Part shown: positions 1 to 64,000 of the stretch, piece by piece
Numbering within the stretch: the first letter of the stretch is position 1
Layout of the letters: every line of letters begins with the position of its first letter
Source: Trichococcus shcherbakoviae
Lineage (GTDB): Bacteria > Bacillota > Bacilli > Lactobacillales > Aerococcaceae
Assembly (NCBI RefSeq): GCF_963666195.1
Contig: NZ_OY762653.1
Location: forward strand, 1,240,001 to 1,304,000
Direction: 5' to 3'
Length of the DNA stretch: 64,000 nt
Program-made: the position numbers and the translations under genes
Notes under the pieces: generated by a model
Told to the model about the DNA's origin: nothing
Databases searched by the model: none
What the model saw: the letters and a program-made list of their open reading frames with translations, nothing else

Positions 1-22
1 CTTAACCTTGACATTAAGTCAA
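1..22 (-). promoter_or_regulatory. MerR-type operator/promoter, cut by window edge
   Basis: Read on the minus strand, TTGACT (17-22) is followed by a CTTAA-rich half that closely matches the spacer of the two complete MerR-type promoters at 2499-2529 and 31848-31878. The expected -10 lies beyond position 1. It would drive a gene to the left of the window, just downstream of the broken merR gene. The call rests on similarity to the other two sites; the missing -10 keeps confidence moderate. Confidence 0.45.
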
Positions 23-30
23 GGGATAAA

Positions 31-58
31 AATAAACCCACCAATTGGCGGGTTTATT
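31..58 (-). terminator. Rho-independent terminator of the merR gene
   Basis: A 12-bp inverted repeat (AATAAACCCACC / GGCGGGTTTATT, one G-T pair) with an AATT loop, followed on the minus strand by TTTAT. It starts just past the stop codon of the MerR reading frame and separates it from the next leftward promoter. Confidence 0.7.
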
Positions 59-467
59 TCGTACTTTTTTCTTTTTCTGCTTCCGGCTGGGAGCTGAAGT
101 CCTCTTTTTTCCCTTGAAGGCGCTCCTCGTAGAAATCGATTTTATTTTCGATTACTTCAAGATTGTGCATCAATGCTTGGATATCTTTTTCCAACAAGCG
201 GCGCCGCTTCTCCAATAGTTCCATCCGTTCCAGCATCGTCGCATCCCCTTCGGCACGCCAAATGGTGTACTGCTTCAGTTCCGCCATCGACATGCCTGTG
301 CCTTTCAGATGCAGAAGAAAAGTTACCCATTTCAAATCCTAATCGGTTTAGACGCGCAGGTTATTCTCATCGCGATCCGGTTTCAACAGCCCTTCATTTT
401 CATAGTAGCGCAGCGTCGACACAGGTAGACCGATCATTTTCGAAAACTCTCCGATTGAATAGGACAT
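54..467 (-). pseudogene. MerR-family regulator with two in-frame stop codons
   Basis: Starting from an ATG at 467, the frame reads a typical MerR N-terminus (SIGEFSKMIGLPVSTLRYYE, then a GLLKPDR turn), then meets TAA at 348-350 and TAG at 339-341. The same frame continues as DLKWVTFLLHLKGTGMSMAE and a coiled-coil dimerisation helix down to the stop at 54. Without the two stops it would encode about 137 residues, normal for the AdhR/NmlR class that senses aldehydes or electrophiles. The stops fall in wing 1 of the DNA-binding domain, so full-length protein cannot be made without readthrough. Restart at the TTG at 335 would give only the C-terminal part. Three promoters of the type such regulators bind lie in the window (1-22, 2499-2529, 31848-31878). 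A sequencing error in the source cannot be excluded. Confidence 0.85.
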
Positions 468-503
468 GCAATCCCACATCCATTTATTACGGATACTATA
501 GCA

Positions 504-1379
504 CTATTTTTTAGTGAAAGGGAAAATCATTGGGACTCTTTTGGTGTATTCTTCCCATCCATCATATTTCTCCATATTTTTCTCCAGTAATGGCGTTGAT
601 ATTTTGATTAATACCGTACTCATTAAAATAGGCGAGATGATTAATAACAGATAATAATAAGGGTTGATGGAATCCGTGAAGAACAGCGTAATACCACTTG
701 CATACAATCCGATCCAAATCAGGATTTCACCGAGATAGTTTGGATGACGTGTGATTGACCATAAGCCGGTTTGCAGAAGTGTGCGTGTTTTTTTGTTGAT
801 GTGTTGTCTTAATTGCTCATCCCCGACTACTTCAAAGAACAATCCTACCAACGCAATGAAAAGTGCGGCATAAACAAAATAGCGGTGAGCTGAATCAAAA
901 CTGAATTCGTTGTATTTGATGACCACATAGCTGGCAGATCCAACGATAAAGTTGATGATACCCTGAACCACAAACACTCTGAAAAAGGCGGTGATGACTA
1001 CTTTATCGCCCCACTCTTTCCGCCACTGTGCGTACCTGAAATCTTCAGGCTTCCCGTAATTTCTTTTCAATAAGCGCAAAGATAATCTAAGTCCCCACAC
1101 CGTAATAAATCCAACAATGGCATACGATAAAACGGTGGGATTTTCAGTCACAAGCAGTGTAAGCCAGCTCCCTACAACAAATCCCATCCCCCAACCAATA
1201 TCGACAATGGAATTGTTTTTAATGATTGTTGCGATAATAAAGATGATCGTAAAATAGGCAAAGGTAAAAAGTAACGGGACAAGCAGTCCGTCCAAACCAG
1301 TATTCGTGAATCCTTGTGTCGCTATCGCTAATGTTGCTATAAATAATAGCGTATAAATGACAATTCTTTTCTTATCCAT
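504..1379 (-). CDS. DUF1295 family membrane protein (steroid 5-alpha-reductase-like fold)
   Basis: 291 residues with about seven hydrophobic segments. The C-terminal part holds the family motif GLWSITRHPNYLGEILIWIG (about residues 205-224), typical of DUF1295 proteins, distant relatives of steroid 5-alpha reductases and isoprenylcysteine methyltransferases. These are integral membrane enzymes thought to use a nucleotide cofactor; the substrate in Firmicutes is not known. ATG at 1379 follows a GAGGTGG-type ribosome binding site. It lies directly upstream of the broken merR gene on the same strand with a 37-bp gap, so the two may be cotranscribed. Confidence 0.8.
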   Translation of the reverse strand: MDKKRIVIYTLLFIATLAIATQGFTNTGLDGLLVPLLFTFAYFTIIFIIATIIKNNSIVDIGWGMGFVVGSWLTLLVTENPTVLSYAIVGFITVWGLRLSLRLLKRNYGKPEDFRYAQWRKEWGDKVVITAFFRVFVVQGIINFIVGSASYVVIKYNEFSFDSAHRYFVYAALFIALVGLFFEVVGDEQLRQHINKKTRTLLQTGLWSITRHPNYLGEILIWIGLYASGITLFFTDSINPYYYLLLIISPILMSTVLIKISTPLLEKNMEKYDGWEEYTKRVPMIFPFTKK

Positions 1380-1534
1380 AGGCCACCTCTTTCAAATTTT
1401 TATGCATCCTACCATCTAAAAAAACAAAAAAATTCAGCTCGTTCCATCACTAAGCTATAATAATCTCATTATACACTAATATATGACAAGCAATCGAATC
1501 GAAGGTCTTAAATGAAGTCCGAATTTCTATTTTA

Positions 1535-2356
1535 TTAATTTGTACGCATTTTTCTCAGAATCTTATTTCCGATAAAATACAGGAGTGCACCTGATGCAGC
1601 CGACAAGTAGATAACTAAATTATTCAACGATACACCCCCAAAGAAAAACAGCAACAGAAACGCCGCACTATACAAAACTTGGCTTGCTGACAGTTTGGAT
1701 CTGTTTACGCTGTTGCCTTTATCATCTTTGGTTTCAGCTTTTGACAAAAACCAAAATAATATAAGCGATAGACCAACTACAGAAACTACAAGTAGCGTTA
1801 CAGCATTTGAATAAGCTAAGCTCCCGAGGGATAACTTGTTCATAAAAAACCAATCTACTGCAACAAGCCCTGCACTGATCACACTAGCTATCCCTGCTGC
1901 TCTCATTTTTTCTCCCGTTTTCAGGCTAAATCCCATAGCTAAAACAAATATCAGCAAATAGATGCTATTTCCGTTATCGAATGATAGGTAGGCAGTAAGT
2001 CCCAAGACTGAAAATATATCAAACGTTGTCAGCGCTTTTCCGGTAATTCCATTTAAGATTCTCATCAGCAACAGAATCCAAACAACGACCAAAAGCTGAG
2101 TATTTTGATAATAAAATAAATTTACAAGCGAAAAGGCAGCAGCCAAAAATGCCGCATACTCATGGTTTGGATCCAGTTCTCTGACGAGTGCCCACGTTAA
2201 AAATACGCTAAAGCCTATATAAACCCCCGATAAAGCATTTCCGGTCAACCACCATCCTATAGCAGCCACTACTACTGATGCTAGTACTATCATTTGATTT
2301 GTCTTATAACTAAAATCCATACTTCTTCCCAATGTAAACATATATCCACTCCTCAA
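1535..2356 (-). CDS. Polytopic membrane protein of unknown function
   Basis: 273 residues with eight or more hydrophobic stretches joined by short loops. The only sizeable soluble segment (about residues 205-225) is rich in Lys, Asp and Ser. I do not recognise a family. The start could be the first Met or the one at residue 6 or 13 (MDFSYKTNQM). It is a single gene on the minus strand between the DUF1295 gene and the divergent MerR-type promoter at 2499, so it may share that control region by divergence. Confidence 0.6.
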   Translation of the reverse strand: MRSGYMFTLGRSMDFSYKTNQMIVLASVVVAAIGWWLTGNALSGVYIGFSVFLTWALVRELDPNHEYAAFLAAAFSLVNLFYYQNTQLLVVVWILLLMRILNGITGKALTTFDIFSVLGLTAYLSFDNGNSIYLLIFVLAMGFSLKTGEKMRAAGIASVISAGLVAVDWFFMNKLSLGSLAYSNAVTLLVVSVVGLSLILFWFLSKAETKDDKGNSVNRSKLSASQVLYSAAFLLLFFFGGVSLNNLVIYLSAASGALLYFIGNKILRKMRTN

Positions 2357-2498
2357 TATCTACATTATATCCTACTTTTGGATAACCAATCATCTAATAC
2401 GCTGAGCACTCTGCCAAATTCCATCTGCTCCCATCTGCTTTTTCCAAAGATACAACAGCAGAATATTTTGAGAAAAGAAAAGAATCCTGAGCTCGCGC

Positions 2499-2529
2499 TT
2501 GACTTAAAGTGCACTCTAAGGAGTATGCT
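2499..2529 (+). promoter_or_regulatory. MerR-type promoter/operator of the CMD-cupin operon
   Basis: TTGACT (2499-2504) and TATGCT (2524-2529) are separated by 19 bp, the over-long spacer characteristic of MerR-activated promoters. The spacer region holds a near-perfect palindrome, CTTAAAGTG/CACTCTAAG. The same hexamers, spacer length and AAGGAG spacer end recur ahead of the alcohol dehydrogenase (31848-31878). Confidence 0.8.
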
Positions 2530-2558
2530 GAAACTAACATTCCTAAGGAGATGATTTT

Positions 2559-2876
2559 ATGGCAAAAGTAACGGCAGGAAGAGATTTATTGGGTGATTTT
2601 GCACCAAAATTTGCTGAATTGAATGACGATGTTCTGTTCGGGCAAGTCTGGTCACGGGAAAAGGAATTCGCATCGCGCGATCGTTCTATCGTCACCATCA
2701 CAGCGTTGATTACAGGCGGAAACTTTGAACAGCTTCCGTTTCACTTGAACAAAGCCAAGGGAAATGGCGTGACCAAAGAGGAACTTGTGGAAATCATCAC
2801 GCAGCTCGCGTTCTATGTCGGTTGGCCGAAAGCATGGTCCGCTTTCAACATCGCCAAAGAAATTTACACAGATTAA
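2559..2876 (+). CDS. Carboxymuconolactone decarboxylase family protein
   Basis: 105 residues, the usual length of the small CMD/AhpD-like family. The core is visible as RDRSIVTITALITGGNFEQL with a downstream ITQLAFYVGWPKAWSAF helix. The CxxC pair of peroxidase-type AhpD proteins is absent, so a redox role by that mechanism is unlikely. ATG at 2559 has AAGGAG eight bases upstream. It is the first gene of a two-gene operon with the cupin at 2896 and is driven by a MerR-type promoter. This CMD-cupin pairing is common in Firmicutes under MerR control; the substrate is unknown. Confidence 0.85.
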   Translation: MAKVTAGRDLLGDFAPKFAELNDDVLFGQVWSREKEFASRDRSIVTITALITGGNFEQLPFHLNKAKGNGVTKEELVEIITQLAFYVGWPKAWSAFNIAKEIYTD

Positions 2877-2895
2877 TTTTCAGGAGGAAAAAAAT

Positions 2896-3309
2896 ATGGC
2901 AAAAAACGAAGAAGTAAAAAAAGGCGTCATTTTCCCGATTGGAGATGAAAACACAGCTTACGCGCAGTATTTTATCGGCCAAAGTTATTTTAATGCACTG
3001 GTGGCTGATCCCGAAGTGGCTGTCGGCGTCGGCAATGTGACCTTTGAACCCGGTTGCCGCAATAACTGGCATATCCATCACGACGGTTACCAAATTCTGT
3101 TGGTCACCGGCGGAGAGGGTTGGTATCAAGAAGACGGCAAGCCTGCCCAATCACTAAAGCCAGGGGATGTCATCGTGACCCATGACGGTGTGAAGCACTG
3201 GCACGGTGCCGCCAAGGACAGCTGGTTCGAACACATCGCCATCACCGCAGGAATACCGGAATGGTTGGAACCCGTTGCTGATGAGTTTTATGAGGGACTT
3301 CACCAATAA
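2896..3309 (+). CDS. Cupin-domain protein
   Basis: 137 residues. A single cupin barrel is visible: GCRNNWHIHHDGYQILLV carries the metal-binding His pair of motif 1, and PGDVIVTHDGVKHWHGA is motif 2 with its conserved His. ATG at 2896 is chosen because AGGAGG (2882-2887) sits eight bases upstream; longer in-frame versions overlap the preceding gene. It follows the CMD gene by 19 bp and ends before a strong terminator. The two proteins probably act on the same small molecule. In this setting the trigger is likely an aldehyde or quinone sensed by a MerR protein; that is inference. Confidence 0.85.
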   Translation: MAKNEEVKKGVIFPIGDENTAYAQYFIGQSYFNALVADPEVAVGVGNVTFEPGCRNNWHIHHDGYQILLVTGGEGWYQEDGKPAQSLKPGDVIVTHDGVKHWHGAAKDSWFEHIAITAGIPEWLEPVADEFYEGLHQ

Positions 3310-3313
3310 TTGC

Positions 3314-3361
3314 AAAAAAGAATGTCCTACCTTGAGTTTCAAGGCCGGACATTCTTTTTTT
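3314..3361 (+). terminator. Terminator of the CMD-cupin operon
   Basis: AAAAAAGAATGTCC and GGACATTCTTTTTT form a long stem followed by a T-run, four bases after the cupin stop codon. The A- and T-rich flanks would let it work in both directions. Confidence 0.85.
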
Positions 3362-3433
3362 GATTGTATGGTATTAGTGAAAAAAATAGCCGTGACCGTT
3401 AGTCTGAGAAACGCGCTCTTGTCGGGCCTCCAA

Positions 3434-3562
3434 CTCCGGCGAGGCAGCTGCCTGCCGGAGGACACGCTTCAGATCCGACTGCAACGCCTGCGAAGTTCGC
3501 CTCCCCGGAGATCAAAACTAATAATGTTGGCCGAACTCCGACGAAGCCTCCGTTCATCGGAG
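3434..3562. repeat. Two CTCCG-type intergenic hairpins
   Basis: CTCCGGC (3434-3440) pairs with GCCGGAG (3454-3460) around a GGCAGCTGCC palindrome, and CTCCGA (3536-3541) pairs with TCGGAG (3557-3562). The second contains GAAGCCTCCGTTC, which recurs almost unchanged at about 18615-18632. No reading frame crosses this stretch. Confidence 0.4.
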
Positions 3563-3613
3563 GAGAAAGATCAGGTGACCTGAACTCACGTCAGATTACC
3601 ATTCACCGTCGCA

Positions 3614-3802
3614 TCAATCTTCCACTATATAGACCGCCGCTTCATTACCGGTGTGGTTCGCGGCAACGATAATGTCACGATCTGCTTCGTTCACCACCAT
3701 GATATTGGAAGGCCCGCAGTCTTTGTCGACGATTTCGGTTGTGACTTCACCGTCCACATATTGAATATAGAACAGGTCGCAGTTTTCGCGACGGATGCCG
3801 CC
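3614..3802 (-). pseudogene. C-terminal fragment of a lost gene
   Basis: An open minus frame of about 62 codons reads as natural protein (RENCDLFYIQYVDGEV early, EADRDIIVAANHTGNEAAVY near the end) and stops at 3614-3616. It has no start: a TGA lies directly upstream in frame (3803-3805), 20 bases after the rhamnosidase stop. It looks like the last part of a larger beta-rich protein, perhaps of a sugar-acting enzyme once part of the rhamnoside cluster. I cannot name the parent family. Confidence 0.5.
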
Positions 3803-3825
3803 TCATTCTTAAGTCATTATCTCCA

Positions 3826-6690
3826 TCAGGTAAACGATGCATTCATCTGCTCCAGGACTTGTTCGCTGACAAAATTGGAAACAATCGGCAGGTCCTTGAA
3901 GTTTTCCATCGGCTTATCCAGATACTGCAAGGCCACATCATTGTTGCGCATCATAGGCAATTGTTCGAAGATTACTTTTCGGGCTGGTGTATATTCCAAT
4001 AGTTCCCGGTAGGACATCTCGGTTGTGACTTCAGGGCAATAGTTCCGTGTCGGCATGTACGTGACGCGGTATTCACCTGCTTTGACTGTGACTTTTGCGC
4101 TATCCTCTAAAGCGACCGCAGACTGCAGCCACTCTGTTTTCTGTGCTTCTTCAAGCGTCAGATCCGGCAGGGTGATGGTTGCGATCGTCCCGAAAGGCAC
4201 GCGGAAAGCGAAATCCAATTGTCCGTCCGCTAAAATTTCCCACGCGCTTTCGATGCGTCCGGACACCGATTGATAGTACCCTTCCGCTTTGCCCAACTGC
4301 GCACTCGGTTGCGGTGCCAAGAAGAAGTGTTTGTATCCTGGCTGGTTGCTGTCCGCCTGGATGCCCAGCACGCAACGGTACAGCCACTCCACGATCGAGC
4401 CATAAGCATAGTGGTTCAAGGAGTTCATGTCCGTCCCGGAGATTTTCCCGTCCGGCAAAATTGAATTCCAGCGTTCCCAAATGGTGGTCGCACCCATTTT
4501 CACCGCAAACAACCAGCTCGGATAGTCCTCATTCAGCAATAAACCATACGCCAGTTCGTTCATGCCGTTCTTACTCAAAGCTTCCGCAAAATACGGTGTC
4601 CCGACGAACCCGGTCTGAAGGTGGACGCCGCTGGAAATGACTTTGTCATAGAAGTCTTTCGTCATCCGCTCTTTGAATGGTTCTGGGCAAAGATCGAAAT
4701 AGTGGAAGAGGATGTAGGCTGTCTGGGTCGTTACCGCCAAGCGTCCCGTAGTAGTCAGGTATTCATTTTGGATGGCTTGTTTCACTTCCAAGGCCAATTG
4801 GGTGTACGCCAACGCATCATGCGTATTGCCCAAAACCTCCGCGGCTCGTGCCAGCAAGGAAGCCGAATGATAGTAGTACACGGATGCAACCAGAGCAGTG
4901 TCGGTGCCGCCCATCGGTGAGTGCGGATTATCCCCGTCCAACGCCAACCAATCGCCGAACTGGAACCCGCTTGTCCAGAGGCGTTTGTCTCCGGATTTCG
5001 TATCTTCGCGAACGATATAGTCCACCCAATCTTTCATGGTCGGATAGTGTTCCTTCAGCAACGAACGATCGCCGTATTGTTCGTAAAGCACCCAGGGAAT
5101 GACTGTCGCCGCATCCGACCAGGCGGCTGCGCCGGATCCGGTAACGAATCCGGCATCTCCTTCCGGCTTGATCTGTGGAACAACAAATGGAACGGATCCA
5201 TTGAGCGCTTTTTGCTCCAAACGGAGATCGTGCATGAATTTTTTGTAGAAAGCCGGAGTGTACATATTATAGCTCGCTGTGCGGGCAAAAATCTGCGCAT
5301 CACCAGTCCAGCCCATGCGCTCATCCCTTTGAGGACAATCCGTCGGCACATCCAGGAAATTACCTTTTTGCCCCCAAAGCGCATTCTTCAGCAATTGGTT
5401 CACATCCGGATTGGCTGTGATCATGCCGCTCGTCTCTTCCAGTTCGCTCTGGAGCACGTATCCTTTGAAGCCTAGATCCTGTTCCAGGAGATCGACACCG
5501 GTTATTTTGGCGTAGCGGAAGCCGTAAAATGTAAAGTACGGACGCACTTCGGCCGCTTTACCATTGCTGATGTAGGTGAATTTCGCTTCCGCCGTGCGTA
5601 GATTATCGCGGTAGAAGTTGTCTTCCTGCAGCACTTCGCCGACTTCATAGGTGATGACGGTTCCATCCGGCACATCCGCGGAGAACGTGATCCATCCGGT
5701 CATGTTCTGTTTGAAGTCCAATACTTGCTCTCCTGCAGGGGTAATAATCAGTTCTGGCACGAAGGCATCCACGATTTTAACCGGAACACTCAACCGTGCC
5801 TGAAGTTCTTCGGTATCCGTATCGCTCAGTTGCATCCGTTCCCAGCAAACAGCTGATTCTGATTCGCTGTATTTGTTCCAACCGTCGATTTCCAGGTTCG
5901 CGTCATACACTTCCCCGTCGTATATGCTACTGGAGACGAGCGGCCCCTCAGCGACTTCCCACGTATCATCGCTGGCGATGATTTCTTCCGTTCCGTCCTC
6001 ATAAGTAACGATGCATTCCGCGATCAGGCGGAACTGATCCCCGTACAGATCTTCATATCCACCGTCGAATCCGAAGCGGCCTTTGAACCAGCCGTCCCCC
6101 AGCATGAAGCCGATCGCATTTCCACCTGCTTGAAGGGCTTCTGTGACATCGTACGTCTGGTATTGCTGCCAAAAATCATAAGAATGGAAGCCGGGAGCCA
6201 AATATTCGTCACCGATTTTTTCTCCGTTCAGATACAGTTCATAAATACCCAGTCCTGTCGCATAAACGCGTGCCTTACGGATAGGTTTTGCAGGCAGGCG
6301 GAACAGTTTGCGCGCAAGCGGCATCCTTTGCAATTGTCGGGCAGGTTCGATCCATTTTCCGGTCCACAGTTCCTCTTCCTTCGCCGTCTCGAAGTAGTGG
6401 ATTTCGGAAGAAGACTCGTCTCCACTAACATTCTTCGCAATCACTTTCCAGAAGTAGCGCGTGCGCGGCTGCAGCTTGATTTCCGGCTGATAGCACAGCG
6501 AATCCAAATCGGCTTGCATCCTGCTGTCATGGATGACCTCTTCAAAGTTCTCATCCAGTGCGATGAGGACACGGATTCCCTGCAATTCCTCCTCAAACGG
6601 CGCCTCGATTATCCACGATAAAGCCACCGTGTCCATCAAAAAGCCGATAGGATTCATTAGGTAATTGGTTTTCAGATTATATATATTCAT
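3826..6690 (-). CDS. Alpha-L-rhamnosidase, GH78
   Basis: 954 residues from ATG at 6690; AGGAG lies 10 bases upstream, and the longer frame adds an unsupported 15-residue N-terminus. It hydrolyses terminal alpha-L-rhamnosyl groups from plant glycosides or pectin side chains. Visible order: N-terminal beta domains including LYLNGEKIGDEYLAPGFHSY, an (alpha/alpha)6 barrel with CPQRDERMGWTGDAQIFART near residue 455 (the family acidic motif), a second acidic site in MGATTIWERWNSI, and a C-terminal beta domain. There is no signal peptide, so it is probably intracellular and acts on rhamnosides imported by the adjacent GPH symporter. It is the last gene in the direction araC-symporter-rhamnosidase. 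A large hairpin with a T-run sits just upstream (6720-6831) and may modulate it. Released rhamnose would feed rhaBAD at 19.8-24.5 kb. Confidence 0.92.
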   Translation of the reverse strand: MNIYNLKTNYLMNPIGFLMDTVALSWIIEAPFEEELQGIRVLIALDENFEEVIHDSRMQADLDSLCYQPEIKLQPRTRYFWKVIAKNVSGDESSSEIHYFETAKEEELWTGKWIEPARQLQRMPLARKLFRLPAKPIRKARVYATGLGIYELYLNGEKIGDEYLAPGFHSYDFWQQYQTYDVTEALQAGGNAIGFMLGDGWFKGRFGFDGGYEDLYGDQFRLIAECIVTYEDGTEEIIASDDTWEVAEGPLVSSSIYDGEVYDANLEIDGWNKYSESESAVCWERMQLSDTDTEELQARLSVPVKIVDAFVPELIITPAGEQVLDFKQNMTGWITFSADVPDGTVITYEVGEVLQEDNFYRDNLRTAEAKFTYISNGKAAEVRPYFTFYGFRYAKITGVDLLEQDLGFKGYVLQSELEETSGMITANPDVNQLLKNALWGQKGNFLDVPTDCPQRDERMGWTGDAQIFARTASYNMYTPAFYKKFMHDLRLEQKALNGSVPFVVPQIKPEGDAGFVTGSGAAAWSDAATVIPWVLYEQYGDRSLLKEHYPTMKDWVDYIVREDTKSGDKRLWTSGFQFGDWLALDGDNPHSPMGGTDTALVASVYYYHSASLLARAAEVLGNTHDALAYTQLALEVKQAIQNEYLTTTGRLAVTTQTAYILFHYFDLCPEPFKERMTKDFYDKVISSGVHLQTGFVGTPYFAEALSKNGMNELAYGLLLNEDYPSWLFAVKMGATTIWERWNSILPDGKISGTDMNSLNHYAYGSIVEWLYRCVLGIQADSNQPGYKHFFLAPQPSAQLGKAEGYYQSVSGRIESAWEILADGQLDFAFRVPFGTIATITLPDLTLEEAQKTEWLQSAVALEDSAKVTVKAGEYRVTYMPTRNYCPEVTTEMSYRELLEYTPARKVIFEQLPMMRNNDVALQYLDKPMENFKDLPIVSNFVSEQVLEQMNASFT

Positions 6691-6708
6691 TGTGTGTGCT
6701 CCTGTCTT

Positions 6709-6831
6709 AAAAAATGAGAGTGGGACAAAAGGCATTTAGGCCCGGACCACTGGAGCGAATAAGCGCAAGATTGTCGCAGACCATCTGAGCATTTTTCGTG
6801 AAGTGGAACCAGGGCCTGCCTTTTGCCGCAC
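6709..6831 (-). repeat. Long inverted-repeat element with T-run before GH78
   Basis: GTGGGACAAAAGGCA (6720-6734) pairs imperfectly with TGCCTTTTGCCGCAC (6817-6831), with extra pairing of GGCCC-type inner arms. Read on the minus strand the element ends in TCTCATTTTTT (to 6709), like a terminator or attenuator placed 19 bases before the rhamnosidase start. Extragenic elements beginning with GTGGGACAAAA are common in Lactobacillales genomes from memory; I cannot check copy number here. Confidence 0.45.
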
Positions 6832-6863
6832 GTTTGCGCAAATAATATTCGGATATATAATTT

Positions 6864-6888
6864 CAGGCTGGGTTTTTGTCCCAGCCTG
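6864..6888 (-). terminator. Hairpin after the GPH symporter gene
   Basis: CAGGCTGGG and CCCAGCCTG form a 9-bp stem with a short loop, five bases beyond the symporter stop codon. The following minus-strand bases (AAATTATAT) are AT-rich but not a clean T-run, so termination may be partial, letting the rhamnosidase be cotranscribed. Confidence 0.5.
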
Positions 6889-6893
6889 TAACA

Positions 6894-8270
6894 TTATCCG
6901 TTCACTCGTTTCGCTTTCAAGTCTTCCGCAATTTCAGGAAGTTTTTTGTCCAAGTCATAGAACAGAATCAACAAAATGCAGATTGCTGTGAAAGCGAGTG
7001 GCAGATAGGCGAAGATTGCCTTGATCGCGAATAAAGCTTCTGTTGATTGCCTTGCCCCTTGCGACACATAGCCGCCAAGTCCTAAAACGACACCCAGAAT
7101 CAGCCCGCCCACTCCGGAGCCGACTTTTTCGGCAAAAGTTCCTGCCGAGAAAATCAAACCTTCGCTGCGGATGCCCGTTTTCCATTCACCGTAATCTGCA
7201 ACGTCACCCAACATAGCGAAGCCTGCGACAGCTCCCGGCGCGATACCGAGTCCGCGGATGATCAAACCGACCATAATCATCGTAAAGTTTTCCGGGAACA
7301 CCGCGATGATCAGCAGACCTATCATCATTACGATGCCTCCGATCAAGGTGATCGTTTTTTTGCTGAATTTGCTCAACAGAACAGGCATAAACACTGCACC
7401 TACCGCAATCGGCATAAAAGAAAGAATACCGATTACTGCCACTTTTGCAGGATCTCCCAAAATCCATTGGGCATAAAAAATGTTGATGCCACCCAAACCA
7501 GAGCTGATTAAACTGATTAGCATATATAGAATCATGATGACCCAGTATTTATTCTGCAACAGCGCCTTAAGATTCTTTTTCAAAGGAACCTTTTCGACAG
7601 CAACAGCAGACTCGATGACGCGTTCCTTAGAATTTTTGAACAGAATCAGCAACAGCACTGTCGAGATACCCCCGAATAGAGCGGCCATCCATGTCCAAGC
7701 CTGTTTATCGCCACCGAAGAAGTTTACGATCGGCAAAACCGCTGCAGTCACTCCCATCGCCCCCACGAATCCAGCTAAGGTGCGTGATGTCGATAGGTTG
7801 CCGCGATCGACTGGGTTCGATGTCGTAGTACCGATCATTGCGTTATAGGGAACCATCGTCGCTGTGTATACACCAGCCAAAGCAATCACATAAGTCACGA
7901 AAGCATAGACGGCTTTGCCAGTCGATCCCAGGAAATCCGGAGAAGTGAATAAGAGTATCATTGCCAATGCATAAGGGATCGCCATCCATAAAATCCAAGG
8001 TCTGGCCTTTCCGTGTTTCGAACGGGTCTTGTCGACGATCGCACCCATTGCCAAGTCGGAAGCGCCATCAAAAAGTCGTGCCCACAAGAGGATGTTGCCG
8101 ACGATGACTGCGCTCAACCCGACCACATCGGTATAGTAATAAGTGATGAAGGAACTGGCCGTTGTCAGCATCAGGTTGGCCGCCAGATTCCCGAAGCCGA
8201 ACGTCAACTTCTCGCTAATCGGCAGCTTGTTTTCGTCTGTTTGATCCAAAATTCTTGTTTCAGTTGCCAT
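6894..8270 (-). CDS. GPH-family sugar:cation symporter
   Basis: 458 residues, the usual length of glycoside-pentoside-hexuronide:cation symporters (MFS superfamily, TIGR00792 type). Twelve hydrophobic segments are visible; the loop between helices 2 and 3 carries GAIVDKTRSKHGKARPWILW, the GPH signature. It probably imports rhamnosyl glycosides or a related disaccharide with a cation. AAAGGAG precedes the ATG at 8270. The promoter (minus strand TTGTAA, 17 bp, TTTAAT) is flanked by inverted copies of a motif near the AraC gene. It is located between araC and the GH78 gene, which argues for rhamnosides as cargo; exact substrate is inference. Confidence 0.85.
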   Translation of the reverse strand: MATETRILDQTDENKLPISEKLTFGFGNLAANLMLTTASSFITYYYTDVVGLSAVIVGNILLWARLFDGASDLAMGAIVDKTRSKHGKARPWILWMAIPYALAMILLFTSPDFLGSTGKAVYAFVTYVIALAGVYTATMVPYNAMIGTTTSNPVDRGNLSTSRTLAGFVGAMGVTAAVLPIVNFFGGDKQAWTWMAALFGGISTVLLLILFKNSKERVIESAVAVEKVPLKKNLKALLQNKYWVIMILYMLISLISSGLGGINIFYAQWILGDPAKVAVIGILSFMPIAVGAVFMPVLLSKFSKKTITLIGGIVMMIGLLIIAVFPENFTMIMVGLIIRGLGIAPGAVAGFAMLGDVADYGEWKTGIRSEGLIFSAGTFAEKVGSGVGGLILGVVLGLGGYVSQGARQSTEALFAIKAIFAYLPLAFTAICILLILFYDLDKKLPEIAEDLKAKRVNG

Positions 8271-8282
8271 AATTATTCTCTC

Positions 8283-8358
8283 CTTTGTTCTGTTTTGTTT
8301 ACTCTCTTATTAAACCGCTTTCGGCAAAGGCTTACAATGTCGTGCAAACAGAACAAAG
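8283..8358 (-). promoter_or_regulatory. Symporter promoter flanked by AraC-type inverted sites
   Basis: Minus strand -35 TTGTAA (8332-8337) and -10 TTTAAT (8309-8314) are 17 bp apart. CTTTGTTCTGTTTTG (8283-8297) and CAAACAGAACAAAG (8345-8358) form a 14-bp inverted repeat on the two sides of this promoter. The upstream arm abuts the -35 as expected for an AraC activator; the downstream arm runs into the ribosome binding site. The same motif occurs at 11888-11934. Confidence 0.6.
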
Positions 8359-8366
8359 TGGTCAAA

Positions 8367-9371
8367 CTACAGGTCCCTCTGCCACGCTTCCTCGCGGATC
8401 TGCCCCGGCGTCTTGCCATGCATTTTTTTAAATGAGCGGAAGAAATAGCTCGTGTCCAAGTAACCGATTTCCTCGGATATTTCCTCCATCGAATAATTTG
8501 AAAAGACCAGAAGATGGCGCGCGTGCAGCATGCGTTGGCGCTGCAGCAATTGCTTGAAAGTGTCACCCGTCTCTTTTTTGATCAGATTCCCCAGATAATT
8601 TTTGTTGAATCCCAATTGTTGCGCCAGCATTTCCAAAGAAAGCATGCGGTAATCTTTTTCGATGATCGCCAACGCTTCCGTGACGACCTGATTCTGGTGG
8701 CGTTGCTTCTCTTTCGTCTCTTCTTCGAACGTGCGCGCCAGTTCCATAAACAGCAATGGAAGATAGAGGTGGATTACTTCGATATTCGGTTCAACTTCGC
8801 CGTAATATTCCTCCAGGATGTAATGCATGAAAGTTTGTACTTTTGCATTTTCTCCCGTCCGGAATACCAAAAACTGGTCTTCTTCGTGGATGCGTTGGCT
8901 TGCCAATACCAGAAATTCAGTCAATACTCCGCGTTTGCGCACGAGTTGCTGAAGTATTTTGGTATTGATCGTCTCCACTTTCAACAGAACATTGATGAGG
9001 ATGTCGTTTTCGCCCAACGCCTGGAAGGAATGCGAACTGCCCCGGTCCAGCATGATGATGTCACCTTCATTGAGGACAATTTTTTCACCGCTCACTTCTT
9101 GGGTGCAGGAACCGGAATACATATAGTTCAATTCCAAAAACTGATGGTGGTGCAAGGGCATATCCGAATAGCGGTTGTGCTTACGGATATGGACGTCCCC
9201 TTTTTTGAAGAACATTTCCTCACTCAGTAGGAAATTGCCATTCAAGCGGAACTTATTCCCACTCAAAATTAATTCATCGAGAATGTCCGGATCCGTCACA
9301 TTAAACCCGGATTTCCGTTGCTCTTTTTCAACTTTGGTTTCTTCCTTTAAAATACGGTCCAGTTCAAACAT
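8367..9371 (-). CDS. AraC-family regulator with cupin sensor domain
   Basis: 334 residues from ATG at 9371; a GTG four codons upstream is the alternative. The N-terminal cupin-like sugar-sensing domain shows HNRYSDMPLHHHQFLELNYM and DIIMLDRGSSHSFQALG; the C-terminal two-helix-turn-helix domain (about residues 235-330) shows LAQQLGFNKNYLGNLIKK and GYLDTSYFFRSFKKMHGKTP. It is a paralogue of the regulator at 24629, with matching N-termini (EKEQRKS versus EKEQKKR), and both precede rhamnose-related genes. It probably activates the symporter-rhamnosidase genes downstream and perhaps pgmB-GH3 and the RpiB-like gene, which share its candidate site. The GH3 gene upstream is separated by a terminator. 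Confidence 0.88.
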   Translation of the reverse strand: MFELDRILKEETKVEKEQRKSGFNVTDPDILDELILSGNKFRLNGNFLLSEEMFFKKGDVHIRKHNRYSDMPLHHHQFLELNYMYSGSCTQEVSGEKIVLNEGDIIMLDRGSSHSFQALGENDILINVLLKVETINTKILQQLVRKRGVLTEFLVLASQRIHEEDQFLVFRTGENAKVQTFMHYILEEYYGEVEPNIEVIHLYLPLLFMELARTFEEETKEKQRHQNQVVTEALAIIEKDYRMLSLEMLAQQLGFNKNYLGNLIKKETGDTFKQLLQRQRMLHARHLLVFSNYSMEEISEEIGYLDTSYFFRSFKKMHGKTPGQIREEAWQRDL

Positions 9372-9415
9372 TTTGCGGCTCACCCTCTCTCATTGTCTCC
9401 TCCACCATTATACAG

Positions 9416-9445
9416 AAAAACCCAACCGGACTCATCGGGTTGGGT
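9416..9445 (-). terminator. Terminator of the pgmB-GH3 operon
   Basis: ACCCAACC / GGTTGGGT stem with the minus-strand T-run TTTTTC at its 3' side, nine bases after the GH3 stop codon. Confidence 0.85.
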
Positions 9446-9454
9446 GCATAAAAT

Positions 9455-11134
9455 CTATCTGCGTGCATCCATCAACCCACAATAAGGATCAATCGGACTC
9501 ACGCCCTTGAAATCGCTCTTGCCAAGAATTTTAGCTACAAGCGCTTCGATGACTGCTTGGTGATTGTCGTAGGTATTGATGTAGGTCTTCACCATTGGAA
9601 CATCCATGAGATGGTACGGATTCCCCAGACTCGCAAATACGGTCGGCACTTCATCGACGAACCACGGGATATTGTTCCCCTGGCCGAAGAACGTATACCA
9701 ATTGATTCTTGTCGTTGTAGCATTACTGCGGTTTTCGACATTGGCCAGATAGAGGACAGCATCATATTTGGAACGGAACTGGGAAACGGATTCGAATCCG
9801 GTCGTGAAATCTTCCGGCTGATACAACGTCACCTGGAAGCCTTCCTTCTCCAACAGCGGCAGCACCTTGGAAAAGATTTGGGTATTCGATTCCTCGTAAG
9901 GCCCGAGCAGTTGCAGTAACAGACGAGGCGTCGCGTCCGGCCGTAGCGGTAGGTTACCGGCTGTATCTTTGACGAGGGTGATGCCTTTGTCGGCGGCTTC
10001 AGTAGCCCATTGGACGTGTTGTTCCGCCTGCAGGACGGCCAGTTCTTCCTTTGCCGGAACCAACAATGCATCCGCCTGTTTTTCAGGCAACTTCAATGCT
10101 GCTTTCATCGCCAGAATGCGGGTGACGGCTTCATCGATGCGTTCCAACTTCAGGATGCCATTTTCAATCCCTTCCTTCATGAAGCGGATATCCTCCTCCA
10201 AGTCTTTGTTGAACAGGAAGATATCACAACCGGCAGCGATTGCTGTCGGAACGGCCAAACGCCGCTCCATCGCCGCGCAAAAACCGACCATCGGCGTCGC
10301 ATCACTTGTGATGACGCCATTGAATCCGAGTTCCTCGCGCAACAGTTCCTGCATGATAACAGGAGATAAGGTGGCCGGCAGAAAAGCATCTTCTTCTGAT
10401 TTCTGGACCGCCGGCAAAGCGATATGGCCGATCATCACCGATAATGAGCCTGCTTCGATGAGGCCCGAATAGACTTTACCATAGGTACTCCGCCATTCTT
10501 CAAGCAGCAAAGTGTTGACTGTCGTCACCAGATGCTGATCACGGAAATCGATGCCATCCCCGGGAAAATGCTTGATCGAAGCCGCTACTCCGTTTTGCTG
10601 CACGGCTTCAACAAAGCCTTTTGCATAGTTGAGGACGGTTTCGGGATCACTGCCGTACGTGCGCACATTCGTGATCGGATTATGAAAATTGTAGTCGATA
10701 TCCACGACCGGCGCGAAGGCCCAGTTCACGCCTACCGCCGAACCTTCTTTGGCGCATACTTCACCAAGATGGTGCCCAAATTCGGCATCCTGACCAGCCG
10801 CCAACAACATCGGATTGCCAATGCGCGTACCGTCAATAGCGCTTCCCGTACCGCCCGCTTCCAGGTTGGCTGCGATCAGCATCGGAACCTTAGCCTGTTG
10901 TTGCAGATAGCGGTGGGCCTGCTGCACTTCTTTGCCTTTTCCGGGACGGAACAGCAAGCCTCCAATTTTTTTGTTCACAGCCAAGTCAAACAGTGCCTTT
11001 TCGTCCGTGGACATGCCGATTGGGCAGAACAGCTGCCCCACTTTTTCATCCAACGTCAAGCTTGCCAACATCCGGTTTACCCATGCTATTTGCTCATCCT
11101 TCAGATAAAAAGGATTCCCCTTCAAATCGATCAT
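9455..11134 (-). CDS. GH3 enzyme of the His-Asp dyad type, possible beta-glycoside phosphorylase
   Basis: 559 residues: a GH3 N-terminal TIM barrel (about 1-350) and a shorter alpha/beta domain. KHFPGDG (188-194) followed by D199-Q-H201 is the His-Asp acid/base dyad of the NagZ-type GH3 subfamily; D278 in GVITSDAT is the likely nucleophile. Members of this subfamily such as Cellulomonas fimi Nag3 act as retaining phosphorylases that release beta-sugar-1-phosphates. Here the gene overlaps pgmB (beta-phosphoglucomutase) by 4 bp, exactly the enzyme needed to use beta-glucose-1-phosphate. The combination supports phosphorolysis of a beta-glucoside inside the cell; no signal peptide is seen. Plain beta-hexosaminidase or beta-glucosidase activity is the alternative. 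Confidence 0.8.
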   Translation of the reverse strand: MIDLKGNPFYLKDEQIAWVNRMLASLTLDEKVGQLFCPIGMSTDEKALFDLAVNKKIGGLLFRPGKGKEVQQAHRYLQQQAKVPMLIAANLEAGGTGSAIDGTRIGNPMLLAAGQDAEFGHHLGEVCAKEGSAVGVNWAFAPVVDIDYNFHNPITNVRTYGSDPETVLNYAKGFVEAVQQNGVAASIKHFPGDGIDFRDQHLVTTVNTLLLEEWRSTYGKVYSGLIEAGSLSVMIGHIALPAVQKSEEDAFLPATLSPVIMQELLREELGFNGVITSDATPMVGFCAAMERRLAVPTAIAAGCDIFLFNKDLEEDIRFMKEGIENGILKLERIDEAVTRILAMKAALKLPEKQADALLVPAKEELAVLQAEQHVQWATEAADKGITLVKDTAGNLPLRPDATPRLLLQLLGPYEESNTQIFSKVLPLLEKEGFQVTLYQPEDFTTGFESVSQFRSKYDAVLYLANVENRSNATTTRINWYTFFGQGNNIPWFVDEVPTVFASLGNPYHLMDVPMVKTYINTYDNHQAVIEALVAKILGKSDFKGVSPIDPYCGLMDARR

Positions 11135-11817
11135 CCTTCAACACGCTCCTTCATCGTAGTCACTTTGCGTACAATTTCTTCCAATTTCAAATCTTTTGTA
11201 GCCGCCACTTCGATATCTGGAAGCCACTCAGCAAAGATAGGGATGGCGATGGCTACAGCGGGCATACCCGCCCTTTTGATCCCTTCAATACCAGCCAATG
11301 AGTCTTCGAAACCGATGCATTCTTGTGTTTCCAGACCCAAAGCCTGAGCAGCCTTTTCAAAAATCTCTGGATGCGGTTTGTTCTGTTTCAGCGATTCCGG
11401 ATCGACGACGGCATCGAACATAGCCGATAGACCCAGTCTTTCCAGAATGAGCGGCGCATTTTTGCTGGCGGAGGCGATCGCCATGCGGTAGCCTGCATTC
11501 TTTGCCTCTTCCAGGAGTTCCGGAATACCCGGCAGGATGTCCGCTGCTGTGATTTCCGCGATCAACTCCAAGTAATGCGCATTTTTTTCTTTCAAAAGCT
11601 GTGCTTTTTCTTCCGAATCAAGGAGAAGTGTCGGATTCTCAGCCAAAATAAGTTCCAAATATTCCGTTCTGCTAATGCCTTTGAGGCGTTCGTTCCATTC
11701 GCGGTCGATCGCGATGCCCAATCGATGCGCTATCCTTTTCCATGCCAAGTAATGCCGTTCAGCTGTATCAGTGATGACACCGTCCAAATCAAATACCAGT
11801 CCTTTTATTTCGCCCAT
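11131..11817 (-). CDS. pgmB: Beta-phosphoglucomutase
   Basis: 228 residues, typical for the HAD-superfamily enzyme that turns beta-glucose-1-phosphate into glucose-6-phosphate through a bisphosphate intermediate. The nucleophile/acid pair is in FDLDGVITDTAERHYLAW (D10, D12 region), the Ser of motif II is in MAIASASKNA, and motif IV is IGFEDSLAGIEGIKRAGM with the preceding catalytic Lys in NKPHPEIF. It is the first gene of a two-gene operon and its stop overlaps the GH3 start by 4 bp, implying translational coupling. The substrate must come from a beta-producing phosphorylase; the GH3 partner is the candidate. A minus-strand promoter TTGTTC-17-TAAGAT lies at about 11854-11882. Confidence 0.9.
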   Translation of the reverse strand: MGEIKGLVFDLDGVITDTAERHYLAWKRIAHRLGIAIDREWNERLKGISRTEYLELILAENPTLLLDSEEKAQLLKEKNAHYLELIAEITAADILPGIPELLEEAKNAGYRMAIASASKNAPLILERLGLSAMFDAVVDPESLKQNKPHPEIFEKAAQALGLETQECIGFEDSLAGIEGIKRAGMPAVAIAIPIFAEWLPDIEVAATKDLKLEEIVRKVTTMKERVEG

Positions 11818-11887
11818 TTGTCTACTCCATTCGAAGAATCCTAGTTTACATCTTCATCTTACATAATTGAGGCATCCCGAACAATGG

Positions 11888-11934
11888 CAGAATCAAAGTG
11901 GCTACTGTTCAAATCACAGGTTTGTTCTGTTTTG
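11888..11934. promoter_or_regulatory. Shared candidate AraC sites between pgmB and the RpiB-like gene
   Basis: CAGAATCAAAGTGG (11888-11901) and TTTGTTCTGTTTTG (11921-11934) match the two arms around the GPH symporter promoter (8345-8361 and 8284-8297). They lie between the divergent pgmB and RpiB-like genes, just upstream of the candidate pgmB -35. This suggests one regulator, probably the AraC protein at 8367, controls all three units. Confidence 0.5.
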
Positions 11935-12011
11935 ATCTGTAAACTCAGTCTGTACTACTCTCGCCATTTGGCTTATACTTTTGATTAATGACAGATAATG
12001 GAGGGATTTAG

Positions 12012-12488
12012 ATGAAAATTGCCGTTTCCAGCGACCATGCCGGCTTCGCATTGAAAGAAGAAGTCAAAGCTTTACTCGAAAAGGAAGGCCATGAAGTGCT
12101 CGACTTTGGACCTTACAACGAAGAGCCTTGTGACCTGTCCGATTATGTTTACCCTGCCTCACTGGCTGTGGCGGAAGGAAAAGCCGACCGCGGTATCTTT
12201 GTGGATGGCGTCGGTTACGGCAGTGCCATGATCGCTAACAAAATCTACGGCGTCTATGCAGCGGTTTGCCAGGATCCTTTCTGCGCGAAACTGGCGCGTT
12301 CACACTCCGACACGAATGTACTCTGCCTTGGCGGAAAAATCATTGGTTCGGCATTGGCGCTTGAAATCGTGACGGCTTGGATGACGACCGATTACCTCAG
12401 CGATATCGAAAAATACACGAACCGCGTCGACAAAGTGAAAAAGATTGCCGAAAAGCATCTGAAGAAATTGGATGAAATCCAGGACTAG
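12012..12488 (+). CDS. RpiB/LacAB-family sugar-phosphate isomerase, variant active site
   Basis: 158 residues, the length of ribose-5-phosphate isomerase B and the LacA/LacB subunits. The N-terminus KIAVSSDHAGFALKEE is typical. The normal catalytic motif is a Cys in CGTGxG; here the corresponding segment reads VDGVGYGSAMIANK with Asp65 at the Cys position, so standard ring-opening chemistry must differ or the substrate is not ribose-5-phosphate. ATG at 12012 follows GGAGGG. It is transcribed alone, divergent from pgmB, and ends at a strong terminator. Its shared upstream motif places it in the glycoside regulon, perhaps acting on an unusual phosphosugar; that is inference. Confidence 0.8.
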   Translation: MKIAVSSDHAGFALKEEVKALLEKEGHEVLDFGPYNEEPCDLSDYVYPASLAVAEGKADRGIFVDGVGYGSAMIANKIYGVYAAVCQDPFCAKLARSHSDTNVLCLGGKIIGSALALEIVTAWMTTDYLSDIEKYTNRVDKVKKIAEKHLKKLDEIQD

Positions 12489-12542
12489 TCAGTCATGAAT
12501 TGACTGCACGATGTTCGAAGAACAAATTACAACAAAAACAAG

Positions 12543-12589
12543 ACCGCACCGAAATGGATGAACGAATCCATTTCGGTGCGGTTTTTTTT
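12543..12589 (+). terminator. Terminator of the RpiB-like gene
   Basis: A 15-bp stem (ACCGCACCGAAATGG with its complement) with a short loop and eight Ts. Nothing else is seen up to about 12680. Confidence 0.92.
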
Positions 12590-12730
12590 GCGGGCTATTT
12601 CGGATGCCTCAACGCTTCCTCGCCTTGTTAACCCACTCATTATTCCACCCAAAAGCGGAATGCTATGACTTTTGCTTCCATTTGTGATATAGTAGGCCAG
12701 TCACGCTGTTGCTCTGAGAACCTATATAAC

Positions 12731-12797
12731 GTTTCGCGGAGAGGAATTTGGCAAACGGGAGTCCAACTCTCTTTCCCAAACTGACCTGACCCGAAAC
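12731..12797 (+). other. Structured 5' leader of the DEAD-box helicase gene
   Basis: GTTTCG (12731-12736) can pair with CGAAAC (12792-12797), enclosing GGAGAG...TTGG with CCAA...CTCT...CC. A TATAGT -10-like sequence lies near 12688-12693. The leader of about 150 nt is long for this genome, and DEAD-box genes of this class are often autoregulated or cold-responsive through their leaders. Only pairing potential supports this. Confidence 0.35.
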
Positions 12798-12845
12798 AAA
12801 CCCACTAAAATCAAATGCATGTAGAACATGCTGAAGGAGAACCAT

Positions 12846-14129
12846 TTGTTATTTAAAGAACTAGAATTGAATCAAAACCTGCTGCGCGCACTGAAAGAGG
12901 CAGGCTACACGAAAGCTACGCCCATCCAAGAAGATGCCATTCCGCATCTGATGAACAATAAGGATTTGTTGGGTTGCGCCCAAACTGGTACCGGTAAGAC
13001 CGCTGCTTTTGCCCTACCGATTCTGCAGAACCTAACAGAAGCAGGAACAGCTGGAAAAGGTAACATCAAAGCCCTGATCCTTGCCCCTACCCGTGAACTT
13101 GCCCTACAGATCGGCGAAAGCTTCCAAATTTACGCAAAATACCTTCCATTGAAGATCCAAGTCATTTTTGGCGGTGTTTCCCAGAATCCTCAGACAACCG
13201 CGCTGAAACGCGGAACAGATATCCTTGTGGCGACGCCAGGCAGACTGTTGGACCTTATCGGACAAGGATACATCAAACTGAACCAGGTAGATTTCTTTGT
13301 CCTGGACGAAGCCGACATGATGTTGGATATGGGGATGCTGCATGATGTACGCCGCATCATCCGTGAATTGCCTAAGAAACGCCAAAGCATGTTCTTTTCA
13401 GCGACTATGCCGACTGAGATCGAAAAACTTGCGGGGACCATTTTGTCAAATCCGGTTAAAGTGGAAGTCACTCCGGTTTCCTCGACTGTGGAAATCATCC
13501 ACCAAAGCGTTTATCCTGTAGCCAAGACCGACAAAACTGACTTGCTTATCCACCTGTTGAAGGAAGATACAGTGGAACGCTCGCTTGTCTTCTCAAGAAC
13601 GAAGCACGGCGCCAACAAGATCGTCAAAAAGCTTTTGCAAGCTGGACTTTCAGCTGAAGCGATCCACGGCAACAAATCCCAGACTGCGCGTCAGCGTGCT
13701 TTGGAAAACTTCAAGACCAAAAAAACCAGCGTTCTTGTAGCGACAGATATCGCAGCCCGTGGTATCGATGTGCCTGAGCTTTCGCATGTCATCTTGTTTG
13801 ATCTGCCTGAAGTTCCGGAAACCTATGTTCACCGTATCGGACGGACGGGACGCGCAGGACGCGGCGGAAAAGCCATCTCCTTCTGTGATGAAACAGAAGC
13901 ATCCTTGTTGCGAGACATCGAAAAACTTATCCAGAGAAAAGTTCCGGTCGTAACAGATCAGCCGTTTCTGTTGAAAGAAGGCACTAAGGCAGCTGCACCA
14001 CAGCCGAAAAAACCGGTTGCCGCTCGCAATAACGGAACTCGCGTTAAAAACCAGCAAGGTCCAAGAGGCGGCCAAAAAGCCGCACAAAGACCGCGTGTAC
14101 AAACCAAAAAAAATACGCAAAGTAATTGA
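12846..14129 (+). CDS. DEAD-box ATP-dependent RNA helicase
   Basis: 427 residues. I choose the TTG at 12846 because AAGGAG (12834-12839) is six bases upstream and would itself be coding in the ATG frame starting at 12828. All motifs are present in order: Q motif ATPIQ, AQTGTGKT, PTRELA, TPGR, DEAD, SAT, then the second RecA domain with ARGIDVP and HRIGRTGR. The last 55 residues are basic and Gln/Arg/Asn-rich (QGPRGGQKAAQRPRVQTKK), an RNA-binding tail. It unwinds RNA in ribosome assembly or mRNA decay, as CshA/CshB do; it is shorter than typical CshA. Monocistronic with its own terminator. Confidence 0.9.
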   Translation: MLFKELELNQNLLRALKEAGYTKATPIQEDAIPHLMNNKDLLGCAQTGTGKTAAFALPILQNLTEAGTAGKGNIKALILAPTRELALQIGESFQIYAKYLPLKIQVIFGGVSQNPQTTALKRGTDILVATPGRLLDLIGQGYIKLNQVDFFVLDEADMMLDMGMLHDVRRIIRELPKKRQSMFFSATMPTEIEKLAGTILSNPVKVEVTPVSSTVEIIHQSVYPVAKTDKTDLLIHLLKEDTVERSLVFSRTKHGANKIVKKLLQAGLSAEAIHGNKSQTARQRALENFKTKKTSVLVATDIAARGIDVPELSHVILFDLPEVPETYVHRIGRTGRAGRGGKAISFCDETEASLLRDIEKLIQRKVPVVTDQPFLLKEGTKAAAPQPKKPVAARNNGTRVKNQQGPRGGQKAAQRPRVQTKKNTQSN

Positions 14130-14133
14130 TCGA

Positions 14134-14173
14134 CAAGAGAGCTCCCGCCGGAAACGACGGGAGCTCTCTTTTG
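14134..14173 (+). terminator. Terminator of the helicase gene
   Basis: AAGAGAGCTCCCG / CGGGAGCTCTCTT stem with a GAAA-type loop and TTTTG, starting four bases after the stop codon. Confidence 0.9.
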
Positions 14174-14370
14174 TTTCTGATTTTACTATTGCGAGCGTTG
14201 CTTCGCCGAAGTTGCGTGGAAAAAAATGAAGCGTCATCTCTGCTGTAAGAACACCAAAAGACCATTACACTCACCAATTAGCTTTGTAACTTATGTTGGC
14301 ATAATTTACAATGAATACGAGGAAGGCTCCGCCTTCTTTCATATTTCATTTCAAGTGAGGAGTGTAGCAT

Positions 14371-15156
14371 ATGTCTGATTGGCAACCAAATCAATATTTG
14401 AAATTCAAGGATGATCGAACGCAGCCCTCCATAGACCTCGTTAACCGCATTGAGGTAGATTCCCCGAAAAGAATAATCGACATTGGCTGCGGCCCAGGGA
14501 ACAGCACAAAAATTTTGAAGGATAGATGGCCCGAAGCTGAAATAATCGGTCTTGATAATTCGGCAGCAATGATAGAGAAAGCACAAACCACTGATCCCGA
14601 TATTGATTGGGTATTAATGGATTCCAACGCTGATTTATCCTCATTCGGAAAATTCGATATCATTTTTTCCAATGCGGCACTTCAGTGGATGCCCGGTCAC
14701 GAGGTATTGATCCCAAAATTGTTTGATATGCTGAATGAAGGCGGCGCCATCGCAATTCAGGTTCCATATGTCAAACATTTACCAATTTTTGCTGAAATTC
14801 TGAACCTGACAAAAAATGAAAAATGGTCCGCATACTTTCAAGCGCCACCCGAATACCCTAAACATTTCGCATTCCCTCATTTTTATGCCATCATTTCGCC
14901 GCTATCAGAGAGTCTTAAGGCATGGCAGACAGACTATATCACCATTTTGGATTCGCATGAAGGTATCGTGGAATGGTACAAGGGGACCGCGCTGAGGCCT
15001 TTCCTGAATATGCTTCCAGACGAAGCATTACAAGCCGAATTCTGTAATGACTATCTAGAAAAAGTCGTTGAGGCATATCCAGTCGAAAAGAACGGAAAAA
15101 TTCTTTTGCCGTTCACAAGAGTCTTCTTTACTTTGTATCGCATTCAGAACCTTTAG
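14371..15156 (+). CDS. tam: Trans-aconitate 2-methyltransferase-like protein
   Basis: 261 residues, the length of E. coli Tam, a SAM-dependent enzyme that methylates trans-aconitate, a spontaneous inhibitor of aconitase. The Rossmann methyltransferase domain shows IDIGCGPGNSTKIL (motif I), GLDNSAAMIEKAQ (motif II), and FDIIFSNAALQWMPGHE, which is close to Tam proteins. The C-terminal helical part (FPHFYAIISPLSESLKAWQTDY, VEWYKGTALRPFL) also fits Tam. RBS GTGAGGAG precedes ATG at 14371. A small hairpin (GAAGGCTCCGCCTTC, about 14323-14337) sits in the leader. It is a lone gene followed by a terminator; the exact acceptor in this organism is not proven. Confidence 0.82.
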   Translation: MSDWQPNQYLKFKDDRTQPSIDLVNRIEVDSPKRIIDIGCGPGNSTKILKDRWPEAEIIGLDNSAAMIEKAQTTDPDIDWVLMDSNADLSSFGKFDIIFSNAALQWMPGHEVLIPKLFDMLNEGGAIAIQVPYVKHLPIFAEILNLTKNEKWSAYFQAPPEYPKHFAFPHFYAIISPLSESLKAWQTDYITILDSHEGIVEWYKGTALRPFLNMLPDEALQAEFCNDYLEKVVEAYPVEKNGKILLPFTRVFFTLYRIQNL

Positions 15157-15190
15157 AAATACTTATTTCTTTAGCATTTCCAATATAAGC

Positions 15191-15234
15191 AAAAGTACCG
15201 TTTTCCTCCCTCACTAAAGGAAAACGGTACTTTT
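15191..15234. terminator. Bidirectional terminator between tam and metF
   Basis: A perfect 17-bp inverted repeat beginning AAAAGTACCG and ending CGGTACTTTT, with A and T runs on both sides, lies between converging genes. Confidence 0.9.
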
Positions 15235-15247
15235 GGCGTATATTTTA

Positions 15248-16108
15248 TCAAATCAGATTCTTGATGCCATCGCAGATTCTTTTAGCAACGATCGGATTGT
15301 TCATCGTGTAGATATGGATGCCGTCGACGTCATGTGCCAGCAGATCGACAATCTGGTTGATCGCATATGCCATGCCGGCATCGAAAAGCGCCTCTTTGTT
15401 GTCTTCGTATTTGTGCATCACTCTGGAAAACTTTTCCGGCAAGGAGGCACCGCAGAGCGTAACCATCCTTTCGATCTGGGCTTTATTGATGACCGGCATG
15501 ATGCCCGCCTCGACCGGCACGTGCATGCCAGCGATTTGGATATGTTCTTGAAAGGAATAGAAGGCATTGTTGTCGAAAAAAAGCTGGGAAATCAGGTGCT
15601 GCACCCCGCTATCCACCTTCTCTTTCAGATGGGCGATATCCTCGACTTTGTTTTTCGATTCCGTGTGGCATTCCGGATAACAAGCGCCGCTGATGGAAAA
15701 ATCACCGTATTGCCTGATGAATTTGACCAGATCGCTGGCATACCGGAAGTCCTCTTTTGCCTCCACTGCCGGGTTTGCATCCCCGCGCAAGGCAAGGATG
15801 CTGTCGATGTCAGCAGCCCTCAATTCCTCCAACAATTCACAGATTTCGAATTTCGAATGATTCAGGCAAGTCAAATGCACCAGCGGATCGATCCCATATT
15901 GATGTTTGATGCGTTTCGCCAATTCAACGGTTTGGTTATTCGTATGGCTTCCGCCGGCGCCAAAAGTGACGCTGATGAAATCAGGGTTCAGTTCGCTCAG
16001 GATCGCCAGTGTCTCATCGATGTTCTGGATCGCTTTATCGCGCTTCGGCGGAAAAATTTCGAAGGAAAGCACCGGTTTTTTCTTTTGGAATTTGGATTCT
16101 ATTTTCAT
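15248..16108 (-). CDS. metF: 5,10-methylenetetrahydrofolate reductase
   Basis: 286 residues, normal for bacterial MetF, the flavoprotein that reduces methylene-THF to methyl-THF, the methyl donor used by MetE. The N-terminal SFEIFPPK carries the catalytic Glu, followed by FISVTFGAGGS and LVHLTCLNHS; the FAD-binding ALRGDAN and SGACYPECH are intact, and LISQLFFDNNAFYSF is typical. GAGGTGAAGG precedes ATG at 16108. It lies 18 bp after metE on the same strand, so metE and metF form an operon under the MET-box at 18589. Confidence 0.96.
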   Translation of the reverse strand: MKIESKFQKKKPVLSFEIFPPKRDKAIQNIDETLAILSELNPDFISVTFGAGGSHTNNQTVELAKRIKHQYGIDPLVHLTCLNHSKFEICELLEELRAADIDSILALRGDANPAVEAKEDFRYASDLVKFIRQYGDFSISGACYPECHTESKNKVEDIAHLKEKVDSGVQHLISQLFFDNNAFYSFQEHIQIAGMHVPVEAGIMPVINKAQIERMVTLCGASLPEKFSRVMHKYEDNKEALFDAGMAYAINQIVDLLAHDVDGIHIYTMNNPIVAKRICDGIKNLI

Positions 16109-16126
16109 CAGCCTTCACCTCTTTTT

Positions 16127-18403
16127 TTAGACCGAAACTGCGTCTTTGATGATTTTCGCCGCCGCCACAAGATTGGCCAGGCTTTCTCTCGTTTCTTTGA
16201 TGCCTCTGGTTTTCAGTCCGCAGTCCGGATTGATCCATAGGTTTTCTTCGTCTATCTTCGTCAACGCGTTCTTCAATACCGCTACCATCTCTTCGACACT
16301 CGGTACGCGCGGTGAGTGGATGTCGTAAACACCAGGTCCGACTTCCGTTTCGAATTGGTTCGCCTTCAAGGCATCGATGATCGTCAGTTTGGAACGGGAA
16401 GCTTCGAATGAAATGACGTCCGCATCCATGTTATCGATATCCTGTACGATCTCCTCGAATTCGCTGTAGCACATATGCGTATGCACCTGCGTCTCCGGCC
16501 GCACGCCGCTGTGGCAAAGGCGGAATGCCGGAATCGCCCAATCAAGGTACTCGCTGGCCCATTCTTCCCTGCGGATCGGCAACTTCTCTTTCAAAGCCGC
16601 TTCATCGATTTGGATGATCTTGATGCCCGCCGCTTCCAAGTCCTGAACCTCTTCGCGGATCGCCAGACCGATCTGGAAAGCCATCTCCCTCAGCGAAATG
16701 TCCTCACGCGGGAACGACCAATTCAAGATTGTCACTGGACCAGTGAGCATTCCTTTGACCGGTTTGTCGGAAAGACTCTGCGCATATTCCGAATAGAACA
16801 CAGTGATCGGGTTTTCGCGGCGGATATCACCGAAGATGATCGGTGGCTTGACGCATCTTGTTCCGTAGGACTGTACCCAGGCTTTTTCGGTAAATACGTA
16901 TCCCGCCAGGTTTTCGCCGAAGAATTCAACCATGTCGTTGCGCTCAGATTCACCGTGGACCAGCACATCCAGCCCCAGTTCCTCCTGCAGATCGATGCAT
17001 TCTTTGATGAAGCCTTTGATGTTTTCATCGTATTCGGCTCTGCCGATGTCGCCTTTGCGGTATTTGCTGCGGTTCTGCTTGACTTCCCTCGTCTGCGGGA
17101 AGGAACCGATCGTCGTTGTCGGCAACAGACCCAGTTGCAGTTTCTCCTTTTGGATCGCTCTCCGTTTTTTTCTCGGAAAGTTTCTGACAAAATCTCTTTC
17201 GGTCAAGCTTGCCACGGACGCTTGCACGTGCTTGTCTTCGTATACCCGGTCCGCTGAAAAGACTTGTAGATTCGCAAGATAAGCTTCTTGCTCTTCGTAT
17301 CCGGAAGTGCCGATCAATTCCGTCAGTTCCTTGATTTCCTGCAGTTTCTCCTTCGCAAATGCGAAATAGCGGGATACATCTGCCGGCAAGCTCGTCTCAC
17401 TTTCCAACGTGTAAGGAACATGCAGCAACGAGCAGGAAGTGCTGATGACGATGTCGTTGCTGTACTTTTCCAGCCCATTGACCAAGTCGATGACCTTTTT
17501 GTAGTCGCTCTTCCAGATATTTTTTCCGTTCAGAACGCCGGCAAACAAAGTTTTATCAGCCGGAAAAACATGTCTTTCCAAAAGTTCCACGGTTTGTTTG
17601 CCTTCGATGAAGTCAAGGCCGATGCCATCAAAGTCGAGCCCGATCACTTCTTCGTAGCTGTCCCTGATATCCCCGAAGTATGTCTGCAGCAATACTTTTA
17701 CGTTGCCTTTATGCGCCAAGACTTTTTCGTATATGGCAGTGAACAGCGCGACATCTTCTTCGGACAGATCGGTTACCAGACTCGGTTCATCAAACTGCAC
17801 CCACGCTACACCTTGCTCATTGAACCTATTGAGTATTGCGATATAGGCATTTGCCACTTGGTCGGCAAAATCATTTATTGTTTTGGAGCCCTTGTATTTG
17901 GCCAGTTTCAGGAAAGTGAATCCGCCGATGAGGACCGGTTTCGTCAGCACGCCGATTTCTTTGGCTTCTTCGTACTCAGCAAAAGGCTTATCGCCCACCA
18001 ATTTAATTTCGGTATCGTCGAACAGTTCCGGAACCAAATAATGGTAATTGGTGTTGAACCATTTTTTCATCGCCAACGCTTTGACGTCGCCCGCTTCGCC
18101 CTGGTAGCCGCGCGCAGCCGCAAAATAAGTGTCGCGCTCATTCAAGCCCAGCTGTCTGTAACCATTGGGCAACGCGTTCAACAAGACCGTCAGATCCAAC
18201 AAGTTGTCGTAATATGAAAAATCATTCGAAGGGATGTGGCTGATGCCGGCTGCTTGCTGCAGATTCCAGTGCATTATCTTAAGACCCTTTGCGACTTTCT
18301 CCAACTCTTCTACTGAAATTTCTTTTCTGAAATATTTTTCGGATGCGAACTTCAATTCGCGCCCTTTGCCTACTCTTGGAAAACCGATTAGTGAACTGTT
18401 CAT
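16127..18403 (-). CDS. metE: Cobalamin-independent methionine synthase
   Basis: 758 residues from ATG at 18403, chosen because GGAGG lies nine bases upstream; the longer frame starts inside that site. It transfers the methyl group of methyl-THF polyglutamate to homocysteine. The N-terminal half (GFPRVGKGRELKFA) and the C-terminal catalytic barrel are present. Zinc-binding residues are seen in THMCYSEF (His, Cys), in the HGESERNDMVEFF loop, and in the final Cys of INPDCGLKTR. Length and motifs are complete. Transcription likely depends on the MET-box 186 bp upstream; no T-box or S-box is visible in the leader. Confidence 0.97.
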   Translation of the reverse strand: MNSSLIGFPRVGKGRELKFASEKYFRKEISVEELEKVAKGLKIMHWNLQQAAGISHIPSNDFSYYDNLLDLTVLLNALPNGYRQLGLNERDTYFAAARGYQGEAGDVKALAMKKWFNTNYHYLVPELFDDTEIKLVGDKPFAEYEEAKEIGVLTKPVLIGGFTFLKLAKYKGSKTINDFADQVANAYIAILNRFNEQGVAWVQFDEPSLVTDLSEEDVALFTAIYEKVLAHKGNVKVLLQTYFGDIRDSYEEVIGLDFDGIGLDFIEGKQTVELLERHVFPADKTLFAGVLNGKNIWKSDYKKVIDLVNGLEKYSNDIVISTSCSLLHVPYTLESETSLPADVSRYFAFAKEKLQEIKELTELIGTSGYEEQEAYLANLQVFSADRVYEDKHVQASVASLTERDFVRNFPRKKRRAIQKEKLQLGLLPTTTIGSFPQTREVKQNRSKYRKGDIGRAEYDENIKGFIKECIDLQEELGLDVLVHGESERNDMVEFFGENLAGYVFTEKAWVQSYGTRCVKPPIIFGDIRRENPITVFYSEYAQSLSDKPVKGMLTGPVTILNWSFPREDISLREMAFQIGLAIREEVQDLEAAGIKIIQIDEAALKEKLPIRREEWASEYLDWAIPAFRLCHSGVRPETQVHTHMCYSEFEEIVQDIDNMDADVISFEASRSKLTIIDALKANQFETEVGPGVYDIHSPRVPSVEEMVAVLKNALTKIDEENLWINPDCGLKTRGIKETRESLANLVAAAKIIKDAVSV

Positions 18404-18588
18404 TTTGAATTCCTCCATTTCATTTTTTTGGTTCCTGCTATTTCAAGTCCCTTCCCAGTCATCAGGGAAAACTGCGAACATGATGTCTTACCACTGTCCC
18501 GATAGTTGCTGATCAGCTTCTATCAGAAGGTTGCTCCAGTATGCCATGGAAAACGGATATAGGATAACACTTAATAAATATACGCAGT

Positions 18589-18605
18589 TATAGATTAATA
18601 CTATA
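18589..18605 (-). promoter_or_regulatory. MET-box upstream of metE
   Basis: TATAGATTAATACTATA is a 17-bp near-palindrome (TATAG-N7-CTATA) matching the MET-box recognised by the LysR-type regulator MtaR/MetR in streptococci (TATAGTTTSAAACTATA) in length and arms. It lies about 185 bp before metE. The intervening leader can form a hairpin around GCTGATCAGC (about 18505-18535) of unknown purpose. Confidence 0.65.
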
Positions 18606-18835
18606 TGTGCTCCAAACTCCGGCGAAGCCTCCGTTCACAAACAGATCCGAATGCTGGATGCACCAGAAAATTATCTGGGTTGAACATTATGTCCGGAATA
18701 AGCTTGTTTTCGCACGAAATCAATGGTACTTTTTTCCCATCTCCAACGAAAACCTTTTCAAAATCGAAAATCAGCCTATAATAAAAGTACACATACTGCC
18801 TATGAATAATAAGATTCAGGCAAAGGAGAATGGTT

Positions 18836-19618
18836 ATGACAAAGTATCAGATCGCTTTTTTTGATATCGATGGCACCTTGATCGATTCCAGCAATCACAA
18901 AGTCAACATGAATGATGGCATACCCGAATCCACAAAAGACGCCATCCATAAGATCCGGCAGGCAGGAATCATTCCTGTGATCGCTTCCGGGCGTCACAAG
19001 GAAGCTGTATTGGATTTGGCTTCCATTCTCGGCATCGACAGCATGATCACCTCCAATGGACAGGAAATCACCCTGAATGGCAAGAGCATCTACCAGAATT
19101 GGATCGAACAAGATGTGGTGGAGGAAATCTACACCAGCTTCAACCAGCGCGGGATTGATGTATTCTACGACACTGTTCACGGAATCTTCAGTTCCGCTGA
19201 TCGGAAGAATCTCTTGGACCGTGGCGTTGGTATCCGCTTCCTCAAGCCTGGAGAATACCCGTCGAAAGTGCTGCAGATACTGGTCGACAGCGCTGACGTC
19301 GAGGGCATCAGCAGTTGGTTGACGGAATTGAAAGTCGTCAAATCCACACCGCGAACCTTGGATATCCTGCCCCATGGCATATCGAAAGCCAGCGGGATCC
19401 AGCAGCTCCTGAACATTCTGGATTTGCCTGTGGAATCCTCCTTAGCTTTTGGGGATGAGCAAAATGATCTGGAAATGTTCGATGCGGTGGGAACCGCCGT
19501 TGCCATGGGTAATGCCATCGATCAGCTGAAAGAAAAAGCCGATTTTGTCACCAGGGAAGTGTGGCGGGATGGCATCTATTATGCCTGCCAGCAGCTGAAT
19601 CTGTTTCTGGAAGACTGA
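18836..19618 (+). CDS. Cof-type HAD-IIB phosphatase
   Basis: 260 residues from ATG at 18836, spaced eight bases from GGAG; the ATG six bases earlier is too close to it. HAD motifs: FFDIDGTLIDSSN (motif I), IASGRHKEAV (motif II), Lys in GISKASGIQ and FGDEQNDLEMF (motif IV). The cap domain (about 85-190) is of the C2 type. Such enzymes dephosphorylate sugar phosphates, FMN or similar; the substrate cannot be told from sequence. A TATAAT -10 lies near 18777. It is a lone gene ending at a very strong bidirectional terminator shared with fucO. Confidence 0.88.
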   Translation: MTKYQIAFFDIDGTLIDSSNHKVNMNDGIPESTKDAIHKIRQAGIIPVIASGRHKEAVLDLASILGIDSMITSNGQEITLNGKSIYQNWIEQDVVEEIYTSFNQRGIDVFYDTVHGIFSSADRKNLLDRGVGIRFLKPGEYPSKVLQILVDSADVEGISSWLTELKVVKSTPRTLDILPHGISKASGIQQLLNILDLPVESSLAFGDEQNDLEMFDAVGTAVAMGNAIDQLKEKADFVTREVWRDGIYYACQQLNLFLED

Positions 19619-19641
19619 TGCCCCGGATCTGTAAAACCAAG

Positions 19642-19704
19642 AAACCCTGCCCGCAAACTGAGGCACTCGTTTTTTCGAGTGCCCAGTTTGCGGGCAGGGT
19701 TTTA
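19642..19704. terminator. Long bidirectional terminator between the HAD gene and fucO
   Basis: An almost perfect inverted repeat of 27 bp per arm, starting AAACCCTGCCCGCAAACTG and containing GGCACTCG/CGAGTGCC around a T6 loop, ending in a T-run. It lies between converging genes. Confidence 0.92.
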
Positions 19705-19783
19705 GTTTGGATAACCTTATTTTTGGACAAATTCGGATTATCTGCATTTTTTTGAAAAGTTGTTTTTTTAGCTCAGGTTTGGA

Positions 19784-20941
19784 TTATTGGAACAATTTTT
19801 TGTACATCGCAATCGTTTCTTCCAATGTTGGAGTGAATGGGTTTCCTGGTGCGCAGGCATCGATCATGGCATTTTTGGACAGGTAGTCATAATCGAATTC
19901 CTCTTCCTTGATACCCAGCTCATTCAATGATGTTGGAATACCGACGACTTTGGACAAGCGTTTGATTTCTTCGACCGTGTAATCCGCGCAGGCTTGATCG
20001 GATACGTCAGCTGTCACTGCCAATCCTAAAGCTTTCGCTACTTTGCGGAAACGTTCAGGCGCGAATTTGGCATTTTCGGCTTCCACGATTGGCAACAGCA
20101 TTGCGCAGCAGACGCCGTGCGGCAAGTGGTAGACGGCACCCAATTGGTGAGCCATCGAATGCACATAGCCCAGGCCGGCATTGTTGAAGGCCATTCCGCC
20201 CAAGAAAATGGCATTGACCATTTTATCGCGCGCATCCAAGTCCGTTCCGTTTTCGACAGCTTTCGGCAAGTATTCGCGGATCAATTCGATTGCTCCGGCT
20301 GCCAATACTTCCGTCACAGCGTATGCGCCCGGTGTTACCATCGATTCGATCGCATGTGTCAACGCGTCCATCCCAGTTGCGGCTGTCAATGATTTCGGCA
20401 TCGTCAACATCAATTCAGGATCGTTCACGGAAATCTTCGCCAAGCTGTTTTTGTCGACCATAACCATCTTCACTTTGCGGTCTTCATCGGTGATGACGTA
20501 GTTGATCGTGATTTCAGCGGATGTTCCGGCAGTCGTGTTGATCGCCACAACCGGCAAGCCGGCTTTAGCGGATTTGTGCAAACCTTCGTAGTCCTGCGGT
20601 TTGCCGCCGTTCGTCAGGATGATGCTGATGGCGCTCGCTGCATCCTGCGGAGAGCCGCCACCGAAGGAAATGATGAAGTCGCAGTTTTCTGCTTGTGCCA
20701 TCGCCACGCCTTCATTGACGTTTTTGCATGTCGGGTTCGGATCGACATCCGCATAGATCACATAGTCGATTGCCGCATTGTCCAACTCTGCCAAAACAAC
20801 GTCGATCATTTCGCTTTTGGCCAAAAAGTTATCCGTTACGAACAAAGCTTTCTTGTAGCCAAGTTCCTTCACATTGCTGCCCAATTCCTTGATGCAGCCT
20901 ATTCCGATCAGGTTTATTGCCGGTACATAAAAAGTTGCCAT
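19784..20941 (-). CDS. fucO: Lactaldehyde reductase (iron-dependent alcohol dehydrogenase)
   Basis: 385 residues from ATG at 20941 (AAGGGGA ten bases upstream; the TTG two codons earlier is too close). It is a group III metal-dependent alcohol dehydrogenase: NAD-binding FGGGSPQDAAS, then TTAGTSAE, and metal ligands in GMDALTHAIES and NAGLGYVHSMAHQLGAVYHLPHG, where three His residues are visible. In the rhamnose pathway it reduces L-lactaldehyde to 1,2-propanediol, regenerating NAD under anaerobic conditions. It is the last gene of the operon rhaB-rhaA-rhaD-fucO, 25 bp after rhaD. It ends 80 bp before a strong terminator. Confidence 0.93.
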   Translation of the reverse strand: MATFYVPAINLIGIGCIKELGSNVKELGYKKALFVTDNFLAKSEMIDVVLAELDNAAIDYVIYADVDPNPTCKNVNEGVAMAQAENCDFIISFGGGSPQDAASAISIILTNGGKPQDYEGLHKSAKAGLPVVAINTTAGTSAEITINYVITDEDRKVKMVMVDKNSLAKISVNDPELMLTMPKSLTAATGMDALTHAIESMVTPGAYAVTEVLAAGAIELIREYLPKAVENGTDLDARDKMVNAIFLGGMAFNNAGLGYVHSMAHQLGAVYHLPHGVCCAMLLPIVEAENAKFAPERFRKVAKALGLAVTADVSDQACADYTVEEIKRLSKVVGIPTSLNELGIKEEEFDYDYLSKNAMIDACAPGNPFTPTLEETIAMYKKLFQ

Positions 20942-20966
20942 TTTCAATTATCCCCTTTTGATATAA

Positions 20967-21785
20967 TTAGATGTTCAAGTAGCCCGCTCTTGGGGTTACC
21001 GAGAAACGTTTGCCAAGATTGCTCAGTTGTTCGTCAGTGATTTCCTGTCTGATGCCGCCTTGCGATTGAACAAGTGTGTAGACAGTCGCTGATTTTTCAG
21101 CCGTTTCGACCAAACCGAAACACTCTTCCAAATCTTTTCCGGCTGCGTACAAACCGTGGTGCGGCCATACGATCAGACGGTATTCCTTCATTTTTTCAGC
21201 AGTCGCTTCGCCGATTTCGTTCGTTCCAGGCATCAGCCAAGGCAAGATGCCCACACCTTCTGGGAACACGACCAATGACTCGGTGCACATTTTCCAAAGG
21301 ATGCGCGTGAAGCTTCTTTCATCCAACTCGCAAGAGAAGGACATCGCCAACAGGTTGGTGGCGTGGCAGTGGTAAACGACACGGTTTTCAGGATCGACCG
21401 ACAAGCGCGAAATGTGTGACATCAAATGAGCAGGCAATTCGCTTGTAGGAGCCGCTCCGTTTTCGTAGCCCCATAACAGGTCTACACTGTTGCCTTCCGC
21501 AGTTACTTTCAGGATACCCAAGACATCAGCCGGATCATGGATGACGTTTTTGAAGAATTTCCCTGTTCCTGTGACTAGGAAATATTTCCCAGCCAATGCT
21601 TTGCCGTCGAAAGCGATCGGAATATTGCGTTTCACTTCGTTCAGATCCAAATATTCCGTAATTTCCTCTTCTTTCAGCAAGTAGGACAAGTTGCCGCTGT
21701 TTCTTTCGTGCCAGCCGAATTTGTACATGACGTCCGTCAACAGCATAACTTCTTTGATAAATGGTGCTTCTAAAATGTTTTTCAT
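20967..21785 (-). CDS. rhaD: Rhamnulose-1-phosphate aldolase
   Basis: 272 residues, the length of E. coli RhaD, a zinc class II aldolase of the AraD/FucA family. It splits L-rhamnulose-1-phosphate into dihydroxyacetone phosphate and L-lactaldehyde. Visible: GWHERNSGNLSYLL near the N-terminus, LVTGTGKFFKN, the zinc-binding HCHATNLLAMS, and the later His in IVWPHHGLYAAG; the Glu of PEGVGILPW is also kept. ATG at 21785 follows GGGGGA. It is the third gene of the rha operon, 16 bp downstream of rhaA. Confidence 0.95.
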   Translation of the reverse strand: MKNILEAPFIKEVMLLTDVMYKFGWHERNSGNLSYLLKEEEITEYLDLNEVKRNIPIAFDGKALAGKYFLVTGTGKFFKNVIHDPADVLGILKVTAEGNSVDLLWGYENGAAPTSELPAHLMSHISRLSVDPENRVVYHCHATNLLAMSFSCELDERSFTRILWKMCTESLVVFPEGVGILPWLMPGTNEIGEATAEKMKEYRLIVWPHHGLYAAGKDLEECFGLVETAEKSATVYTLVQSQGGIRQEITDEQLSNLGKRFSVTPRAGYLNI

Positions 21786-21801
21786 TTTTATGATTTCCCC
21801 C

Positions 21802-23058
21802 TTATTTGCGTTCCGTAAGAATTTTTTGTTCGTAGTCTTTTACTTCAGTCAGCCATTCCGTACCAGCCGGTACATTTTGTTGTTGGCAATAGAATTCCCA
21901 GACAGCCCCGAATGGATAAGATTTCATTTCTTCCGTAACAGCCAAACGGGTTGTGAAGTCGCCTGTGCTTTCGGCATCCTTCAATGTTTCGATTGGGCTC
22001 AACATACCCAACAACAATGATTTCAACGTGCTGCGCGCGCCGATGACCATGGCTGCGACACGGTTGATTGTTGCATCGAAGAAGTCCATGCCGATGAAAG
22101 TTTTGTCCAACAAGTCGTTGCGCACCAATGTTTCGCCGATGCGGGTAGTCGCTTCATCAAGGATGACCACGTGATCGGAATCCCAACGGATCGGACGGCT
22201 CACGTGCAGCATCAAGCCTTTACCGAAAGGCAGGAAGGCCGTGAATTTATCGGATACATCCTCGGTTGGATGGAAATGTCCCGCATCGATTGTCCACAGG
22301 ATATCCCTTGTCAAAGCGTAGGACAGGTAGAAATCGTTGGAACCGGTCGTGAAGCTTTCTGCACCGATGCCGAAGAGTTTGCCTTCGACTGCGTCCAGCA
22401 TGTACGCATCATCGAATTTTTCTTCCAAACATTGATCCAAAGCATCACGTAGGCGTACACGCGGCGACATTTTGTCGATCGGGTTGTCTTTGTAGCCATC
22501 CGGGATCCAGATGTTATTCACGCAAGTTTGGTTCAGTTCTTCGCCGAAGTAAGCGGCCACTTTGCGGCTGCGTTTTACGTGTTCGATCCAAAATGCTTGT
22601 GTTTCAGGATCATTACTGGACAACGTACCATCAGTTGATTTCGGATGAGAGAAACAAGTAGGATTGAAATCCAGGCCAAGACCTTTTTCTTTTGCCCATT
22701 GCACCCATTTTTCGTAGTGCTTCGGTTCGATCTGATCCAAGTCGATTTTTTCGTCCGTATCCACGTAGATGGCATGCAAATTCACTTTATGATTACCAGG
22801 GATCAGGCTCAAGGCTTTATCCAAATCGGCACGCAATTGCGCTGGCGTTGTTGCTTTGCCTGGGTAGTTGCCGCTGACAGAAATCCCGCCGGTCAAGGCT
22901 TGATCAGGGAACATGAATCCCAATACGTCGTCCCCTTGCCAGCATTGCAAGGAAACCTTGATTTGGCTCAACTTTTCAAGTACTGCATCCGTATCCACAC
23001 CGATGGCGGCGTATTTTTGTTTCGCTAAAGCGTATGCTTCTTCAATAGGTTTAGTCAT
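21802..23058 (-). CDS. rhaA: L-rhamnose isomerase
   Basis: 418 residues from ATG at 23058, just as E. coli RhaA (419). It converts L-rhamnose to L-rhamnulose in a metal-dependent (beta/alpha)8 barrel. Metal and substrate residues lie in DFNPTCFSHPKSTDGTLSS, WIPDGYKDNP, TIDAGHFHPTEDVSDK and LHVSRPIRWDSDHVV. GGAG lies nine bases before the chosen ATG; a TTG start five codons earlier would overlap rhaB. The rhaB stop is four bases upstream of the ATG, so the two genes are tightly coupled. Confidence 0.96.
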   Translation of the reverse strand: MTKPIEEAYALAKQKYAAIGVDTDAVLEKLSQIKVSLQCWQGDDVLGFMFPDQALTGGISVSGNYPGKATTPAQLRADLDKALSLIPGNHKVNLHAIYVDTDEKIDLDQIEPKHYEKWVQWAKEKGLGLDFNPTCFSHPKSTDGTLSSNDPETQAFWIEHVKRSRKVAAYFGEELNQTCVNNIWIPDGYKDNPIDKMSPRVRLRDALDQCLEEKFDDAYMLDAVEGKLFGIGAESFTTGSNDFYLSYALTRDILWTIDAGHFHPTEDVSDKFTAFLPFGKGLMLHVSRPIRWDSDHVVILDEATTRIGETLVRNDLLDKTFIGMDFFDATINRVAAMVIGARSTLKSLLLGMLSPIETLKDAESTGDFTTRLAVTEEMKSYPFGAVWEFYCQQQNVPAGTEWLTEVKDYEQKILTERK

Positions 23059-23062
23059 TTGT

Positions 23063-24511
23063 CTATACTCCAATCTTTTCTTCGTATTTTTTTAGGTGCT
23101 CCCGGTCTGCGATCGGGTTTGGTGGGTATTCTTCCACATGAATCTGACTTCTCAGCCATTTTCTGGCTTCCGCCAGGTCAGCAAATTCTCCAGCCGCAAT
23201 CATCTGCACGAGCAGGTTTCCGATTGCGGTGCCTTCGGTAGGACCGGCAACGACCAGCTTCCCGGTGACATCGGCAGTCAGCTGATTCAGCAATTTAACA
23301 TTCGCTCCGCCGCCGACGATGTGCAGCACGTCAATCGTTTCCTGCGTTAGTGCTTCGACTTTCTTCAGTTCATGCGCGTAGGCCAAGGCCAGATTGCTGT
23401 ACACGCACATCACCAATTCGCCGGTCGTTTCCGGAACGATTTCGCCCCTTTCGCGGCAATAGGCTTGGATTTCCTCAATCATATTTGCCGGATTGAGGAA
23501 GCGCGGATCGTTCAGATCGACATACTGCAGGAATGGTTCTACTGCATAGGCCATCTGCGCCATTTCGCCGTAGGAGTGGCGGTAATCCAGGTTGCGCGCG
23601 ATTTCCTGCACGAACCACATGCCCGTGATGTTCTTCAGGAAACGATAGGTGCCGTAAGCGCCCCACTCATTCGTGAAGTTCGCTTCGTAGGCGGGACGGT
23701 CATTGATCGGTGAGTCGTTTTCGACACCGATCAATGACCAGGTTCCGCTGCTGAGGTAGGCCCATTTCCCTCCCAGCGCCGGCACGCCGACGATGGCGGA
23801 TGCTGTATCGTGTGTCGCCGCAGCGATCACTTCGATTTTGGGCAGGTCATAAGTTTCCGTCAGATCAGCCTTCACATCGCCGATTTTCGTTCCTGGCACA
23901 ACCAGTTCCGGGAACTTCTCTCTCGGGATGCCGACAAGTTCAAGCAAGTCCTTGTCGAACTCGCCGGTTTCGAGATTGAGCATCTGCGAAGAGGACACAT
24001 TCGTCACTTCACCGACCATTTCCCCGGTCAAGCGGTACGCCAGATAATCCGGTATCATCAAAATTTTGTCCGTCCTGGCCAACAAGTCCTTGTCCTCTTC
24101 ATACAGTTGGTACAAAGTATTGAAGTTCAGGAATTGGATGCCCGTTTTGGCGTAGATTGTCTCTTTGTCGATCTCTTGCGCCACTTTTTCCATCGTATCT
24201 TTCGTGCGTTCGTCTCGGTAACTGATCGGCAGCTGCAGCAATTGGCCGTCCATTCCGATCAGGCAGTAGTCGACCGCCCATGTATCGATCCCGAGATGGC
24301 ATTCCGTCACGCCGAGTGCCTTCAGTTTGGATAACCCAGTCAGGATTTCTTCGAAAATGGTTTCGATATCCCATCTGTCGGACCCGTCGATGCGGCTGAA
24401 GCCATTTTTGAAACGGTGCACTTCCTGCAACGCCAATTGTTTATTATCTATTTCCGCCAGCATGATCCGCCCGCTGGAGGCTCCGATATCTATCATCGTA
24501 TAGTACTTCAT
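23063..24511 (-). CDS. rhaB: L-rhamnulokinase
   Basis: 482 residues, of normal FGGY-kinase length. It phosphorylates L-rhamnulose at O1 using ATP. The N-terminal phosphate-binding segment MIDIGASSGRIMLAEID, the hinge AATHDTASAIVGVPA, YLSSGTWSLIG, and the C-terminal adenosine site HIVGGGANVKLLNQL are all intact. GGAGGTG lies 12 bases before ATG at 24511. It is the first gene of the operon; the minus-strand promoter (TTGTAG-17-TTTAAT) is followed by a cre site, so catabolite repression by CcpA is expected in addition to control by the divergent AraC regulator. Confidence 0.95.
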   Translation of the reverse strand: MKYYTMIDIGASSGRIMLAEIDNKQLALQEVHRFKNGFSRIDGSDRWDIETIFEEILTGLSKLKALGVTECHLGIDTWAVDYCLIGMDGQLLQLPISYRDERTKDTMEKVAQEIDKETIYAKTGIQFLNFNTLYQLYEEDKDLLARTDKILMIPDYLAYRLTGEMVGEVTNVSSSQMLNLETGEFDKDLLELVGIPREKFPELVVPGTKIGDVKADLTETYDLPKIEVIAAATHDTASAIVGVPALGGKWAYLSSGTWSLIGVENDSPINDRPAYEANFTNEWGAYGTYRFLKNITGMWFVQEIARNLDYRHSYGEMAQMAYAVEPFLQYVDLNDPRFLNPANMIEEIQAYCRERGEIVPETTGELVMCVYSNLALAYAHELKKVEALTQETIDVLHIVGGGANVKLLNQLTADVTGKLVVAGPTEGTAIGNLLVQMIAAGEFADLAEARKWLRSQIHVEEYPPNPIADREHLKKYEEKIGV

Positions 24512-24534
24512 TTACTTGTTTCACACCTCCGCCT

Positions 24535-24583
24535 TGTAATTGTTTACATTACTATTAAACAACTTCTGGATTTATGCTACAAT
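24535..24583. promoter_or_regulatory. Overlapping opposed promoters and cre site between rhaB and the AraC gene
   Basis: Minus-strand rhaB promoter: -35 TTGTAG (24577-24582), -10 TTTAAT (24554-24559), 17-bp spacer. Plus-strand araC promoter: -35 TTAAAC (24555-24560), -10 TACAAT (24578-24583), 17-bp spacer. Each -10 sits on the other's -35, so the two polymerases must exclude each other. TGTAATTGTTTACA (24535-24548) is a cre site with one mismatch to TGWAANCGNTNWCA, placed just downstream of the rhaB -10. Confidence 0.65.
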
Positions 24584-24628
24584 GTCACTGAATGAGTTGT
24601 GAGTACCAAATATACAGGAGGTGTTCGA

Positions 24629-25585
24629 ATGGATCTGATTGCGCTGTTATCGCAGGAATCTGTCATCGAAAAGGAACAGAAAAAGCGGCATAAATTTGTG
24701 CCCGATCTGCCGGAACTGGAGGGGGAGGCGACCCGGGCGCCAAAAATCAAGGAACATCTGTTTTTCGAAAACAAGGACATCTACATCAGCAAACACAACC
24801 GCTACGCCGCCTACCCGGAGCACTCGCACCAATTCCTCGAACTCAACTACATCGTGAAGGGCGAATGCCGCCAGATCATCAACGGCGTCCCTTACTTGTT
24901 GAAGGAAGGCGACATCCTGCTGATGGACACCGGCAGCGCGCATTCCATCGAAGCGCTCGGCAAGGACGATCTGCTTTTGAACATCCTCTTCAACAACAAA
25001 AGCATCTCGATCAACTGGCTGATGAACATGAACCACAACGACAGCATCCTCTACAAAATTTTGCTGACGAACAACCCGCTTGACACGAACGCCGCCAATT
25101 TCATCCTGTTCCGCAACGAACAGAATGAGCACATCAAGCAGATCATCAACAATATGGCCGACGAATATTTCTTCCCGAAGGTCTTTTCCGGAAAGATCAT
25201 CAGCAGCTACCTGCCGATTCTGCTTTACGAATTGGCGCGTTCCCTGCCGCACGAGTACAGCGAAACGTTCAGCAAAAAGGACCCCTTTTACGAGGTCCTT
25301 CAGCTGATCGATGCCGAGTTCACAACGCTGACCTTGGACGCTGCATCCAAACGGCTGAACTTCAACAAAAACTACTTGAGCAACATGATCAAGAAGCGCA
25401 GCGGCCAGACGTTCACGGAATTGCTGAACGAAAAGCGGCTACTGAAGGCCAACCTGCTCATCGAATCCACCGAAATTCCGATCCAGACGATCCTGACCGA
25501 AGTCGGCTTTTCGAACAAGACCTATTTCTATACGTGCTATAAGAACAGATTCCACTGTCTGCCATCGGAAGTGCGAAAAAAATAA
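24629..25585 (+). CDS. AraC-family regulator of the rhamnose operon
   Basis: 318 residues from ATG at 24629 with a perfect AGGAGGTG ten bases upstream. The cupin sensor domain shows HNRYAAYPEHSHQFLELNYI and ILLMDTGSAHSIEALGKDD; the C-terminal DNA-binding domain (about 220-318) shows ASKRLNFNKNYLSNMIKK and GFSNKTYFYTCYKNRFHCLP. It is divergent from rhaB, so by position it is the rhamnose-responsive activator, functionally like RhaR/RhaS. It is a clear paralogue of the regulator at 8367. Codon third positions are noticeably richer in G and C than those of its neighbours. A palindrome array starts 13 bp after its stop codon and there is no ordinary terminator before it. Confidence 0.88.
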   Translation: MDLIALLSQESVIEKEQKKRHKFVPDLPELEGEATRAPKIKEHLFFENKDIYISKHNRYAAYPEHSHQFLELNYIVKGECRQIINGVPYLLKEGDILLMDTGSAHSIEALGKDDLLLNILFNNKSISINWLMNMNHNDSILYKILLTNNPLDTNAANFILFRNEQNEHIKQIINNMADEYFFPKVFSGKIISSYLPILLYELARSLPHEYSETFSKKDPFYEVLQLIDAEFTTLTLDAASKRLNFNKNYLSNMIKKRSGQTFTELLNEKRLLKANLLIESTEIPIQTILTEVGFSNKTYFYTCYKNRFHCLPSEVRKK

Positions 25586-25598
25586 TTTACGATTGCTG

Positions 25599-25837
25599 GT
25601 TGTCCGATTCTTCGTGGTTATCGGACAACCACAAGGGCATATGTTGTCTGGTTGTCCGATTCTTTCCGATTATCGGACAACGCCAAGTGCTAATGCTGCC
25701 TGCTTGTCCGATTCTTCGCACTTATCGGACAACCACAAGGGCATATGTTGTCTGGTTGTCCGATTCTTTCCGGTTATCGGACAACGCCAAGTGCTAATGC
25801 TGCCTGCTTGTCCGATTCTTCGCACTTATCGGACAAC
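25599..25837. repeat. Palindrome array 1: five 31-bp palindromes, exact 52-bp period
   Basis: Units at 25599-25629, 25651-25681, 25703-25733, 25755-25785 and 25807-25837, each spaced exactly 52 bp. Every unit has arms GTTGTCCGAT (or CTTGTCCGAT) and ATCGGACAAC around an 11-nt loop of form TCTT-N5-TT. The 21-bp linkers alternate between two sequences (CACAAGGGCATATG type and GCCAAGTGCTAATG type), so units 2-3 and 4-5 are copies of a 104-bp higher-order unit. It fills the gap between the convergent araC and galE genes. Because 52 is not a multiple of 3 the apparent reading frames here only reflect the repeat. It is not CRISPR: spacers are repeated and palindromes dominate. Confidence 0.95.
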
Positions 25838-25874
25838 GTCCAGGCGCTCACACCCTCTATTACCGAACTAACTG

Positions 25875-25923
25875 AAAAAGTGAAGGACAGCCCCGGAAAA
25901 ATGGGGGCTGTCCTTCACTTTTT
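25875..25923. terminator. Bidirectional terminator after galE
   Basis: A 20-bp stem beginning AAAAAGTGAAGGACAG with complement CTGTCCTTCACTTTTT, 16 bp beyond the galE stop codon, between array 1 and galE. Confidence 0.92.
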
Positions 25924-25938
25924 CATACTAACAATTTT

Positions 25939-26949
25939 TCATTCGTAGCCGTTCGGATTATTCTTTTGCCAATTCCAGGAATCGCGGCACATGTCCGCCA
26001 ATGTCTTCTGGGCGGTCCAACCCAGTTCTTCCTTGGCTTTGGTAGCGTCCGCATAACAGGTCGCTACGTCTCCAGGGCGTCTGTCGACGATTACGTAAGG
26101 GATCTCGACGCTATTCGCTTCCTCAAAGTTATGCACCAAGTCCAGTACGCTGTAGCCAACGCCGGTACCTAGGTTGTAGATGCCGACGCCTTCCGTTTCC
26201 TTGATTTTGTCCAAAGCCTTGATATGGCCCAGCGCCAAGTCGACGACGTGGATGTAGTCACGGACGCCTGTGCCGTCCGTTGTGTCGTAGTCGTCCCCGA
26301 AGACGCTCAGGCGCGGCAATTTACCGACCGCCACTTGCGTGATGTACGGCATCAGGTTGTTCGGAATTCCGGTCGGGTCTTCGCCGATCAAACCGGATTC
26401 ATGCGCGCCGATTGGGTTAAAGTAGCGCAGCAACGCGATGCTCCACTCGGAATCGGCGAATGCCACGTCCTGCAGGATCTGTTCGATCATCACTTTCGTA
26501 TAGCCGTAAGGGTTCGTTGCGCTCGTCGGCAAGTCCTCCGTCAACGGCGACACGTTGTTCATGCCGTAGACCGTAGCCGATGAGCTGAAGACGATCTTCT
26601 TCACGCCATGGCTGCGCATCACATCGCACAAAACCAAGGAGCTAGTGATGTTGTTGTGGTAATATTCGATCGGTTTCGCCACGGATTCGCCCACCGCTTT
26701 GTAGCCAGCAAAATGGATGACGGAGTCGATATCCTCTTTTGAAAAGACTGCGTCCAAGGCTTCGCGGTCCAGAACATCCACTTCATAGAAAGTCGGTGCT
26801 TTTCCGGTGATCGTTTTGATCCGGTTCAACACTTCCGGTTTGCTGTTGGAGTAATTGTCGACGATGACCACTTCCTGGCCGGCTTTCAATAATTCCACTA
26901 CGGTATGGCTGCCGATATAGCCGGCGCCTCCAGTCACTAATACTGACAT
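25939..26949 (-). CDS. galE: UDP-glucose 4-epimerase
   Basis: 336 residues from ATG at 26949 (GGAGGGG upstream); the longer frame overlaps galT and lacks support. It interconverts UDP-galactose and UDP-glucose with bound NAD. The Rossmann motif [14 protein letters not shown] opens the protein; the catalytic Ser-Tyr-Lys set is in FSSSATVYG and [29 protein letters not shown] and the [12 protein letters not shown] region are typical. Third and last gene of galK-galT-galE; 28 bp follow the galT stop codon. Confidence 0.96.
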
Positions 26950-26977
26950 TTTATCCCCTCCACTTTCATTCAAAAGT

Positions 26978-28483
26978 TCAACGCAACTGTCCGACGAAAC
27001 GAAGGAACGCTTGCTGGCCTTCAGGGGTGCGTTTGAACACACCAGCATCCTCCAGCACCCGCAAAAAGGCTTCGCCTACAGCTTCCTGCACCACTTCCGC
27101 CGCATCAGCGCCAGTCCGGTCCTTTTTGTCCACCAAGCCTGCCACCCATTCCTGATGGTAAGGAGCAATCTCAGCTGTTTCTCCGTTAAGATAATTTTCT
27201 ATTTCAATCAACTCATCCTTCAAACGCGGAGGCAAAATGGCTAGCCCCATAACTTCGATCAAGCCAATGTTCTCTTTTTTGATGTTCTGCACGTCCGGAT
27301 GTGGATGGAAAATGCCGTCCGGGAACTCCGGCGAAGTCCGGTTGTTCCGCAGAACCAGATCCAGTTCGAACAAACCGTCCTTCATGCGCGCAATCGGCGT
27401 GATCGTATTATGCGGAATACCCTCCGTGACATGCAGGATTTCGGCCGCTTCATCCGAATAGCCTCGCCATGCATCCAGGATAAAGGTCGCCGCCTCCGCC
27501 AATTCATGGGCATCCTTACCGGCAAGCCGGATGACGGACATCGGCCACTTGACGATGCCTGCCTGAATCGAAGCGAATCGGTTCATTTCAAATGGCCGTT
27601 CGACCGGTGCTTCTGCCATCGCGAAGGTATGCCGGCCGCCTTGATAATGGTCATGCGACAAGATCGAGCCACCGACAATCGGCAGGTCCGCATTCGATCC
27701 GACGAAATAGTGCGGGAATTGCGTGATGATCCCAAGTAGCTTATCGAAAGTATGCTTGTCCAATTTCATCGGCTTGTGCTCCTCGGCCAAAAAGATGCAG
27801 TGTTCCTCATAGTAAGCATAAGGCGAATATTGCAGACCCCACTTCTCGCCGTTTAATGGCATCCTGACGATGCGGTGGTTGGCGCGGGCCGGATGGTCGA
27901 TGCGCCCGGAATAGCCTTCATTTTCCATGCAGAGCTGGCAAGCTGGATAAGCGGAAGCAGGCACGTTTTTCGCCAATGCGATCTGCTTCGGATCCTTTTC
28001 CGGTTTGGACAAGTTTATTGTGATTTCCAGTTCACCGTAATCGGTCCGGTGTTGAAACGCGATATTTTTGGCGATGCTGCGGGTTTTGATGTAATCATTG
28101 TTCTGGCTGAGCTCGTAGAAATAGTCAGTTGCGGTTTCCGGATTTTCTGCATAGACTTCCCAGAAATGCTTGTTGATGACGGAAGGCATCGGCGTGATCA
28201 AAGACATGATCTGCGCCTCCAGCGTCTCCCGCGTGTATTGGTAGTCCTCGATTTTTCCGTTTGCGACCGCCCAATCCACCAAGCGATCCAGCAGATCCAA
28301 ACGATCCGGCAAACTTTGCGATGGCACAAGTTGCGTATCCAAGTCTTCCTTTCCGATCATGACCAACAGCAGATTCCGCAGCGCAATCCTGTCCATCGCA
28401 TCCGTTTCGCCTTTTATGATGCCCGTTTCCACGAAATCGACAACAGCTTGGTCGATCGCATACTCTGTCTCATTTATCGTCAT
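26978..28483 (-). CDS. galT: UDP-glucose-hexose-1-phosphate uridylyltransferase, Firmicutes type
   Basis: 501 residues, the length of the Firmicutes GalT family (GalT class 2), which is longer than E. coli GalT. It transfers UMP from UDP-glucose to galactose-1-phosphate. The active-site His cluster is visible in [19 protein letters not shown]; other landmarks are [39 protein letters not shown] and the [22 protein letters not shown] stretch. It begins 12 bp after galK with AAGGAGCG as RBS and is the middle gene of the Leloir operon. Confidence 0.95.
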
Positions 28484-28495
28484 GCCAACCGCTCC

Positions 28496-29659
28496 TTATA
28501 ACCGTTTTGCGCCATCGCTGATTTCGGCGATGTAGAATTCTGCCGGATAACCGATCGCTGCTTCATAGGTTTTACCGACATTTTCGATGAAGGCCGGAAT
28601 AGCCTCTTTTTCGACGATGGCGATTGCGCAGCCACCGAATCCTGCTCCAGTCATACGCGCCCCCAAGACACCAGGTTGATTCCATGCAGCCTGAACCAAT
28701 GTGTCCAATTCGATCCCGGTCACTTCGTAGTCATCCCGCAAAGAAATATGCGACTGGTTCATCAACTGTCCGAATGCTTCCAATTCGCCTGCCTGCAAGG
28801 CCGCTTTGGCTTTCAGGGTACGCTGGTTTTCTGTGACAGCATGACGCGCGCGGCGATACAGGACATCGCTCTCCAAAACTGCTTTCGCATTTTCGAAGAA
28901 TTCTTCATCGAGTTCACCCAGGCTGCCGATCGATACGACCGTCTGCAGCTTCGCCAACGCTTCTTCGCATTCGCTGCGGCGTTCGTTGTACTTGGAGTCG
29001 ACCAATTCGCGGCGTTTTTTCGTATTCATGATAACGATAGCATGATTGCCCAATTCTACGGGAACCATTTCATATTCAAGTGTGTTGCAGTCCAGCAAGA
29101 TCGCTTTGTTCTCCTCGCCCATTCCTACAGCGAATTGATCCATGATGCCGCTGTTGACGCCGATGAACTCGTTCTCCACGCGCTTGCCGGTTTTGATGAG
29201 CTCCAACCGATCCGCATTCAGGTCGAACAGGTTATCCAAAACAACGCCCATCAACAACTCAAGGGACGCGGAAGAAGACAGACCCGAGCCATTCGGGATA
29301 TTTCCGAAGATGACCATATCCATGCCTTCAGGGATGGCATGCCCGGCTTCCTTCAGATAACGCAGCATGCCTTTCGGGTAGTTGGCCCAGCTGTCCGCTT
29401 TTTTGTGTTCAAGATCGGCCAAGTCGAAGCTGATGACGCCGGCTTCCGGAAAGTTTTCCGAGTAAAGACGGACTTGCTTCAGATCATTTTTTGCCGCAAT
29501 AGCGTAAGTTCCCAGTGTGATGGCGCAAGGAAAAACATTCCCGCCGTTGTAATCCGTGTGCTCGCCGATCAGATTGATGCGCCCCGGTGCGAAAAATGCT
29601 GTGTAATCCTCTTTGCCGAATAATTCCTCAAATTTTTGCTTCAATCCTGTCAATTCCAT
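28496..29659 (-). CDS. galK: Galactokinase
   Basis: 387 residues from ATG at 29659 (nine bases after GGAG); the ATG at 29665 is only three bases from it. A GHMP kinase that makes galactose-1-phosphate. Signature PGRINLIGEHTDYNGGN, the GHMP ATP loop in NGSGLSSSASLELLMG, the catalytic Asp in GVNSGIMDQFAVGMG, and MTGAGFGGCAIAIV near the C-terminus are all intact. First gene of galKTE. The promoter is a perfect-consensus sigma-A site with flanking cre sites. No galR or galM is present in the window. Confidence 0.97.
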   Translation of the reverse strand: MELTGLKQKFEELFGKEDYTAFFAPGRINLIGEHTDYNGGNVFPCAITLGTYAIAAKNDLKQVRLYSENFPEAGVISFDLADLEHKKADSWANYPKGMLRYLKEAGHAIPEGMDMVIFGNIPNGSGLSSSASLELLMGVVLDNLFDLNADRLELIKTGKRVENEFIGVNSGIMDQFAVGMGEENKAILLDCNTLEYEMVPVELGNHAIVIMNTKKRRELVDSKYNERRSECEEALAKLQTVVSIGSLGELDEEFFENAKAVLESDVLYRRARHAVTENQRTLKAKAALQAGELEAFGQLMNQSHISLRDDYEVTGIELDTLVQAAWNQPGVLGARMTGAGFGGCAIAIVEKEAIPAFIENVGKTYEAAIGYPAEFYIAEISDGAKRL

Positions 29660-29684
29660 CTTCATCCGCTCCTTTTTGTTTTCC

Positions 29685-29777
29685 GGTAAACGTTTACTTG
29701 TTATTTTTACTAAATATTAACTAAATGAATTATAACCCCACAACAAAGAAGTGTCAAGCGTTTTTGGAGCGCTTTCA
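29685..29777 (-). promoter_or_regulatory. galKTE promoter with two cre sites
   Basis: Minus strand TTGACA (29752-29757) and TATAAT (29729-29734), 17-bp spacer, a full consensus. GGTAAACGTTTACT (29685-29698) in the leader matches cre except at its first and last base. TGAAAGCGCTCCAA (minus strand, 29764-29777) just upstream of the -35 is a second, weaker cre. CcpA binding at both could loop or block the promoter. Confidence 0.75.
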
Positions 29778-29806
29778 CCCCGTGCGGAATTTGATTCATT
29801 TAACAC

Positions 29807-29851
29807 AAAAAACCGCAATGTTAGGCATTGTCAAGCCCTTCATTGCGGTTT
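29807..29851 (-). terminator. Terminator of the TRIC-family gene
   Basis: AAACCGCAATG / CATTGCGGTTT stem with a 20-nt loop, followed on the minus strand by TTTTTTG; it lies 82 bp after the gene's stop codon. Confidence 0.8.
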
Positions 29852-29932
29852 AACATTCATTTAGCTTATTTCCAGGTAAAAAAATATTTGGGTAATTGTA
29901 TCAAATAATGCACGCAGCTTTGGAACGGATGA

Positions 29933-30550
29933 CTATTCAAGTGTGACCTTCCCGACTTTCAGCAGATGAACGTCATTCTCCATACAGTAGAGCCTGATCA
30001 AAGTGGTTGCAAAAAAACAGCTGTATAACGCCATTTGACTTCCGGCTAAGCGAAACACGATAATGTACAGGATGGCCCCAAGGATGGACGCCATCGCATA
30101 CACCTCTTTGCGGAATATATAAGGAATCTCCCGAGCGAACACATCCCTGATAAGTCCGCCACCGGTTCCGGTCAATACCGCCAACGTCACCACCACGTAC
30201 CACTGTTGAAAGCCCAGCCGCACAGCCACCTCTGCTCCGATAGCAGTAAATGCCCCAAGACCGATCGCATCAAAAAATTGCAGTTTCTTCGCCAATTTGT
30301 TGATGTGCGTATAGAAAAGAATGACAAAGCCGGCGGAAAGCAAGCTGATGAGTGCATAGAGCGGGTTTTCCAATGATGCCGGCAAAGGGCGATCAATCAG
30401 CAGATCCCTGACGATCCCGCCGCCTACCGAAGTCGTGATCGCAAATATCCCGATCCCGTAATAATCAAGATCCTTCTCGATCGCGGTCAATGCCCCTGAC
30501 ATCGCAAAGGCGATCGTTCCGATTATTTCAACTATAGAAATGAATTCCAT
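29933..30550 (-). CDS. TRIC-type (UPF0126/YicG) membrane protein
   Basis: 205 residues with seven hydrophobic segments arranged as two related halves. Each half carries the family motif: SVGGGIVRDLLIDR and GTGGGLIRDVFARE. Bacterial members are related to trimeric intracellular cation channels, which conduct potassium, and some were proposed to carry amino acids. GGGGGG lies 8 bases before ATG at 30550. It is a single gene with its own terminator; nothing nearby narrows its substrate. Confidence 0.85.
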   Translation of the reverse strand: MEFISIVEIIGTIAFAMSGALTAIEKDLDYYGIGIFAITTSVGGGIVRDLLIDRPLPASLENPLYALISLLSAGFVILFYTHINKLAKKLQFFDAIGLGAFTAIGAEVAVRLGFQQWYVVVTLAVLTGTGGGLIRDVFAREIPYIFRKEVYAMASILGAILYIIVFRLAGSQMALYSCFFATTLIRLYCMENDVHLLKVGKVTLE

Positions 30551-30612
30551 TCAATGTGTCCCCCCTGATGATAGTTCTCTGAAAATATTAGGTTTTGCAA
30601 AAAGTATAACGC

Positions 30613-30651
30613 AAAAGAATGCAAAGTCGCCATAAACTTTGCATTCTTTTT
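30613..30651. terminator. Terminator of the alcohol dehydrogenase gene
   Basis: AAAAGAATGCAAAGT / ACTTTGCATTCTTTT, 15-bp stem with T-runs in both directions, about 100 bp after the adh stop codon and 60 bp before the TRIC gene start. Confidence 0.75.
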
Positions 30652-30748
30652 CATTCTTTTTTAGCCTGTTTGCACAAACCTATTTATTCTGTAGCTTCCA
30701 TATACCCTTGCGCCCAAAAATATTGAACATCAGAGAACTAATTTTTCA

Positions 30749-31789
30749 TCAAATTGTGCTGGTGTCGATCACGAAACGGTATCTGACGTCGGAAGCCAAT
30801 ACGCGTTCATAGGCCTCGTCGATCTGGTCGGCTGAAATGACTTCGATATTCGGAACGATGCCGTGTTCGGCGCAGAAGTCCAACATTTCCTGTGTTTCGC
30901 GGATGCCGCCGATCATGGAACCGGCGAAGGAACGGCGATGACCGATCAAGGACATCACATTCACTGACAGCGGTTCTCCAGGAGCCCCGACGTTCACCAG
31001 CGTACCATCGAGCTTCAACAAGCCCAAGTAAGCGTCCAGGTTGATAGCGGCGCTCACCGTATTGATGATCAGGTCAAAAGTGCCGGCCAATTCCTTGAAT
31101 GTTTCCGGATCCTTGGTAGCGTAATAATGCTGCGCTCCGAACTTCAGACCGTCTTCTTTTTTGCTCAACGTTTGCGAAAGGACGGTGACTTCAGCCCCCA
31201 TCGCATGCGCGATTTTGACGCCCATGTGCCCCAATCCCCCCAGTCCGATCACGGCGACTTTCTTGCCGGGGCCGGCCTGCCAGCGGTTCAATGGCGAGTA
31301 AGTAGTGATGCCGGCGCACAACAGCGGCGCTGCGGCATCCAGTCCGATGTTGTCCGGAATGCGCACAACAAAATCTTCGGTCACGACGATATGCGTGGAG
31401 TAGCCGCCCTGTGTCGGTTCGCCGTATTTGTCGACGCCGGCATAGGTCGGAACATTGCCTTTGAGGCAGTACTGCTCCTCGCCGCGCAAACAATTTTCAC
31501 ATTCTCCGCAGGAATCGACCATGCAGCCGACACCGACGCGATCCCCGATTTGATGCTTCGTCACACCAGGACCGACCGCTGTGACCAATCCCGCGATTTC
31601 ATGCCCAGGCACGAGCGGATAGTGCACATGTCCCCATTCACCATGGGCTGTATGGATATCCGAATGACAAATACCCGCAAACTTGATTTCGATCAGAACG
31701 TCCTGCTTATCCAATTCCCGTCTCTTGATTTCAGCAAATCGGAACGGTTTGTCCGGCCCGTCGACTGCTCTTGCTCTCGCTAGTACCAT
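30749..31789 (-). CDS. Zinc-dependent alcohol/aldehyde dehydrogenase
   Basis: 346 residues, MDR superfamily, cinnamyl-alcohol-dehydrogenase/YahK-like branch. Catalytic zinc ligands: Cys in AGICHSDIH and His-Glu in VPGHEIAG; structural zinc: four Cys in [18 protein letters not shown](P)-binding [17 protein letters not shown]. It reduces aldehydes to alcohols or the reverse. GGAGG precedes ATG at 31789. The promoter is of the MerR type (31848-31878), as for the adhA genes controlled by AdhR in Bacillus, so a role in detoxifying reactive aldehydes is likely. It stands alone with a bidirectional terminator. Confidence 0.88.
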
Positions 31790-31847
31790 CTATTTTTCCT
31801 CCATTATGCTTTTAATTCAAAAGCAGCATTCTCGCTCTTGTAGAAAG

Positions 31848-31878
31848 AGCATACTCCTTAAAGTTAAGGTTAAGTCAA
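31848..31878 (-). promoter_or_regulatory. MerR-type promoter/operator of the alcohol dehydrogenase gene
   Basis: Minus strand TTGACT (31873-31878) and TATGCT (31848-31853) with a 19-bp spacer containing CTTAA/TTAAG half-sites and ending AAGGAG, identical in these features to 2499-2529. This is the second full member of the regulon that the broken MerR gene should serve. Confidence 0.8.
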
Positions 31879-31917
31879 GCGATAACCGCTAAGAAGCGCT
31901 AAAATTACTCCCGCTTT

Positions 31918-31975
31918 TTTTGTTTCTTATTATTAACATTATTTCTATTCTCAGTATAACTAGTTTATACTTAAT
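31918..31975 (+). promoter_or_regulatory. Rgg-type conserved promoter, copy A
   Basis: TATTATTAACATT and CAGTATAACTAGTTTATACT match copies at 61742-61800 and 62583-62641 over about 58 bp. TATACT serves as -10 (31964-31969 region); no recognisable -35 is present, as expected for an activator-dependent promoter. GTATAACTAGTTTATAC is an imperfect palindrome likely bound by the regulator. It drives the lipoprotein gene at 32008. Confidence 0.65.
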
Positions 31976-32007
31976 ATTGAAACAATTCGAAAATGGGAGG
32001 AATCAAC

Positions 32008-32367
32008 TTGAAAATGAAAGCCTACTTAGCTCTTCCGGTTGCATTATTGCTTATGGCCTGTTCGAATGAATCAAACGAAACTACCCAAACCGAAGTCACT
32101 CAAACATCAGTCAGTGAAAGCGCAGAAATCATCAGCACTGAAGTTATTGATAACGAAACTGCATTTTTGGAACAACTCGCGGATTTTGATGCGGAGCATG
32201 AGCCCTTCATTGTAGCCTATTACGATTCTCTTGACGCAATAAAAGAAAAGGTATCCGACGAGACGAATACTTTTGTCGATCCGGAACTTTCTGAAAGGGA
32301 ACTGCAAATCAAACTGATATTCAAGGGTGACGATGATTATTACCGCGTGGTGTTGGAACAAAAATAG
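32008..32367 (+). CDS. Small lipoprotein of unknown function
   Basis: 119 residues from TTG at 32008, seven bases after GGAGG; ATG two codons later is the alternative. A basic N-terminus, hydrophobic stretch and lipobox LLLMACS mark a lipoprotein anchored outside the membrane. A Thr/Ser/Glu-rich linker (about 25-50) leads to an acidic globular part ending DDDYYRVVLEQK. I do not recognise the family. Its promoter is nearly identical to that between rgg and the membrane-protein gene at 61841, and its terminator is homologous to that gene's, so it is probably controlled by the Rgg protein 29 kb away. Confidence 0.7.
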   Translation: MKMKAYLALPVALLLMACSNESNETTQTEVTQTSVSESAEIISTEVIDNETAFLEQLADFDAEHEPFIVAYYDSLDAIKEKVSDETNTFVDPELSERELQIKLIFKGDDDYYRVVLEQK

Positions 32368-32380
32368 ACATTAAAATATA

Positions 32381-32455
32381 AAGCAAGCAGCCTGCGACTC
32401 CTTAGCGCAGGCTGCTTGCTCTGTTTTCACAAAATTTCCTTGCCGCATTCTCGGG
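32381..32455 (+). terminator. Terminator shared in sequence with the 62.2-kb cassette
   Basis: AAGCAAGCAGCCTGCG pairs with CGCAGGCTGCTTGCT. The 75 bp align without gaps to 62200-62274 at roughly three-quarters identity, running into the last codons of the convergent EamA gene. Confidence 0.8.
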
Positions 32456-33359
32456 AAGGGATTTTTTCTTTGAACCGACTGAAATTCGACAACAGCAATA
32501 CGGATTCCAAGACGATCGCAATGCCCAGCCATTCAACAAAGCCGGATGCGGTTCCGAAGACGAGTACCGAAAGAATCGCCGCCAGCAGTGGCTCCAGTGC
32601 AGTCATGACGCTCGCCAAGGAGGCTTCGATGTATTTTACGCTTTCCAGATACGCCAGGAAAGCGACGGCCGTTCCGAAGAGGATGATTGCGCCGGTCAAC
32701 AGAACGCTCTGCGCTGTCATCGCGAATCCGGGAGCCCAAAAAGGATGGATGAACTGGAACAGCACGCCACCAATGAACATGCCCCAGCCAACAACCACCG
32801 AGGATCCGTATTTCTTCAGGATCAGCCGCGGTTGCAGTGTGTAAAAGGCCACGCCGATCGCAGAGCCGATTCCCAGTACAAGTCCAAGCGGCAAAACCGC
32901 GATTCGGCTGAATTCGCCTTTGGTCACGATCAGCAGTACTCCCGCAAAAGTTGCCAGCACCAGTCCGCCTTCAGCCGGATTGAAGCGCTTCTCTTTTTTT
33001 ATCAACATATATAGATAGACAAAAATCGGCGCTGTGAATTGAAGGATGGCCGCCAAGGACGCGCTGCTCACTTCGATTGCCTTGAAAAACAAATACTGGC
33101 AGGAGACCATGCCGAACACCGCGAACAACAGCAGGCGGATGACATCCCCGCTTTCACGAAAAATCCCGAAAATATCCTCCCGCTTTACGGCACGGCTGTA
33201 GAAAAGGATCAAGATTCCTGCCATCAAAAGGCGCGTGCTCACCAGCCATTCTGAAGAGACCGTATAAACAGCGAAAAGCAGTTGCGCCAAAATCCCTGAA
33301 ATCCCCCACAAGCTGCCTCCACCCGCCGCCAATAATACTCCTTTCACTTTATCACTCAT
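32427..33359 (-). CDS. EamA (DMT) family transporter
   Basis: 310 residues from ATG at 33359 with GGGAG upstream. Ten hydrophobic segments form two EamA repeats, each opening with motifs such as GGGSLWGISGILAQLLF and LVLGIGSAIGVAFYTLQPR; EASLASVMTALEPLLAAIL is the usual end of the second repeat. Members export amino acids, cofactors or nucleotides; the substrate is unknown here. It converges on the lipoprotein gene and is divergent from an AraC-type regulator 198 bp away that may control it. A fossil of its last codons appears at about 62245-62274. Confidence 0.88.
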   Translation of the reverse strand: MSDKVKGVLLAAGGGSLWGISGILAQLLFAVYTVSSEWLVSTRLLMAGILILFYSRAVKREDIFGIFRESGDVIRLLLFAVFGMVSCQYLFFKAIEVSSASLAAILQFTAPIFVYLYMLIKKEKRFNPAEGGLVLATFAGVLLIVTKGEFSRIAVLPLGLVLGIGSAIGVAFYTLQPRLILKKYGSSVVVGWGMFIGGVLFQFIHPFWAPGFAMTAQSVLLTGAIILFGTAVAFLAYLESVKYIEASLASVMTALEPLLAAILSVLVFGTASGFVEWLGIAIVLESVLLLSNFSRFKEKIPSRECGKEIL

Positions 33360-33556
33360 ACCGTCCGCTCCCATTCCGATGATTATCCATTGTATTCGTT
33401 CATTATAGGCGGGTGGAAGATCCGATTCTATCGCTGGGCTACTTATTTTTATCAGATTTGTGTATATTTTATTGCCGGATTTGCCAGATTCGGATTAAAA
33501 TTGCTATTATAGTATCAGAAAACAATACGGGCCGGACAGAGAAAGGAGCTGTACAG

Positions 33557-34486
33557 ATGACAGCAACGAGAGATTCCGATAGCGGCAGCTACCGCATCGT
33601 CCCAAGCCAAGTGGACGGAAAAACAATGCCGATCCATTTCAGGAATCAGCTGGAAGAGGACGTCCGTTTCCCTTCCCAAGACTTCAATCTGACGCTGCTT
33701 CGCCAGCATTTTCAGCATCTGCGCCAAGATACGATTCCGCTGCATTGGCATCAGGAACTGCAGGCCGTCTGGGTCCATTCAGGTACTTTGGAATTCACGG
33801 TGAATGAGGATGCGTTTCCGTTATCGGGCGATACGCTCCTGATCATCAACCGCGGGCAGCTGCACCGTTCCCGGACTATATCAGGAGATGCCGCGGCCAT
33901 CTGCGTCAATTTTGAGCCGGATTTCTTCCATCAAAAAGTGCTTCAGGACTACATTCTGCCACTTTTGGAAAACGAAGCCTTCAGCTACCACCTGTTGGCT
34001 CTGTCTCCGGAGAAAACGGCGCGTCTGCAACGAATTCTAGCGGCAAGCGACCATACCATCCCTTATTTCTCCGTCATCAATCTGCTTTCGGATAGTCTGG
34101 AGGAGACGCTCTACGCGCTCAGGGGATCCGGAAAAGCAGCCGATTTCGAGGAAAGAAAGCTATTCCACCGCCTGTTGGCATATGTCGAAGAAAATTACCA
34201 GCACCAAATCACGGTCGCCGATTTGGCCAATCATGCCTTGATTAATAAAAACCGCTGCACAGCGCTGTTCCAAAAATATACCCAGACATCCCCGATGAGA
34301 TACGTCGCGAAGCACCGGCTCTTCCTGGCCAAAAACCTGATCATCGGCACCGACCTATCGATCAGCGCAATCAGCGAAGCGGTCGGCTACAACCAGATCA
34401 GTTACTTTGTGGAACAATTTCGGCGCAGCTACCGGCTGTCACCTTTGAAATACCGGAAGCGGTTCGGGAATAGGAACGAGACCTGA
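33557..34486 (+). CDS. AraC-family regulator
   Basis: 309 residues from ATG at 33557 (AAGGAG nine bases upstream). The N-terminal cupin domain shows TIPLHWHQELQAVWVHSGTL and LIINRGQLHRS; the C-terminal tandem helix-turn-helix (about 215-305) shows VADLANHALINKNRCTALF and AISEAVGYNQISYFVEQFRR. This type senses small organic ligands through the cupin pocket. It is divergent from the EamA transporter, which is the likely target. Codon choice is GC-richer than in neighbours. Downstream, 34487-34605 holds only an inverted GGGGGTGC/GCACCCCC pair with a 95-nt loop. Confidence 0.86.
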   Translation: MTATRDSDSGSYRIVPSQVDGKTMPIHFRNQLEEDVRFPSQDFNLTLLRQHFQHLRQDTIPLHWHQELQAVWVHSGTLEFTVNEDAFPLSGDTLLIINRGQLHRSRTISGDAAAICVNFEPDFFHQKVLQDYILPLLENEAFSYHLLALSPEKTARLQRILAASDHTIPYFSVINLLSDSLEETLYALRGSGKAADFEERKLFHRLLAYVEENYQHQITVADLANHALINKNRCTALFQKYTQTSPMRYVAKHRLFLAKNLIIGTDLSISAISEAVGYNQISYFVEQFRRSYRLSPLKYRKRFGNRNET

Positions 34487-34605
34487 TGGGGGTGCGTCGA
34501 CTATTCCACACGACCATTGCTACTGAAGCTCAAGACAACTCACTTTTGTCGACTGAACAGACGCTGACGCTTCTCCGAAAGCCAACTGAGGCAGCACCCC
34601 CAACC

Positions 34606-34641
34606 GAAAGAAGACGCCCTTGGCCAAGCGCGTCTTCTCTC
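34606..34641 (-). terminator. Terminator of the S-box/DUF488 operon
   Basis: GAGAAGACGC / GCGTCTTCTTTC stem on the minus strand with an internal TTGGCCAA palindrome, 15 bp after the DUF488 stop codon. The T-run is short. Confidence 0.65.
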
Positions 34642-34656
34642 GCATTCTATGATCGC

Positions 34657-35025
34657 TTATTTCCACTGGCTCTCCACAAAATCCCATAACACGACGACAT
34701 GATTGATTTCCGGATCCCGCGCGGCATAGACCAATGTGACATCGGTCGCTTCCAACTGTTTCAGGATCTCCGCTACAGCAGCAGCTGTCGGCGGGTTCGT
34801 CAACATTTCCTCTTCATAGCGTTCTTTGAAGGCGGTGAATTTTTCGGGATCGTGGTCGAACCATTTGCGCAAATCCGGCGAAGGCGCGCTGTCTTTCAGC
34901 CATGCATCCAGTTGCGCGGCTTCCTTTTTCACACCCCGCGGCCACAGCCGATCAACCAGGATCCGGAAGCCATCAGCTTCCGCGGGGGCTTCGTAGATGC
35001 GTTTCATCTTCAGTTCCAAATCCAT
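34657..35025 (-). CDS. DUF488 family protein
   Basis: 122 residues from ATG at 35025 in GGGAGGAGGAATG; a TTG two codons later is also possible. The family motif RILVDRLWPRGVKKEAAQLD and the later WFDHDPEKFTAFKERYEEEM and TLVYAARDPEINHVVVL are clear. DUF488 proteins are small, widespread and of unproven biochemical role; they were proposed to bind nucleic acid or act as phosphatase-like folds. It lies 20 bp after the small gene at 35046-35324, so it is presumably under the same SAM riboswitch, which is unusual for this family. Confidence 0.88.
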   Translation of the reverse strand: MDLELKMKRIYEAPAEADGFRILVDRLWPRGVKKEAAQLDAWLKDSAPSPDLRKWFDHDPEKFTAFKERYEEEMLTNPPTAAAVAEILKQLEATDVTLVYAARDPEINHVVVLWDFVESQWK

Positions 35026-35045
35026 TCCTCCTCCCAATTGCTTCG

Positions 35046-35324
35046 TTAAAACTGGTCCATCAGTTCCATCATCTTATCCACTTGTACCCGCTCCAGGTAA
35101 AGGTGCTGCTGCAACTTGGCGATTTCTTCCTCAAGCCGATGTACTTCCACTACTTTGGCCAGCAGTTCCGTTTGATAGTTCTCCTTACCCATCTTAAGCG
35201 CTTCTGCAATGGCAGCCTTTTGCTGTTTGTACTGATGATAGAGCATAGCCTCGGCTTGGCTTTTTGGGCCGCCTGCAGCTTCCATTCTTTCGCAATGTTC
35301 GAATTGTTCTTTTGTCATTGTCAT
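35046..35324 (-). CDS. Small coiled-coil protein under SAM riboswitch control
   Basis: 92 residues from ATG at 35324 (GGAGGG upstream). No signal peptide or membrane segment. The N-terminal part (KEQFEHCERMEAAGGPKSQA) is polar; the rest is a continuous charged helix with heptad-like Leu spacing (ELLAKVVEVHRLEEEIAKLQ) ending MMELMDQF. It is Met-, Glu- and Gln-rich. I do not recognise a family. Because a SAM-I riboswitch with terminator directly precedes it, it should be expressed when SAM is low, which ties it to methionine or methyl metabolism. The longer in-frame version runs back into the riboswitch terminator and is rejected. Confidence 0.75.
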   Translation of the reverse strand: MTMTKEQFEHCERMEAAGGPKSQAEAMLYHQYKQQKAAIAEALKMGKENYQTELLAKVVEVHRLEEEIAKLQQHLYLERVQVDKMMELMDQF

Positions 35325-35357
35325 CGTCTTTCCCTCCAGATTGTTTTTTTTGAAAAC

Positions 35358-35513
35358 AAAAAACCCTTCTTTAAACAAGAAGAGTCGGGAATGTCGCTTT
35401 GCTCTTCTTATCTCTCAGATTGCTCTGCAGGATTTAGCACCGTGCCGCTGCGTTCGCGCAGGGGTCGGTTGCTGAGATGTCATCGGGCCAGTCCCTCGAT
35501 CTCTCTTGATAAA
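35358..35513 (-). promoter_or_regulatory. SAM-I (S-box) riboswitch with terminator
   Basis: On the minus strand the aptamer (35513 to about 35405) contains the conserved S-box core: AGGGACTGGCCCGATGA, CAGCAACC, GGTGCTAAATCCTGCAGA and the closing GAGAGATAAG that pairs with CTTTATCAAGAGAG. The terminator is CTCTTCTT (35377-35384) with AAGAAGGG (35364-35371) and six Ts (35358-35363). AAGAAGAG at the 3' side of P1 can instead pair with CTCTTCTT to form the antiterminator. High SAM should therefore switch off the small gene and DUF488. A promoter TTGAAT-17-CATAAT lies at 35538-35566. Confidence 0.93.
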
Positions 35514-35537
35514 GAAGTTATTTAATTTTCAAACATA

Positions 35538-35566
35538 TTATGTCATAGCATTGCGCAAAATTCAAC
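35538..35566 (-). promoter_or_regulatory. Promoter of the S-box transcript
   Basis: Minus strand -35 TTGAAT (35561-35566) and -10 CATAAT (35538-35543), 17-bp spacer, about 20 bp upstream of the riboswitch P1 stem. Confidence 0.6.
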
Positions 35567-35744
35567 TGATTTCCAATTGGCTTAATCTATTTTTGTCATC
35601 TACATCTGTTCTACACACTTCCTTGGTATCCTTAAGAAGGATCAAGCGATCCCGCGTTGCAGATCATTTCTTTTGTCCGATCAGCAACACGGAAACAGTC
35701 TCGTAAAACATAGCCAGTTTATACATAGGAAGGAAGAACTTACC

Positions 35745-35981
35745 ATGAAGAAAAAATATTTGATGATTGGCCTGATTTCTTTTACTGCATTGACCACCTT
35801 TGCTGTTGCAACTCCCGTAGAAGCAGCGATGATGGATACGGTGACTTTTGAAAATCACGGTCAGTATGTACGTAGCCATGCCACTCATCTTCGTCATCAC
35901 GCTGGAGACGCCCATCAGATGAACGGCGTAAGTATGCATGCCAGAGATAAGGATGAAAATATTTCTTGTCCCACTGAATAA
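35745..35981 (+). CDS. Small secreted His-rich protein
   Basis: 78 residues from ATG at 35745, with AGGAAGGAAG upstream. A signal peptide is clear: MKKKYL, a hydrophobic core GLISFTALTTFAVA and a likely cleavage after VEA (about residue 27). The mature peptide of about 51 residues is unusually rich in His (SHATHLRHHAGDAH) with several Met and one Cys, suggesting metal binding or a pH-sensitive surface peptide. The FENHGQYVRSH stretch resembles a motif of small hypothetical exported proteins in Firmicutes. It is monocistronic with a strong terminator; function is unknown. Confidence 0.65.
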   Translation: MKKKYLMIGLISFTALTTFAVATPVEAAMMDTVTFENHGQYVRSHATHLRHHAGDAHQMNGVSMHARDKDENISCPTE

Positions 35982-36065
35982 ACGGATCCATCCTTGGACC
36001 AATAATTTAGGTGCATAGGCAATAGATTATAGTTGATGACATCTTTTGGATCATATAGCTAAATA

Positions 36066-36118
36066 GGGCAGCATCAAAACTAGAATAATACTTTCTAGTT
36101 TTGATGCCGCCCCTTTAT
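36066..36118 (+). terminator. Terminator of the His-rich protein gene
   Basis: GGGCAGCATCAAAACTAG pairs with CTAGTTTTGATGCCGCCC (one mismatch) and is followed by CTTTATTTC. It lies 85 bp after the stop codon, leaving an unexplained 3' UTR. Confidence 0.85.
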
Positions 36119-36202
36119 TTCTGTATGGGACTTGATTTTACGCTCAGAAATAACCTTTCAAAACCGTTATGGCGGGGAATCCCGTTACTAACTCTCTCTC
36201 TG

Positions 36203-36545
36203 ATTGTCCGATTTCTCCACGTTATCGGACAACCACCAATGCCAACTGACTCCGCTTGTCCGATTCTTCCACATTATCGGACAACCAGCAAGACAATCTC
36301 ACTCTACTTGTCCGATTCTTCCACATTATCGGACAACCAGAAAGACAATCTCACTCCACTTGTCCGATTCTTCCGCATTATCGGACAACCAGAAAGACAA
36401 TCTCACTCCGCTTGTCCGATTCTTCCACATTATCGGACAACCAGAAAGACAATCTCACTCTACTTGTCCGATTCCTCCGTCTTATCAGACAACCAGCAAG
36501 ACTAACTCACTACACTTGTCCGATTCTTCCACATTATCGGACAAC
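36203..36545. repeat. Palindrome array 2: seven 31-bp palindromes, exact 52-bp period
   Basis: Units start at 36203, 36255, 36307, 36359, 36411, 36463 and 36515, each exactly 52 bp apart and 31 bp long. Arms are TTGTCCGAT and ATCGGACAA with loops like TCTTCCACATT. Unit 6 has ATCAGACAA, which breaks one pair. Linkers are near-identical within the array (CAGAAAGACAATCTCACT type) but differ from those of array 1, while period and palindrome are the same. The last unit ends nine bases from the DUF47 stop codon, between convergent genes. Same family as 25599-25837; not CRISPR for the same reasons. Confidence 0.95.
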
Positions 36546-36554
36546 CACCACAGA

Positions 36555-37187
36555 TCAAGCGTACTTCAACGCAATCTCTTCCACGAATTTGGTCACGTCC
36601 TTGAAGGCGTCGCAACAATCCTCCAGGGATTTATAGATTTTGCTTAGGATGACGGTGCTGACCGCATCCACATCGTTCTGATAGAGATCGCGCATGGATT
36701 GGATATACAGCAGATCGCCTTCTTTTTCACAGGCATTGATCAGGTCGATGACTGCATGGATCTCTTTTTGCGATTTCTTATAGGTTCTTAATAGCCTTAC
36801 CGCCGTAAGCAGTTCTTCGGCTGATTTTTCGACCAGATCCAGGAATTGGTTGATTTCCGGGGTGATGTTCTGCGGTTGATAGATCTCAATATGGATCATG
36901 ACATCCTCTATCATGTCGATGGCATGGTCCAGACTGGTTACCAGCGCAATCACATCCTGCCTGTCGAAAGGCGGCAACAGATCGTTGTACATATAGCGCA
37001 TCAGCCTGTATTTCGCGAGGTCGGCATTGTGTTCGATTTCATGCATCTCGTCCAATTTTTGACTTAGATCAGCGACCGGATAATCCGCCAGCACCTGCTT
37101 CAGAAATTCCGCCGATTGGACACCCCATTCGGCAAGCTTGATGAACTCATCGAAATAATCCAACTTTTCCGTCTTCTTTTTGAACAT
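36555..37187 (-). CDS. DUF47 (PhoU-like) protein, PiT partner
   Basis: 210 residues, all-helical, of the DUF47/TIGR00153 family related to PhoU. Typical acidic metal-binding helices are seen in DEMHEIEHNADLAKYRLM and DACEKEGDL-type segments (INACEKEGDLLYIQSM). These proteins are encoded with PiT transporters and are thought to regulate phosphate uptake at the membrane. It begins 12 bp after pit. There is no ordinary terminator after it; palindrome array 2 starts nine bases beyond its stop. Confidence 0.9.
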   Translation of the reverse strand: MFKKKTEKLDYFDEFIKLAEWGVQSAEFLKQVLADYPVADLSQKLDEMHEIEHNADLAKYRLMRYMYNDLLPPFDRQDVIALVTSLDHAIDMIEDVMIHIEIYQPQNITPEINQFLDLVEKSAEELLTAVRLLRTYKKSQKEIHAVIDLINACEKEGDLLYIQSMRDLYQNDVDAVSTVILSKIYKSLEDCCDAFKDVTKFVEEIALKYA

Positions 37188-37199
37188 AACCGGCTCCCC

Positions 37200-38249
37200 C
37201 TAGAATATCCCAATGAACAGCTTTGCCATCAGATAACCGACAAGACCGCAACCTGGAAACGTCAACACCCACGTATAAACCATTTCCTTGACCGTCAGCC
37301 AGTTTACGCTCGACAGATGCCTACCCGCGCCCACTCCCATGATAGCCGTTGTCTTCGTGTGGGTCGTGCTCACCGGCAGCCCCAAGAGCGATGCCGTCAA
37401 GAGGCTCAAGGCCCCGGCAAAATCAGCACTGAAGCCTTGATAAGTCTCCAATCTCACCATGTTGACCCCGACAGTCTTGATGATCTTCCCGCCGCCGATC
37501 GCTGTTCCCAAAGCCATAACTGTGGAACACAGCAACATCAACCAGACCGGAATCGCGAAATCGGTCGCGGCATTTCCTTGCGACAACGCGATACCCAACA
37601 GGAAAATCCCGATGAACTTCTGGCCGTCCTGGGCCCCATGCATGAAGGCCATCGCCGCCGCACCGACTATCTGGCTGTTGCGGAAGAAGGTTGTCGTGCT
37701 TTGCCGCTCAATGTCCCTGAACAACGCGCCGACCAGTTTCACGACAAGGAAGCCCAGAGACAACCCAAGAACGGTGGAAAGTACCAAGCCGTACAGCACC
37801 TTGATCCATTCCGCCCCATTGATACCGCTGATGCCGCCCTGCAACGCGATTGCAGCCCCCGAAACCCCAGCGATCAAGGCATGGCTCTCGCTTGTCGGAA
37901 TGCCAAAATACCAGGCCGCAGTGGCCCATACCACAATTGCGAAGAGAGCCGCACACAGCGCCACAACCGCGTCATCCGTATTCCCGCCAAAATCAACCAT
38001 CTTCGCCATCGTCTGGGCAACTTTCGCATTGATCGCTGTCATCGCAAAAACGCCTAAAAAATTGAACACAGCCGCCATCAAGATGGCGTTCCGAGGCGTC
38101 ATGCTTCTTGTCGAGACGCAGGTGGCGATGGCATTCGGCGCATCCGTCCACCCGTTCACCAAAACCACTCCCAGCGTCAAGGCCACCGTCACCGCAATAG
38201 CCGGGCTCGTCAGCAGCAACTGAATGAATTCACCGAATGAAATCGCCAT
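37200..38249 (-). CDS. pit: PiT-family inorganic phosphate transporter
   Basis: 349 residues with about ten membrane segments. PiT repeats are visible: VLVNGWTDAPNAIATCVSTRSM near the N-terminus and FMHGAQDGQKFIG (the GxNDxxx-like second motif, here GAQDGQ), plus GLPVSTTHTKTTAIMGVGA close to the C-terminus. It imports phosphate with protons, usually as a metal-phosphate complex. GGTGG precedes ATG at 38249. Order on the strand is ade, pit, DUF47; the 42-bp gap after ade contains no terminator, so all three may be cotranscribed. Confidence 0.92.
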   Translation of the reverse strand: MAISFGEFIQLLLTSPAIAVTVALTLGVVLVNGWTDAPNAIATCVSTRSMTPRNAILMAAVFNFLGVFAMTAINAKVAQTMAKMVDFGGNTDDAVVALCAALFAIVVWATAAWYFGIPTSESHALIAGVSGAAIALQGGISGINGAEWIKVLYGLVLSTVLGLSLGFLVVKLVGALFRDIERQSTTTFFRNSQIVGAAAMAFMHGAQDGQKFIGIFLLGIALSQGNAATDFAIPVWLMLLCSTVMALGTAIGGGKIIKTVGVNMVRLETYQGFSADFAGALSLLTASLLGLPVSTTHTKTTAIMGVGAGRHLSSVNWLTVKEMVYTWVLTFPGCGLVGYLMAKLFIGIF

Positions 38250-38291
38250 AAAGAACCACCGCCTTTCCGGATCACAGTGAAATGAATGGTT

Positions 38292-40016
38292 TTACATCGG
38301 AATCCCGACTTCGATATGCTGGAAGGAATCCACATCAAACAAGCCTTTATCTGTAAGTTTCAGACGCGGAATGACCGGCAAGCACAGGAACGAAAGGATC
38401 ATGAAAATGTTCTGCGATTCCTCCGCCAACGTAGCCAACTGCTCGTGCAACTGATGCAATTCCTTGATTACTTCTTCGTAAGGTTTTTCCGACATGATGC
38501 CACCGACCCGCAGCGGGACTGACGCCAGCACCTTGCCGCCATCCACGATGACGAGTCCGCCTTGCATGCGTTCCGCCTCTTCGATCGCCAGCAGCATATC
38601 TTCATCATTCGTACCGGCAACGACCAGATTATGCGAATCATGGGCTACAGTCGAGGCGATGGCGCCCCGTTTCAGACCGAGTCCGCTGACGATGCCAGCA
38701 CCGATGCTGCCGGTTTGGTGATGGCGTTCGCACACCACCATCTTCACTTGATCATTTTCTGGATCCGCAACAAAGAAGCCATCTTCTGTCTTCACATCCG
38801 CTGCGATTTTCTCGGTAATGATCCGGCCCGGCACAACTCCGATGACCCAAGCTTTCTGGTCTTTCTGAAGCGGGATCTGCAAATCGTCTTTAGTCACTTT
38901 CTTCAAATGAAGAGAGGAGCGGACGGCCTGCGGCACAACTGCACGGACATTTCTTAAAACATCCAGGTTCAGCAAGCGGCCGTCTTTGATGATCGTTTCC
39001 GGGCGCAGTGTCTCCAGGCTGTCCGTGATCAGGATATCCGCAAGATATCCGGGTGCAATAGCGCCTTTATCCTCGATTCCATGGCATACCGCATTATTGA
39101 GCGTAGCCATCTGGATGGCGATAAGCGGGTCCAATCCCTGTTGGATGGCCAGCTGAGCGGCATAATTGACGGTTCCTTCTTCCGCCAGTTCGTCCAGATG
39201 CTTATCGTCCGTACAGAATGAAAAACGGCGACTGTTCCTTTCGTTGATGGCCGGCAGCAGCGCCAACAGATCTTTCGCAGCCGAGCCTTCACGCACCAAT
39301 ACATGGATGCCCCTGCGTACCCGCGCAATCGCCTCTTCCGCAGTCACCGCCTCATGATCGTTGCGGATCCCGGCTGTGCTGTACACATTCAACGCAGTAT
39401 CCGGCAAACCAGCCGCATGGCCATCAACCATCATTCCCGCTTCGATCGTCATGCGGATTTTCTCAAGCATATCCGGATTTGCATTCAAAACGGATGGATA
39501 ATCCATCACTTCAGCCAAGCCGATGACGGTCAGATGGGTCAAATAAGGCCGGAGATCATCTGCGGTCAGCGTCGCGCCGTTCTGTTCGAAGGGTGTTGCC
39601 GGCACACACGAAGGCAGCTTCATCAGGATGTCCATGTCGGCATTGGCGGCGTCCTCCAACATAAATTCAATCCCGATTGTTCCTGCGACGTTTGCGATTT
39701 CATGCGGATCGGTCACAACGGTCGTCACGCCGTGTTTGATGAGGGCACGCGAAAATTCCGACGGCGTAACCATGGTCGATTCGATATGGATATGCCCGTC
39801 GATAAAGCCCGGCATGACATACTTGCCTGAAGCATCCACCACTTGCTTCCCGTTCGGATAGGTACCGATGCCGACGATGTGCCCGTCCTTGATCGCAACG
39901 TCCGCTTCAAAGGTCTCCAGCGAAAACACATCCACCACTGTTCCGTTCTGGATAATCAGGTCCGCTTCCTCCGGTTGCTGTGCTGCCTGGATCAATCTTT
40001 TCAATGCATCTGTCAT
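38292..40016 (-). CDS. ade: Adenine deaminase
   Basis: 574 residues from ATG at 40016 (AGGGGG nine bases upstream), the usual Ade length. It converts adenine to hypoxanthine and ammonia for purine salvage. The amidohydrolase barrel shows GFIDGHIHIESTMV (HxH metal site), then DPHEIANVAGT, VDGHAAGLP, FCTDDKHLDEL with the catalytic Asp, and the C-terminal Ade domain with AHDSHNLVVAGTND. Upstream, the minus strand has TATAAT near 40075-40080 and a small hairpin ATTCGCT/AGCGAAT in the leader. No purine riboswitch is visible. Confidence 0.95.
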   Translation of the reverse strand: MTDALKRLIQAAQQPEEADLIIQNGTVVDVFSLETFEADVAIKDGHIVGIGTYPNGKQVVDASGKYVMPGFIDGHIHIESTMVTPSEFSRALIKHGVTTVVTDPHEIANVAGTIGIEFMLEDAANADMDILMKLPSCVPATPFEQNGATLTADDLRPYLTHLTVIGLAEVMDYPSVLNANPDMLEKIRMTIEAGMMVDGHAAGLPDTALNVYSTAGIRNDHEAVTAEEAIARVRRGIHVLVREGSAAKDLLALLPAINERNSRRFSFCTDDKHLDELAEEGTVNYAAQLAIQQGLDPLIAIQMATLNNAVCHGIEDKGAIAPGYLADILITDSLETLRPETIIKDGRLLNLDVLRNVRAVVPQAVRSSLHLKKVTKDDLQIPLQKDQKAWVIGVVPGRIITEKIAADVKTEDGFFVADPENDQVKMVVCERHHQTGSIGAGIVSGLGLKRGAIASTVAHDSHNLVVAGTNDEDMLLAIEEAERMQGGLVIVDGGKVLASVPLRVGGIMSEKPYEEVIKELHQLHEQLATLAEESQNIFMILSFLCLPVIPRLKLTDKGLFDVDSFQHIEVGIPM

Positions 40017-40191
40017 ACAAATTCCCCCTGGTTCCATTCGCTCTCTTGGTCAGCGAATCTCTTGTTGTTTCCTATATTATACACGATTCACCTGGGGACC
40101 GATAAGCTTCTTATCAGCGGTCAAACTTATCCTCTATAAGATTTTCTGCAATCATAAAATCCGGATCTTTTTGAAGCTATAGGTGATCGTT

Positions 40192-40394
40192 TTTACCTAT
40201 CAACCTTGTTCGATTATAACTGTTTGCTTCTTACATGCACTGGTGATAAGATTTCCTCATGCCTTCGAGCGACAAAAAGTAAGAAAGTGTCGGTTTGCAG
40301 GCTTTCATCACTAGCATCAACCGCGTGGGGGAGTTTTTTTCCGGTCGAAGGACCGACAACATATCAAAAAAAACAAAAACAGGAGTGAATATAA
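40192..40394 (+). promoter_or_regulatory. Promoter and structured leader of the cystine-type ABC operon
   Basis: -35 TTTACC (40192-40197) and -10 TATAAC (40215-40220), 17-bp spacer. The leader of about 168 nt can form CTGGTGAT/ATCACTAG (one G-U) enclosing GCCT/AGGC and CGACA/TGTCG. Downstream, ACCG (about 40320) can pair with CGGT (about 40341), or CGGTC can pair with GACCG (to about 40355), as mutually exclusive options, around a GGGGGAGTTTTTTT stretch. It does not match T-box, S-box or lysine riboswitch cores. It may be an uncharacterised regulatory RNA. Confidence 0.45.
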
Positions 40395-41240
40395 ATGAAG
40401 AAACTATTATCAAAAATCTTATTCGTGGGTACAGCAGGTTTGGTTTTGGCGGCTTGCGGCGCAACAACAACTGATTCAAGTTCGGACAGTGCCTCTACAG
40501 CAACCAGCACCGCTACGGCGGGAAACGTCTTAAAGACGATCGAAGAAAACAAACAATTGCGCATCGGGGTGGAAGGCACTTACCCGCCATTCAGCTACCA
40601 TGACACAGAAACAGGCGACTTGGTCGGTTTCGAAGTGGAAATCGCAGAAGTCATCGCTGAAGATTTGGGCGTGGAAGCTGTCTTCGTCGAAACGAAATGG
40701 GATTCCCTGATTGCCGGATTGGACGTCAATAAATACGATATCGTCATCAACAACGTCGGCGTTACCGAAGAACGACAAGAAGCTTATGACTTCACCGATG
40801 CTTATTTCGAGTCCTACGGCCAACTTGCTGTCAGCGCAGACTCTGACATCCAAACTTTGGAAGACTACAGCGGCAAAAAATCAGCCCAATCCACTACAAG
40901 TAATTACGCACAGAACGCTCGTGACCTTGGCGCTGAAATCGTACCTGTCGACGGCTTCAATCAAGCAGTTGAATTAATCACTTCAGGCCGCGCGGACGGA
41001 ACAATCAATGATTACATCACTTTCTTGACTTACTTTGAGGAATATCCAGATTCCACTTTGAGACTGATCGACGAAAAACTGCCTACAAATGACGAAGTCG
41101 GCATAATCCTGCAAAAAGAAAACACAGAATTCCAGACTAAACTGAACGAAATCATCGCAGCCCGCACAGAAGACGGCACTTTCAAAGCAATCTTCGAAAA
41201 ATACCTAGGTGAAGACATCAGCGTCGGCGCCAATAACTAA
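40395..41240 (+). CDS. Amino-acid ABC transporter substrate-binding lipoprotein, cystine type
   Basis: 281 residues. Lipobox LVLAACG follows a short signal. After a Ser/Thr-rich linker comes a family-3 solute-binding domain: LRIGVEGTYPPFSYHDTETG, LVGFEVEIAEVIAEDLGVEA, ETKWDSLIAGLDVNKYDIVI and TEERQEAYDFTDAY. The TKWD and VNKYDIVINNV segments resemble cystine-binding TcyA/TcyJ proteins more than glutamine ones. It delivers the amino acid to the permease at 41473. AGGAG precedes ATG at 40395. The substrate assignment is by similarity from memory. Confidence 0.88.
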   Translation: MKKLLSKILFVGTAGLVLAACGATTTDSSSDSASTATSTATAGNVLKTIEENKQLRIGVEGTYPPFSYHDTETGDLVGFEVEIAEVIAEDLGVEAVFVETKWDSLIAGLDVNKYDIVINNVGVTEERQEAYDFTDAYFESYGQLAVSADSDIQTLEDYSGKKSAQSTTSNYAQNARDLGAEIVPVDGFNQAVELITSGRADGTINDYITFLTYFEEYPDSTLRLIDEKLPTNDEVGIILQKENTEFQTKLNEIIAARTEDGTFKAIFEKYLGEDISVGANN

Positions 41241-41277
41241 GAAAAGCTGAACGGGCTCGTTCAGACCCACATTCAGA

Positions 41278-41362
41278 AAATCGTACCGAGTGCGCTCTAA
41301 GGGGCGCAATCGGTACGATTTATCTGATTTATGGATGGCTAACCCTTGAAGCTAGCCATCAT
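41278..41362 (+). other. Intercistronic hairpins between binding protein and permease genes
   Basis: AAATCGTACCGA/TCGGTACGATTT with inner GCGC pairing (41278-41321) and GATGGCTA/TAGCCATC (about 41335-41360). They fill the 232-bp gap in the operon. The first resembles an attenuating terminator or 3' stabiliser, which would give more binding protein than permease. Confidence 0.6.
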
Positions 41363-41472
41363 TGTTGGATGCATGGTACAATTTGGTATCTCGTGAACCA
41401 CTTGCGGCGGTGCCCTTTTGGACGTTGAATAGTTTTTTAATTTTTAATATAAAAAGGAACGGTGAGTAAATT

Positions 41473-42141
41473 TTGCAACACACATTATCCATAATCGAAA
41501 ACGCCCTATGGCCAATTCTGGAAGCAGGATTTACCGTCACCATCCCCTTGGCGCTGATTTCATTTGCCTTGTCACTTGTTCTGGCTGTCCTTACTGCAGT
41601 CATGCGGATTTCGAAAAGCAAGATATTAAAAGGGCTGGCTTGGTTCTACGTTTGGGTATTCCGCGGAACCCCGCTTTTGATCCAATTGTTCATCGTCTTC
41701 TTCGGTTTGCCGAAGCTGAACATCACCTTGGATGCGTGGACCGCCGCTATCCTGACTTTTGCCTTGAACAGCGGCGCCTATTCGGCCGAATCCATCCGCG
41801 GCGCGATCCTGTCCATCCCGAGAGGGCAATGGGAAGCGGCCGACTCCTTGGGCATGACGCACGGACAGGTCCTGAAAAGGATCATCTTCCCGCAGACCAT
41901 CCGGATTGCCTTGCCGGCTGTCATGAATGACTTCATCTCTTTGGTGAAATCGACCTCGTTGGCATCCAGCATCACGATCATCGAAATGACGATGGTCGGG
42001 CAGCAGTTCGCTTCCGTTACCTATGAACCGCTGATTCTGTATATGGAAGTGGCTGTGATTTATCTACTTATCAGTACAGTATTGACTTGGATCCAAGGCA
42101 AATTGGAAATCAGAACTTCCAAATATCTGAAAAAGGCGTGA
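41473..42141 (+). CDS. Amino-acid ABC transporter permease, His/Glu/Gln/cystine family
   Basis: 222 residues from TTG at 41473, preceded by GGTGAG; no ATG with a ribosome site fits the conserved N-terminus. About five membrane helices. The permease EAA loop is visible as AADSLGMTHGQVLKRIIFPQTIRIALP, contacting the ATPase; FRGTPLLIQLFIVFFGLP is typical of the polar amino acid family. It sits four bases upstream of the ATPase gene start. It forms the membrane channel for the binding protein at 40395. Confidence 0.9.
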   Translation: MQHTLSIIENALWPILEAGFTVTIPLALISFALSLVLAVLTAVMRISKSKILKGLAWFYVWVFRGTPLLIQLFIVFFGLPKLNITLDAWTAAILTFALNSGAYSAESIRGAILSIPRGQWEAADSLGMTHGQVLKRIIFPQTIRIALPAVMNDFISLVKSTSLASSITIIEMTMVGQQFASVTYEPLILYMEVAVIYLLISTVLTWIQGKLEIRTSKYLKKA

Positions 42142-42145
42142 CGAC

Positions 42146-42883
42146 ATGATCGAAATCAAAAATATCCAAAAATCCTACGGTGACTTTCATGCCCTCAAGG
42201 ACATCTCGTTGACTTTCAAAACCGGTGAAACGACCGTCATCGTCGGCCCATCCGGTTCGGGCAAGTCCACCCTGCTCCGCACCTTGAACCTGTTGGAAGT
42301 GCCCGAAAGCGGCATCTTGAAGAATGGCAATCTCGAGGTCGATTTCAGCTCCAAAATATCAAAAGAAACGATGATGGCAATCCGCAAAGAAACGGCGATG
42401 GTGTTCCAGAGCTTCAACCTCTTCCCGCATCTGTCGGTATTGGAAAATGTTATCGAAGGCCCGATCACGGTTCTGAAACTTTCGAAAACAGAAGCGACGG
42501 CCAGAGCCAAAAACCTGTTGACCAAAGTGGGCTTGGCCGACAAACTGGACCATTACCCGGACCAACTATCGGGCGGCCAACAGCAACGCGTGGCCATCGC
42601 GCGCGCCTTGGCAATGGAACCGGATTTCGTCCTTTTTGATGAACCCACCTCCGCCCTCGATCCCGAGTTGGAAGCGGAAGTGCTGCGCGTTTTGAAGGAA
42701 CTCGCTTCCGAGAAGCTGTCCATGATCATCGTGACGCACAACCTTGACTTCGCCCGGGAAGCAGCGGACCGCATGCTCTTCCTGGAGGACGGCAAAGTCG
42801 GCTTCGACGGTCCGACCAAGGACTTCTTCGAAAGCACAACCGAGCCAAGGATTGCCCGCTTCATCAACAGCATAACGATTTAA
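42146..42883 (+). CDS. Amino-acid ABC transporter ATP-binding protein
   Basis: 245 residues. Walker [11 protein letters not shown]-loop [18 protein letters not shown], signature [19 protein letters not shown], Walker [12 protein letters not shown] and switch His in [16 protein letters not shown] are all intact. It powers import by the 40395/41473 partners. ATG at 42146 is four bases after the permease stop, with the RBS inside that gene's last codons. A strong terminator ends the operon immediately after the stop codon. Confidence 0.93.
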
Positions 42884-42935
42884 AAAGATAGACGAAACCA
42901 AAGCATCCAAGCTTTGGTCTCGCCTATCTTTTTTT
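42883..42935 (+). terminator. Terminator of the ABC transporter operon
   Basis: A roughly 20-bp stem beginning AAGATAGACGAAACCAAAGC with its complement ending CTATCTTTTTTT. Confidence 0.93.
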
Positions 42936-42966
42936 GTTGAGGTAATTGATACTATTGTGCTCAGTA

Positions 42967-43236
42967 TTATGCTTTGTTCTCGATTTCGATGATGGTCATG
43001 ATTGCGTAATTCGCCAAATCCATCAGCGTGTCTGTGATACTCTCGTCTTTCACTTCGGCCTCTTGCTTAATCAGTTGTTTGAAACGGTGCAGTTTATCAT
43101 CCAATCGGACGGCCGGCATTATCAGCCCGTACTCCTGGAAGCTGTCGCCAAAACTATCCCCGTAGTCTTTATTTTTTGCCGCATACAGCTGATTCAGCCT
43201 TTCGCATATTTCCCTGTGCTGCTCGACTTTCGTCAT
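42967..43236 (-). CDS. DUF1599-type small protein
   Basis: 89 residues from ATG at 43236 (GGTGGGGGA upstream). The core reads LNQLYAAKNKDYGDSFGDSFQEYG, RLDDKLHRFKQLI and DTLMDLANYAIMTIIEIE, the pattern of DUF1599/nucleotide-modification-associated proteins, relatives of MazG-like helical nucleotide-binding proteins. Its role is unknown; the fold suggests binding of a nucleotide. It lies 28 bp after the CDF transporter gene and probably shares its transcript. Confidence 0.8.
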   Translation of the reverse strand: MTKVEQHREICERLNQLYAAKNKDYGDSFGDSFQEYGLIMPAVRLDDKLHRFKQLIKQEAEVKDESITDTLMDLANYAIMTIIEIENKA

Positions 43237-43264
43237 ATCCCCCACCGCTTTCCTTTGTTCTTGT

Positions 43265-44191
43265 TTATTCTTTATCGAGTACCCTGCCCACATCCTCGCA
43301 ACAATTATATTCGAACTGAATCGTCAAGTGGGTCACACCGAAGCGCCCTTTCAATACCTGTTCCAACTTCTCATAGACTTCGGATAGTTCACTGACCAAA
43401 ATGTCATTTTGCAGATTTACATGGGCTTCAAAAAAGAGCGTATACTCGTCCAATGCCCAAATGTGGACATGATGGATGTTTTTTATCGCATCCATCTTTT
43501 CAAGTTCCTCCGCGATTTCATCGATGTCCACCGTTTTCGGTGTTCCCTGCATCAGGATGTTCGCCGACTCTTTCAATATTTCATAGCTTTCCTTGAGGAT
43601 ATACAAACCAATCAGCACCGTCAACAAAGGATCAATCCAGTAGGCATCGAAGTAATAGATGACAACTCCGCCGACCATTACCCCGACAGAGGACAAGGCA
43701 TCGCTCAGAAGATGCAGGTACACCGCTCGCATATTCAAGTCAGCTTCTGAACTCTTATGCAGCAGGTATACAGCCACTGCATTGAGGACGATCCCGATGG
43801 AGGCGATTATGATGACCAACAGTGCGTTTATTTTTTCAGGCTGAATGAATTTAAAATAAGCTTCCCTGAAAAGGAAAAGGGACATGATGATCAGTAGGGT
43901 GGCATTGATGACCGCGGCTATGATGGTGGCTCTTCTGTAGCCGAAGGTGTTTTTCTTATCGTGTTCTTTTGCTGCCATCTTGACGGCAAACCAACTGATG
44001 ACGATGGACAATACGTCGTTAAGATTGTGGAGTGCATCGGAAAGTAGCGATAAGCTGCCGGAAAACCAGCCGCCCAAAACTTCGGCAATTGTCAGCACAA
44101 TCTTCAGGACCATGGTTATGAGCAAATTTTTTCCTTTTACGCCACCCAGACCGTCCGGATAGCTATGGGCATGGGTATGTTCTGTCATCAC
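43265..44191 (-). CDS. Cation diffusion facilitator, CzcD-like
   Basis: 308 residues. A His-containing N-terminus (TEHTHAHSYPD) precedes six membrane helices. Metal site residues appear as His/Asp pairs in LLSDALHNLNDVLS (helix 2) and HLLSDALSSVGV (helix 5), the HxxxD pattern of zinc/cobalt exporters. The cytoplasmic C-terminal domain shows IKNIHHVHIWALDEYTLFFEAHV. It exports zinc or a similar metal using the proton gradient. GGAGG precedes the two adjacent ATG codons (44191 or 44188). No obvious metalloregulator gene is next to it. Confidence 0.92.
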   Translation of the reverse strand: MMTEHTHAHSYPDGLGGVKGKNLLITMVLKIVLTIAEVLGGWFSGSLSLLSDALHNLNDVLSIVISWFAVKMAAKEHDKKNTFGYRRATIIAAVINATLLIIMSLFLFREAYFKFIQPEKINALLVIIIASIGIVLNAVAVYLLHKSSEADLNMRAVYLHLLSDALSSVGVMVGGVVIYYFDAYWIDPLLTVLIGLYILKESYEILKESANILMQGTPKTVDIDEIAEELEKMDAIKNIHHVHIWALDEYTLFFEAHVNLQNDILVSELSEVYEKLEQVLKGRFGVTHLTIQFEYNCCEDVGRVLDKE

Positions 44192-44288
44192 TCAAACCTC
44201 CTATTGTGGACAGCCTTTTGCATGGACAAACCAGCTTCTTCACCATAATCATACTCCATATCCTATAGAATTGAAAAATCCAAGGTAC

Positions 44289-44349
44289 TTTTCCTGACAA
44301 GAAAGGCGATGCTGTCGATGATTACAGGATTCACCATTCCGAAAATCAT
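44289..44349 (-). pseudogene. Fossil 3' end of a paralogue of the 45086 gene
   Basis: Positions 44309-44349 match 45114-45154, inside the 3' end of the DUF6803-like gene, over 41 bp with two mismatches in the same orientation. Read on the minus strand it still encodes MIFGMVNPVIIDSIA. The rest of the gene is absent. The two copies are direct repeats that bracket the mazEF module. Confidence 0.75.
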
Positions 44350-44406
44350 CTCTAAAATATCATCGTATCATCCGAAGTGCACTTTGCGTGACTGAGTGTT
44401 ATCGAG

Positions 44407-44412
44407 TATAAT
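44407..44412 (+). promoter_or_regulatory. mazEF promoter
   Basis: -10 TATAAT (44407-44412) with -35 TTGCGT (44384-44389) at a 17-bp spacing, 22 bp before the mazE start. MazE autoregulation at this site is usual for the family. Confidence 0.65.
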
Positions 44413-44433
44413 TATTCATAAGAGGTGAGAAAA

Positions 44434-44664
44434 ATGCTAATTACAAAATCCAGGCTACAAGGAAGTTCCGTAGTTGTAACTCTGCCGTTTCACAATGGCG
44501 AAAAATTGGAACCCAATAAAGAATATATCGTAATCTATTCACCAGATGGGACAATCACATTGGTTCCAAAAATTGATGATCCCTTTGTTTTGTCCGAAGC
44601 TGGAGCTTTTTACGAAAAAGATGAGTGGAATAATTTATCTCCTGAAGGGAGAGAACTATTCTGA
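44434..44664 (+). CDS. mazE: MazE/PemI-type antitoxin
   Basis: 76 residues from ATG at 44434 (GAGGTGAG upstream); a GTG three codons earlier is less likely. The N-terminal SpoVT/AbrB-like strand pattern (LITKSRLQGSSVVVTLPFHN) should bind DNA, and the acidic C-terminus (EKDEWNNLSPEGRELF) should bind the toxin. It neutralises MazF and represses the operon. Its stop codon overlaps the toxin start by one base, so expression is coupled. It is flanked by a 41-bp direct repeat, suggesting acquisition at this site. Confidence 0.85.
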   Translation: MLITKSRLQGSSVVVTLPFHNGEKLEPNKEYIVIYSPDGTITLVPKIDDPFVLSEAGAFYEKDEWNNLSPEGRELF

Positions 44665-45005
44665 TGAACGCTTCCGATAGGTACATCCCCAAGAAAGGCG
44701 ATATCGTCTGGGTAAATTTTGACCCATCTTCAGGAAATGAAATCAAGAAACGTCGGCCGGGACTGGTTGTCTCAAGATACGAATTTAATCGTTCCACCTT
44801 GTTTGCGGTTATTTGCCCCATCACTTCGACAATAAAAAACATTCCTACTCGATATACGTTGCCGAAAGAAATGGTTGTCACAGGTCAAATCGTCATTTCC
44901 CAACTCAAATCTTTGGATTTTCACGCCAGAAAAATCGAATTTGCTGATAGATTGCCTGTTCAGGATATCGCTAAAGTCGATCAGATAATCGAATACATTT
45001 TTTAA
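44664..45005 (+). CDS. mazF: MazF/PemK-type endoribonuclease toxin
   Basis: 113 residues, the normal MazF length. KKGDIVWVNFDPSSGNEIKKRRPGLVVS is the family N-terminus with the catalytic Arg, followed by FAVICPITSTIKNIPTRYTL (Thr of the active site) and VISQLKSLDFHARKIEF. It cleaves mRNA at short sequence motifs when not bound by MazE. It overlaps mazE by one base and ends at its own terminator. All key residues look intact, so the module is probably active. Confidence 0.93.
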   Translation: MNASDRYIPKKGDIVWVNFDPSSGNEIKKRRPGLVVSRYEFNRSTLFAVICPITSTIKNIPTRYTLPKEMVVTGQIVISQLKSLDFHARKIEFADRLPVQDIAKVDQIIEYIF

Positions 45006-45043
45006 AATCCGCAATCACTTAACAGCTGATTGCGGATTTTTTG
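45004..45043 (+). terminator. Terminator of mazEF
   Basis: AAAATCCGCAATCA / TGATTGCGGATTTT stem with a 9-nt loop and TTTTTTG, overlapping the mazF stop codon. Confidence 0.92.
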
Positions 45044-45085
45044 TTGTATATACTTGTATTTGGATACAAATTAACAGGGTTATGA

Positions 45086-45580
45086 CTAATTCGTCATACC
45101 AGGCATTACGGCCATGCTGTCGATGATTTCAGGATTCACCATGCCGAAAATCATGGCAATATGGGCAACGACAAGGAAGCCGCCGACCAGCATAAAGTGG
45201 ATTTTCATTTTTTCTTCATCGGTTTTATTCCGGAACAGGACACCAATTTCCATGAGTGCGATCGGCAATAGGAACAGTACGCCGCTCAAATAGAAGCCCA
45301 CTGCCACAACGTCGACCCACGTGTGCCAACCATTTGTGGTGGTCAATGGAATCACTGCGTTAAACAACAGGTAGAAGAATATTCCCGTGAAATAGAAGCC
45401 GGCAAAGATACCGACGATTTTGTTCAAAGTCCTCAAACCACCCGATTTTACCCTGTCAAAAATAATGAAAAATTCTGAAATCGTCAGCGTCTCCGCGCAG
45501 ATTACAGGGATTGCCATAAAGATGATCAGATTCCAGGGCTGATTTGAAGCTAATAAAGACATGTAATGAGTCATGCTCAC
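45086..45580 (-). CDS. Four-helix membrane protein, DUF6803-like
   Basis: 164 residues from GTG at 45580 (GGAGG eight bases upstream); ATG two codons on is the alternative. Four to five hydrophobic segments. The opening SMTHYMSLLASNQPWNLIIF and AIPVICAETLTISEFFIIFD (with Glu inside the membrane) resemble small permease-like proteins annotated as DUF6803. Role unknown. A 41-bp fossil of its own 3' end lies at 44309-44349 on the other side of mazEF. Confidence 0.65.
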   Translation of the reverse strand: MSMTHYMSLLASNQPWNLIIFMAIPVICAETLTISEFFIIFDRVKSGGLRTLNKIVGIFAGFYFTGIFFYLLFNAVIPLTTTNGWHTWVDVVAVGFYLSGVLFLLPIALMEIGVLFRNKTDEEKMKIHFMLVGGFLVVAHIAMIFGMVNPEIIDSMAVMPGMTN

Positions 45581-45742
45581 TTTTGTTTCCTCCTCAAAGT
45601 AAAATAACTAAAAATTGATAGTCTTAATATACCGAATGAATGTGTAGATTAGATAGAGATTGGGCGTCTTCATATGAGCTACATAATGACCTGATATTCT
45701 GTGAATGTAGAAAAAAACAATCCGGAAAGAAGGGTTCAGATA

Positions 45743-45919
45743 ATGCAAACAATCCAATTTATCATTTCAATAGTGCTGATTTTTATCTTAGTGATGTTAG
45801 TCATAAATACAATCCGTAAACAGGATTCTGTTTTGAGAGCAGATGTGAAACGACTGCGGTCTGAAAATGAAGCTTTGAGGAAAGAGCTTCTCAAACGCGG
45901 AATCGTTGAATATGTCTAA
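45743..45919 (+). CDS. Small single-pass membrane protein
   Basis: 58 residues from ATG at 45743 with AAGAAGGG upstream. One membrane helix (IQFIISIVLIFILVMLVI) is followed by a charged coiled coil (LRADVKRLRSENEALRKEL). It is of the general type found in many Firmicutes small membrane proteins; no family is recognised. Followed by a strong terminator, so it is an independent transcript. Confidence 0.6.
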   Translation: MQTIQFIISIVLIFILVMLVINTIRKQDSVLRADVKRLRSENEALRKELLKRGIVEYV

Positions 45920-45970
45920 TAGCTGAAAACGGATAGCCGAAACAAACGCTGTCTATACACTATAAAAAAA

Positions 45971-46020
45971 CAGCCGGAAAACGGAAGTTCGATAGACGAA
46001 CTCCGTTTTCCGGCTGGTTT
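45971..46020 (+). terminator. Terminator of the small membrane protein gene
   Basis: A stem of more than 20 bp beginning AGCCGGAAAACGGA with complement TCCGTTTTCCGGCT and inner GTTCG/CGAAC pairing, followed by GGTTTATTTT. Confidence 0.88.
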
Positions 46021-46086
46021 ATTTTGTTGAAATCAATTGATTTGCCTTCACTGTTGCGCAGTTATTAAAAAACTTGCACTTCAGAT

Positions 46087-46413
46087 TCAGTCGTTTTTGT
46101 ATGAACAGCAATAGTCCACATATTTCTCGACAATCATCTTGAAGGATGAGTTTGCCGGAACAACATAGCTTTGGCCTTTGCTGTAAAGCGTGTATTCCGC
46201 TTCACCCGGCAACATAACCGACATATCGCCACCCAGGACTTCCATTATTTCCTCTGCATCAGTGTTGAATTCGTACTCGCCTGCCAACATGAAGCCAAGT
46301 GTCTTTTTCTCTCCGCTTTCGAACAAAACCGTTCTGCTGGTAACTTTCCCATCAAAATAAACATTTGCTTCCTTGATTACTGTAACGTTTTTGAATTCCA
46401 TTCTATTCTCCAT
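46087..46413 (-). CDS. ppnP: Pyrimidine/purine nucleoside phosphorylase
   Basis: 108 residues; the family (DUF1255) is about 95, so the start may be ATG 46401 rather than 46413 (both have GGAG sites). It is a small cupin that phosphorolyses several nucleosides to free base and ribose-1-phosphate. Typical features: [72 protein letters not shown]. Compared with E. coli PpnP the pattern is well kept. It is a single gene with the DUF2200 gene 51 bp upstream on the same strand. Confidence 0.88.
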
Positions 46414-46464
46414 TCTATTTCCTCCATTTGCTTGATTATTTTATGTTTTTCTTGCACGTGTAAC

Positions 46465-46815
46465 CTATTTCCTCAGTATCTTCTCCATGGCCTTCCCCTT
46501 AGCCAGCTCATCGACGAGTTTATCCAAGTAACGGATTTTTTGCATGAGCTTGTCTTCGATCTCTTCGACGCGGTATCCGCAAATGACACCTGTGATAAGC
46601 GAAACTTTAGGGTTCAACTGGGGTGCCTGTGCAAAAAAAGTTTCGAAATCAACTTTGTTTTCCAACTGTTGCTGCAGAGTCGCCTCATCATATCCGGTCA
46701 GCCAGAAAATGATTTCATCGACTTCTTCTTTCGTGCGGCCCTTTTTCTCGGCTTTCTTGATATACAACGGATAAACGCTGGCAAACGACATTCCAAATAT
46801 TTTCGTATTTTTCAT
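46465..46815 (-). CDS. DUF2200 family protein
   Basis: 116 residues from ATG at 46815 (GGGAG ten bases upstream); the longer frame lacks a ribosome site. Family motifs: [41 protein letters not shown] and [23 protein letters not shown]2200 proteins are small, cytosolic and of unknown function. It may share a transcript with ppnP. Confidence 0.85.
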
Positions 46816-46911
46816 GGGTGCTCCCTTCTGAATCTTCCTGACGCTATTTTTGGTACTTATGATTTTCATTATGCCATAAATCGCAGAAAAGCTCATCATT
46901 TATCAATAAGA

Positions 46912-46953
46912 AAAGCCGCAAACACATCATCAAATGGATGTGTTTGCGGCTTA
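46912..46953 (-). terminator. Terminator of the LysM-RCC1 transcript
   Basis: AAGCCGCAAACACAT / ATGTGTTTGCGGCTT stem with TTTTCTTATT on the minus strand, 29 bp after the stop of the 41-residue frame at 46982. Confidence 0.85.
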
Positions 46954-46981
46954 CTTTCTGATATACCACTTTTGGCTTATT

Positions 46982-47107
46982 TTACGAAATGAACCCCTCG
47001 CTCATAAACAGCAACATGAAGCCGCTGATCAAAAAGCATAATAAAGTGACGAAAGATCCTACCGAAACTTTGCCCATTTTTATTTTTGGCAAAAATGTAT
47101 ATTTCAA
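46982..47107 (-). CDS. 41-residue membrane peptide, possibly a truncated gene
   Basis: From TTG at 47107 with GGAGA five bases upstream: KYTFLPKIKMGKVSVGSFV followed by one membrane helix (TLLCFLISGFMLLFM) and a short tail ending at TAA. The FLPKIKxGKxSV opening resembles a family of small two-to-three-helix Firmicutes membrane proteins of about 100 residues; only the first helix remains here. It lies 25 bp downstream of the LysM-RCC1 gene, before their shared terminator. It is either a genuine small protein or a remnant. Confidence 0.4.
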   Translation of the reverse strand: MKYTFLPKIKMGKVSVGSFVTLLCFLISGFMLLFMSEGFIS

Positions 47108-47132
47108 TTTTTCTCCGCCTACTTAACCTTAT

Positions 47133-48407
47133 CTAATGATGCCCGATGTTCGTCCATTCCAAAACATCATACTGGTTCCAAACGTTTTCTCCCGCCACTG
47201 CGACAGTGCCGTCTTTTCTCAGTCCGAATGTATTCCCGCCTGCGGAAATGGCTATCATATCCTTCCAACCGGACACATCGCATTGCCCTTCTTGGTTGTA
47301 TCCTGTTGCAACGACCGTGCCGTCCGACTTCAAGCCCACTGTATGATGAGCTCCTGCTGCTACGGCGATGATATCCGTCCATCCCGATACGTCCCCTTTT
47401 CCATAGCTGTTTTCTCCCGCAACAATGACGGTCCCATCCATCTTCAAACCGACAGCATGCGAATCCCCTGCAGAAAGAGCCACGATATCCGTCCAGCCGG
47501 AGACCGCAATTTGGTTGCGATCATTTCTTCCCGTAGAGACAATATTCCCATCCGATTTCAACCCCAATGTATAGCCATTTCCCGCGGATACGGCAACGAT
47601 GTCTGTCCACTCCTGGACATTGCCTTCCCCATTTTCGTTGTTTCCGGTTGCGATCACCGTTCCGTCTGACTTCAAGCCCACCGTATGGCCGATTCCGGCT
47701 GATATAGCCACAATGTCTTTCCAATCCGAAACGGCGCTTTCTCCGCTGAGGTTACTCCCAGTTGCCAACACTGTACCATCCGATTTCAGGCCTACCGTGT
47801 GATAGGCTCCCGCTGATACAGAAACAATATCCGTCCAATTTCCGACATCACCTTGCCCGGCTTCATTCCAGCCTGCAGCAACGACCGTGCCATACCTTTT
47901 CAGTCCTACCGCATAGCCCCCGCCCGCGGAAAGGATTTCCTGTTGTGTAAAACTTGAGGAAAGCGGAAGCGTCAGCATCTGACCGATGTAAATCAGATTA
48001 GGATCATTGATTTGATTGGTTTTTACAAGTTGATCAACTGTCACGCCATACCGGAGCGCGATTTCGGAGAGCGTATCCCCTGATACAACCGTATACTTCA
48101 TCCCGAGTGATTGCGAGGAGTCCGCAACAACAGCGGATGCTGTCGGAATGACGATTTTTTGACCCAACCGGATTAGTCTCGGCTGGGCAATATCATTCAA
48201 CTCCACAAGCTGCCGCACGGTCACACCGTATTCGAGAGCAATTCTGTACAAGGTATCGCCCGCTTTGACTGTATAAATGAAATTCTCTTGCGTTGCATTT
48301 TGTGATTCCACTGCAACGGTATTTGGCGATAGCATGCCGAAAAGGAACATCCCTGAAAAAAACACAGAGACAGCCAATCTACGCATCCATTGCAAACAAA
48401 CCCGCAT
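47133..48407 (-). CDS. Secreted LysM-RCC1 repeat protein
   Basis: 424 residues from ATG at 48407 (GGGAGAGG upstream). Signal peptide ([20 protein letters not shown]), then two LysM domains (about 43-87 and 103-147; [20 protein letters not shown] and [20 protein letters not shown]) that bind peptidoglycan. The rest is at least seven RCC1-type repeats of about 38 residues (pattern [18 protein letters not shown], [14 protein letters not shown]), predicted to form a beta-propeller. Propellers of this type mediate protein contacts. Combining wall-binding LysM with a propeller suggests a surface scaffold or adhesin. Its upstream neighbour also encodes a propeller-type exported protein. No catalytic residues are apparent. 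Confidence 0.85.
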
Positions 48408-48451
48408 TTTCCTCTCCCTCATTTCCGAACTACAAGAAATGTCAGTGTCAA

Positions 48452-48486
48452 AGCGGAAAACCCGTCACTATAGGTTTTCCGCTCAG
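48452..48486 (-). terminator. Hairpin between the DUF5050 and LysM-RCC1 genes
   Basis: AGCGGAAAACC / GGTTTTCCGCT stem with a 10-nt loop followed by TTTGAC on the minus strand. It probably ends the DUF5050 transcript, though the T-run is weak and some readthrough is possible. Confidence 0.6.
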
Positions 48487-48557
48487 TCAATCCTCTTTAC
48501 TCTTTTGGGTCATTCCTGTGAAATTATCAGAAACAACAGAGTATAGCCGCTGAATAT

Positions 48558-49436
48558 CTATTCAAACTGCTTCTTGTTGCTGCCGTCGAGGTTGACCCTG
48601 TAAGCAGCCCCTGAATATTCGCCGTAGTAAATGTATTCGCCGTAAATGTCCAAGATATTCCACATTTTCACTTTATTCATTTTGGCTGCTGCAGTCCCAT
48701 CCAGATTTGCCCTGTAGAGCCAACCGTCTTTACTGTAATAGAGCGAATCACCGTCTATAGCTGTAAAAACACCCTCCGCAAGCTTTGTATGCGCGGTACC
48801 ATCTGTTCTCATCCTGTTTACGTTCTCATATTCCCCTTTTTCATTTTTCTCGCCGTAATAGATCCAGTCTCCTTCGACTGCGTATATGACTACGTTTTCT
48901 GATAGTTTCATAACCTCAGTGCCGTCAGTCTTCATTTTGAATAAACTTGTTCCATCCACATAATAGATGCTGTCACCTGACACCTTCATATCGCCCTCAA
49001 AAGAGCTGATGTCAGCTATCTTGGTCTTTTCAGTGCCATCCGTTTTTGTCTTATAGATGCTTCCCGGTTTAGTGCTGTAGTAGATCCAGTCTCCCGACAC
49101 TTCGAACCCGTACGAGCTTTCTTTGCCGACATCCACAACATTAGCCGCCCCTGTACCATCTGTTTGAATCTTGCTGACACCGCCATTCATGCCAGAGGAA
49201 TAGATGGTATCCCCCTGAATTACCATATAGCCGCTCCCAAAATTATCAGCGACCTTGGTCTTTCCGGTCCAGTCAGTTTTCATTTTATACAGGGCTTCTT
49301 CGTTATTGTCTGTGTAGTATATCCAGTCCCCGCTCTGTTTGACCATACCTATAGACACGGTTTCTGATGAGCGACAACCAGTCAGCAGTGCCACGCCCAA
49401 AATGATCATCATGAGTAAACCTATATTCTTTTTCAT
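48558..49436 (-). CDS. DUF5050 beta-propeller lipoprotein
   Basis: 292 residues from ATG at 49436. Lipobox LLTGCR after a hydrophobic stretch. The mature part is made of about six repeats of the form GDWIYYTDxxxxxLYKMKTDGTxxTKLA, typical of DUF5050, which folds as a YWTD-like six-bladed propeller. Such lipoproteins sit on the outer face of the membrane and are presumed to bind ligands. It lies next to the LysM-RCC1 gene, also a propeller protein, and the two may form a surface pair. GAGGACACTC precedes the start. Confidence 0.85.
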   Translation of the reverse strand: MKKNIGLLMMIILGVALLTGCRSSETVSIGMVKQSGDWIYYTDNNEEALYKMKTDWTGKTKVADNFGSGYMVIQGDTIYSSGMNGGVSKIQTDGTGAANVVDVGKESSYGFEVSGDWIYYSTKPGSIYKTKTDGTEKTKIADISSFEGDMKVSGDSIYYVDGTSLFKMKTDGTEVMKLSENVVIYAVEGDWIYYGEKNEKGEYENVNRMRTDGTAHTKLAEGVFTAIDGDSLYYSKDGWLYRANLDGTAAAKMNKVKMWNILDIYGEYIYYGEYSGAAYRVNLDGSNKKQFE

Positions 49437-49499
49437 GAGTGTCCTCCTTTTCTGCTCCAACTCACAGCCACGCGCGCACCAGCTTCAAACATAGATCAA

Positions 49500-51335
49500 T
49501 CACACTTCTTGCATCAGCATTTCCATGAATTCCTCCCCGGTCATGGTTTCTTTTTCGAGCAGATATTTTGCAAGTTCATGCATTTTCGGTAAATTTCCCC
49601 GGATGATTTCCTTGGCTTTTTCATGGGCGAATTTGATGATGCGCAAAACCTCATCATCAATTTTCGCGGAGGTTTCATTCGACACGAGCGAGGTTACATC
49701 CGTTCCCAGATAAGGATTATTGATCGTTTCCAAGGCCATCATATCGAATTTTTCACTCATACCGTAGCGCGTGACCATGGCCCGTGCAATAGCCGTTGAA
49801 GCCTCTATGTCATTTTCCGCCCCGGACGTGATTGTATTTAAAATGACTTCCTCGGCAGATCGTCCGCCCATGTAGGTGACGATCTTGTTCAGGAACTTTT
49901 CCCGGCTCATAAGAATCTGGTCTGTCTCTTCCGACTGCATCGTATAGCCGAGGACCCCGGATGTCCTTGGGATGATGCTGATTTTATTGACTGGTGCGGA
50001 ATCGGTCTGTTTTGCGGCAACGATCGCATGGCCGATTTCATGGTACGCTATCGCCAATTTGTCTTCTTTCGAGAGGATCGCATTTTTCCGCTGGTATCCG
50101 GCCAATATGATTTCCAACGCATACTCCAAATCGGATTGATTGATCTTGCTGCGCTCTTCTTTTATGGCATGGAGAGCGCCTTCATTTATCAGATTGGCAA
50201 GATCGGCGCCGGAGCTGCCGGGTGTATCCCTGGCGATCTCCTTCAGATCGACATCTCCATCCATTTTGACGGATTTTGCATGAACCTCCAGAATCGCTTG
50301 CCTCCCGGCAATATCCGGCAACTCAAGCGGAATGCGCCGATCAAACCGGCCGGGCCTCAGCAGCGCTTTGTCCAGAACTTCAGGTTTGTTCGTTGCCGCC
50401 AGGATCACCACACCTTTTTCCGAGGAAAAACCATCCATCTCATTCAATAATTGGTTGAGCGTCTGGTCCCGCTCATCATTTCCGGTAAAGCCCGCCACAT
50501 TCCGGCTCTTGCCGATCGTATCGATTTCATCAATGAAGACGATGCAAGGGGCTTTTGCCTGCGCTTGATTGAACAGATCCCGCACCCTCGCAGCTCCCAC
50601 GCCGACGAACATCTCCATGAATTCTGATCCCGAAATAGAGAAGAAGGGAACCCCGGCTTCTCCCGCGACCGCTTTTGCAAGCAGCGTTTTACCGGTCCCC
50701 GGAGGTCCGACAAGCAGAATCCCTTTTGGCATCTTCGCCCCGATTTCCCGGTATTTTTGGGGATTGTGCAGAAAATCGATCACTTCCCAAAGTGCTTCTT
50801 TCGCTTCGTCCTGGCCTGCTACGTCCGCAAATGTTTTTCCTGTTTCAGATGCAGCATAAACCATGACATTGCTTTTGCCGAATTTCATTTCGCTGCCGCC
50901 GAGCCCTCCGACTCTTCCCTGCAGCCTGCGCATCATGAATCCCCAGAAGACATACAATAACGCCAATGGCAGCATCCAGATCAGGAAAAAATCAACAATC
51001 GGCGAACTTTCTTCAACAATCTCTTTTTCAAACTTTGCTTCAGTAAGCAGCAGTCGTTCAGTAAGCTGTGGATCCTCCATTCTGCCGGTGATGAAGGTGC
51101 TCTCTTCACCTTCATCGTCCAGCGCTGTGAATTCTATCCGGTTTTCCTCCACCAGAACCGACTCGACACTGCCTTCTTCAAGCATTGTAACAAACGTCTT
51201 ATAATCCACTTCCGTTACCGGATTTTCCTGAAGACCGGGAAAAACGAAAAAATTCAGCACAATCAGAAAAATTGCAATTGTCACAGCAAAATTCAGCCAT
51301 TGTTTATTGAGCTTCGGGGGCATCTTGGATTCCAT
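49500..51335 (-). CDS. FtsH-family membrane AAA+ zinc protease (paralogue)
   Basis: 611 residues, full length. Two membrane helices (about 13-31 and 113-131) flank a small extracellular domain. AAA+ module: [18 protein letters not shown], second region of homology [17 protein letters not shown] and [11 protein letters not shown]. Protease: HEIGH zinc motif followed by downstream Glu/Asp helix ([23 protein letters not shown]). FtsH degrades membrane and regulatory proteins. The main housekeeping ftsH of Lactobacillales usually lies between tilS-hpt and cysK; none of these is nearby, so I think this is a second copy. Not linked in operon to the lipoprotein downstream (39-bp gap without promoter, though readthrough is possible). 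Confidence 0.92.
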
Positions 51336-51493
51336 CAGCTTATTCCTCCCCTTCTAAAAAGAGAACATTCCGTCATCCTTATTATCCCAGAAATATAGGA
51401 TATTACAAAAAATTATGCAGTCTTTGAAATAAGTGCTCACCAAATGATCAATCGCATCTCATGAAACCTTTTTATAAACGTTTTTAGTTTTTG

Positions 51494-51522
51494 TTTACAA
51501 TTATGATGATGAATTGTATAAT
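51494..51522 (+). promoter_or_regulatory. Promoter of the DUF2087 regulator gene
   Basis: -35 TTTACA (51494-51499) and -10 TATAAT (51517-51522) with a 17-bp spacer, 37 bp before the start codon. Confidence 0.7.
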
Positions 51523-51558
51523 CGTTTACATAACAAAAAGGGAGGAGGATGGGGTTTT

Positions 51559-52305
51559 ATGATTGACAACAGCACTCTAGCAGAATTACAGAACGGTTAT
51601 CGATTTGATCAGCATGCTAAAAGCTACGCCTGCTTATTTTGCCGCCAAACCTACCAACAGGGCATTATCTACCCTATGGGAGAGGTGCTTTATGAAGCGG
51701 AAAAGGCTATGCTCCTACACATACAGCAATCGCATGGGTCCGTTTTCGAAACACTGATTCAATTAGACAAAAAATATACAGGATTATCTGACATTCAAAG
51801 GGAAATGCTGCAGCTATTCCATAAAGGGCTGTCCGACAAGGAAATATTGGAGCGGTCTTCATCGGGAAGTATCTCGACCATCCGGCAACATCGATTCAAG
51901 CTGAAGGAAAAGGAAAGGCAGGCAAAAATTTTTCTTGCTCTGATGGCCAACCTGGACAGCGGCAGAGTACCCATGAAAGATAGCCCTATTCACAAGGAGG
52001 AAATAATAGTGGATTCACGCTATGGCATTAAAGAAAATGAACGGGAAAAAGTACTGCAAACCTATTTTAAAAACGGATTAGATGGGGCAGTGGATATTTT
52101 TCCAAGCAAGGAAAAACGCAAAATTATGGTGCTGCAGCATATTTTGAAGCGTTTTGATCAAACTAAGAAATATTCTGAGAAGGAAGTCAACGACATCATT
52201 AAAACGGCTCACGATGATTATGTGACCGTGCGTCGCTATTTTATCGAATATGGATTTATGGATCGTAATAGCGATGGCTCGCAGTACTGGGTTATCACTG
52301 ATTAA
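51559..52305 (+). CDS. DUF2087 domain transcriptional regulator
   Basis: 248 residues from ATG at 51559 (GGGAGGAGGATGG upstream). The N-terminal part has a CxxC pair (YACLFCRQTYQQG) and a His (LHIQQSHGS), possibly a zinc site; the middle (DIQREMLQLFHKGLSDKEIL then STIRQHRFKLKEKERQAK) resembles a LuxR-type helix-turn-helix; the C-terminal DUF2087 domain starts near 170 (KVLQTYFKNGLDGAVDIFPSKEKRK) and ends YFIEYGFMDRNSDGSQYW. Such proteins are predicted regulators with unknown ligands. It has its own promoter and terminator. Confidence 0.88.
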   Translation: MIDNSTLAELQNGYRFDQHAKSYACLFCRQTYQQGIIYPMGEVLYEAEKAMLLHIQQSHGSVFETLIQLDKKYTGLSDIQREMLQLFHKGLSDKEILERSSSGSISTIRQHRFKLKEKERQAKIFLALMANLDSGRVPMKDSPIHKEEIIVDSRYGIKENEREKVLQTYFKNGLDGAVDIFPSKEKRKIMVLQHILKRFDQTKKYSEKEVNDIIKTAHDDYVTVRRYFIEYGFMDRNSDGSQYWVITD

Positions 52306-52338
52306 CGTTTTTTCAATAGCTGTTGAATAAAACGGTCA

Positions 52339-52393
52339 AAAGAAATCAACTTTTCTTCGGTTCTTTTTTTGAAGAAAAGTTGATTTCTTCTTT
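52339..52393 (+). terminator. Terminator of the DUF2087 gene
   Basis: A 19-bp stem (AAGAAATCAACTTTTCTTC with its complement) around a T-rich loop, followed by TTCTTTG. Confidence 0.9.
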
Positions 52394-52431
52394 GTATTTG
52401 ATGAACTTTATTTTTTATCCTACATATTAAT

Positions 52432-52466
52432 AAAAGAGCCATCACCTTCAATAGGTGCTGACTCTT
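52432..52466 (-). terminator. Terminator of the metQ-luxS operon
   Basis: AGAGTCAGCACC / GGTGATGGCTCT stem on the minus strand followed by TTTTATTA, 72 bp after the last gene. Confidence 0.75.
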
Positions 52467-52537
52467 GAATGGAAAAAAATTAGCTTTTCCCGATGTTATT
52501 CTGTAAAAAGAAGAAAAACACTAACATTTTATGAATG

Positions 52538-53413
52538 CTATTCTTCCAAATAAGAAATTTCTTTTTGGACGGCTACTTTAGTGCCGCCAAACTCCTCCGC
52601 GATATAATCCTGTACTTCTTCACTGTGGTACAGCTCAGCCAATTTCAAAATATCAGAATCATCAGCATTTTCTTTTTGCGTCACCAGAATATTGATGTTG
52701 TTTTTGGTGTCCTCGCTGACTTCCTCGTAATATAATGAATCTTCCAATACGTTCAATCCGCCTTCGAGAGCAACGGAATTACTGATTAAAGCAAGATCGA
52801 CATCCGCCAAAACACGTGGTCCGGTGGTGTCATCAATTTCCACAAACTCAAGATTTTTCGGATTTCCCACAATATCAGCGGTGGTCCCCAAAGCGTCAAA
52901 GTCATCCGTCAGCGTCAGCAAACCGGCTGCCTGCAATAACAATAGCCCCCGCGAGGCATTTGAAGGGTTGTCCGCAATGGCAACAACGGCTCCATCAGGA
53001 ATTTCTTCAAGAGTCGTGTGTTTTTCAGAATAGACGCCCATCGGTTCGAGATAAGTAGTCGCAAATGCCGTTAATTCTGCTCCTGTTTGCTCGTTAAAGG
53101 ATTGCAGATAAGCCCATGATTGGAAGGCATTCACATCCACTTCCTCATCGACAGTTGCCGTGTTCAGTTGAGGACCTCCATCAATGTCCTTTACCTCAAG
53201 CGTTAGCCCTGCTTTTTGAGCGGCTTCAGACTCTGCGATGTATTCCCATATCTGTGCATCCGATGACTGCGACCCGATCGTGATTACCTTGGATCCAGAT
53301 GCAGCAGCCTCCTCTGTTGAGGATCCCGTGGCGGAATCCGCCGTGCTGCCGCATCCCGCCAATAATGTCAACAGCGACGCTGCCGTCAGTAAACTTTTCC
53401 ATTTATTATTCAA
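52538..53413 (-). CDS. NlpA/MetQ-family lipoprotein, copy 2
   Basis: 291 residues from TTG at 53413, preceded by AAGGAGA; the much longer open frame runs back through the SDR gene and is an artefact. Lipobox LLTLLAGCGS. The NlpA domain shows VITIGSQSSDAQIWEYIAES, VDVNAFQSWAYLQSFNEQTG and VVAIADNPSNASRGLLLLQ. Family members bind D/L-methionine or related compounds for MetNI importers. No ATPase or permease gene is adjacent. It is the last gene of an operon with luxS and a dehydrogenase, 20 bp after the SDR gene, and is only distantly similar to copy 1 at 54815. Confidence 0.88.
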   Translation of the reverse strand: MNNKWKSLLTAASLLTLLAGCGSTADSATGSSTEEAAASGSKVITIGSQSSDAQIWEYIAESEAAQKAGLTLEVKDIDGGPQLNTATVDEEVDVNAFQSWAYLQSFNEQTGAELTAFATTYLEPMGVYSEKHTTLEEIPDGAVVAIADNPSNASRGLLLLQAAGLLTLTDDFDALGTTADIVGNPKNLEFVEIDDTTGPRVLADVDLALISNSVALEGGLNVLEDSLYYEEVSEDTKNNINILVTQKENADDSDILKLAELYHSEEVQDYIAEEFGGTKVAVQKEISYLEE

Positions 53414-53433
53414 ATATATCTCTCCTTTTCTTT

Positions 53434-54204
53434 TCAATTCATCGTCATGCCGCCTGTAACGTTGATAGCCTGGCCGGTCATATAGCTGGCTAAGGGACTC
53501 GCAAGGAACAAAACGACATTCGCTACATCTTCTGGCTGTGCTGTACGCCCTAGCGGTACTTGCGAGCAATCTTCAGCATATATTTCATCGGCAGTCATAC
53601 CCCTGATCAATCCACCTTTGACCCTTTCACGGTGCTTCATATCCGTTTCCACGATTCCCGGGCAGACGGCATTCACAAGGATTTTGTCTCTCGCCAATTC
53701 TTTAGCCATGGTTTTCGTTAATCCAAGGACAGCATGTTTTGAAGCCACGTAGGCACCCATTGCCGTGTAGCCATTTTTGCCCGCTTGGGAAGAAATTTGA
53801 ATGATGCGGCCGCCTTTTTTAGCTTCCTGCATGATTTTCCCAACTCGTCTGGAAGTGAGGAATACCCCTTTTGCGTTGACCGCCATCACCTTCTCCCAAT
53901 CGGAAACAGAGCTGTTCACAACATAATCCATCGTGGAAGTTCCGGCGCAGTTCACTAAAATATCCACAGTTGAAAAGTGTTCCAGACTATTCTTGATCCA
54001 ACGATCGACAGAATTCTCATCCGCTACATCCAATTGCGCAACGGCCAAACTATTAGACACAATTTCAAATTCCTTTTCGTTCCCCAAATCGCCCGAAACG
54101 ACGGTAGCACCGGCTTCCAGAAAGCGCCTGACGATTCCTTCTCCTATTCCGGTTTTCCCTCCCGTAACCAAAGCCACTTTTCCTGACAGATCTATCGAAA
54201 TCAC
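53434..54204 (-). CDS. Short-chain dehydrogenase/reductase
   Basis: 256 residues, classical SDR. NAD(P)-binding TGGKTGIGEGIVRRF, NCAGT, catalytic Ser in IIQISSQAG and YVASK; the C-terminus ASPLASYMTGQAINVTGGMT is typical. The Asp in SGDLGNE at the end of strand 2 suggests NAD(H) preference. It oxidises or reduces a hydroxyl/keto group on a small substrate that I cannot name. Located between luxS and metQ copy 2, it may act on a product of the LuxS branch or a transported sulfur compound. GGAGGATT precedes ATG at 54204. Confidence 0.88.
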   Translation of the reverse strand: MISIDLSGKVALVTGGKTGIGEGIVRRFLEAGATVVSGDLGNEKEFEIVSNSLAVAQLDVADENSVDRWIKNSLEHFSTVDILVNCAGTSTMDYVVNSSVSDWEKVMAVNAKGVFLTSRRVGKIMQEAKKGGRIIQISSQAGKNGYTAMGAYVASKHAVLGLTKTMAKELARDKILVNAVCPGIVETDMKHRERVKGGLIRGMTADEIYAEDCSQVPLGRTAQPEDVANVVLFLASPLASYMTGQAINVTGGMTMN

Positions 54205-54246
54205 GCAGAATCCTCCTCAAGATGCATTCAATCTCTAAACATTTCT

Positions 54247-54732
54247 TTACTGCTGTAAAGCAAACTCTGAGATCCCTTTTCGCTCAAATGGGTCGCGGCT
54301 GATACCTTTCTCCAAGACGATTTTCGCATATTCTTTCGCGGAAAATAACGAGTGGTCTTTATAATTTCCACAAGAGATAGGGGAAACTGCCGGCACATCC
54401 TCTGTTTCCAGGACGCGTTGCAAAGTTTTCTCTAACGCTGCCGCTACTTTTTCAGTTTCATGCTCATCCCAAAGGATCATGTAAAATCCGGTGCGACAGC
54501 CCATCGGTGAAATATCAATAATGCCTTCAAGTTCATCGCGCAAGTACGTTGCCAATAAGTGTTCTAACGTATGCAATGCAGCAGTCGGTAACGCATCTTC
54601 ATTTGGTTGCAAGAAGCGTAAATCATATTTTTGTACTGTGCTGCCCTTCTCGTTATGCTCAACCCCTGCCGCTCTTACATAAGGCGCCTTCACCAAATTG
54701 TGGTCCAATTCAAAACTTTCTACTTTTGCCAT
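54247..54732 (-). CDS. luxS: S-ribosylhomocysteine lyase
   Basis: 161 residues, the standard LuxS length. It cleaves S-ribosylhomocysteine to homocysteine and DPD, the autoinducer-2 precursor, as part of SAM recycling. Metal ligands and catalytic residues are in [16 protein letters not shown] (HxxxH with Glu between) and the Cys of [11 protein letters not shown]; the other Cys nucleophile is in [15 protein letters not shown] precedes ATG at 54732. It is the second gene of metQ1-luxS-SDR-metQ2. The homocysteine it yields would be the substrate of MetE. Confidence 0.96.
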
Positions 54733-54814
54733 TTTCTATTTCCTCCTAGTAGTTTATGTTTAGTCTCGCTATGCTTTACATTCTGGAAGTCTTAAATTTT
54801 CAAAATATATAGCT

Positions 54815-55675
54815 TTATTTCAATTCATCTGGAATGAACCAATAGTTATCTGTATTGACCTCATTCAAATGCGCTTTGAATTCATCTGAGCGATAAGCTT
54901 CAACAATAGCTTCTGCCCAATCAGTTTCTTCGTTACCGCTGTCCACAATGGCATGCAGAACCAACTGCGGCAAAATGTCTTCATTCAATAGGCTGTCATT
55001 TGAACTCAATCCAGCTGCATATAAAATACTGCCAGGAATTACCCCATAACTTACATCCGATAATGATCTTGGGATTTGTGCCGAACTCATCTCAACTATT
55101 TCTAGATTATATGGATTTTCAATGATGTTATCTTTAGTGGAAGCCATTGGTTCAATACTCTCATCAAGCTTGATCCAGCCTGCCTTTTGCAGAACCAAGA
55201 GCGCTCTCGCCGTGTTGGAGGCATCATCCGGAATAGCGATTATATCTCCATCTACAACCTCATCAATTGAGCCTTTCGTGGCAGAATGTATCCCTGTCGG
55301 AACAGTAGGTATTGGTGTGATTGCAACCAATTCAGCATTCGCCTCTTTATTGAAGTTATTCATGTATGCCAAATGCTGGTCGACATTCACATCGATAGCC
55401 CCTTCTTGCAACGCGACATCTACTTGGCGCACCTCCGTAAATACCGTTTCTGTTACTGTGTATCCTTGATCTTCCAAAATAGGTACAATACCATCCATGA
55501 ACAATTCACTATAAGGACCAGGTGAGGTTCCAATAGTAATATCTTCTTTTGTTTCCTCGGATTCCGTCTGCGCTGCTGAACTGTTGTCATCAGTTGCAAC
55601 GCCCGTATTCCCGCATCCAGCTAAAGTCAATAAACTTACCATTGAAAGTGCCATAAGTGTTCGCTTTTTTATCAT
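54815..55675 (-). CDS. NlpA/MetQ-family lipoprotein, copy 1
   Basis: 286 residues. Signal with lipobox LLTLAGCG. NlpA domain: DITIGTSPGPYSELFMDGIV, DVNVDQHLAYMNNFNKEAN, IIAIPDDASNTARALLVLQ and LVLHAIVDSGNEET near the end. It binds methionine or a related amino acid outside the membrane. GGAGGGA precedes ATG at 55675. First gene of the operon with luxS, SDR and copy 2. The matching MetN/MetP transporter genes are not in the window, so it must use a distant transporter, or the binding protein serves another role. Confidence 0.9.
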   Translation of the reverse strand: MIKKRTLMALSMVSLLTLAGCGNTGVATDDNSSAAQTESEETKEDITIGTSPGPYSELFMDGIVPILEDQGYTVTETVFTEVRQVDVALQEGAIDVNVDQHLAYMNNFNKEANAELVAITPIPTVPTGIHSATKGSIDEVVDGDIIAIPDDASNTARALLVLQKAGWIKLDESIEPMASTKDNIIENPYNLEIVEMSSAQIPRSLSDVSYGVIPGSILYAAGLSSNDSLLNEDILPQLVLHAIVDSGNEETDWAEAIVEAYRSDEFKAHLNEVNTDNYWFIPDELK

Positions 55676-55864
55676 CTATATCCCTCCAACATTTTCTGTG
55701 TTCCAAAAAATTATCTCATTGTTGCTAAAACATAGTTTAACACCCAAGATACATCATCGGATAATATCTAAAACCGAACACGTTTGATAGCAAAATTCGC
55801 ATGCTGAATATGCAAAGCAGGAATTTATTCGGTGCCTGTTGACCATCTTCTCTGTACAACAACA

Positions 55865-55990
55865 CTTTAATCATCAACTCCGGGAGTAAGCGCTCCATTG
55901 GTGTTGCCTTACTGTTTTAGGCCGTTTGCTCCGACCACATCGGCTTGTCCGGAGAACAGTGAAGGCCGCCTCTTTTCGAGACGACCTGAC
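55865..55990 (-). repeat. CTCCG-type multi-stem intergenic element
   Basis: On the minus strand GGCCTTCACTGTT pairs with AACAGTAAGGC around CTCCGGACAAGCCG...CGGAGC, and GTCGTCTC/GAGGCGGC forms a side stem. The 347-bp gap 55676-56022 otherwise holds only the metQ1 promoter side; no gene is evident. It may end PII transcription. Similar CTCCG stems occur at 3434-3562. Confidence 0.35.
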
Positions 55991-56022
55991 TTTGAAAGCT
56001 TTATTCTTTTATGGCACTTCAA

Positions 56023-56400
56023 TCAGGAAGTCGCACGCAGTAATTCTGCATCGCCATTGTACGCCAATGCTTTTGCGCCTTCTTCGCCGGTGCTCACGCG
56101 GATGACATTTTCAATATCATAGATAAATATTTTCCCGTCGCCGATATTCCCTGTATAAAAAGCTTTTCTGGCAGCTTCAATCACTTTTTGGAGCGGCACT
56201 TTGCTGATCACGACTTCCACCCGGTCTTTAGGCAGCTGATCCGCATCGGTTTCTACGCCGCGATAATAAGTTGTATGCCCTTTTTGCACACCGTAACCGA
56301 ACACATTCACGACCGTCATGCCGGTGACGCCGATGCCATTCAAAGCTTTTTTCAGATGATCGAATTTGCTTTCATTGATCAAGATTTTCACTTTGGTCAT
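56023..56400 (-). CDS. PII-family nitrogen regulator
   Basis: 125 residues from ATG at 56400. PII fold with T-loop GYGVQKGHTTYYRGVETDADQLPK and the C-terminal signature TGNIGDGKIFIYDIENVIRVSTG. GlnK-type proteins bind ATP and 2-oxoglutarate and plug the Amt ammonium channel. The open frame extends 24 codons upstream into what was the amt 3' end, with only AAGGCGCAT as weak ribosome site, so the original arrangement may have been an Amt-PII fusion or tight overlap. Since amt is broken (56475-57693), this PII has lost its local partner. It is longer than GlnK by about 12 residues. Confidence 0.85.
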   Translation of the reverse strand: MTKVKILINESKFDHLKKALNGIGVTGMTVVNVFGYGVQKGHTTYYRGVETDADQLPKDRVEVVISKVPLQKVIEAARKAFYTGNIGDGKIFIYDIENVIRVSTGEEGAKALAYNGDAELLRATS

Positions 56401-56474
56401 TTTGTCAGTTTTATGCGCCTTGTTGCCCAGAGTTGCTGTCGCGTGACTTTCCACGACAACGGCTTCATCCATGG

Positions 56475-57693
56475 CGACTACTTCTGCACCAAACTGCTTT
56501 TCGGGGAAATGGATGGGCTGGCCGGAATGGCAACAGGTTCATGCGCACCAACTGCAAGACCTGCAGCGCTGACCGAACCATAAGCCGTTTCGCCGTGCAA
56601 GGAATGAATGACAAAAGAAACGACGGCTGAATAGGCAGTGACCGCAAGGATGCTGACGATTTCAGCTATCAGCAATCCAGCATTTCCGTCAACCAAGCCG
56701 CCTGTTATATCCGGATTGATTGTGGATGTCGCGAAAATCCCGGCTGAGATTCCACCCCAAATTCCGCCGACTCCATGACAGCCAAAAGCATCGAGTGCAT
56801 CATCATAGCCGAATCTTTTTTTCAATTCAGTGACAGCGAAGAAACACAGGATCCCACCGACGAACCCGATAAGCAGCGCTGAGAAGGGGCTGACATAACC
56901 GGCACTTTGCGTAATCGAGCCAAGCCCGGCGATGATTCCGCTGACCAAGCCTAATGCAGTCGGTCTTTTGTGCAGGACCCATTCGCACATGAGCCAGGTG
57001 AATCCCGCCGCAGCTCCGGATACAGTCGTTGTGATGAAGGCATTCATCGCAATGCCGTTCATGCTGAGCGCACTGCCAGCATTGAAGCCGAACCAGCCGA
57101 ACAGCAACAAGCCGGCACCAATCATCGTCATCGGGATGTTATGCGGTCGGACAGAGTCTTTGTTAGTTCTTTTTTCGAAAAAAATCGCAGCCACAAGTGC
57201 TGACATGAATAACCGTTCCGCCTGCGAAGTCGAGAACGCCCATTTCACGAATCCAACCGCCATTGCCCCATACCCAATGCGCAATCGGGTCATAGACCAA
57301 GGTTGACCAGAGCAACACGAAGGCAAGGTACGCCGGGAATTTCATTCTTTCCGCAACGCTTCCGGAAATGATTGCAAAAGCCAATTGGAACATCATGAAT
57401 AACTGATGTGGGATTGTCGGAGCATAATCTACAGGGGCGAAACCAACATTTTTAAGAAACGCAAATGAAAAGTCGCCGATGATTGAATTATCTCCTCCGA
57501 ATGACAAGGAATAACCTAAAAGTATCCATTATATAACCACAACTACAATAGCTGCATAACTATGCATGGATGTGCTCAGAACATTTTTTGCCCTGACCAT
57601 CCCTCCGTAAAATAAAGATAAAGCTGGGGTCATCAGCAAGACCATTACCGTTGCGAGGAACATGAAAGTCGTGTCCGCCATATTGATTTCCAT
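56475..57693 (-). pseudogene. amt: Ammonium transporter gene, decayed
   Basis: From ATG at 57693 the frame reads a normal Amt N-terminus (DTTFMFLATVMVLLMTPALS, FYGGMVRAKNVLSTSM) but stops at TAA 57529-57531, where the family continues (WILLGYSLSFGGDN follows directly). Near 57200 a short deletion shifts the frame between GGTVIHVS and SALVAAIFFEKRT. Near 56607 the segment between SAVVSFVI and HSLHGETAYG has lost the last helix and the usual RVxxxxExxGLD stretch. A further shift near 56520 separates the tail from PII. The core from 57190 to 56610 (GCHGVGGIWGGISAGIFATS) is well kept. No functional transporter can be made. Confidence 0.88.
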
Positions 57694-57799
57694 TTAATTG
57701 ATCTCCTTTGCTTGAATATTTCTGATTTGTTCTTGACTATGGAGCAAATTATATAGTCAAAAAAGAAGATAGTCATTCCGATACTCACAACTGATGGGA

Positions 57800-58005
57800 C
57801 TATATGTTACATACTGTTGGTATTTTCCGAAAATAAACGGCACCTTTCAGAAAAGCTTCTCCGCTTGCGGAACAGACACTATAACGATAGCTTTCTTACA
57901 CTGCATCCCCTTATTCGTGCGGTTTCTGCTTTGTGAACAAGCTCACATTGTTTGTCACTTACCGGCAGGAACAACAGGTCAAAAACCTTTTCATATCAAC
58001 CTTTA
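57800..58005 (-). pseudogene. Possible fossil of an Fnr/Crp-family regulator
   Basis: On the minus strand one frame gives MKRFLTCCSCR then stop; the next frame gives DKQCELVHKAETARIRG; a third gives KKAIVIVSVPQAEKLF. Cys-x-Cys near the start followed by an ELVxKAExxRIRxG helix-strand resembles the N-terminus of Fnr/Flp-type regulators, with frameshifts and stops. No DNA-binding domain remains. The presence of a perfect FNR box 230 bp away supports the reading, but it is tentative. The rest of the 608-bp gap 57694-58302 shows no gene. Confidence 0.3.
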
Positions 58006-58227
58006 TAGCTGATTCTATCAATAAAATGGGGAATTTCAGAAAAAGTGGGAATTTGCTGATCAGGTGATTTTGTCGAGCACCCCGTTTTGAGACTTTTCCC
58101 GAATAAATCACTTCGGCATGAGAGTAATTCTGCTCATGGACGTCAGCTTTTACGGAATTTAGGTTGAAACGGCGAAATAGTGCTGCCTGATCCCCCTACA
58201 AAAGCGGTGCTGAAATAATCGTTATTG

Positions 58228-58269
58228 TTGATTTAGATCAAGTCTATTTTTGTGAATCCATACTATAAT
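58228..58269 (+). promoter_or_regulatory. FNR box and promoter of the RIC-like gene
   Basis: TTGATTTAGATCAA (58228-58241) is a perfect match to TTGAT-N4-ATCAA. The -10 TATAAT is at 58264-58269, giving a start near 58276, so the box centre (58234.5) falls at about -41.5, the standard position for class II activation by Fnr. Confidence 0.8.
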
Positions 58270-58302
58270 AAAACCATCAAACTTCAGAAAGCAGGAGTCC
58301 GT

Positions 58303-58605
58303 ATGTCCAATCAATCAACCTTTAGCCAGGTAAAGGAAAGCATCTTTCCAACACTAGAGCAATATGTGCCGATCGTAGCCCGCGTCCACGGAGAAAATCA
58401 CCCGGAATTCCATGAGGTCCACAGGCTGTTCAACGCAATCATCGAGAAGACCCAAGCAGCCGGATCAGAAAAACTCGACTTGAACGAAGAATTCACCCAA
58501 TTGCGCGCCGTTTCGAATGACTACACCGTCCCGGATGATGTCTGCGAAAGTTACGAAGCCGTCTATCAGATGTTGGCGGAAGCGGACAAAGCCTACCAAG
58601 ATTAA
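58303..58605 (+). CDS. ScdA/YtfE (RIC)-like protein, short form
   Basis: 100 residues from ATG at 58303 (AGGAG upstream). VARVHGENHPEFHEVHRLFNAI and LRAVSNDYTVPDDVCESYEAVYQMLAEADK resemble parts of the iron-sulfur cluster repair proteins ScdA/YtfE, which carry a di-iron site in a four-helix bundle. The usual later HxHxE-containing helices are missing, so the protein may lack the complete iron site, or represents a short family found in lactic acid bacteria. An FNR box at -41.5 indicates induction without oxygen. It is a single gene; the hairpin at 58707 follows. Confidence 0.65.
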   Translation: MSNQSTFSQVKESIFPTLEQYVPIVARVHGENHPEFHEVHRLFNAIIEKTQAAGSEKLDLNEEFTQLRAVSNDYTVPDDVCESYEAVYQMLAEADKAYQD

Positions 58606-58706
58606 ATTGAAACTATAGCAAGCTGAACAACTCTAAAATCATTACTTTTCTATAGAAGCTGCTTCCCGATGTAACCAGTATAGTTTTAAATATCCATACT
58701 TTTTTC

Positions 58707-58743
58707 AAGGCAGCCTGATATCATATCCTAGGCTGTCTTATTT
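58707..58743 (+). terminator. Terminator of the RIC-like gene
   Basis: AAGGCAGCCT / AGGCTGTCTT stem with a 13-nt loop followed by ATTTG, about 100 bp after the stop codon. Confidence 0.65.
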
Positions 58744-58852
58744 GTGTTAAAATATTGATAATAAACCCAATCAGAAAATGATGTTTGAATTTTATTATCA
58801 CTTTAAATTCAAGAGCCTTCCCTATCCGTTTAGTAGAAATGAGGAGAATTTC

Positions 58853-59461
58853 ATGAAGAAAAAACTAGTACACGTATTTTTATGGATTGTTTCTGTCATA
58901 ATAGCTACAATAGTTGTTCCTCCCTTAATTGATGCCAGTCCCTTATTCGAAACCACAACGAACAAATCCTCCGAAACGGCTCTACTGCGGGAGCAATTGG
59001 TGGAAATGTCGGAATTGACAACATTGAAGTATGAGTACAGCAATGTGATCATCAGCCGGACAGACAAAAATTTTTCTTTTTTTGACCTGCCTGATTTCAA
59101 ATATGCAGAGGCCATCCGGCTCATTGAATATTCCGGCTATCTGAAGGCTGGGACCGATCTAGCAAAAATGGAACTAGACATTGATGAAGCATCCAATAAA
59201 GTGTCGGTCAAACTCTCAAAATCCCAAATTCTGGATAATGTCATCGAGACTGAACATATGACTGTCGAAGACGTCAAAGGAACTATCTTTTCTGACTACC
59301 CCACTCAGACCGTTATTGACGAAATCAACACCCATAAAAAACAACTTGAAGAAGAAAAAGTCAGTCAGGGGTTATTGGAAGAAGCAGACGCGAACGCTCA
59401 GTCATTTTTCACTTCCGTTTTGAACTCCCATGGCTATGAAGTGTACATCGAGTTCTACTGA
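58853..59461 (+). CDS. DUF4230 family membrane-anchored protein
   Basis: 202 residues from ATG at 58853 (GAGGAG upstream). An N-terminal membrane helix (LVHVFLWIVSVIIATIVVP) anchors an extracellular domain. LREQLVEMSELTTLKYEYSN, FKYAEAIRLIEYSGYLKAGTDLAK and ELDIDEASNKVSVKLSKSQILDN are characteristic of DUF4230. The function is unknown. Monocistronic, with a bidirectional terminator shared with allD. Confidence 0.85.
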   Translation: MKKKLVHVFLWIVSVIIATIVVPPLIDASPLFETTTNKSSETALLREQLVEMSELTTLKYEYSNVIISRTDKNFSFFDLPDFKYAEAIRLIEYSGYLKAGTDLAKMELDIDEASNKVSVKLSKSQILDNVIETEHMTVEDVKGTIFSDYPTQTVIDEINTHKKQLEEEKVSQGLLEEADANAQSFFTSVLNSHGYEVYIEFY

Positions 59462-59487
59462 ATAAAAATTCAATACTTAACACGAAA

Positions 59488-59534
59488 AAAATCGCATGAA
59501 ACGCAACAATCAAACGTTGCTTTCATGCGATTTA
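59488..59534. terminator. Bidirectional terminator between DUF4230 and allD
   Basis: AAATCGCATGAAA / TTTCATGCGATTT stem with inner GCAAC/GTTGC pairing and A/T runs on both sides, between converging genes. Confidence 0.88.
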
Positions 59535-59568
59535 TATTTGCGCAAAAATGTTATTTTATAAGCAAAAC

Positions 59569-60636
59569 TCAATTTGCAAAGGCGCTTAACCCTTCATAGC
59601 TGTTGTTATGGATCAGATCGGATTTCAAGTAATCGATGATTGATTCCGGAATTTCCACGCCTTGAGACTTGTTTCTCTCATAGCGCTCGTTGGATCCTTG
59701 ACCAGGGTAACGGACATTTGAAAAGCCTTCTGTTGGTTTGATGGCGTTCAATTCTTCCATCGTTTGGCTGATTTGTTGTCTGAAAGTATCAGCATCCCCG
59801 AAACGGGCTGGATCGAGGATAATGTAGAGTTGTCCCAGATTGCGGCCGGTATGCAGGTCATGGTACATGGAACTGACGTGTTTTCCGAAAGGCAAGTTCA
59901 TCAGGACACCCGAAAAAATGTCGACCATCATCATCAGTCCATAACCTTTAGGACCGGCGATGGGCATCAATCCCCTCACCGCATGCGGATCGGTTGTTGC
60001 TTTTCCATTTTCATCAACAGCCCAATCTGCTGGAATTTCACGGCCTTTTGAGCGCGCATCCAATATTTTTCCCCAGGCTTGCACGGTGGTCGCCATATCA
60101 AAAATCAGCGGCGTATCGGTTGCACTTGGCGCACCAAAACCGATTGGATTGGTCCCGTAGTAGACTTCTGCACCGCCAAAAGGCACTGCCATCGGGTCGG
60201 ACTGCGTCATCGCTATGCCGGCTAAACCTGCTTCGGCGATTTTGCGCAAATAGTAGGATAAGGTACCCGTATGCCCGCATCTCGACACGCCAACTACCGC
60301 CACACCGGATTCTTTCGCCATTTGGATGGCTGGTTCCAAGGCTAAATTCGCCACGTACTGTCCTTGTGCATTGTCCCCATGGAATACGCCGGAGCTTTCC
60401 CCGGTTTTTTCGAATCTGATTTCAGGCTCTAGAGTGATGCCGCCTTTATTGATACGTTCTGAATAATACTCCACCCGGACGGCGCCGTGGGAATGGACAC
60501 CGCATAAATCCGCATAAACCAAATGGTTCGCGGTCTCGGCAGCTTGGACTTCCAGCAAACCCGCTGCTTGGAGTTTGTTTTTGATCAATACATGCAACTC
60601 ATCCGGAGTCACTTTGATCAATTTTTCTTCCGACAT
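59569..60636 (-). CDS. allD: Ureidoglycolate dehydrogenase (malate/lactate dehydrogenase type 2 family)
   Basis: 355 residues. From memory it matches E. coli AllD closely along its length: YADLCGVHSHGAVRVEYYSE, VAVVGVSRCGHTGTLSYYLR, QSDPMAVPFGGAEVYYGTNP, FDMATTVQAWGKILDARSKG, GPKGYGLMMMVDIFSGVLM and HVSSMYHDLHTGRNLGQL. AllD oxidises S-ureidoglycolate to oxalurate with NAD in allantoin use. No other allantoin gene is in the window, so the gene is an orphan here and might act on another 2-hydroxy acid. GGAGGAAT precedes ATG at 60636. It has no obvious operator. Confidence 0.85.
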   Translation of the reverse strand: MSEEKLIKVTPDELHVLIKNKLQAAGLLEVQAAETANHLVYADLCGVHSHGAVRVEYYSERINKGGITLEPEIRFEKTGESSGVFHGDNAQGQYVANLALEPAIQMAKESGVAVVGVSRCGHTGTLSYYLRKIAEAGLAGIAMTQSDPMAVPFGGAEVYYGTNPIGFGAPSATDTPLIFDMATTVQAWGKILDARSKGREIPADWAVDENGKATTDPHAVRGLMPIAGPKGYGLMMMVDIFSGVLMNLPFGKHVSSMYHDLHTGRNLGQLYIILDPARFGDADTFRQQISQTMEELNAIKPTEGFSNVRYPGQGSNERYERNKSQGVEIPESIIDYLKSDLIHNNSYEGLSAFAN

Positions 60637-60827
60637 GAATGATTCCTCCTTTAATGTTCACTAATGATATCTAGGCTTATATGTTGGTATTCACTAAATA
60701 ATCTGCCCACGCCTCACCATAAAGCGCTACCATTTTATAAGATTACAATATCATAAGAAAAATCGGATAGATTTAGCTGAAGTGCACAAATTGCCTATGG
60801 TTGCTTGGACGTTATGAATGAATGGAA

Positions 60828-60881
60828 AAATGCGTGATCTGCATGTGCCCCTCAATCGGAGCCTATGCAGATCACGCATTA
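60828..60881 (-). terminator. Terminator overlapping the rgg stop codon
   Basis: AATGCGTGATCTGCAT / ATGCAGATCACGCATT, 16-bp perfect stem with an 18-nt loop; the TGA stop (60872-60874) is inside one arm. A run of T follows on the minus strand (TTTTTCC). Confidence 0.85.
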
Positions 60882-61729
60882 TTATTTCTTACAGTTTCCA
60901 GTAAGCCCGCGCACTGTTTAGCCACGCGCTCCATATCCAGAAGCTTGAATGTCTGAATGATATCCGTCAGCTTTTGGGTATCCTCCTGTTGCTGCATGAT
61001 GCCGATCAACTCCTTGAAGAAAAGCAACATGGCATGTTCATACATCCTGTTGTCCGATGTAGAAACAGTCTTTTCCAAATCATCATAGTAGAACAAGCTC
61101 TTCTCCAGATTATTTTTCTCCAGTTGCAACACCAGGATATTTGAAATGAGGGAGAATAGTTCGTTTTTATACCGTTTCATCTGATTGAACTCTGTCATCT
61201 TCTCCTTGGCTCTAGCGTACACAGCATCCACTGCATCCTCCGGAAAGAAATCCAAGGCGTTGGTGAACAAAACCAATTCATAATAATGCCATGTCTCACA
61301 ATGAAAAAGGTAGTTTTTTATGACCGCCAACTCTTTATGCGGGAATGGCAGCTCGCTGAGGTTACACCTCAGCAGATGGATAATGCTCGCATGGTGCAAA
61401 TATTTGATTTGGGAAGTTTCATCAAAATGATTTCTGGACGCTTCCTCTAAAGCCGCCAACCTTGGTATATCCTTTGCGTAGTAGGCTTCTGAATAAGCGC
61501 TGATCATCATAGTATCCGTATTCGCTTTGTTTCCATCATACAGGAAATGGAATTCCTCCAAAGACAGATTTAAATTCTCAAGGATCTGAAGAAATTTCTC
61601 GGCAGTCGTATCGCTGTGACCTTTTTCAAATCGCGATATGGCAGGCCTGCTCAGTATACCTTTGTAAACTTCTTTCGATTTCAGATTCTTGTTCTTCCGA
61701 ATCTCACCTAGTACTTCTCCGATTTGCAT
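60872..61729 (-). CDS. Rgg/GadR/MutR-family transcriptional regulator
   Basis: 285 residues from ATG at 61729 (GGTGGGG upstream; a GTG two codons earlier is possible), the family's usual length. N-terminal XRE helix-turn-helix (GEVLGEIRKNKNLKSKEVYK, PAISRFEKGHSDTTAEKFLQ), then TPR-like helices (EEASRNHFDETSQIKYLHHA and onward) that in Rgg proteins bind a short secreted peptide. It is divergent from the small membrane gene at 61841, with a 60-bp conserved promoter between. The same promoter type is upstream of the lipoprotein at 32008 and at 62583-62641, so these are candidate targets. No peptide pheromone gene with a convincing ribosome site was found nearby. Confidence 0.9.
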   Translation of the reverse strand: MQIGEVLGEIRKNKNLKSKEVYKGILSRPAISRFEKGHSDTTAEKFLQILENLNLSLEEFHFLYDGNKANTDTMMISAYSEAYYAKDIPRLAALEEASRNHFDETSQIKYLHHASIIHLLRCNLSELPFPHKELAVIKNYLFHCETWHYYELVLFTNALDFFPEDAVDAVYARAKEKMTEFNQMKRYKNELFSLISNILVLQLEKNNLEKSLFYYDDLEKTVSTSDNRMYEHAMLLFFKELIGIMQQQEDTQKLTDIIQTFKLLDMERVAKQCAGLLETVRNNNA

Positions 61730-61741
61730 CAACACCCCACC

Positions 61742-61800
61742 TTTTTGTTCCGTATTATTAACATTTATACTATTAACAGTATAACTAGTTTACACTAAAT
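61742..61800 (+). promoter_or_regulatory. Rgg-type conserved promoter, copy B
   Basis: TTTTTGTTCCGTATTATTAAC, then TACTATTAAC and CAGTATAACTAGTTTACACT, matching copies A and C. TACACT is the weak -10 and no good -35 is visible. It lies between rgg and the divergent gene at 61841. Confidence 0.7.
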
Positions 61801-61840
61801 ATGTAAACAAATAGGAAGTAGGGATAGGAGGTAATATATT

Positions 61841-62197
61841 ATGAATTTTTGGAAATGCATTGATTTCATTTTTTATTTTTCTTTAACACTTTTGATGATT
61901 AATGACTATTTTCCTGATTCGTTCCTATTTAATTTAATTCCCATAAAGTTAAATTTATGGATCATCTTAAGTTTGTACCTTTTATATATTCTATCAAAAC
62001 GATTCCGCCGTCCCAAAAATACAGACAATATAAATGGGCAGATACTGTCAATAATCTATTTGTTCTTCGTAATGCTCTTGCTGACCGCTTTAGGCGGGAA
62101 ATCCGCTTCGGGTATAGGTTTAGGAAACATTGGTGTTTGGGTAACTTTAGGTATTTCTCTTGGAGAAATTTTTACGCAGAAACGTAAATCAGAATGA
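61841..62197 (+). CDS. Small membrane protein next to rgg
   Basis: 118 residues with a perfect RBS (AGGAGGTAA) before ATG at 61841. Three hydrophobic segments (about 7-22, 34-50, 70-88) and a fourth weaker Gly-rich one (SGIGLGNIGVWVTLGISLG), with a basic loop KRFRRPKN between. No family recognised. AT-rich compared with neighbours, suggesting transfer. Its promoter (copy B) and terminator are homologous to those of the lipoprotein cassette at 31.9-32.5 kb, yet the encoded proteins are unrelated. Likely a direct target of the divergent Rgg regulator. Confidence 0.75.
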   Translation: MNFWKCIDFIFYFSLTLLMINDYFPDSFLFNLIPIKLNLWIILSLYLLYILSKRFRRPKNTDNINGQILSIIYLFFVMLLLTALGGKSASGIGLGNIGVWVTLGISLGEIFTQKRKSE

Positions 62198-62198
62198 A

Positions 62199-62274
62199 AA
62201 GCAAGCAACGTGCGATGCCTTTTCGCAGGTTGCTTGCTTTTCTTTTACAAGGTTTTCTTACTGGATTCTCGGAA
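62199..62274 (+). terminator. Terminator homologous to that of the lipoprotein cassette
   Basis: AAAGCAAGCAAC / GTTGCTTGCTTTT stem with inner GTGCG/CGCAG-like pairing. The homology with 32381-32455 continues past the stem into 62274, covering the equivalent of the EamA gene's last codons, although no EamA gene is present here. Confidence 0.8.
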
Positions 62275-62582
62275 AATTTTAAACAGAATTTAGGCTGCTG
62301 AATAGAAGGTGATCATAACAATCCAACTCCAGATTTCATATTGCAGATTACATCGAAGGCTCACCTTACTCTGTGATCTGAGGCAGCAGGTCTCCTGTAT
62401 CGCTCAGATTATATTCCGTTTCGGTAAGGAGACCTCCGTTTTTACGCAAAGCGTAGTCGGAGAAGATAGTACCATCCTATTGAAAATGGACGTTTGCTCC
62501 TTGCCTACCTCCTTTTTTCTAATATTTTGAATTCACACAGCAACAAAAAATTGATTCAATGAAAAAAGCGACTGTCACTGAT
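62275..62582. other. Gene-free stretch
   Basis: No convincing gene on either strand. The minus strand has an AAAAAAGGAGG ribosome-site-like sequence (about 62509-62519) downstream of promoter copy C, but only a 23-codon frame from ATG at 62475 follows at too great a distance. A CTCCG-like stem (about 62430-62462) is also present. Confidence 0.5.
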
Positions 62583-62641
62583 TTTAGTTTAAACTAGTTC
62601 TGTCGTTAATAGTAAAAACGTTAACAATACGGAACAAAAAT
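62583..62641 (-). promoter_or_regulatory. Rgg-type conserved promoter, copy C (inverted)
   Basis: On the minus strand TTTTTGTTCCGTATTGTTAAC, TACTATTAAC and GAACTAGTTTAAACTAAA match copy B over about 58 bp. It is in inverted orientation to B, and the two bracket the gene at 61841. TAAACT takes the -10 position. Confidence 0.65.
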
Positions 62642-62791
62642 ATTGGACTGATAAAAAAGCCGTGCTAATAGGATATGATTGAAAAATCTAAATATTCCAC
62701 GAAAAAACGCCAATTCGGGATCATATTCGGTATAATACAGGAGTACACGGCATGCAACGATGCCCAGAATCCGATGTTTAAGGGAGATAAA

Positions 62792-63532
62792 ATGAGAAAT
62801 ATAAAAATGACGATCGAGTATGATGGCGGCAGATACCTAGGCTGGCAAAGGCTCGGGGATTCGGACAAAACCATTCAAGGTAAAATAGAGAATATCCTGT
62901 CAGCAATGACAGGAGAAGAGATCGAAATCATCGGCTCGGGCCGCACCGATGCCGGCACCCACGCACGGGGGCAAGTCGCCAATTTCAAGACGACATCCAA
63001 AATGGATTTGAAGGCGATGCAGGATCATCTGATCCGTTATCTTCCGCGCGACATTGTCGTCAAAGAGCTGGAAGAAGTTCCGGAAAGGTTCCATGCCCGC
63101 TATCATGCAGCCGGAAAGACATACAGCTACCATGTCTGGAACAATGTCGTGCCTTCCGCATTTGAGCGCCATTACAGCTACCATTACCCTGGCCAGCTTG
63201 ATGTCGATAGAATGAACGAGGCTTGCCAAAAGCTTGTCGGGAAGCATGATTTCCTCGGGTTCTCTTCACTTAAGAAATCGAAAAAATCGACGGTCCGGAT
63301 CATCAATGACATCACGATCCAGCAGGAAGGCAATCTGCTGCACTTTTCGTTCACAGGGGAAGGCTTCCTCTACAACATGGTGCGGATCATGATGGGGACG
63401 ATCCTCGAAATCGGAGCCGGGACGATGGAACCGGAATACATTGACGCCATCTTCAAGAGCGGAATCCGCAGCGAGGCTGGGATGACCGTTCCTTCCCATG
63501 GACTGTTCCTGGATGCCGTTTACTACGATTGA
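62792..63532 (+). CDS. truA: tRNA pseudouridine(38-40) synthase
   Basis: 246 residues from ATG at 62792 (GGGAG upstream); the 39-codon longer frame has no support. TruA converts U38-U40 of many tRNA anticodon arms. The catalytic Asp is in SGRTDAGTHARGQVANF; YDGGRYLGWQRLG near the N-terminus and YNMVRIMMGTILEIGAG near the C-terminus are typical. Its usual neighbours (energy-coupling factor genes and rplM) are not here. The rluF-like gene starts 46 bp downstream, so two RNA pseudouridine synthases are likely cotranscribed. Confidence 0.96.
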   Translation: MRNIKMTIEYDGGRYLGWQRLGDSDKTIQGKIENILSAMTGEEIEIIGSGRTDAGTHARGQVANFKTTSKMDLKAMQDHLIRYLPRDIVVKELEEVPERFHARYHAAGKTYSYHVWNNVVPSAFERHYSYHYPGQLDVDRMNEACQKLVGKHDFLGFSSLKKSKKSTVRIINDITIQQEGNLLHFSFTGEGFLYNMVRIMMGTILEIGAGTMEPEYIDAIFKSGIRSEAGMTVPSHGLFLDAVYYD

Positions 63533-63578
63533 CGATAGGCGCAAAATCTAAAAAATTTTGGATGAAGGAAGTGTCCAC

Positions 63579-64000
63579 ATGCGTATCAATAAATTTATAA
63601 GTGAGGCAGGCACAGCCTCCCGACGAGGGGCCGACAAGCTGATTACTGAGGGGCGCGTAACGATCAATGGAAAGCGGGCAACAATCGGCAGCCAAGTCGA
63701 GCCGGGGGATGATGTCCGCGTAAACGGTAACCAACTTTTCGTAGCCCGTAACAATGTCTACATTGCCTTGAACAAACCGGTCGGCATCACGAGCACGACC
63801 GAAAAAGGCGTCAAGGGGAATATTGTCGATTTGGTCAACCACCCTTTCCGGGTTTTCCATATCGGGCGCCTCGATAAAGATTCAGAGGGCTTGATCCTGC
63901 TAACGAATGACGGCGATATCGTCAATGAAATCTTACGTTCTGAGAACCAGCATGAGAAGGAATACGTTGTTTCCGTAGACCGCCCGATCACGCCTGAATT
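63579..64000 (+). CDS. rluF: 23S rRNA pseudouridine synthase RluF-like (partial)
   Basis: The first 140 codons are in the window; the rest lies beyond 64000. N-terminal S4 RNA-binding domain ([30 protein letters not shown]) then the RsuA-type catalytic domain with the motif [18 protein letters not shown] containing the catalytic Asp. [20 protein letters not shown] and [19 protein letters not shown] fit RluF, which modifies U2604 (and a tRNA-Tyr site in E. coli). ATG at 63579 follows GAAGGAAG. Assignment to RluF rather than RluB is by motif from memory. Confidence 0.88.

Follow-up and report, generated by a model that had tools for sequence, protein, structure and literature searches.

The window, a stretch of 64,000 nucleotides, belongs to the single-contig genome of Trichococcus shcherbakoviae (G000; 2,925,055 bases) and holds two intergenic arrays of one palindrome with different linkers (Table 1). 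In the array at 36.2 kb, whose orientation was fixed by the TTC side of the unit centre, TTGTCCGAT units start as direct repeats at positions 36204, 36256, 36308, 36360, 36412, 36464 and 36516, and all six spacings are exactly 52 bp. The seven units and the 52-bp period of the preliminary description are thereby retained, while its start positions each fell one base too early. Tandem Repeats Finder (TRF) delimits the same array at 36204-36548 with period 52 and 6.6 copies. Six of the seven units have perfect 9-bp arms, and the unit at 36464 carries one mismatch (ATCAGACAA). When the window was scanned for hairpins without regard to their sequence, nine hairpin pairs were found 46-68 bp apart, of which eight are spaced by exactly 52 bp and all lie inside the two arrays; the ninth is unrelated and spaced by 47.5 bp.

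Both arrays lie between convergent genes, as had been described: the AraC-type regulator (+) and the galE-like epimerase (-) enclose the 25.6-kb array, and a small ORF (+) without a Pfam match and the DUF47 gene (-) enclose the 36.2-kb array. A SAM riboswitch on the minus strand at 35405-35515 (RF00162, 78.5 bits vs a cut-off of 44.4) lies upstream of a 110-aa minus-strand ORF (35046-35378).

Table 1. Genes, arrays and hairpins of the window and further loci, with coordinates
Feature	Location	Strand	Remarks
AraC-type regulator gene	24599..25585	+	Stop 14 bp before the first unit of the 25.6-kb array
Five-unit array, same palindrome, other linkers	25600..25836	+	Period 52
Bidirectional terminator-like hairpin	25873..25925	.	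Beyond the 25.6-kb array seen from araC; 22-bp perfect arms
NAD-dependent epimerase (galE-like)	25939..27048	-	Converges on the 25.6-kb array
Small ORF	35673..35981	+	Converges on the 36.2-kb array; conserved at the locus in relatives
Terminator-like hairpin	36066..36112	.	Beyond the 36.2-kb array seen from DUF47; 20-nt arms, one mismatch, 7-nt loop
Decayed unit of another palindrome (CCCGTCAAAACC..GGCGGG type)	36154..36175	.	Near the 36.2-kb array
Seven-unit palindromic array	36204..36544	+	Unit TTGTCCGAT-N11-ATCGGACAA plus 23-bp linker, period 52
DUF47/PhoU_div gene	36555..37187	-	Stop 10 bp from the 36.2-kb array
Hairpin between upstream stop and array	L174, L175, L183 second array, L189 first array, L193, L199
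Palindrome pairs in Beijerinckiaceae-type MAGs	L061 1219/1270; L074 3566/3617; L083 2809/2860; L112 359/410; L118 6113/6164

Among 37 places in G000, which take in three sister-stem arrays and two single units and perhaps not every array of the genome, a codon-usage gene caller assigned 21 to convergent, 16 to codirectional and none to divergent gene pairs, against 31, 117 and 42, respectively, of 190 background gaps of at least 100 bp (Fisher P = 8e-7 for the convergent and 3e-4 for the divergent class). The caller misses the small plus-strand ORF at the 36.2-kb array, which was therefore counted as codirectional, although it is really convergent. No called gene is overlapped at any of the 37 places. 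Array orientation shows no pattern relative to the G-rich (replication) strand, with which 14 of 33 arrays point, four more being left unassigned.

The araC and DUF47 genes had been thought to lack an ordinary terminator, which was not supported, as a terminator-like hairpin follows each of them beyond the array. Both window arrays thus lie between a stop codon and the next terminator-like hairpin, so that both may be transcribed. The unit itself has none of the features of an intrinsic terminator, the palindrome being followed by CC and the linker with no T run. A hairpin, not always with a T run, occurs within 40 bp of the array edge at 19 of the 37 places. At six of the eight codirectional places with such a hairpin it separates the upstream stop from the array (Table 1); of the remaining two, L190 has a hairpin overlapping the end of the gene, and in the second array of L189 the hairpin is found past the array. 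These data bear on the possibility that the arrays are RNA elements, i.e., chains of transcribed hairpins in the 3' UTR that protect, process or terminate the message, which we consider quite unlikely. The order of stop, array and hairpin in the window and at the second array of L189 agrees with such a role, and the window arrays fold far better than shuffled sequences (z = -11.7 and -8.3), as any palindrome array must. However, the six arrays that sit past a hairpin would be mostly untranscribed if that hairpin terminates, no Rfam family was matched (the best hit of the 36.2-kb array was tsr1 with 29-31.5 bits vs a cut-off of 235, and nothing relevant was found over the 25.6-kb array), and a period of 52 or 62 bp, matching helical turns, has no obvious RNA reason.

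The palindrome is abundant in the genome and the genus. G000 contains 65 exact palindromes with any centre of 4-24 bp and 139 palindromes at N11 with up to three mismatches, compared with a single one for the reversed control, so the family is not a product of chance. Exact palindromes occur in 10 of the 13 genus genomes searched (7 to 113 copies), the exceptions being G061, G065 and the 51%-complete G070, and in none of 63 other genomes of Trichococcus's family; their lack in G061 and G065 indicates that the system is dispensable. Among the matches listed, contigs named T. pasteurii, T. flocculiformis, T. patagoniensis, T. ilyis, T. alkaliphilus, T. paludicola and strain K1Tr carry the same palindromes. 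In total, 447 distinct units were collected at 129 places, 105 of them multi-unit, with a maximum of 14 units; this sample is biased, as an exact TTGTCCGAT palindrome was the criterion by which the 8-kb named loci were picked, and it includes orthologous arrays from related species, which are not independent. In G000, sequence was read in the window, in 28 stretches that surround arrays and in 20 stretches taken without selection.

The arrays turn over. Comparing their lengths between strains had been proposed in the preliminary description, and between G000 and strain SX930 of the same species the unit number differs at 13 of 18 matched arrays, out of 37, with flanks that are 79-100% identical; the comparison covers matchable arrays alone, and arrays absent from SX930 would escape notice. 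The public record 'Sedimentibacter sp. SX930' (MUZD01000001.1; L065 and others) seems to belong to Trichococcus, and to the same species as the window. The 36.2-kb array has seven units in G000 vs three in SX930, and the same locus holds two units in G066 and G062 and one in G071. Another terminator and no array are present there in G061, G060, G064, G067 and G069, and the DUF47 search gave no match in G065 and G070. In G063 the DUF47 locus carries a three-unit array of an unrelated palindrome (CCCGTCAAAACC..GGCGGG type) with centres exactly 52 bp apart. The centre of the decayed unit of this type near the window array is 53.5 bp from the first TTGTCCGAT unit in the window and in SX930 and 51.5 bp in G066 and G062; the DUF47 locus thus combines two kinds of unit in nearly one register. 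Such variation makes the arrays candidate strain-typing markers for Trichococcus.

Turnover of this kind is what a selfish or neutral structural repeat would produce without any protein. Palindromes would promote replication slippage, units would duplicate and be deleted, intrastrand template switching would keep the arms matched, the period would be inherited from an ancestral array, and the repeat would survive in harmless 3' intergenic DNA. This is the main rival to the reading that we prefer below, although we rate it as rather unlikely: it explains turnover and the multitude of stems well, and the strict spacing and the half-site shared across families poorly. The unequal unit numbers and the patchy presence among genus genomes speak for it, and a position between convergent genes is also what mere tolerance predicts. 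MIRU/VNTR loci consist of tandem, intergenic units of about 50 bp whose number varies among strains. The arrays resemble them in being tandem, intergenic and variable in unit number, and differ in the conserved palindrome of each unit and in a period that recurs at many loci, and in several families, although the linkers differ.

Spacing is nearly invariant across the genus. When intervals were detected irrespective of their spacing and counted up to 150 bp, 334 of 347 Trichococcus intervals measured exactly 52 bp, and the rest measured 51 (seven), 53, 59, 72, 103 (two) and 104 bp; the case in which other arrays of the genus would keep the palindrome and lose the 52-bp spacing was therefore not encountered. 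TRF, which is blind to palindromes, gave 104 rows with a period of 30-75 at Trichococcus loci, all of period 51, 52 or 53, with two arrays counted twice and loci chosen for TTGTCCGAT. Fifteen of these rows have another stem, five of them representing the double change TTGTCGGAT/ATCCGACAA, and in all fifteen none of 30 shuffles exceeds the unit in palindromic character, by a blunt measure under which eight rows of the TTGTCCGAT family itself score below the best shuffle. In 400 kb of G000 that was not picked for arrays, two arrays of period 30-75 were found, at 51 and 50, with weaker palindromes that were matched by 1 and 6 of 60 shuffles, respectively.

The preliminary description held that palindrome and period are the conserved parts, and the stems agree with the spacing in this respect: in a set of 80 arrays that differ in their linkers, information content is 1.3-2.0 bits at stem positions and 0.04-1.07 bits at linker positions, the outer positions of the unit centre also being fairly conserved (up to 1.8 bits). 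The consensus unit reads GG-TTGTCCGAT-N11-ATCGGACAA-CC, with TGTCCGAT as the core of the half-site and a strongly conserved 29-bp geometry. Linker identity amounts to 80% within arrays, 36% between arrays and 26% after shuffling. Linkers are therefore homogenised inside arrays, as had been proposed and as expected for a selfish repeat, and nearly unrelated between arrays; the earlier statement that linkers are not shared is right in that the between-array value is near random, and slightly too strong given the weak common signal that is left. The same figures contradict a CRISPR-like array with acquired spacers, an explanation with next to no probability. The 29-bp palindromic repeats at regular distance, with 23-bp intervals, are CRISPR-like, and CRISPR finders may flag them, but the intervals within an array are homogenised copies of each other rather than acquired sequences, 23 bp is short for spacers, and the 36.2-kb array gave no blastn match in plasmid and phage collections.

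Linker length is conserved far beyond linker sequence. Non-coding flanks show 137 indels per 1252 substitutions, a ratio perhaps inflated by the light gap costs of the alignments, and 931 substitutions separate adjacent linkers of the same length, summed over 216 pairs. Applying the flank ratio to them predicts about 102 length changes, against 12 deviating intervals of 347, and the deficit is still extreme with 51 expected (P about 6e-11). Linker length is therefore held by something that does not hold the sequence, which a selfish repeat does not readily explain, although homogenisation itself could purge length variants.

Mismatches in the stems help to distinguish between a structure and a pair of sites. 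In 447 units, pairs 3-9 contain 33 G-T, 42 A-C and 41 other mismatches on the centre-fixed strand, and the missing excess of G-T over A-C argues against the RNA reading. Compensated pairs are few (13 cells, all at pair 6; 12 from C-G to G-C and one to T-A), and such arm changes matched in the other arm are again compatible with a selfish repeat. In genome G330, five of the six units of array L201 carry an A-A stem mismatch, as do all five units of L202 in G171 (AACGGACA-type second arm). That this mismatch is kept in 10 of 11 units suggests that the half-sites weigh more than a perfect hairpin, and such retained imperfect arms are not what slippage with matched arms would give. In the sixth L201 unit, however, the A-A mismatch is repaired by a change in the other arm, and the other G330 arrays have perfect arms, so pairing may matter after all. 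On balance, though not cleanly, the pattern favours half-sites read by a dimer over a perfect hairpin.

Several other palindromes share this architecture. The stems TTGTCGAAT, ACACCCGACAGA, CCCGCCAA and AAAGATGAAT form 51-52-bp arrays in the same genomes, and unlike stems are mixed within one array at L070, L064 and L116. The sister palindrome TTGTCGAAT-N10/11-ATTCGACAA is present in 11 of 13 genus genomes, G061 included, and among those listed 9 of its 11 close pairs have centres 51.5 bp apart and two 103 bp; palindromes of 28 and 29 bp alternate with 23-bp linkers, so that the centres stay 51.5 bp apart. Many stems thus have the 50-52-bp period class in common, as a selfish repeat would allow, and one specific protein would not explain these other stems and their mixing in some arrays. 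That genomes lacking TTGTCCGAT palindromes are devoid of such repeats altogether would agree with 399 kb of G061 and G065, which contained no array of period 30-75, but was rejected because two TTGTCGAAT palindromes occur in G061. L277 9850-10400 (G000 near 2439850-2440400) is an intergenic region densely packed with CTCCGGNGA-type palindromes whose distances are irregular.

Whole-turn spacing of dimer sites also recalls serine resolvases. Their res sites are palindromic dimer sites with TGTC/GACA ends, and in gamma-delta res the half-site resembles TGTCCGATA and sites I and II are about 53 bp apart. Arrays of res-type sites, with TGTCCGATA as half-site and recombination altering their length, are very unlikely in our judgement. 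Besides these resemblances, for which the literature found gave no confirmation of the gamma-delta site, one G000 resolvase gene is preceded, at 83-112 bp, by a 30-bp palindrome whose arms are TGTCGGAT. Against them stand the size of the arrays (up to 14 sites), the unlike stems in the same period class and architecture, and the location of the three G000 PF00239 genes (787143, 1449955 and 1455409), which lie beside none of the arrays listed. PF00239 genes are present even in genomes without exact palindromes (three in G061 and two in G065), and of five plasmid relatives three have upstream palindromes with unrelated arms and two have none comparable. The upstream palindrome of the serine recombinase gene at L250 1312-2044 (206 aa; G000 near 1455409), 30 bp long and about 83-112 bp away, reads TGTCGGATTTGGGT-GT-ACTCAAATCCGACA with one mismatch and is perhaps the recombinase's own site.

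Related arrays are also found outside Trichococcus. Of 398 sampled Bacilli genomes, 14 have two half-sites 37-67 bp apart, and seven of these are clear members: the window's own genome, G330, G171 and G418 with 52 bp, and G155, G201 and G391 with 62 bp. The remaining seven show isolated pairs at varying distances or, in the case of G405, a 44-bp tandem repeat (G405:C6:338479-338619; L205) that begins with TTGTCCGAT and lacks the palindrome's second arm. The half-site, the N11 centre and the 52-bp period are shared by Pseudoneobacillus, G330, G171 and G418; seven units of P. rhizosphaerae follow each other at 52 bp, and a related array in Mesobacillus boroniphilus also has period 52. Matches occur in 23 of the 151 genomes of the G330 family, and 18 of these belong to one genus, which has 21 genomes in all. 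Counted by hand among the 150 pairs listed (12 of the 23 genomes), 132 pairs are at 52 bp, 11 at 53, four at 51 and one at 50, and the remaining two are a different short repeat in G500; the reversed control gave none except two in G485. Whole arrays have a spacing of 53 bp in G565. In g80, the genus of G155, four of nine genomes match, with periods among those listed of 61-62 bp, and since the unit positions of a 62-bp array of Macrococcoides goetzii match those of G623, we take this genus to be Macrococcoides. Three Bacilli families thus have a period of about 52 bp, near five helical turns, and a Macrococcoides-like genus has one of 61-62 bp, near six. The step from 52 to 62 bp adds one helical turn and is the best hint of a face-of-helix constraint, resting mainly on one evolutionary step. 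That the half-site stays the same across several Bacilli families despite differing linkers counts against a selfish repeat.

Streptococcus BOX and RUP and enterococcal EFAR are small, mobile-looking intergenic repeats of Gram-positive bacteria, with boxB modules in tandem, and to our knowledge none is built of one helically phased palindrome. The arrays are like them in their intergenic tandem modules. According to PMC3733652, REP/BIME elements with RAYT comprise GTAG- and CGTC-tagged families. Mobilisation of a REP/BIME-like element by a Y1 (RAYT-type) transposase is most unlikely here, even though the arrays likewise consist of short extragenic palindromes in many copies and in clusters of varying length, and Y1_Tnp genes occur in 12 of 13 genus genomes. 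Unlike REP/BIME, the arrays repeat a single directly oriented palindrome, spaced by a constant 52 or 62 bp, in Bacilli hosts, without a GTAG or CGTC tag and without a matching pattern of Y1 genes: the repeats are present in G063 (98% complete), which gave no Y1_Tnp match, Y1_Tnp is present in G061 and G065, which lack TTGTCCGAT palindromes, and no such palindrome lies within about 1.5 kb of the Y1 loci L010 and L011. Among the open-licence PMC papers listed, PMC6950789, PMC11984121 and PMC3733652 included, no description of these repeats was found. The arrays are real, strongly non-random and more widespread than the window shows, and "new repeat class", one of the possibilities raised at the outset, seems a fair description of them; they are best filed as a variant of extragenic palindromic repeats or VNTRs with unusual architecture.

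The reading that we prefer, with slightly less than even confidence and from sequence comparison, is that each unit is a site for a putative dimeric, sequence-specific protein and each array a row of sites on one face of the helix. Dimers would bind neighbouring sites cooperatively, which would require same-face phasing; tandem duplication and deletion would supply copies, and selection would remove units that fall out of phase. The resulting nucleoprotein patch may be tolerated or useful behind genes alone, where it could block read-through or retain supercoils. A protein that binds the units was not found, and the two gene families tested, Y1_Tnp and PF00239, do not follow the arrays. A broader and more doubtful proposal is that the arrays represent a widespread, undescribed Bacilli element, in which rows of palindromic sites locked to whole turns (52 bp in Trichococcus and no fewer than two further families, 62 bp in the Macrococcoides-like genus) would be read by diversified dimeric proteins and form phased filaments behind genes as transcription or supercoil insulators. 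If so, each stem family of a genome would be read by its own member of a set of paralogous proteins, within one common architecture. Sequence is the usual basis on which bacterial repeat families are defined; here the architecture, a palindrome with whole-turn spacing, outlives the linkers and, within the genus, the stems. Should a protein read the arrays, they would represent a new way of organising DNA behind genes in Bacillota; should there be none, they would offer an exceptionally clear example from nature of repeat evolution driven by structure.

A phage or plasmid origin was rejected, as the 36.2-kb array has no blastn match in the plasmid and phage collections and none of the 56 half-site pairs in 54 stretches of viral contigs is 52 bp apart (by eye); four viral stretches have a single palindrome. 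Single exact palindromes in Kineothrix, Janibacter, Treponema, a Cytophagales MAG and a few others were mostly dismissed as chance, save for the Cytophagales and Beijerinckiaceae cases. In the Cytophagales MAG, TCCGACACC-N-GGTGTCGGA palindromes form a 39-bp tandem array (L130 5020-5133). Two Beijerinckiaceae-type MAGs (Alphaproteobacteria) carry interspersed TTGTCCGAT-N11-type palindromes, with 12 and 7 exact copies; all five detected pairs (Table 1) are exactly 51 bp apart, and a parS-like TTTCACGTGAAA lies between the palindromes in four of them.
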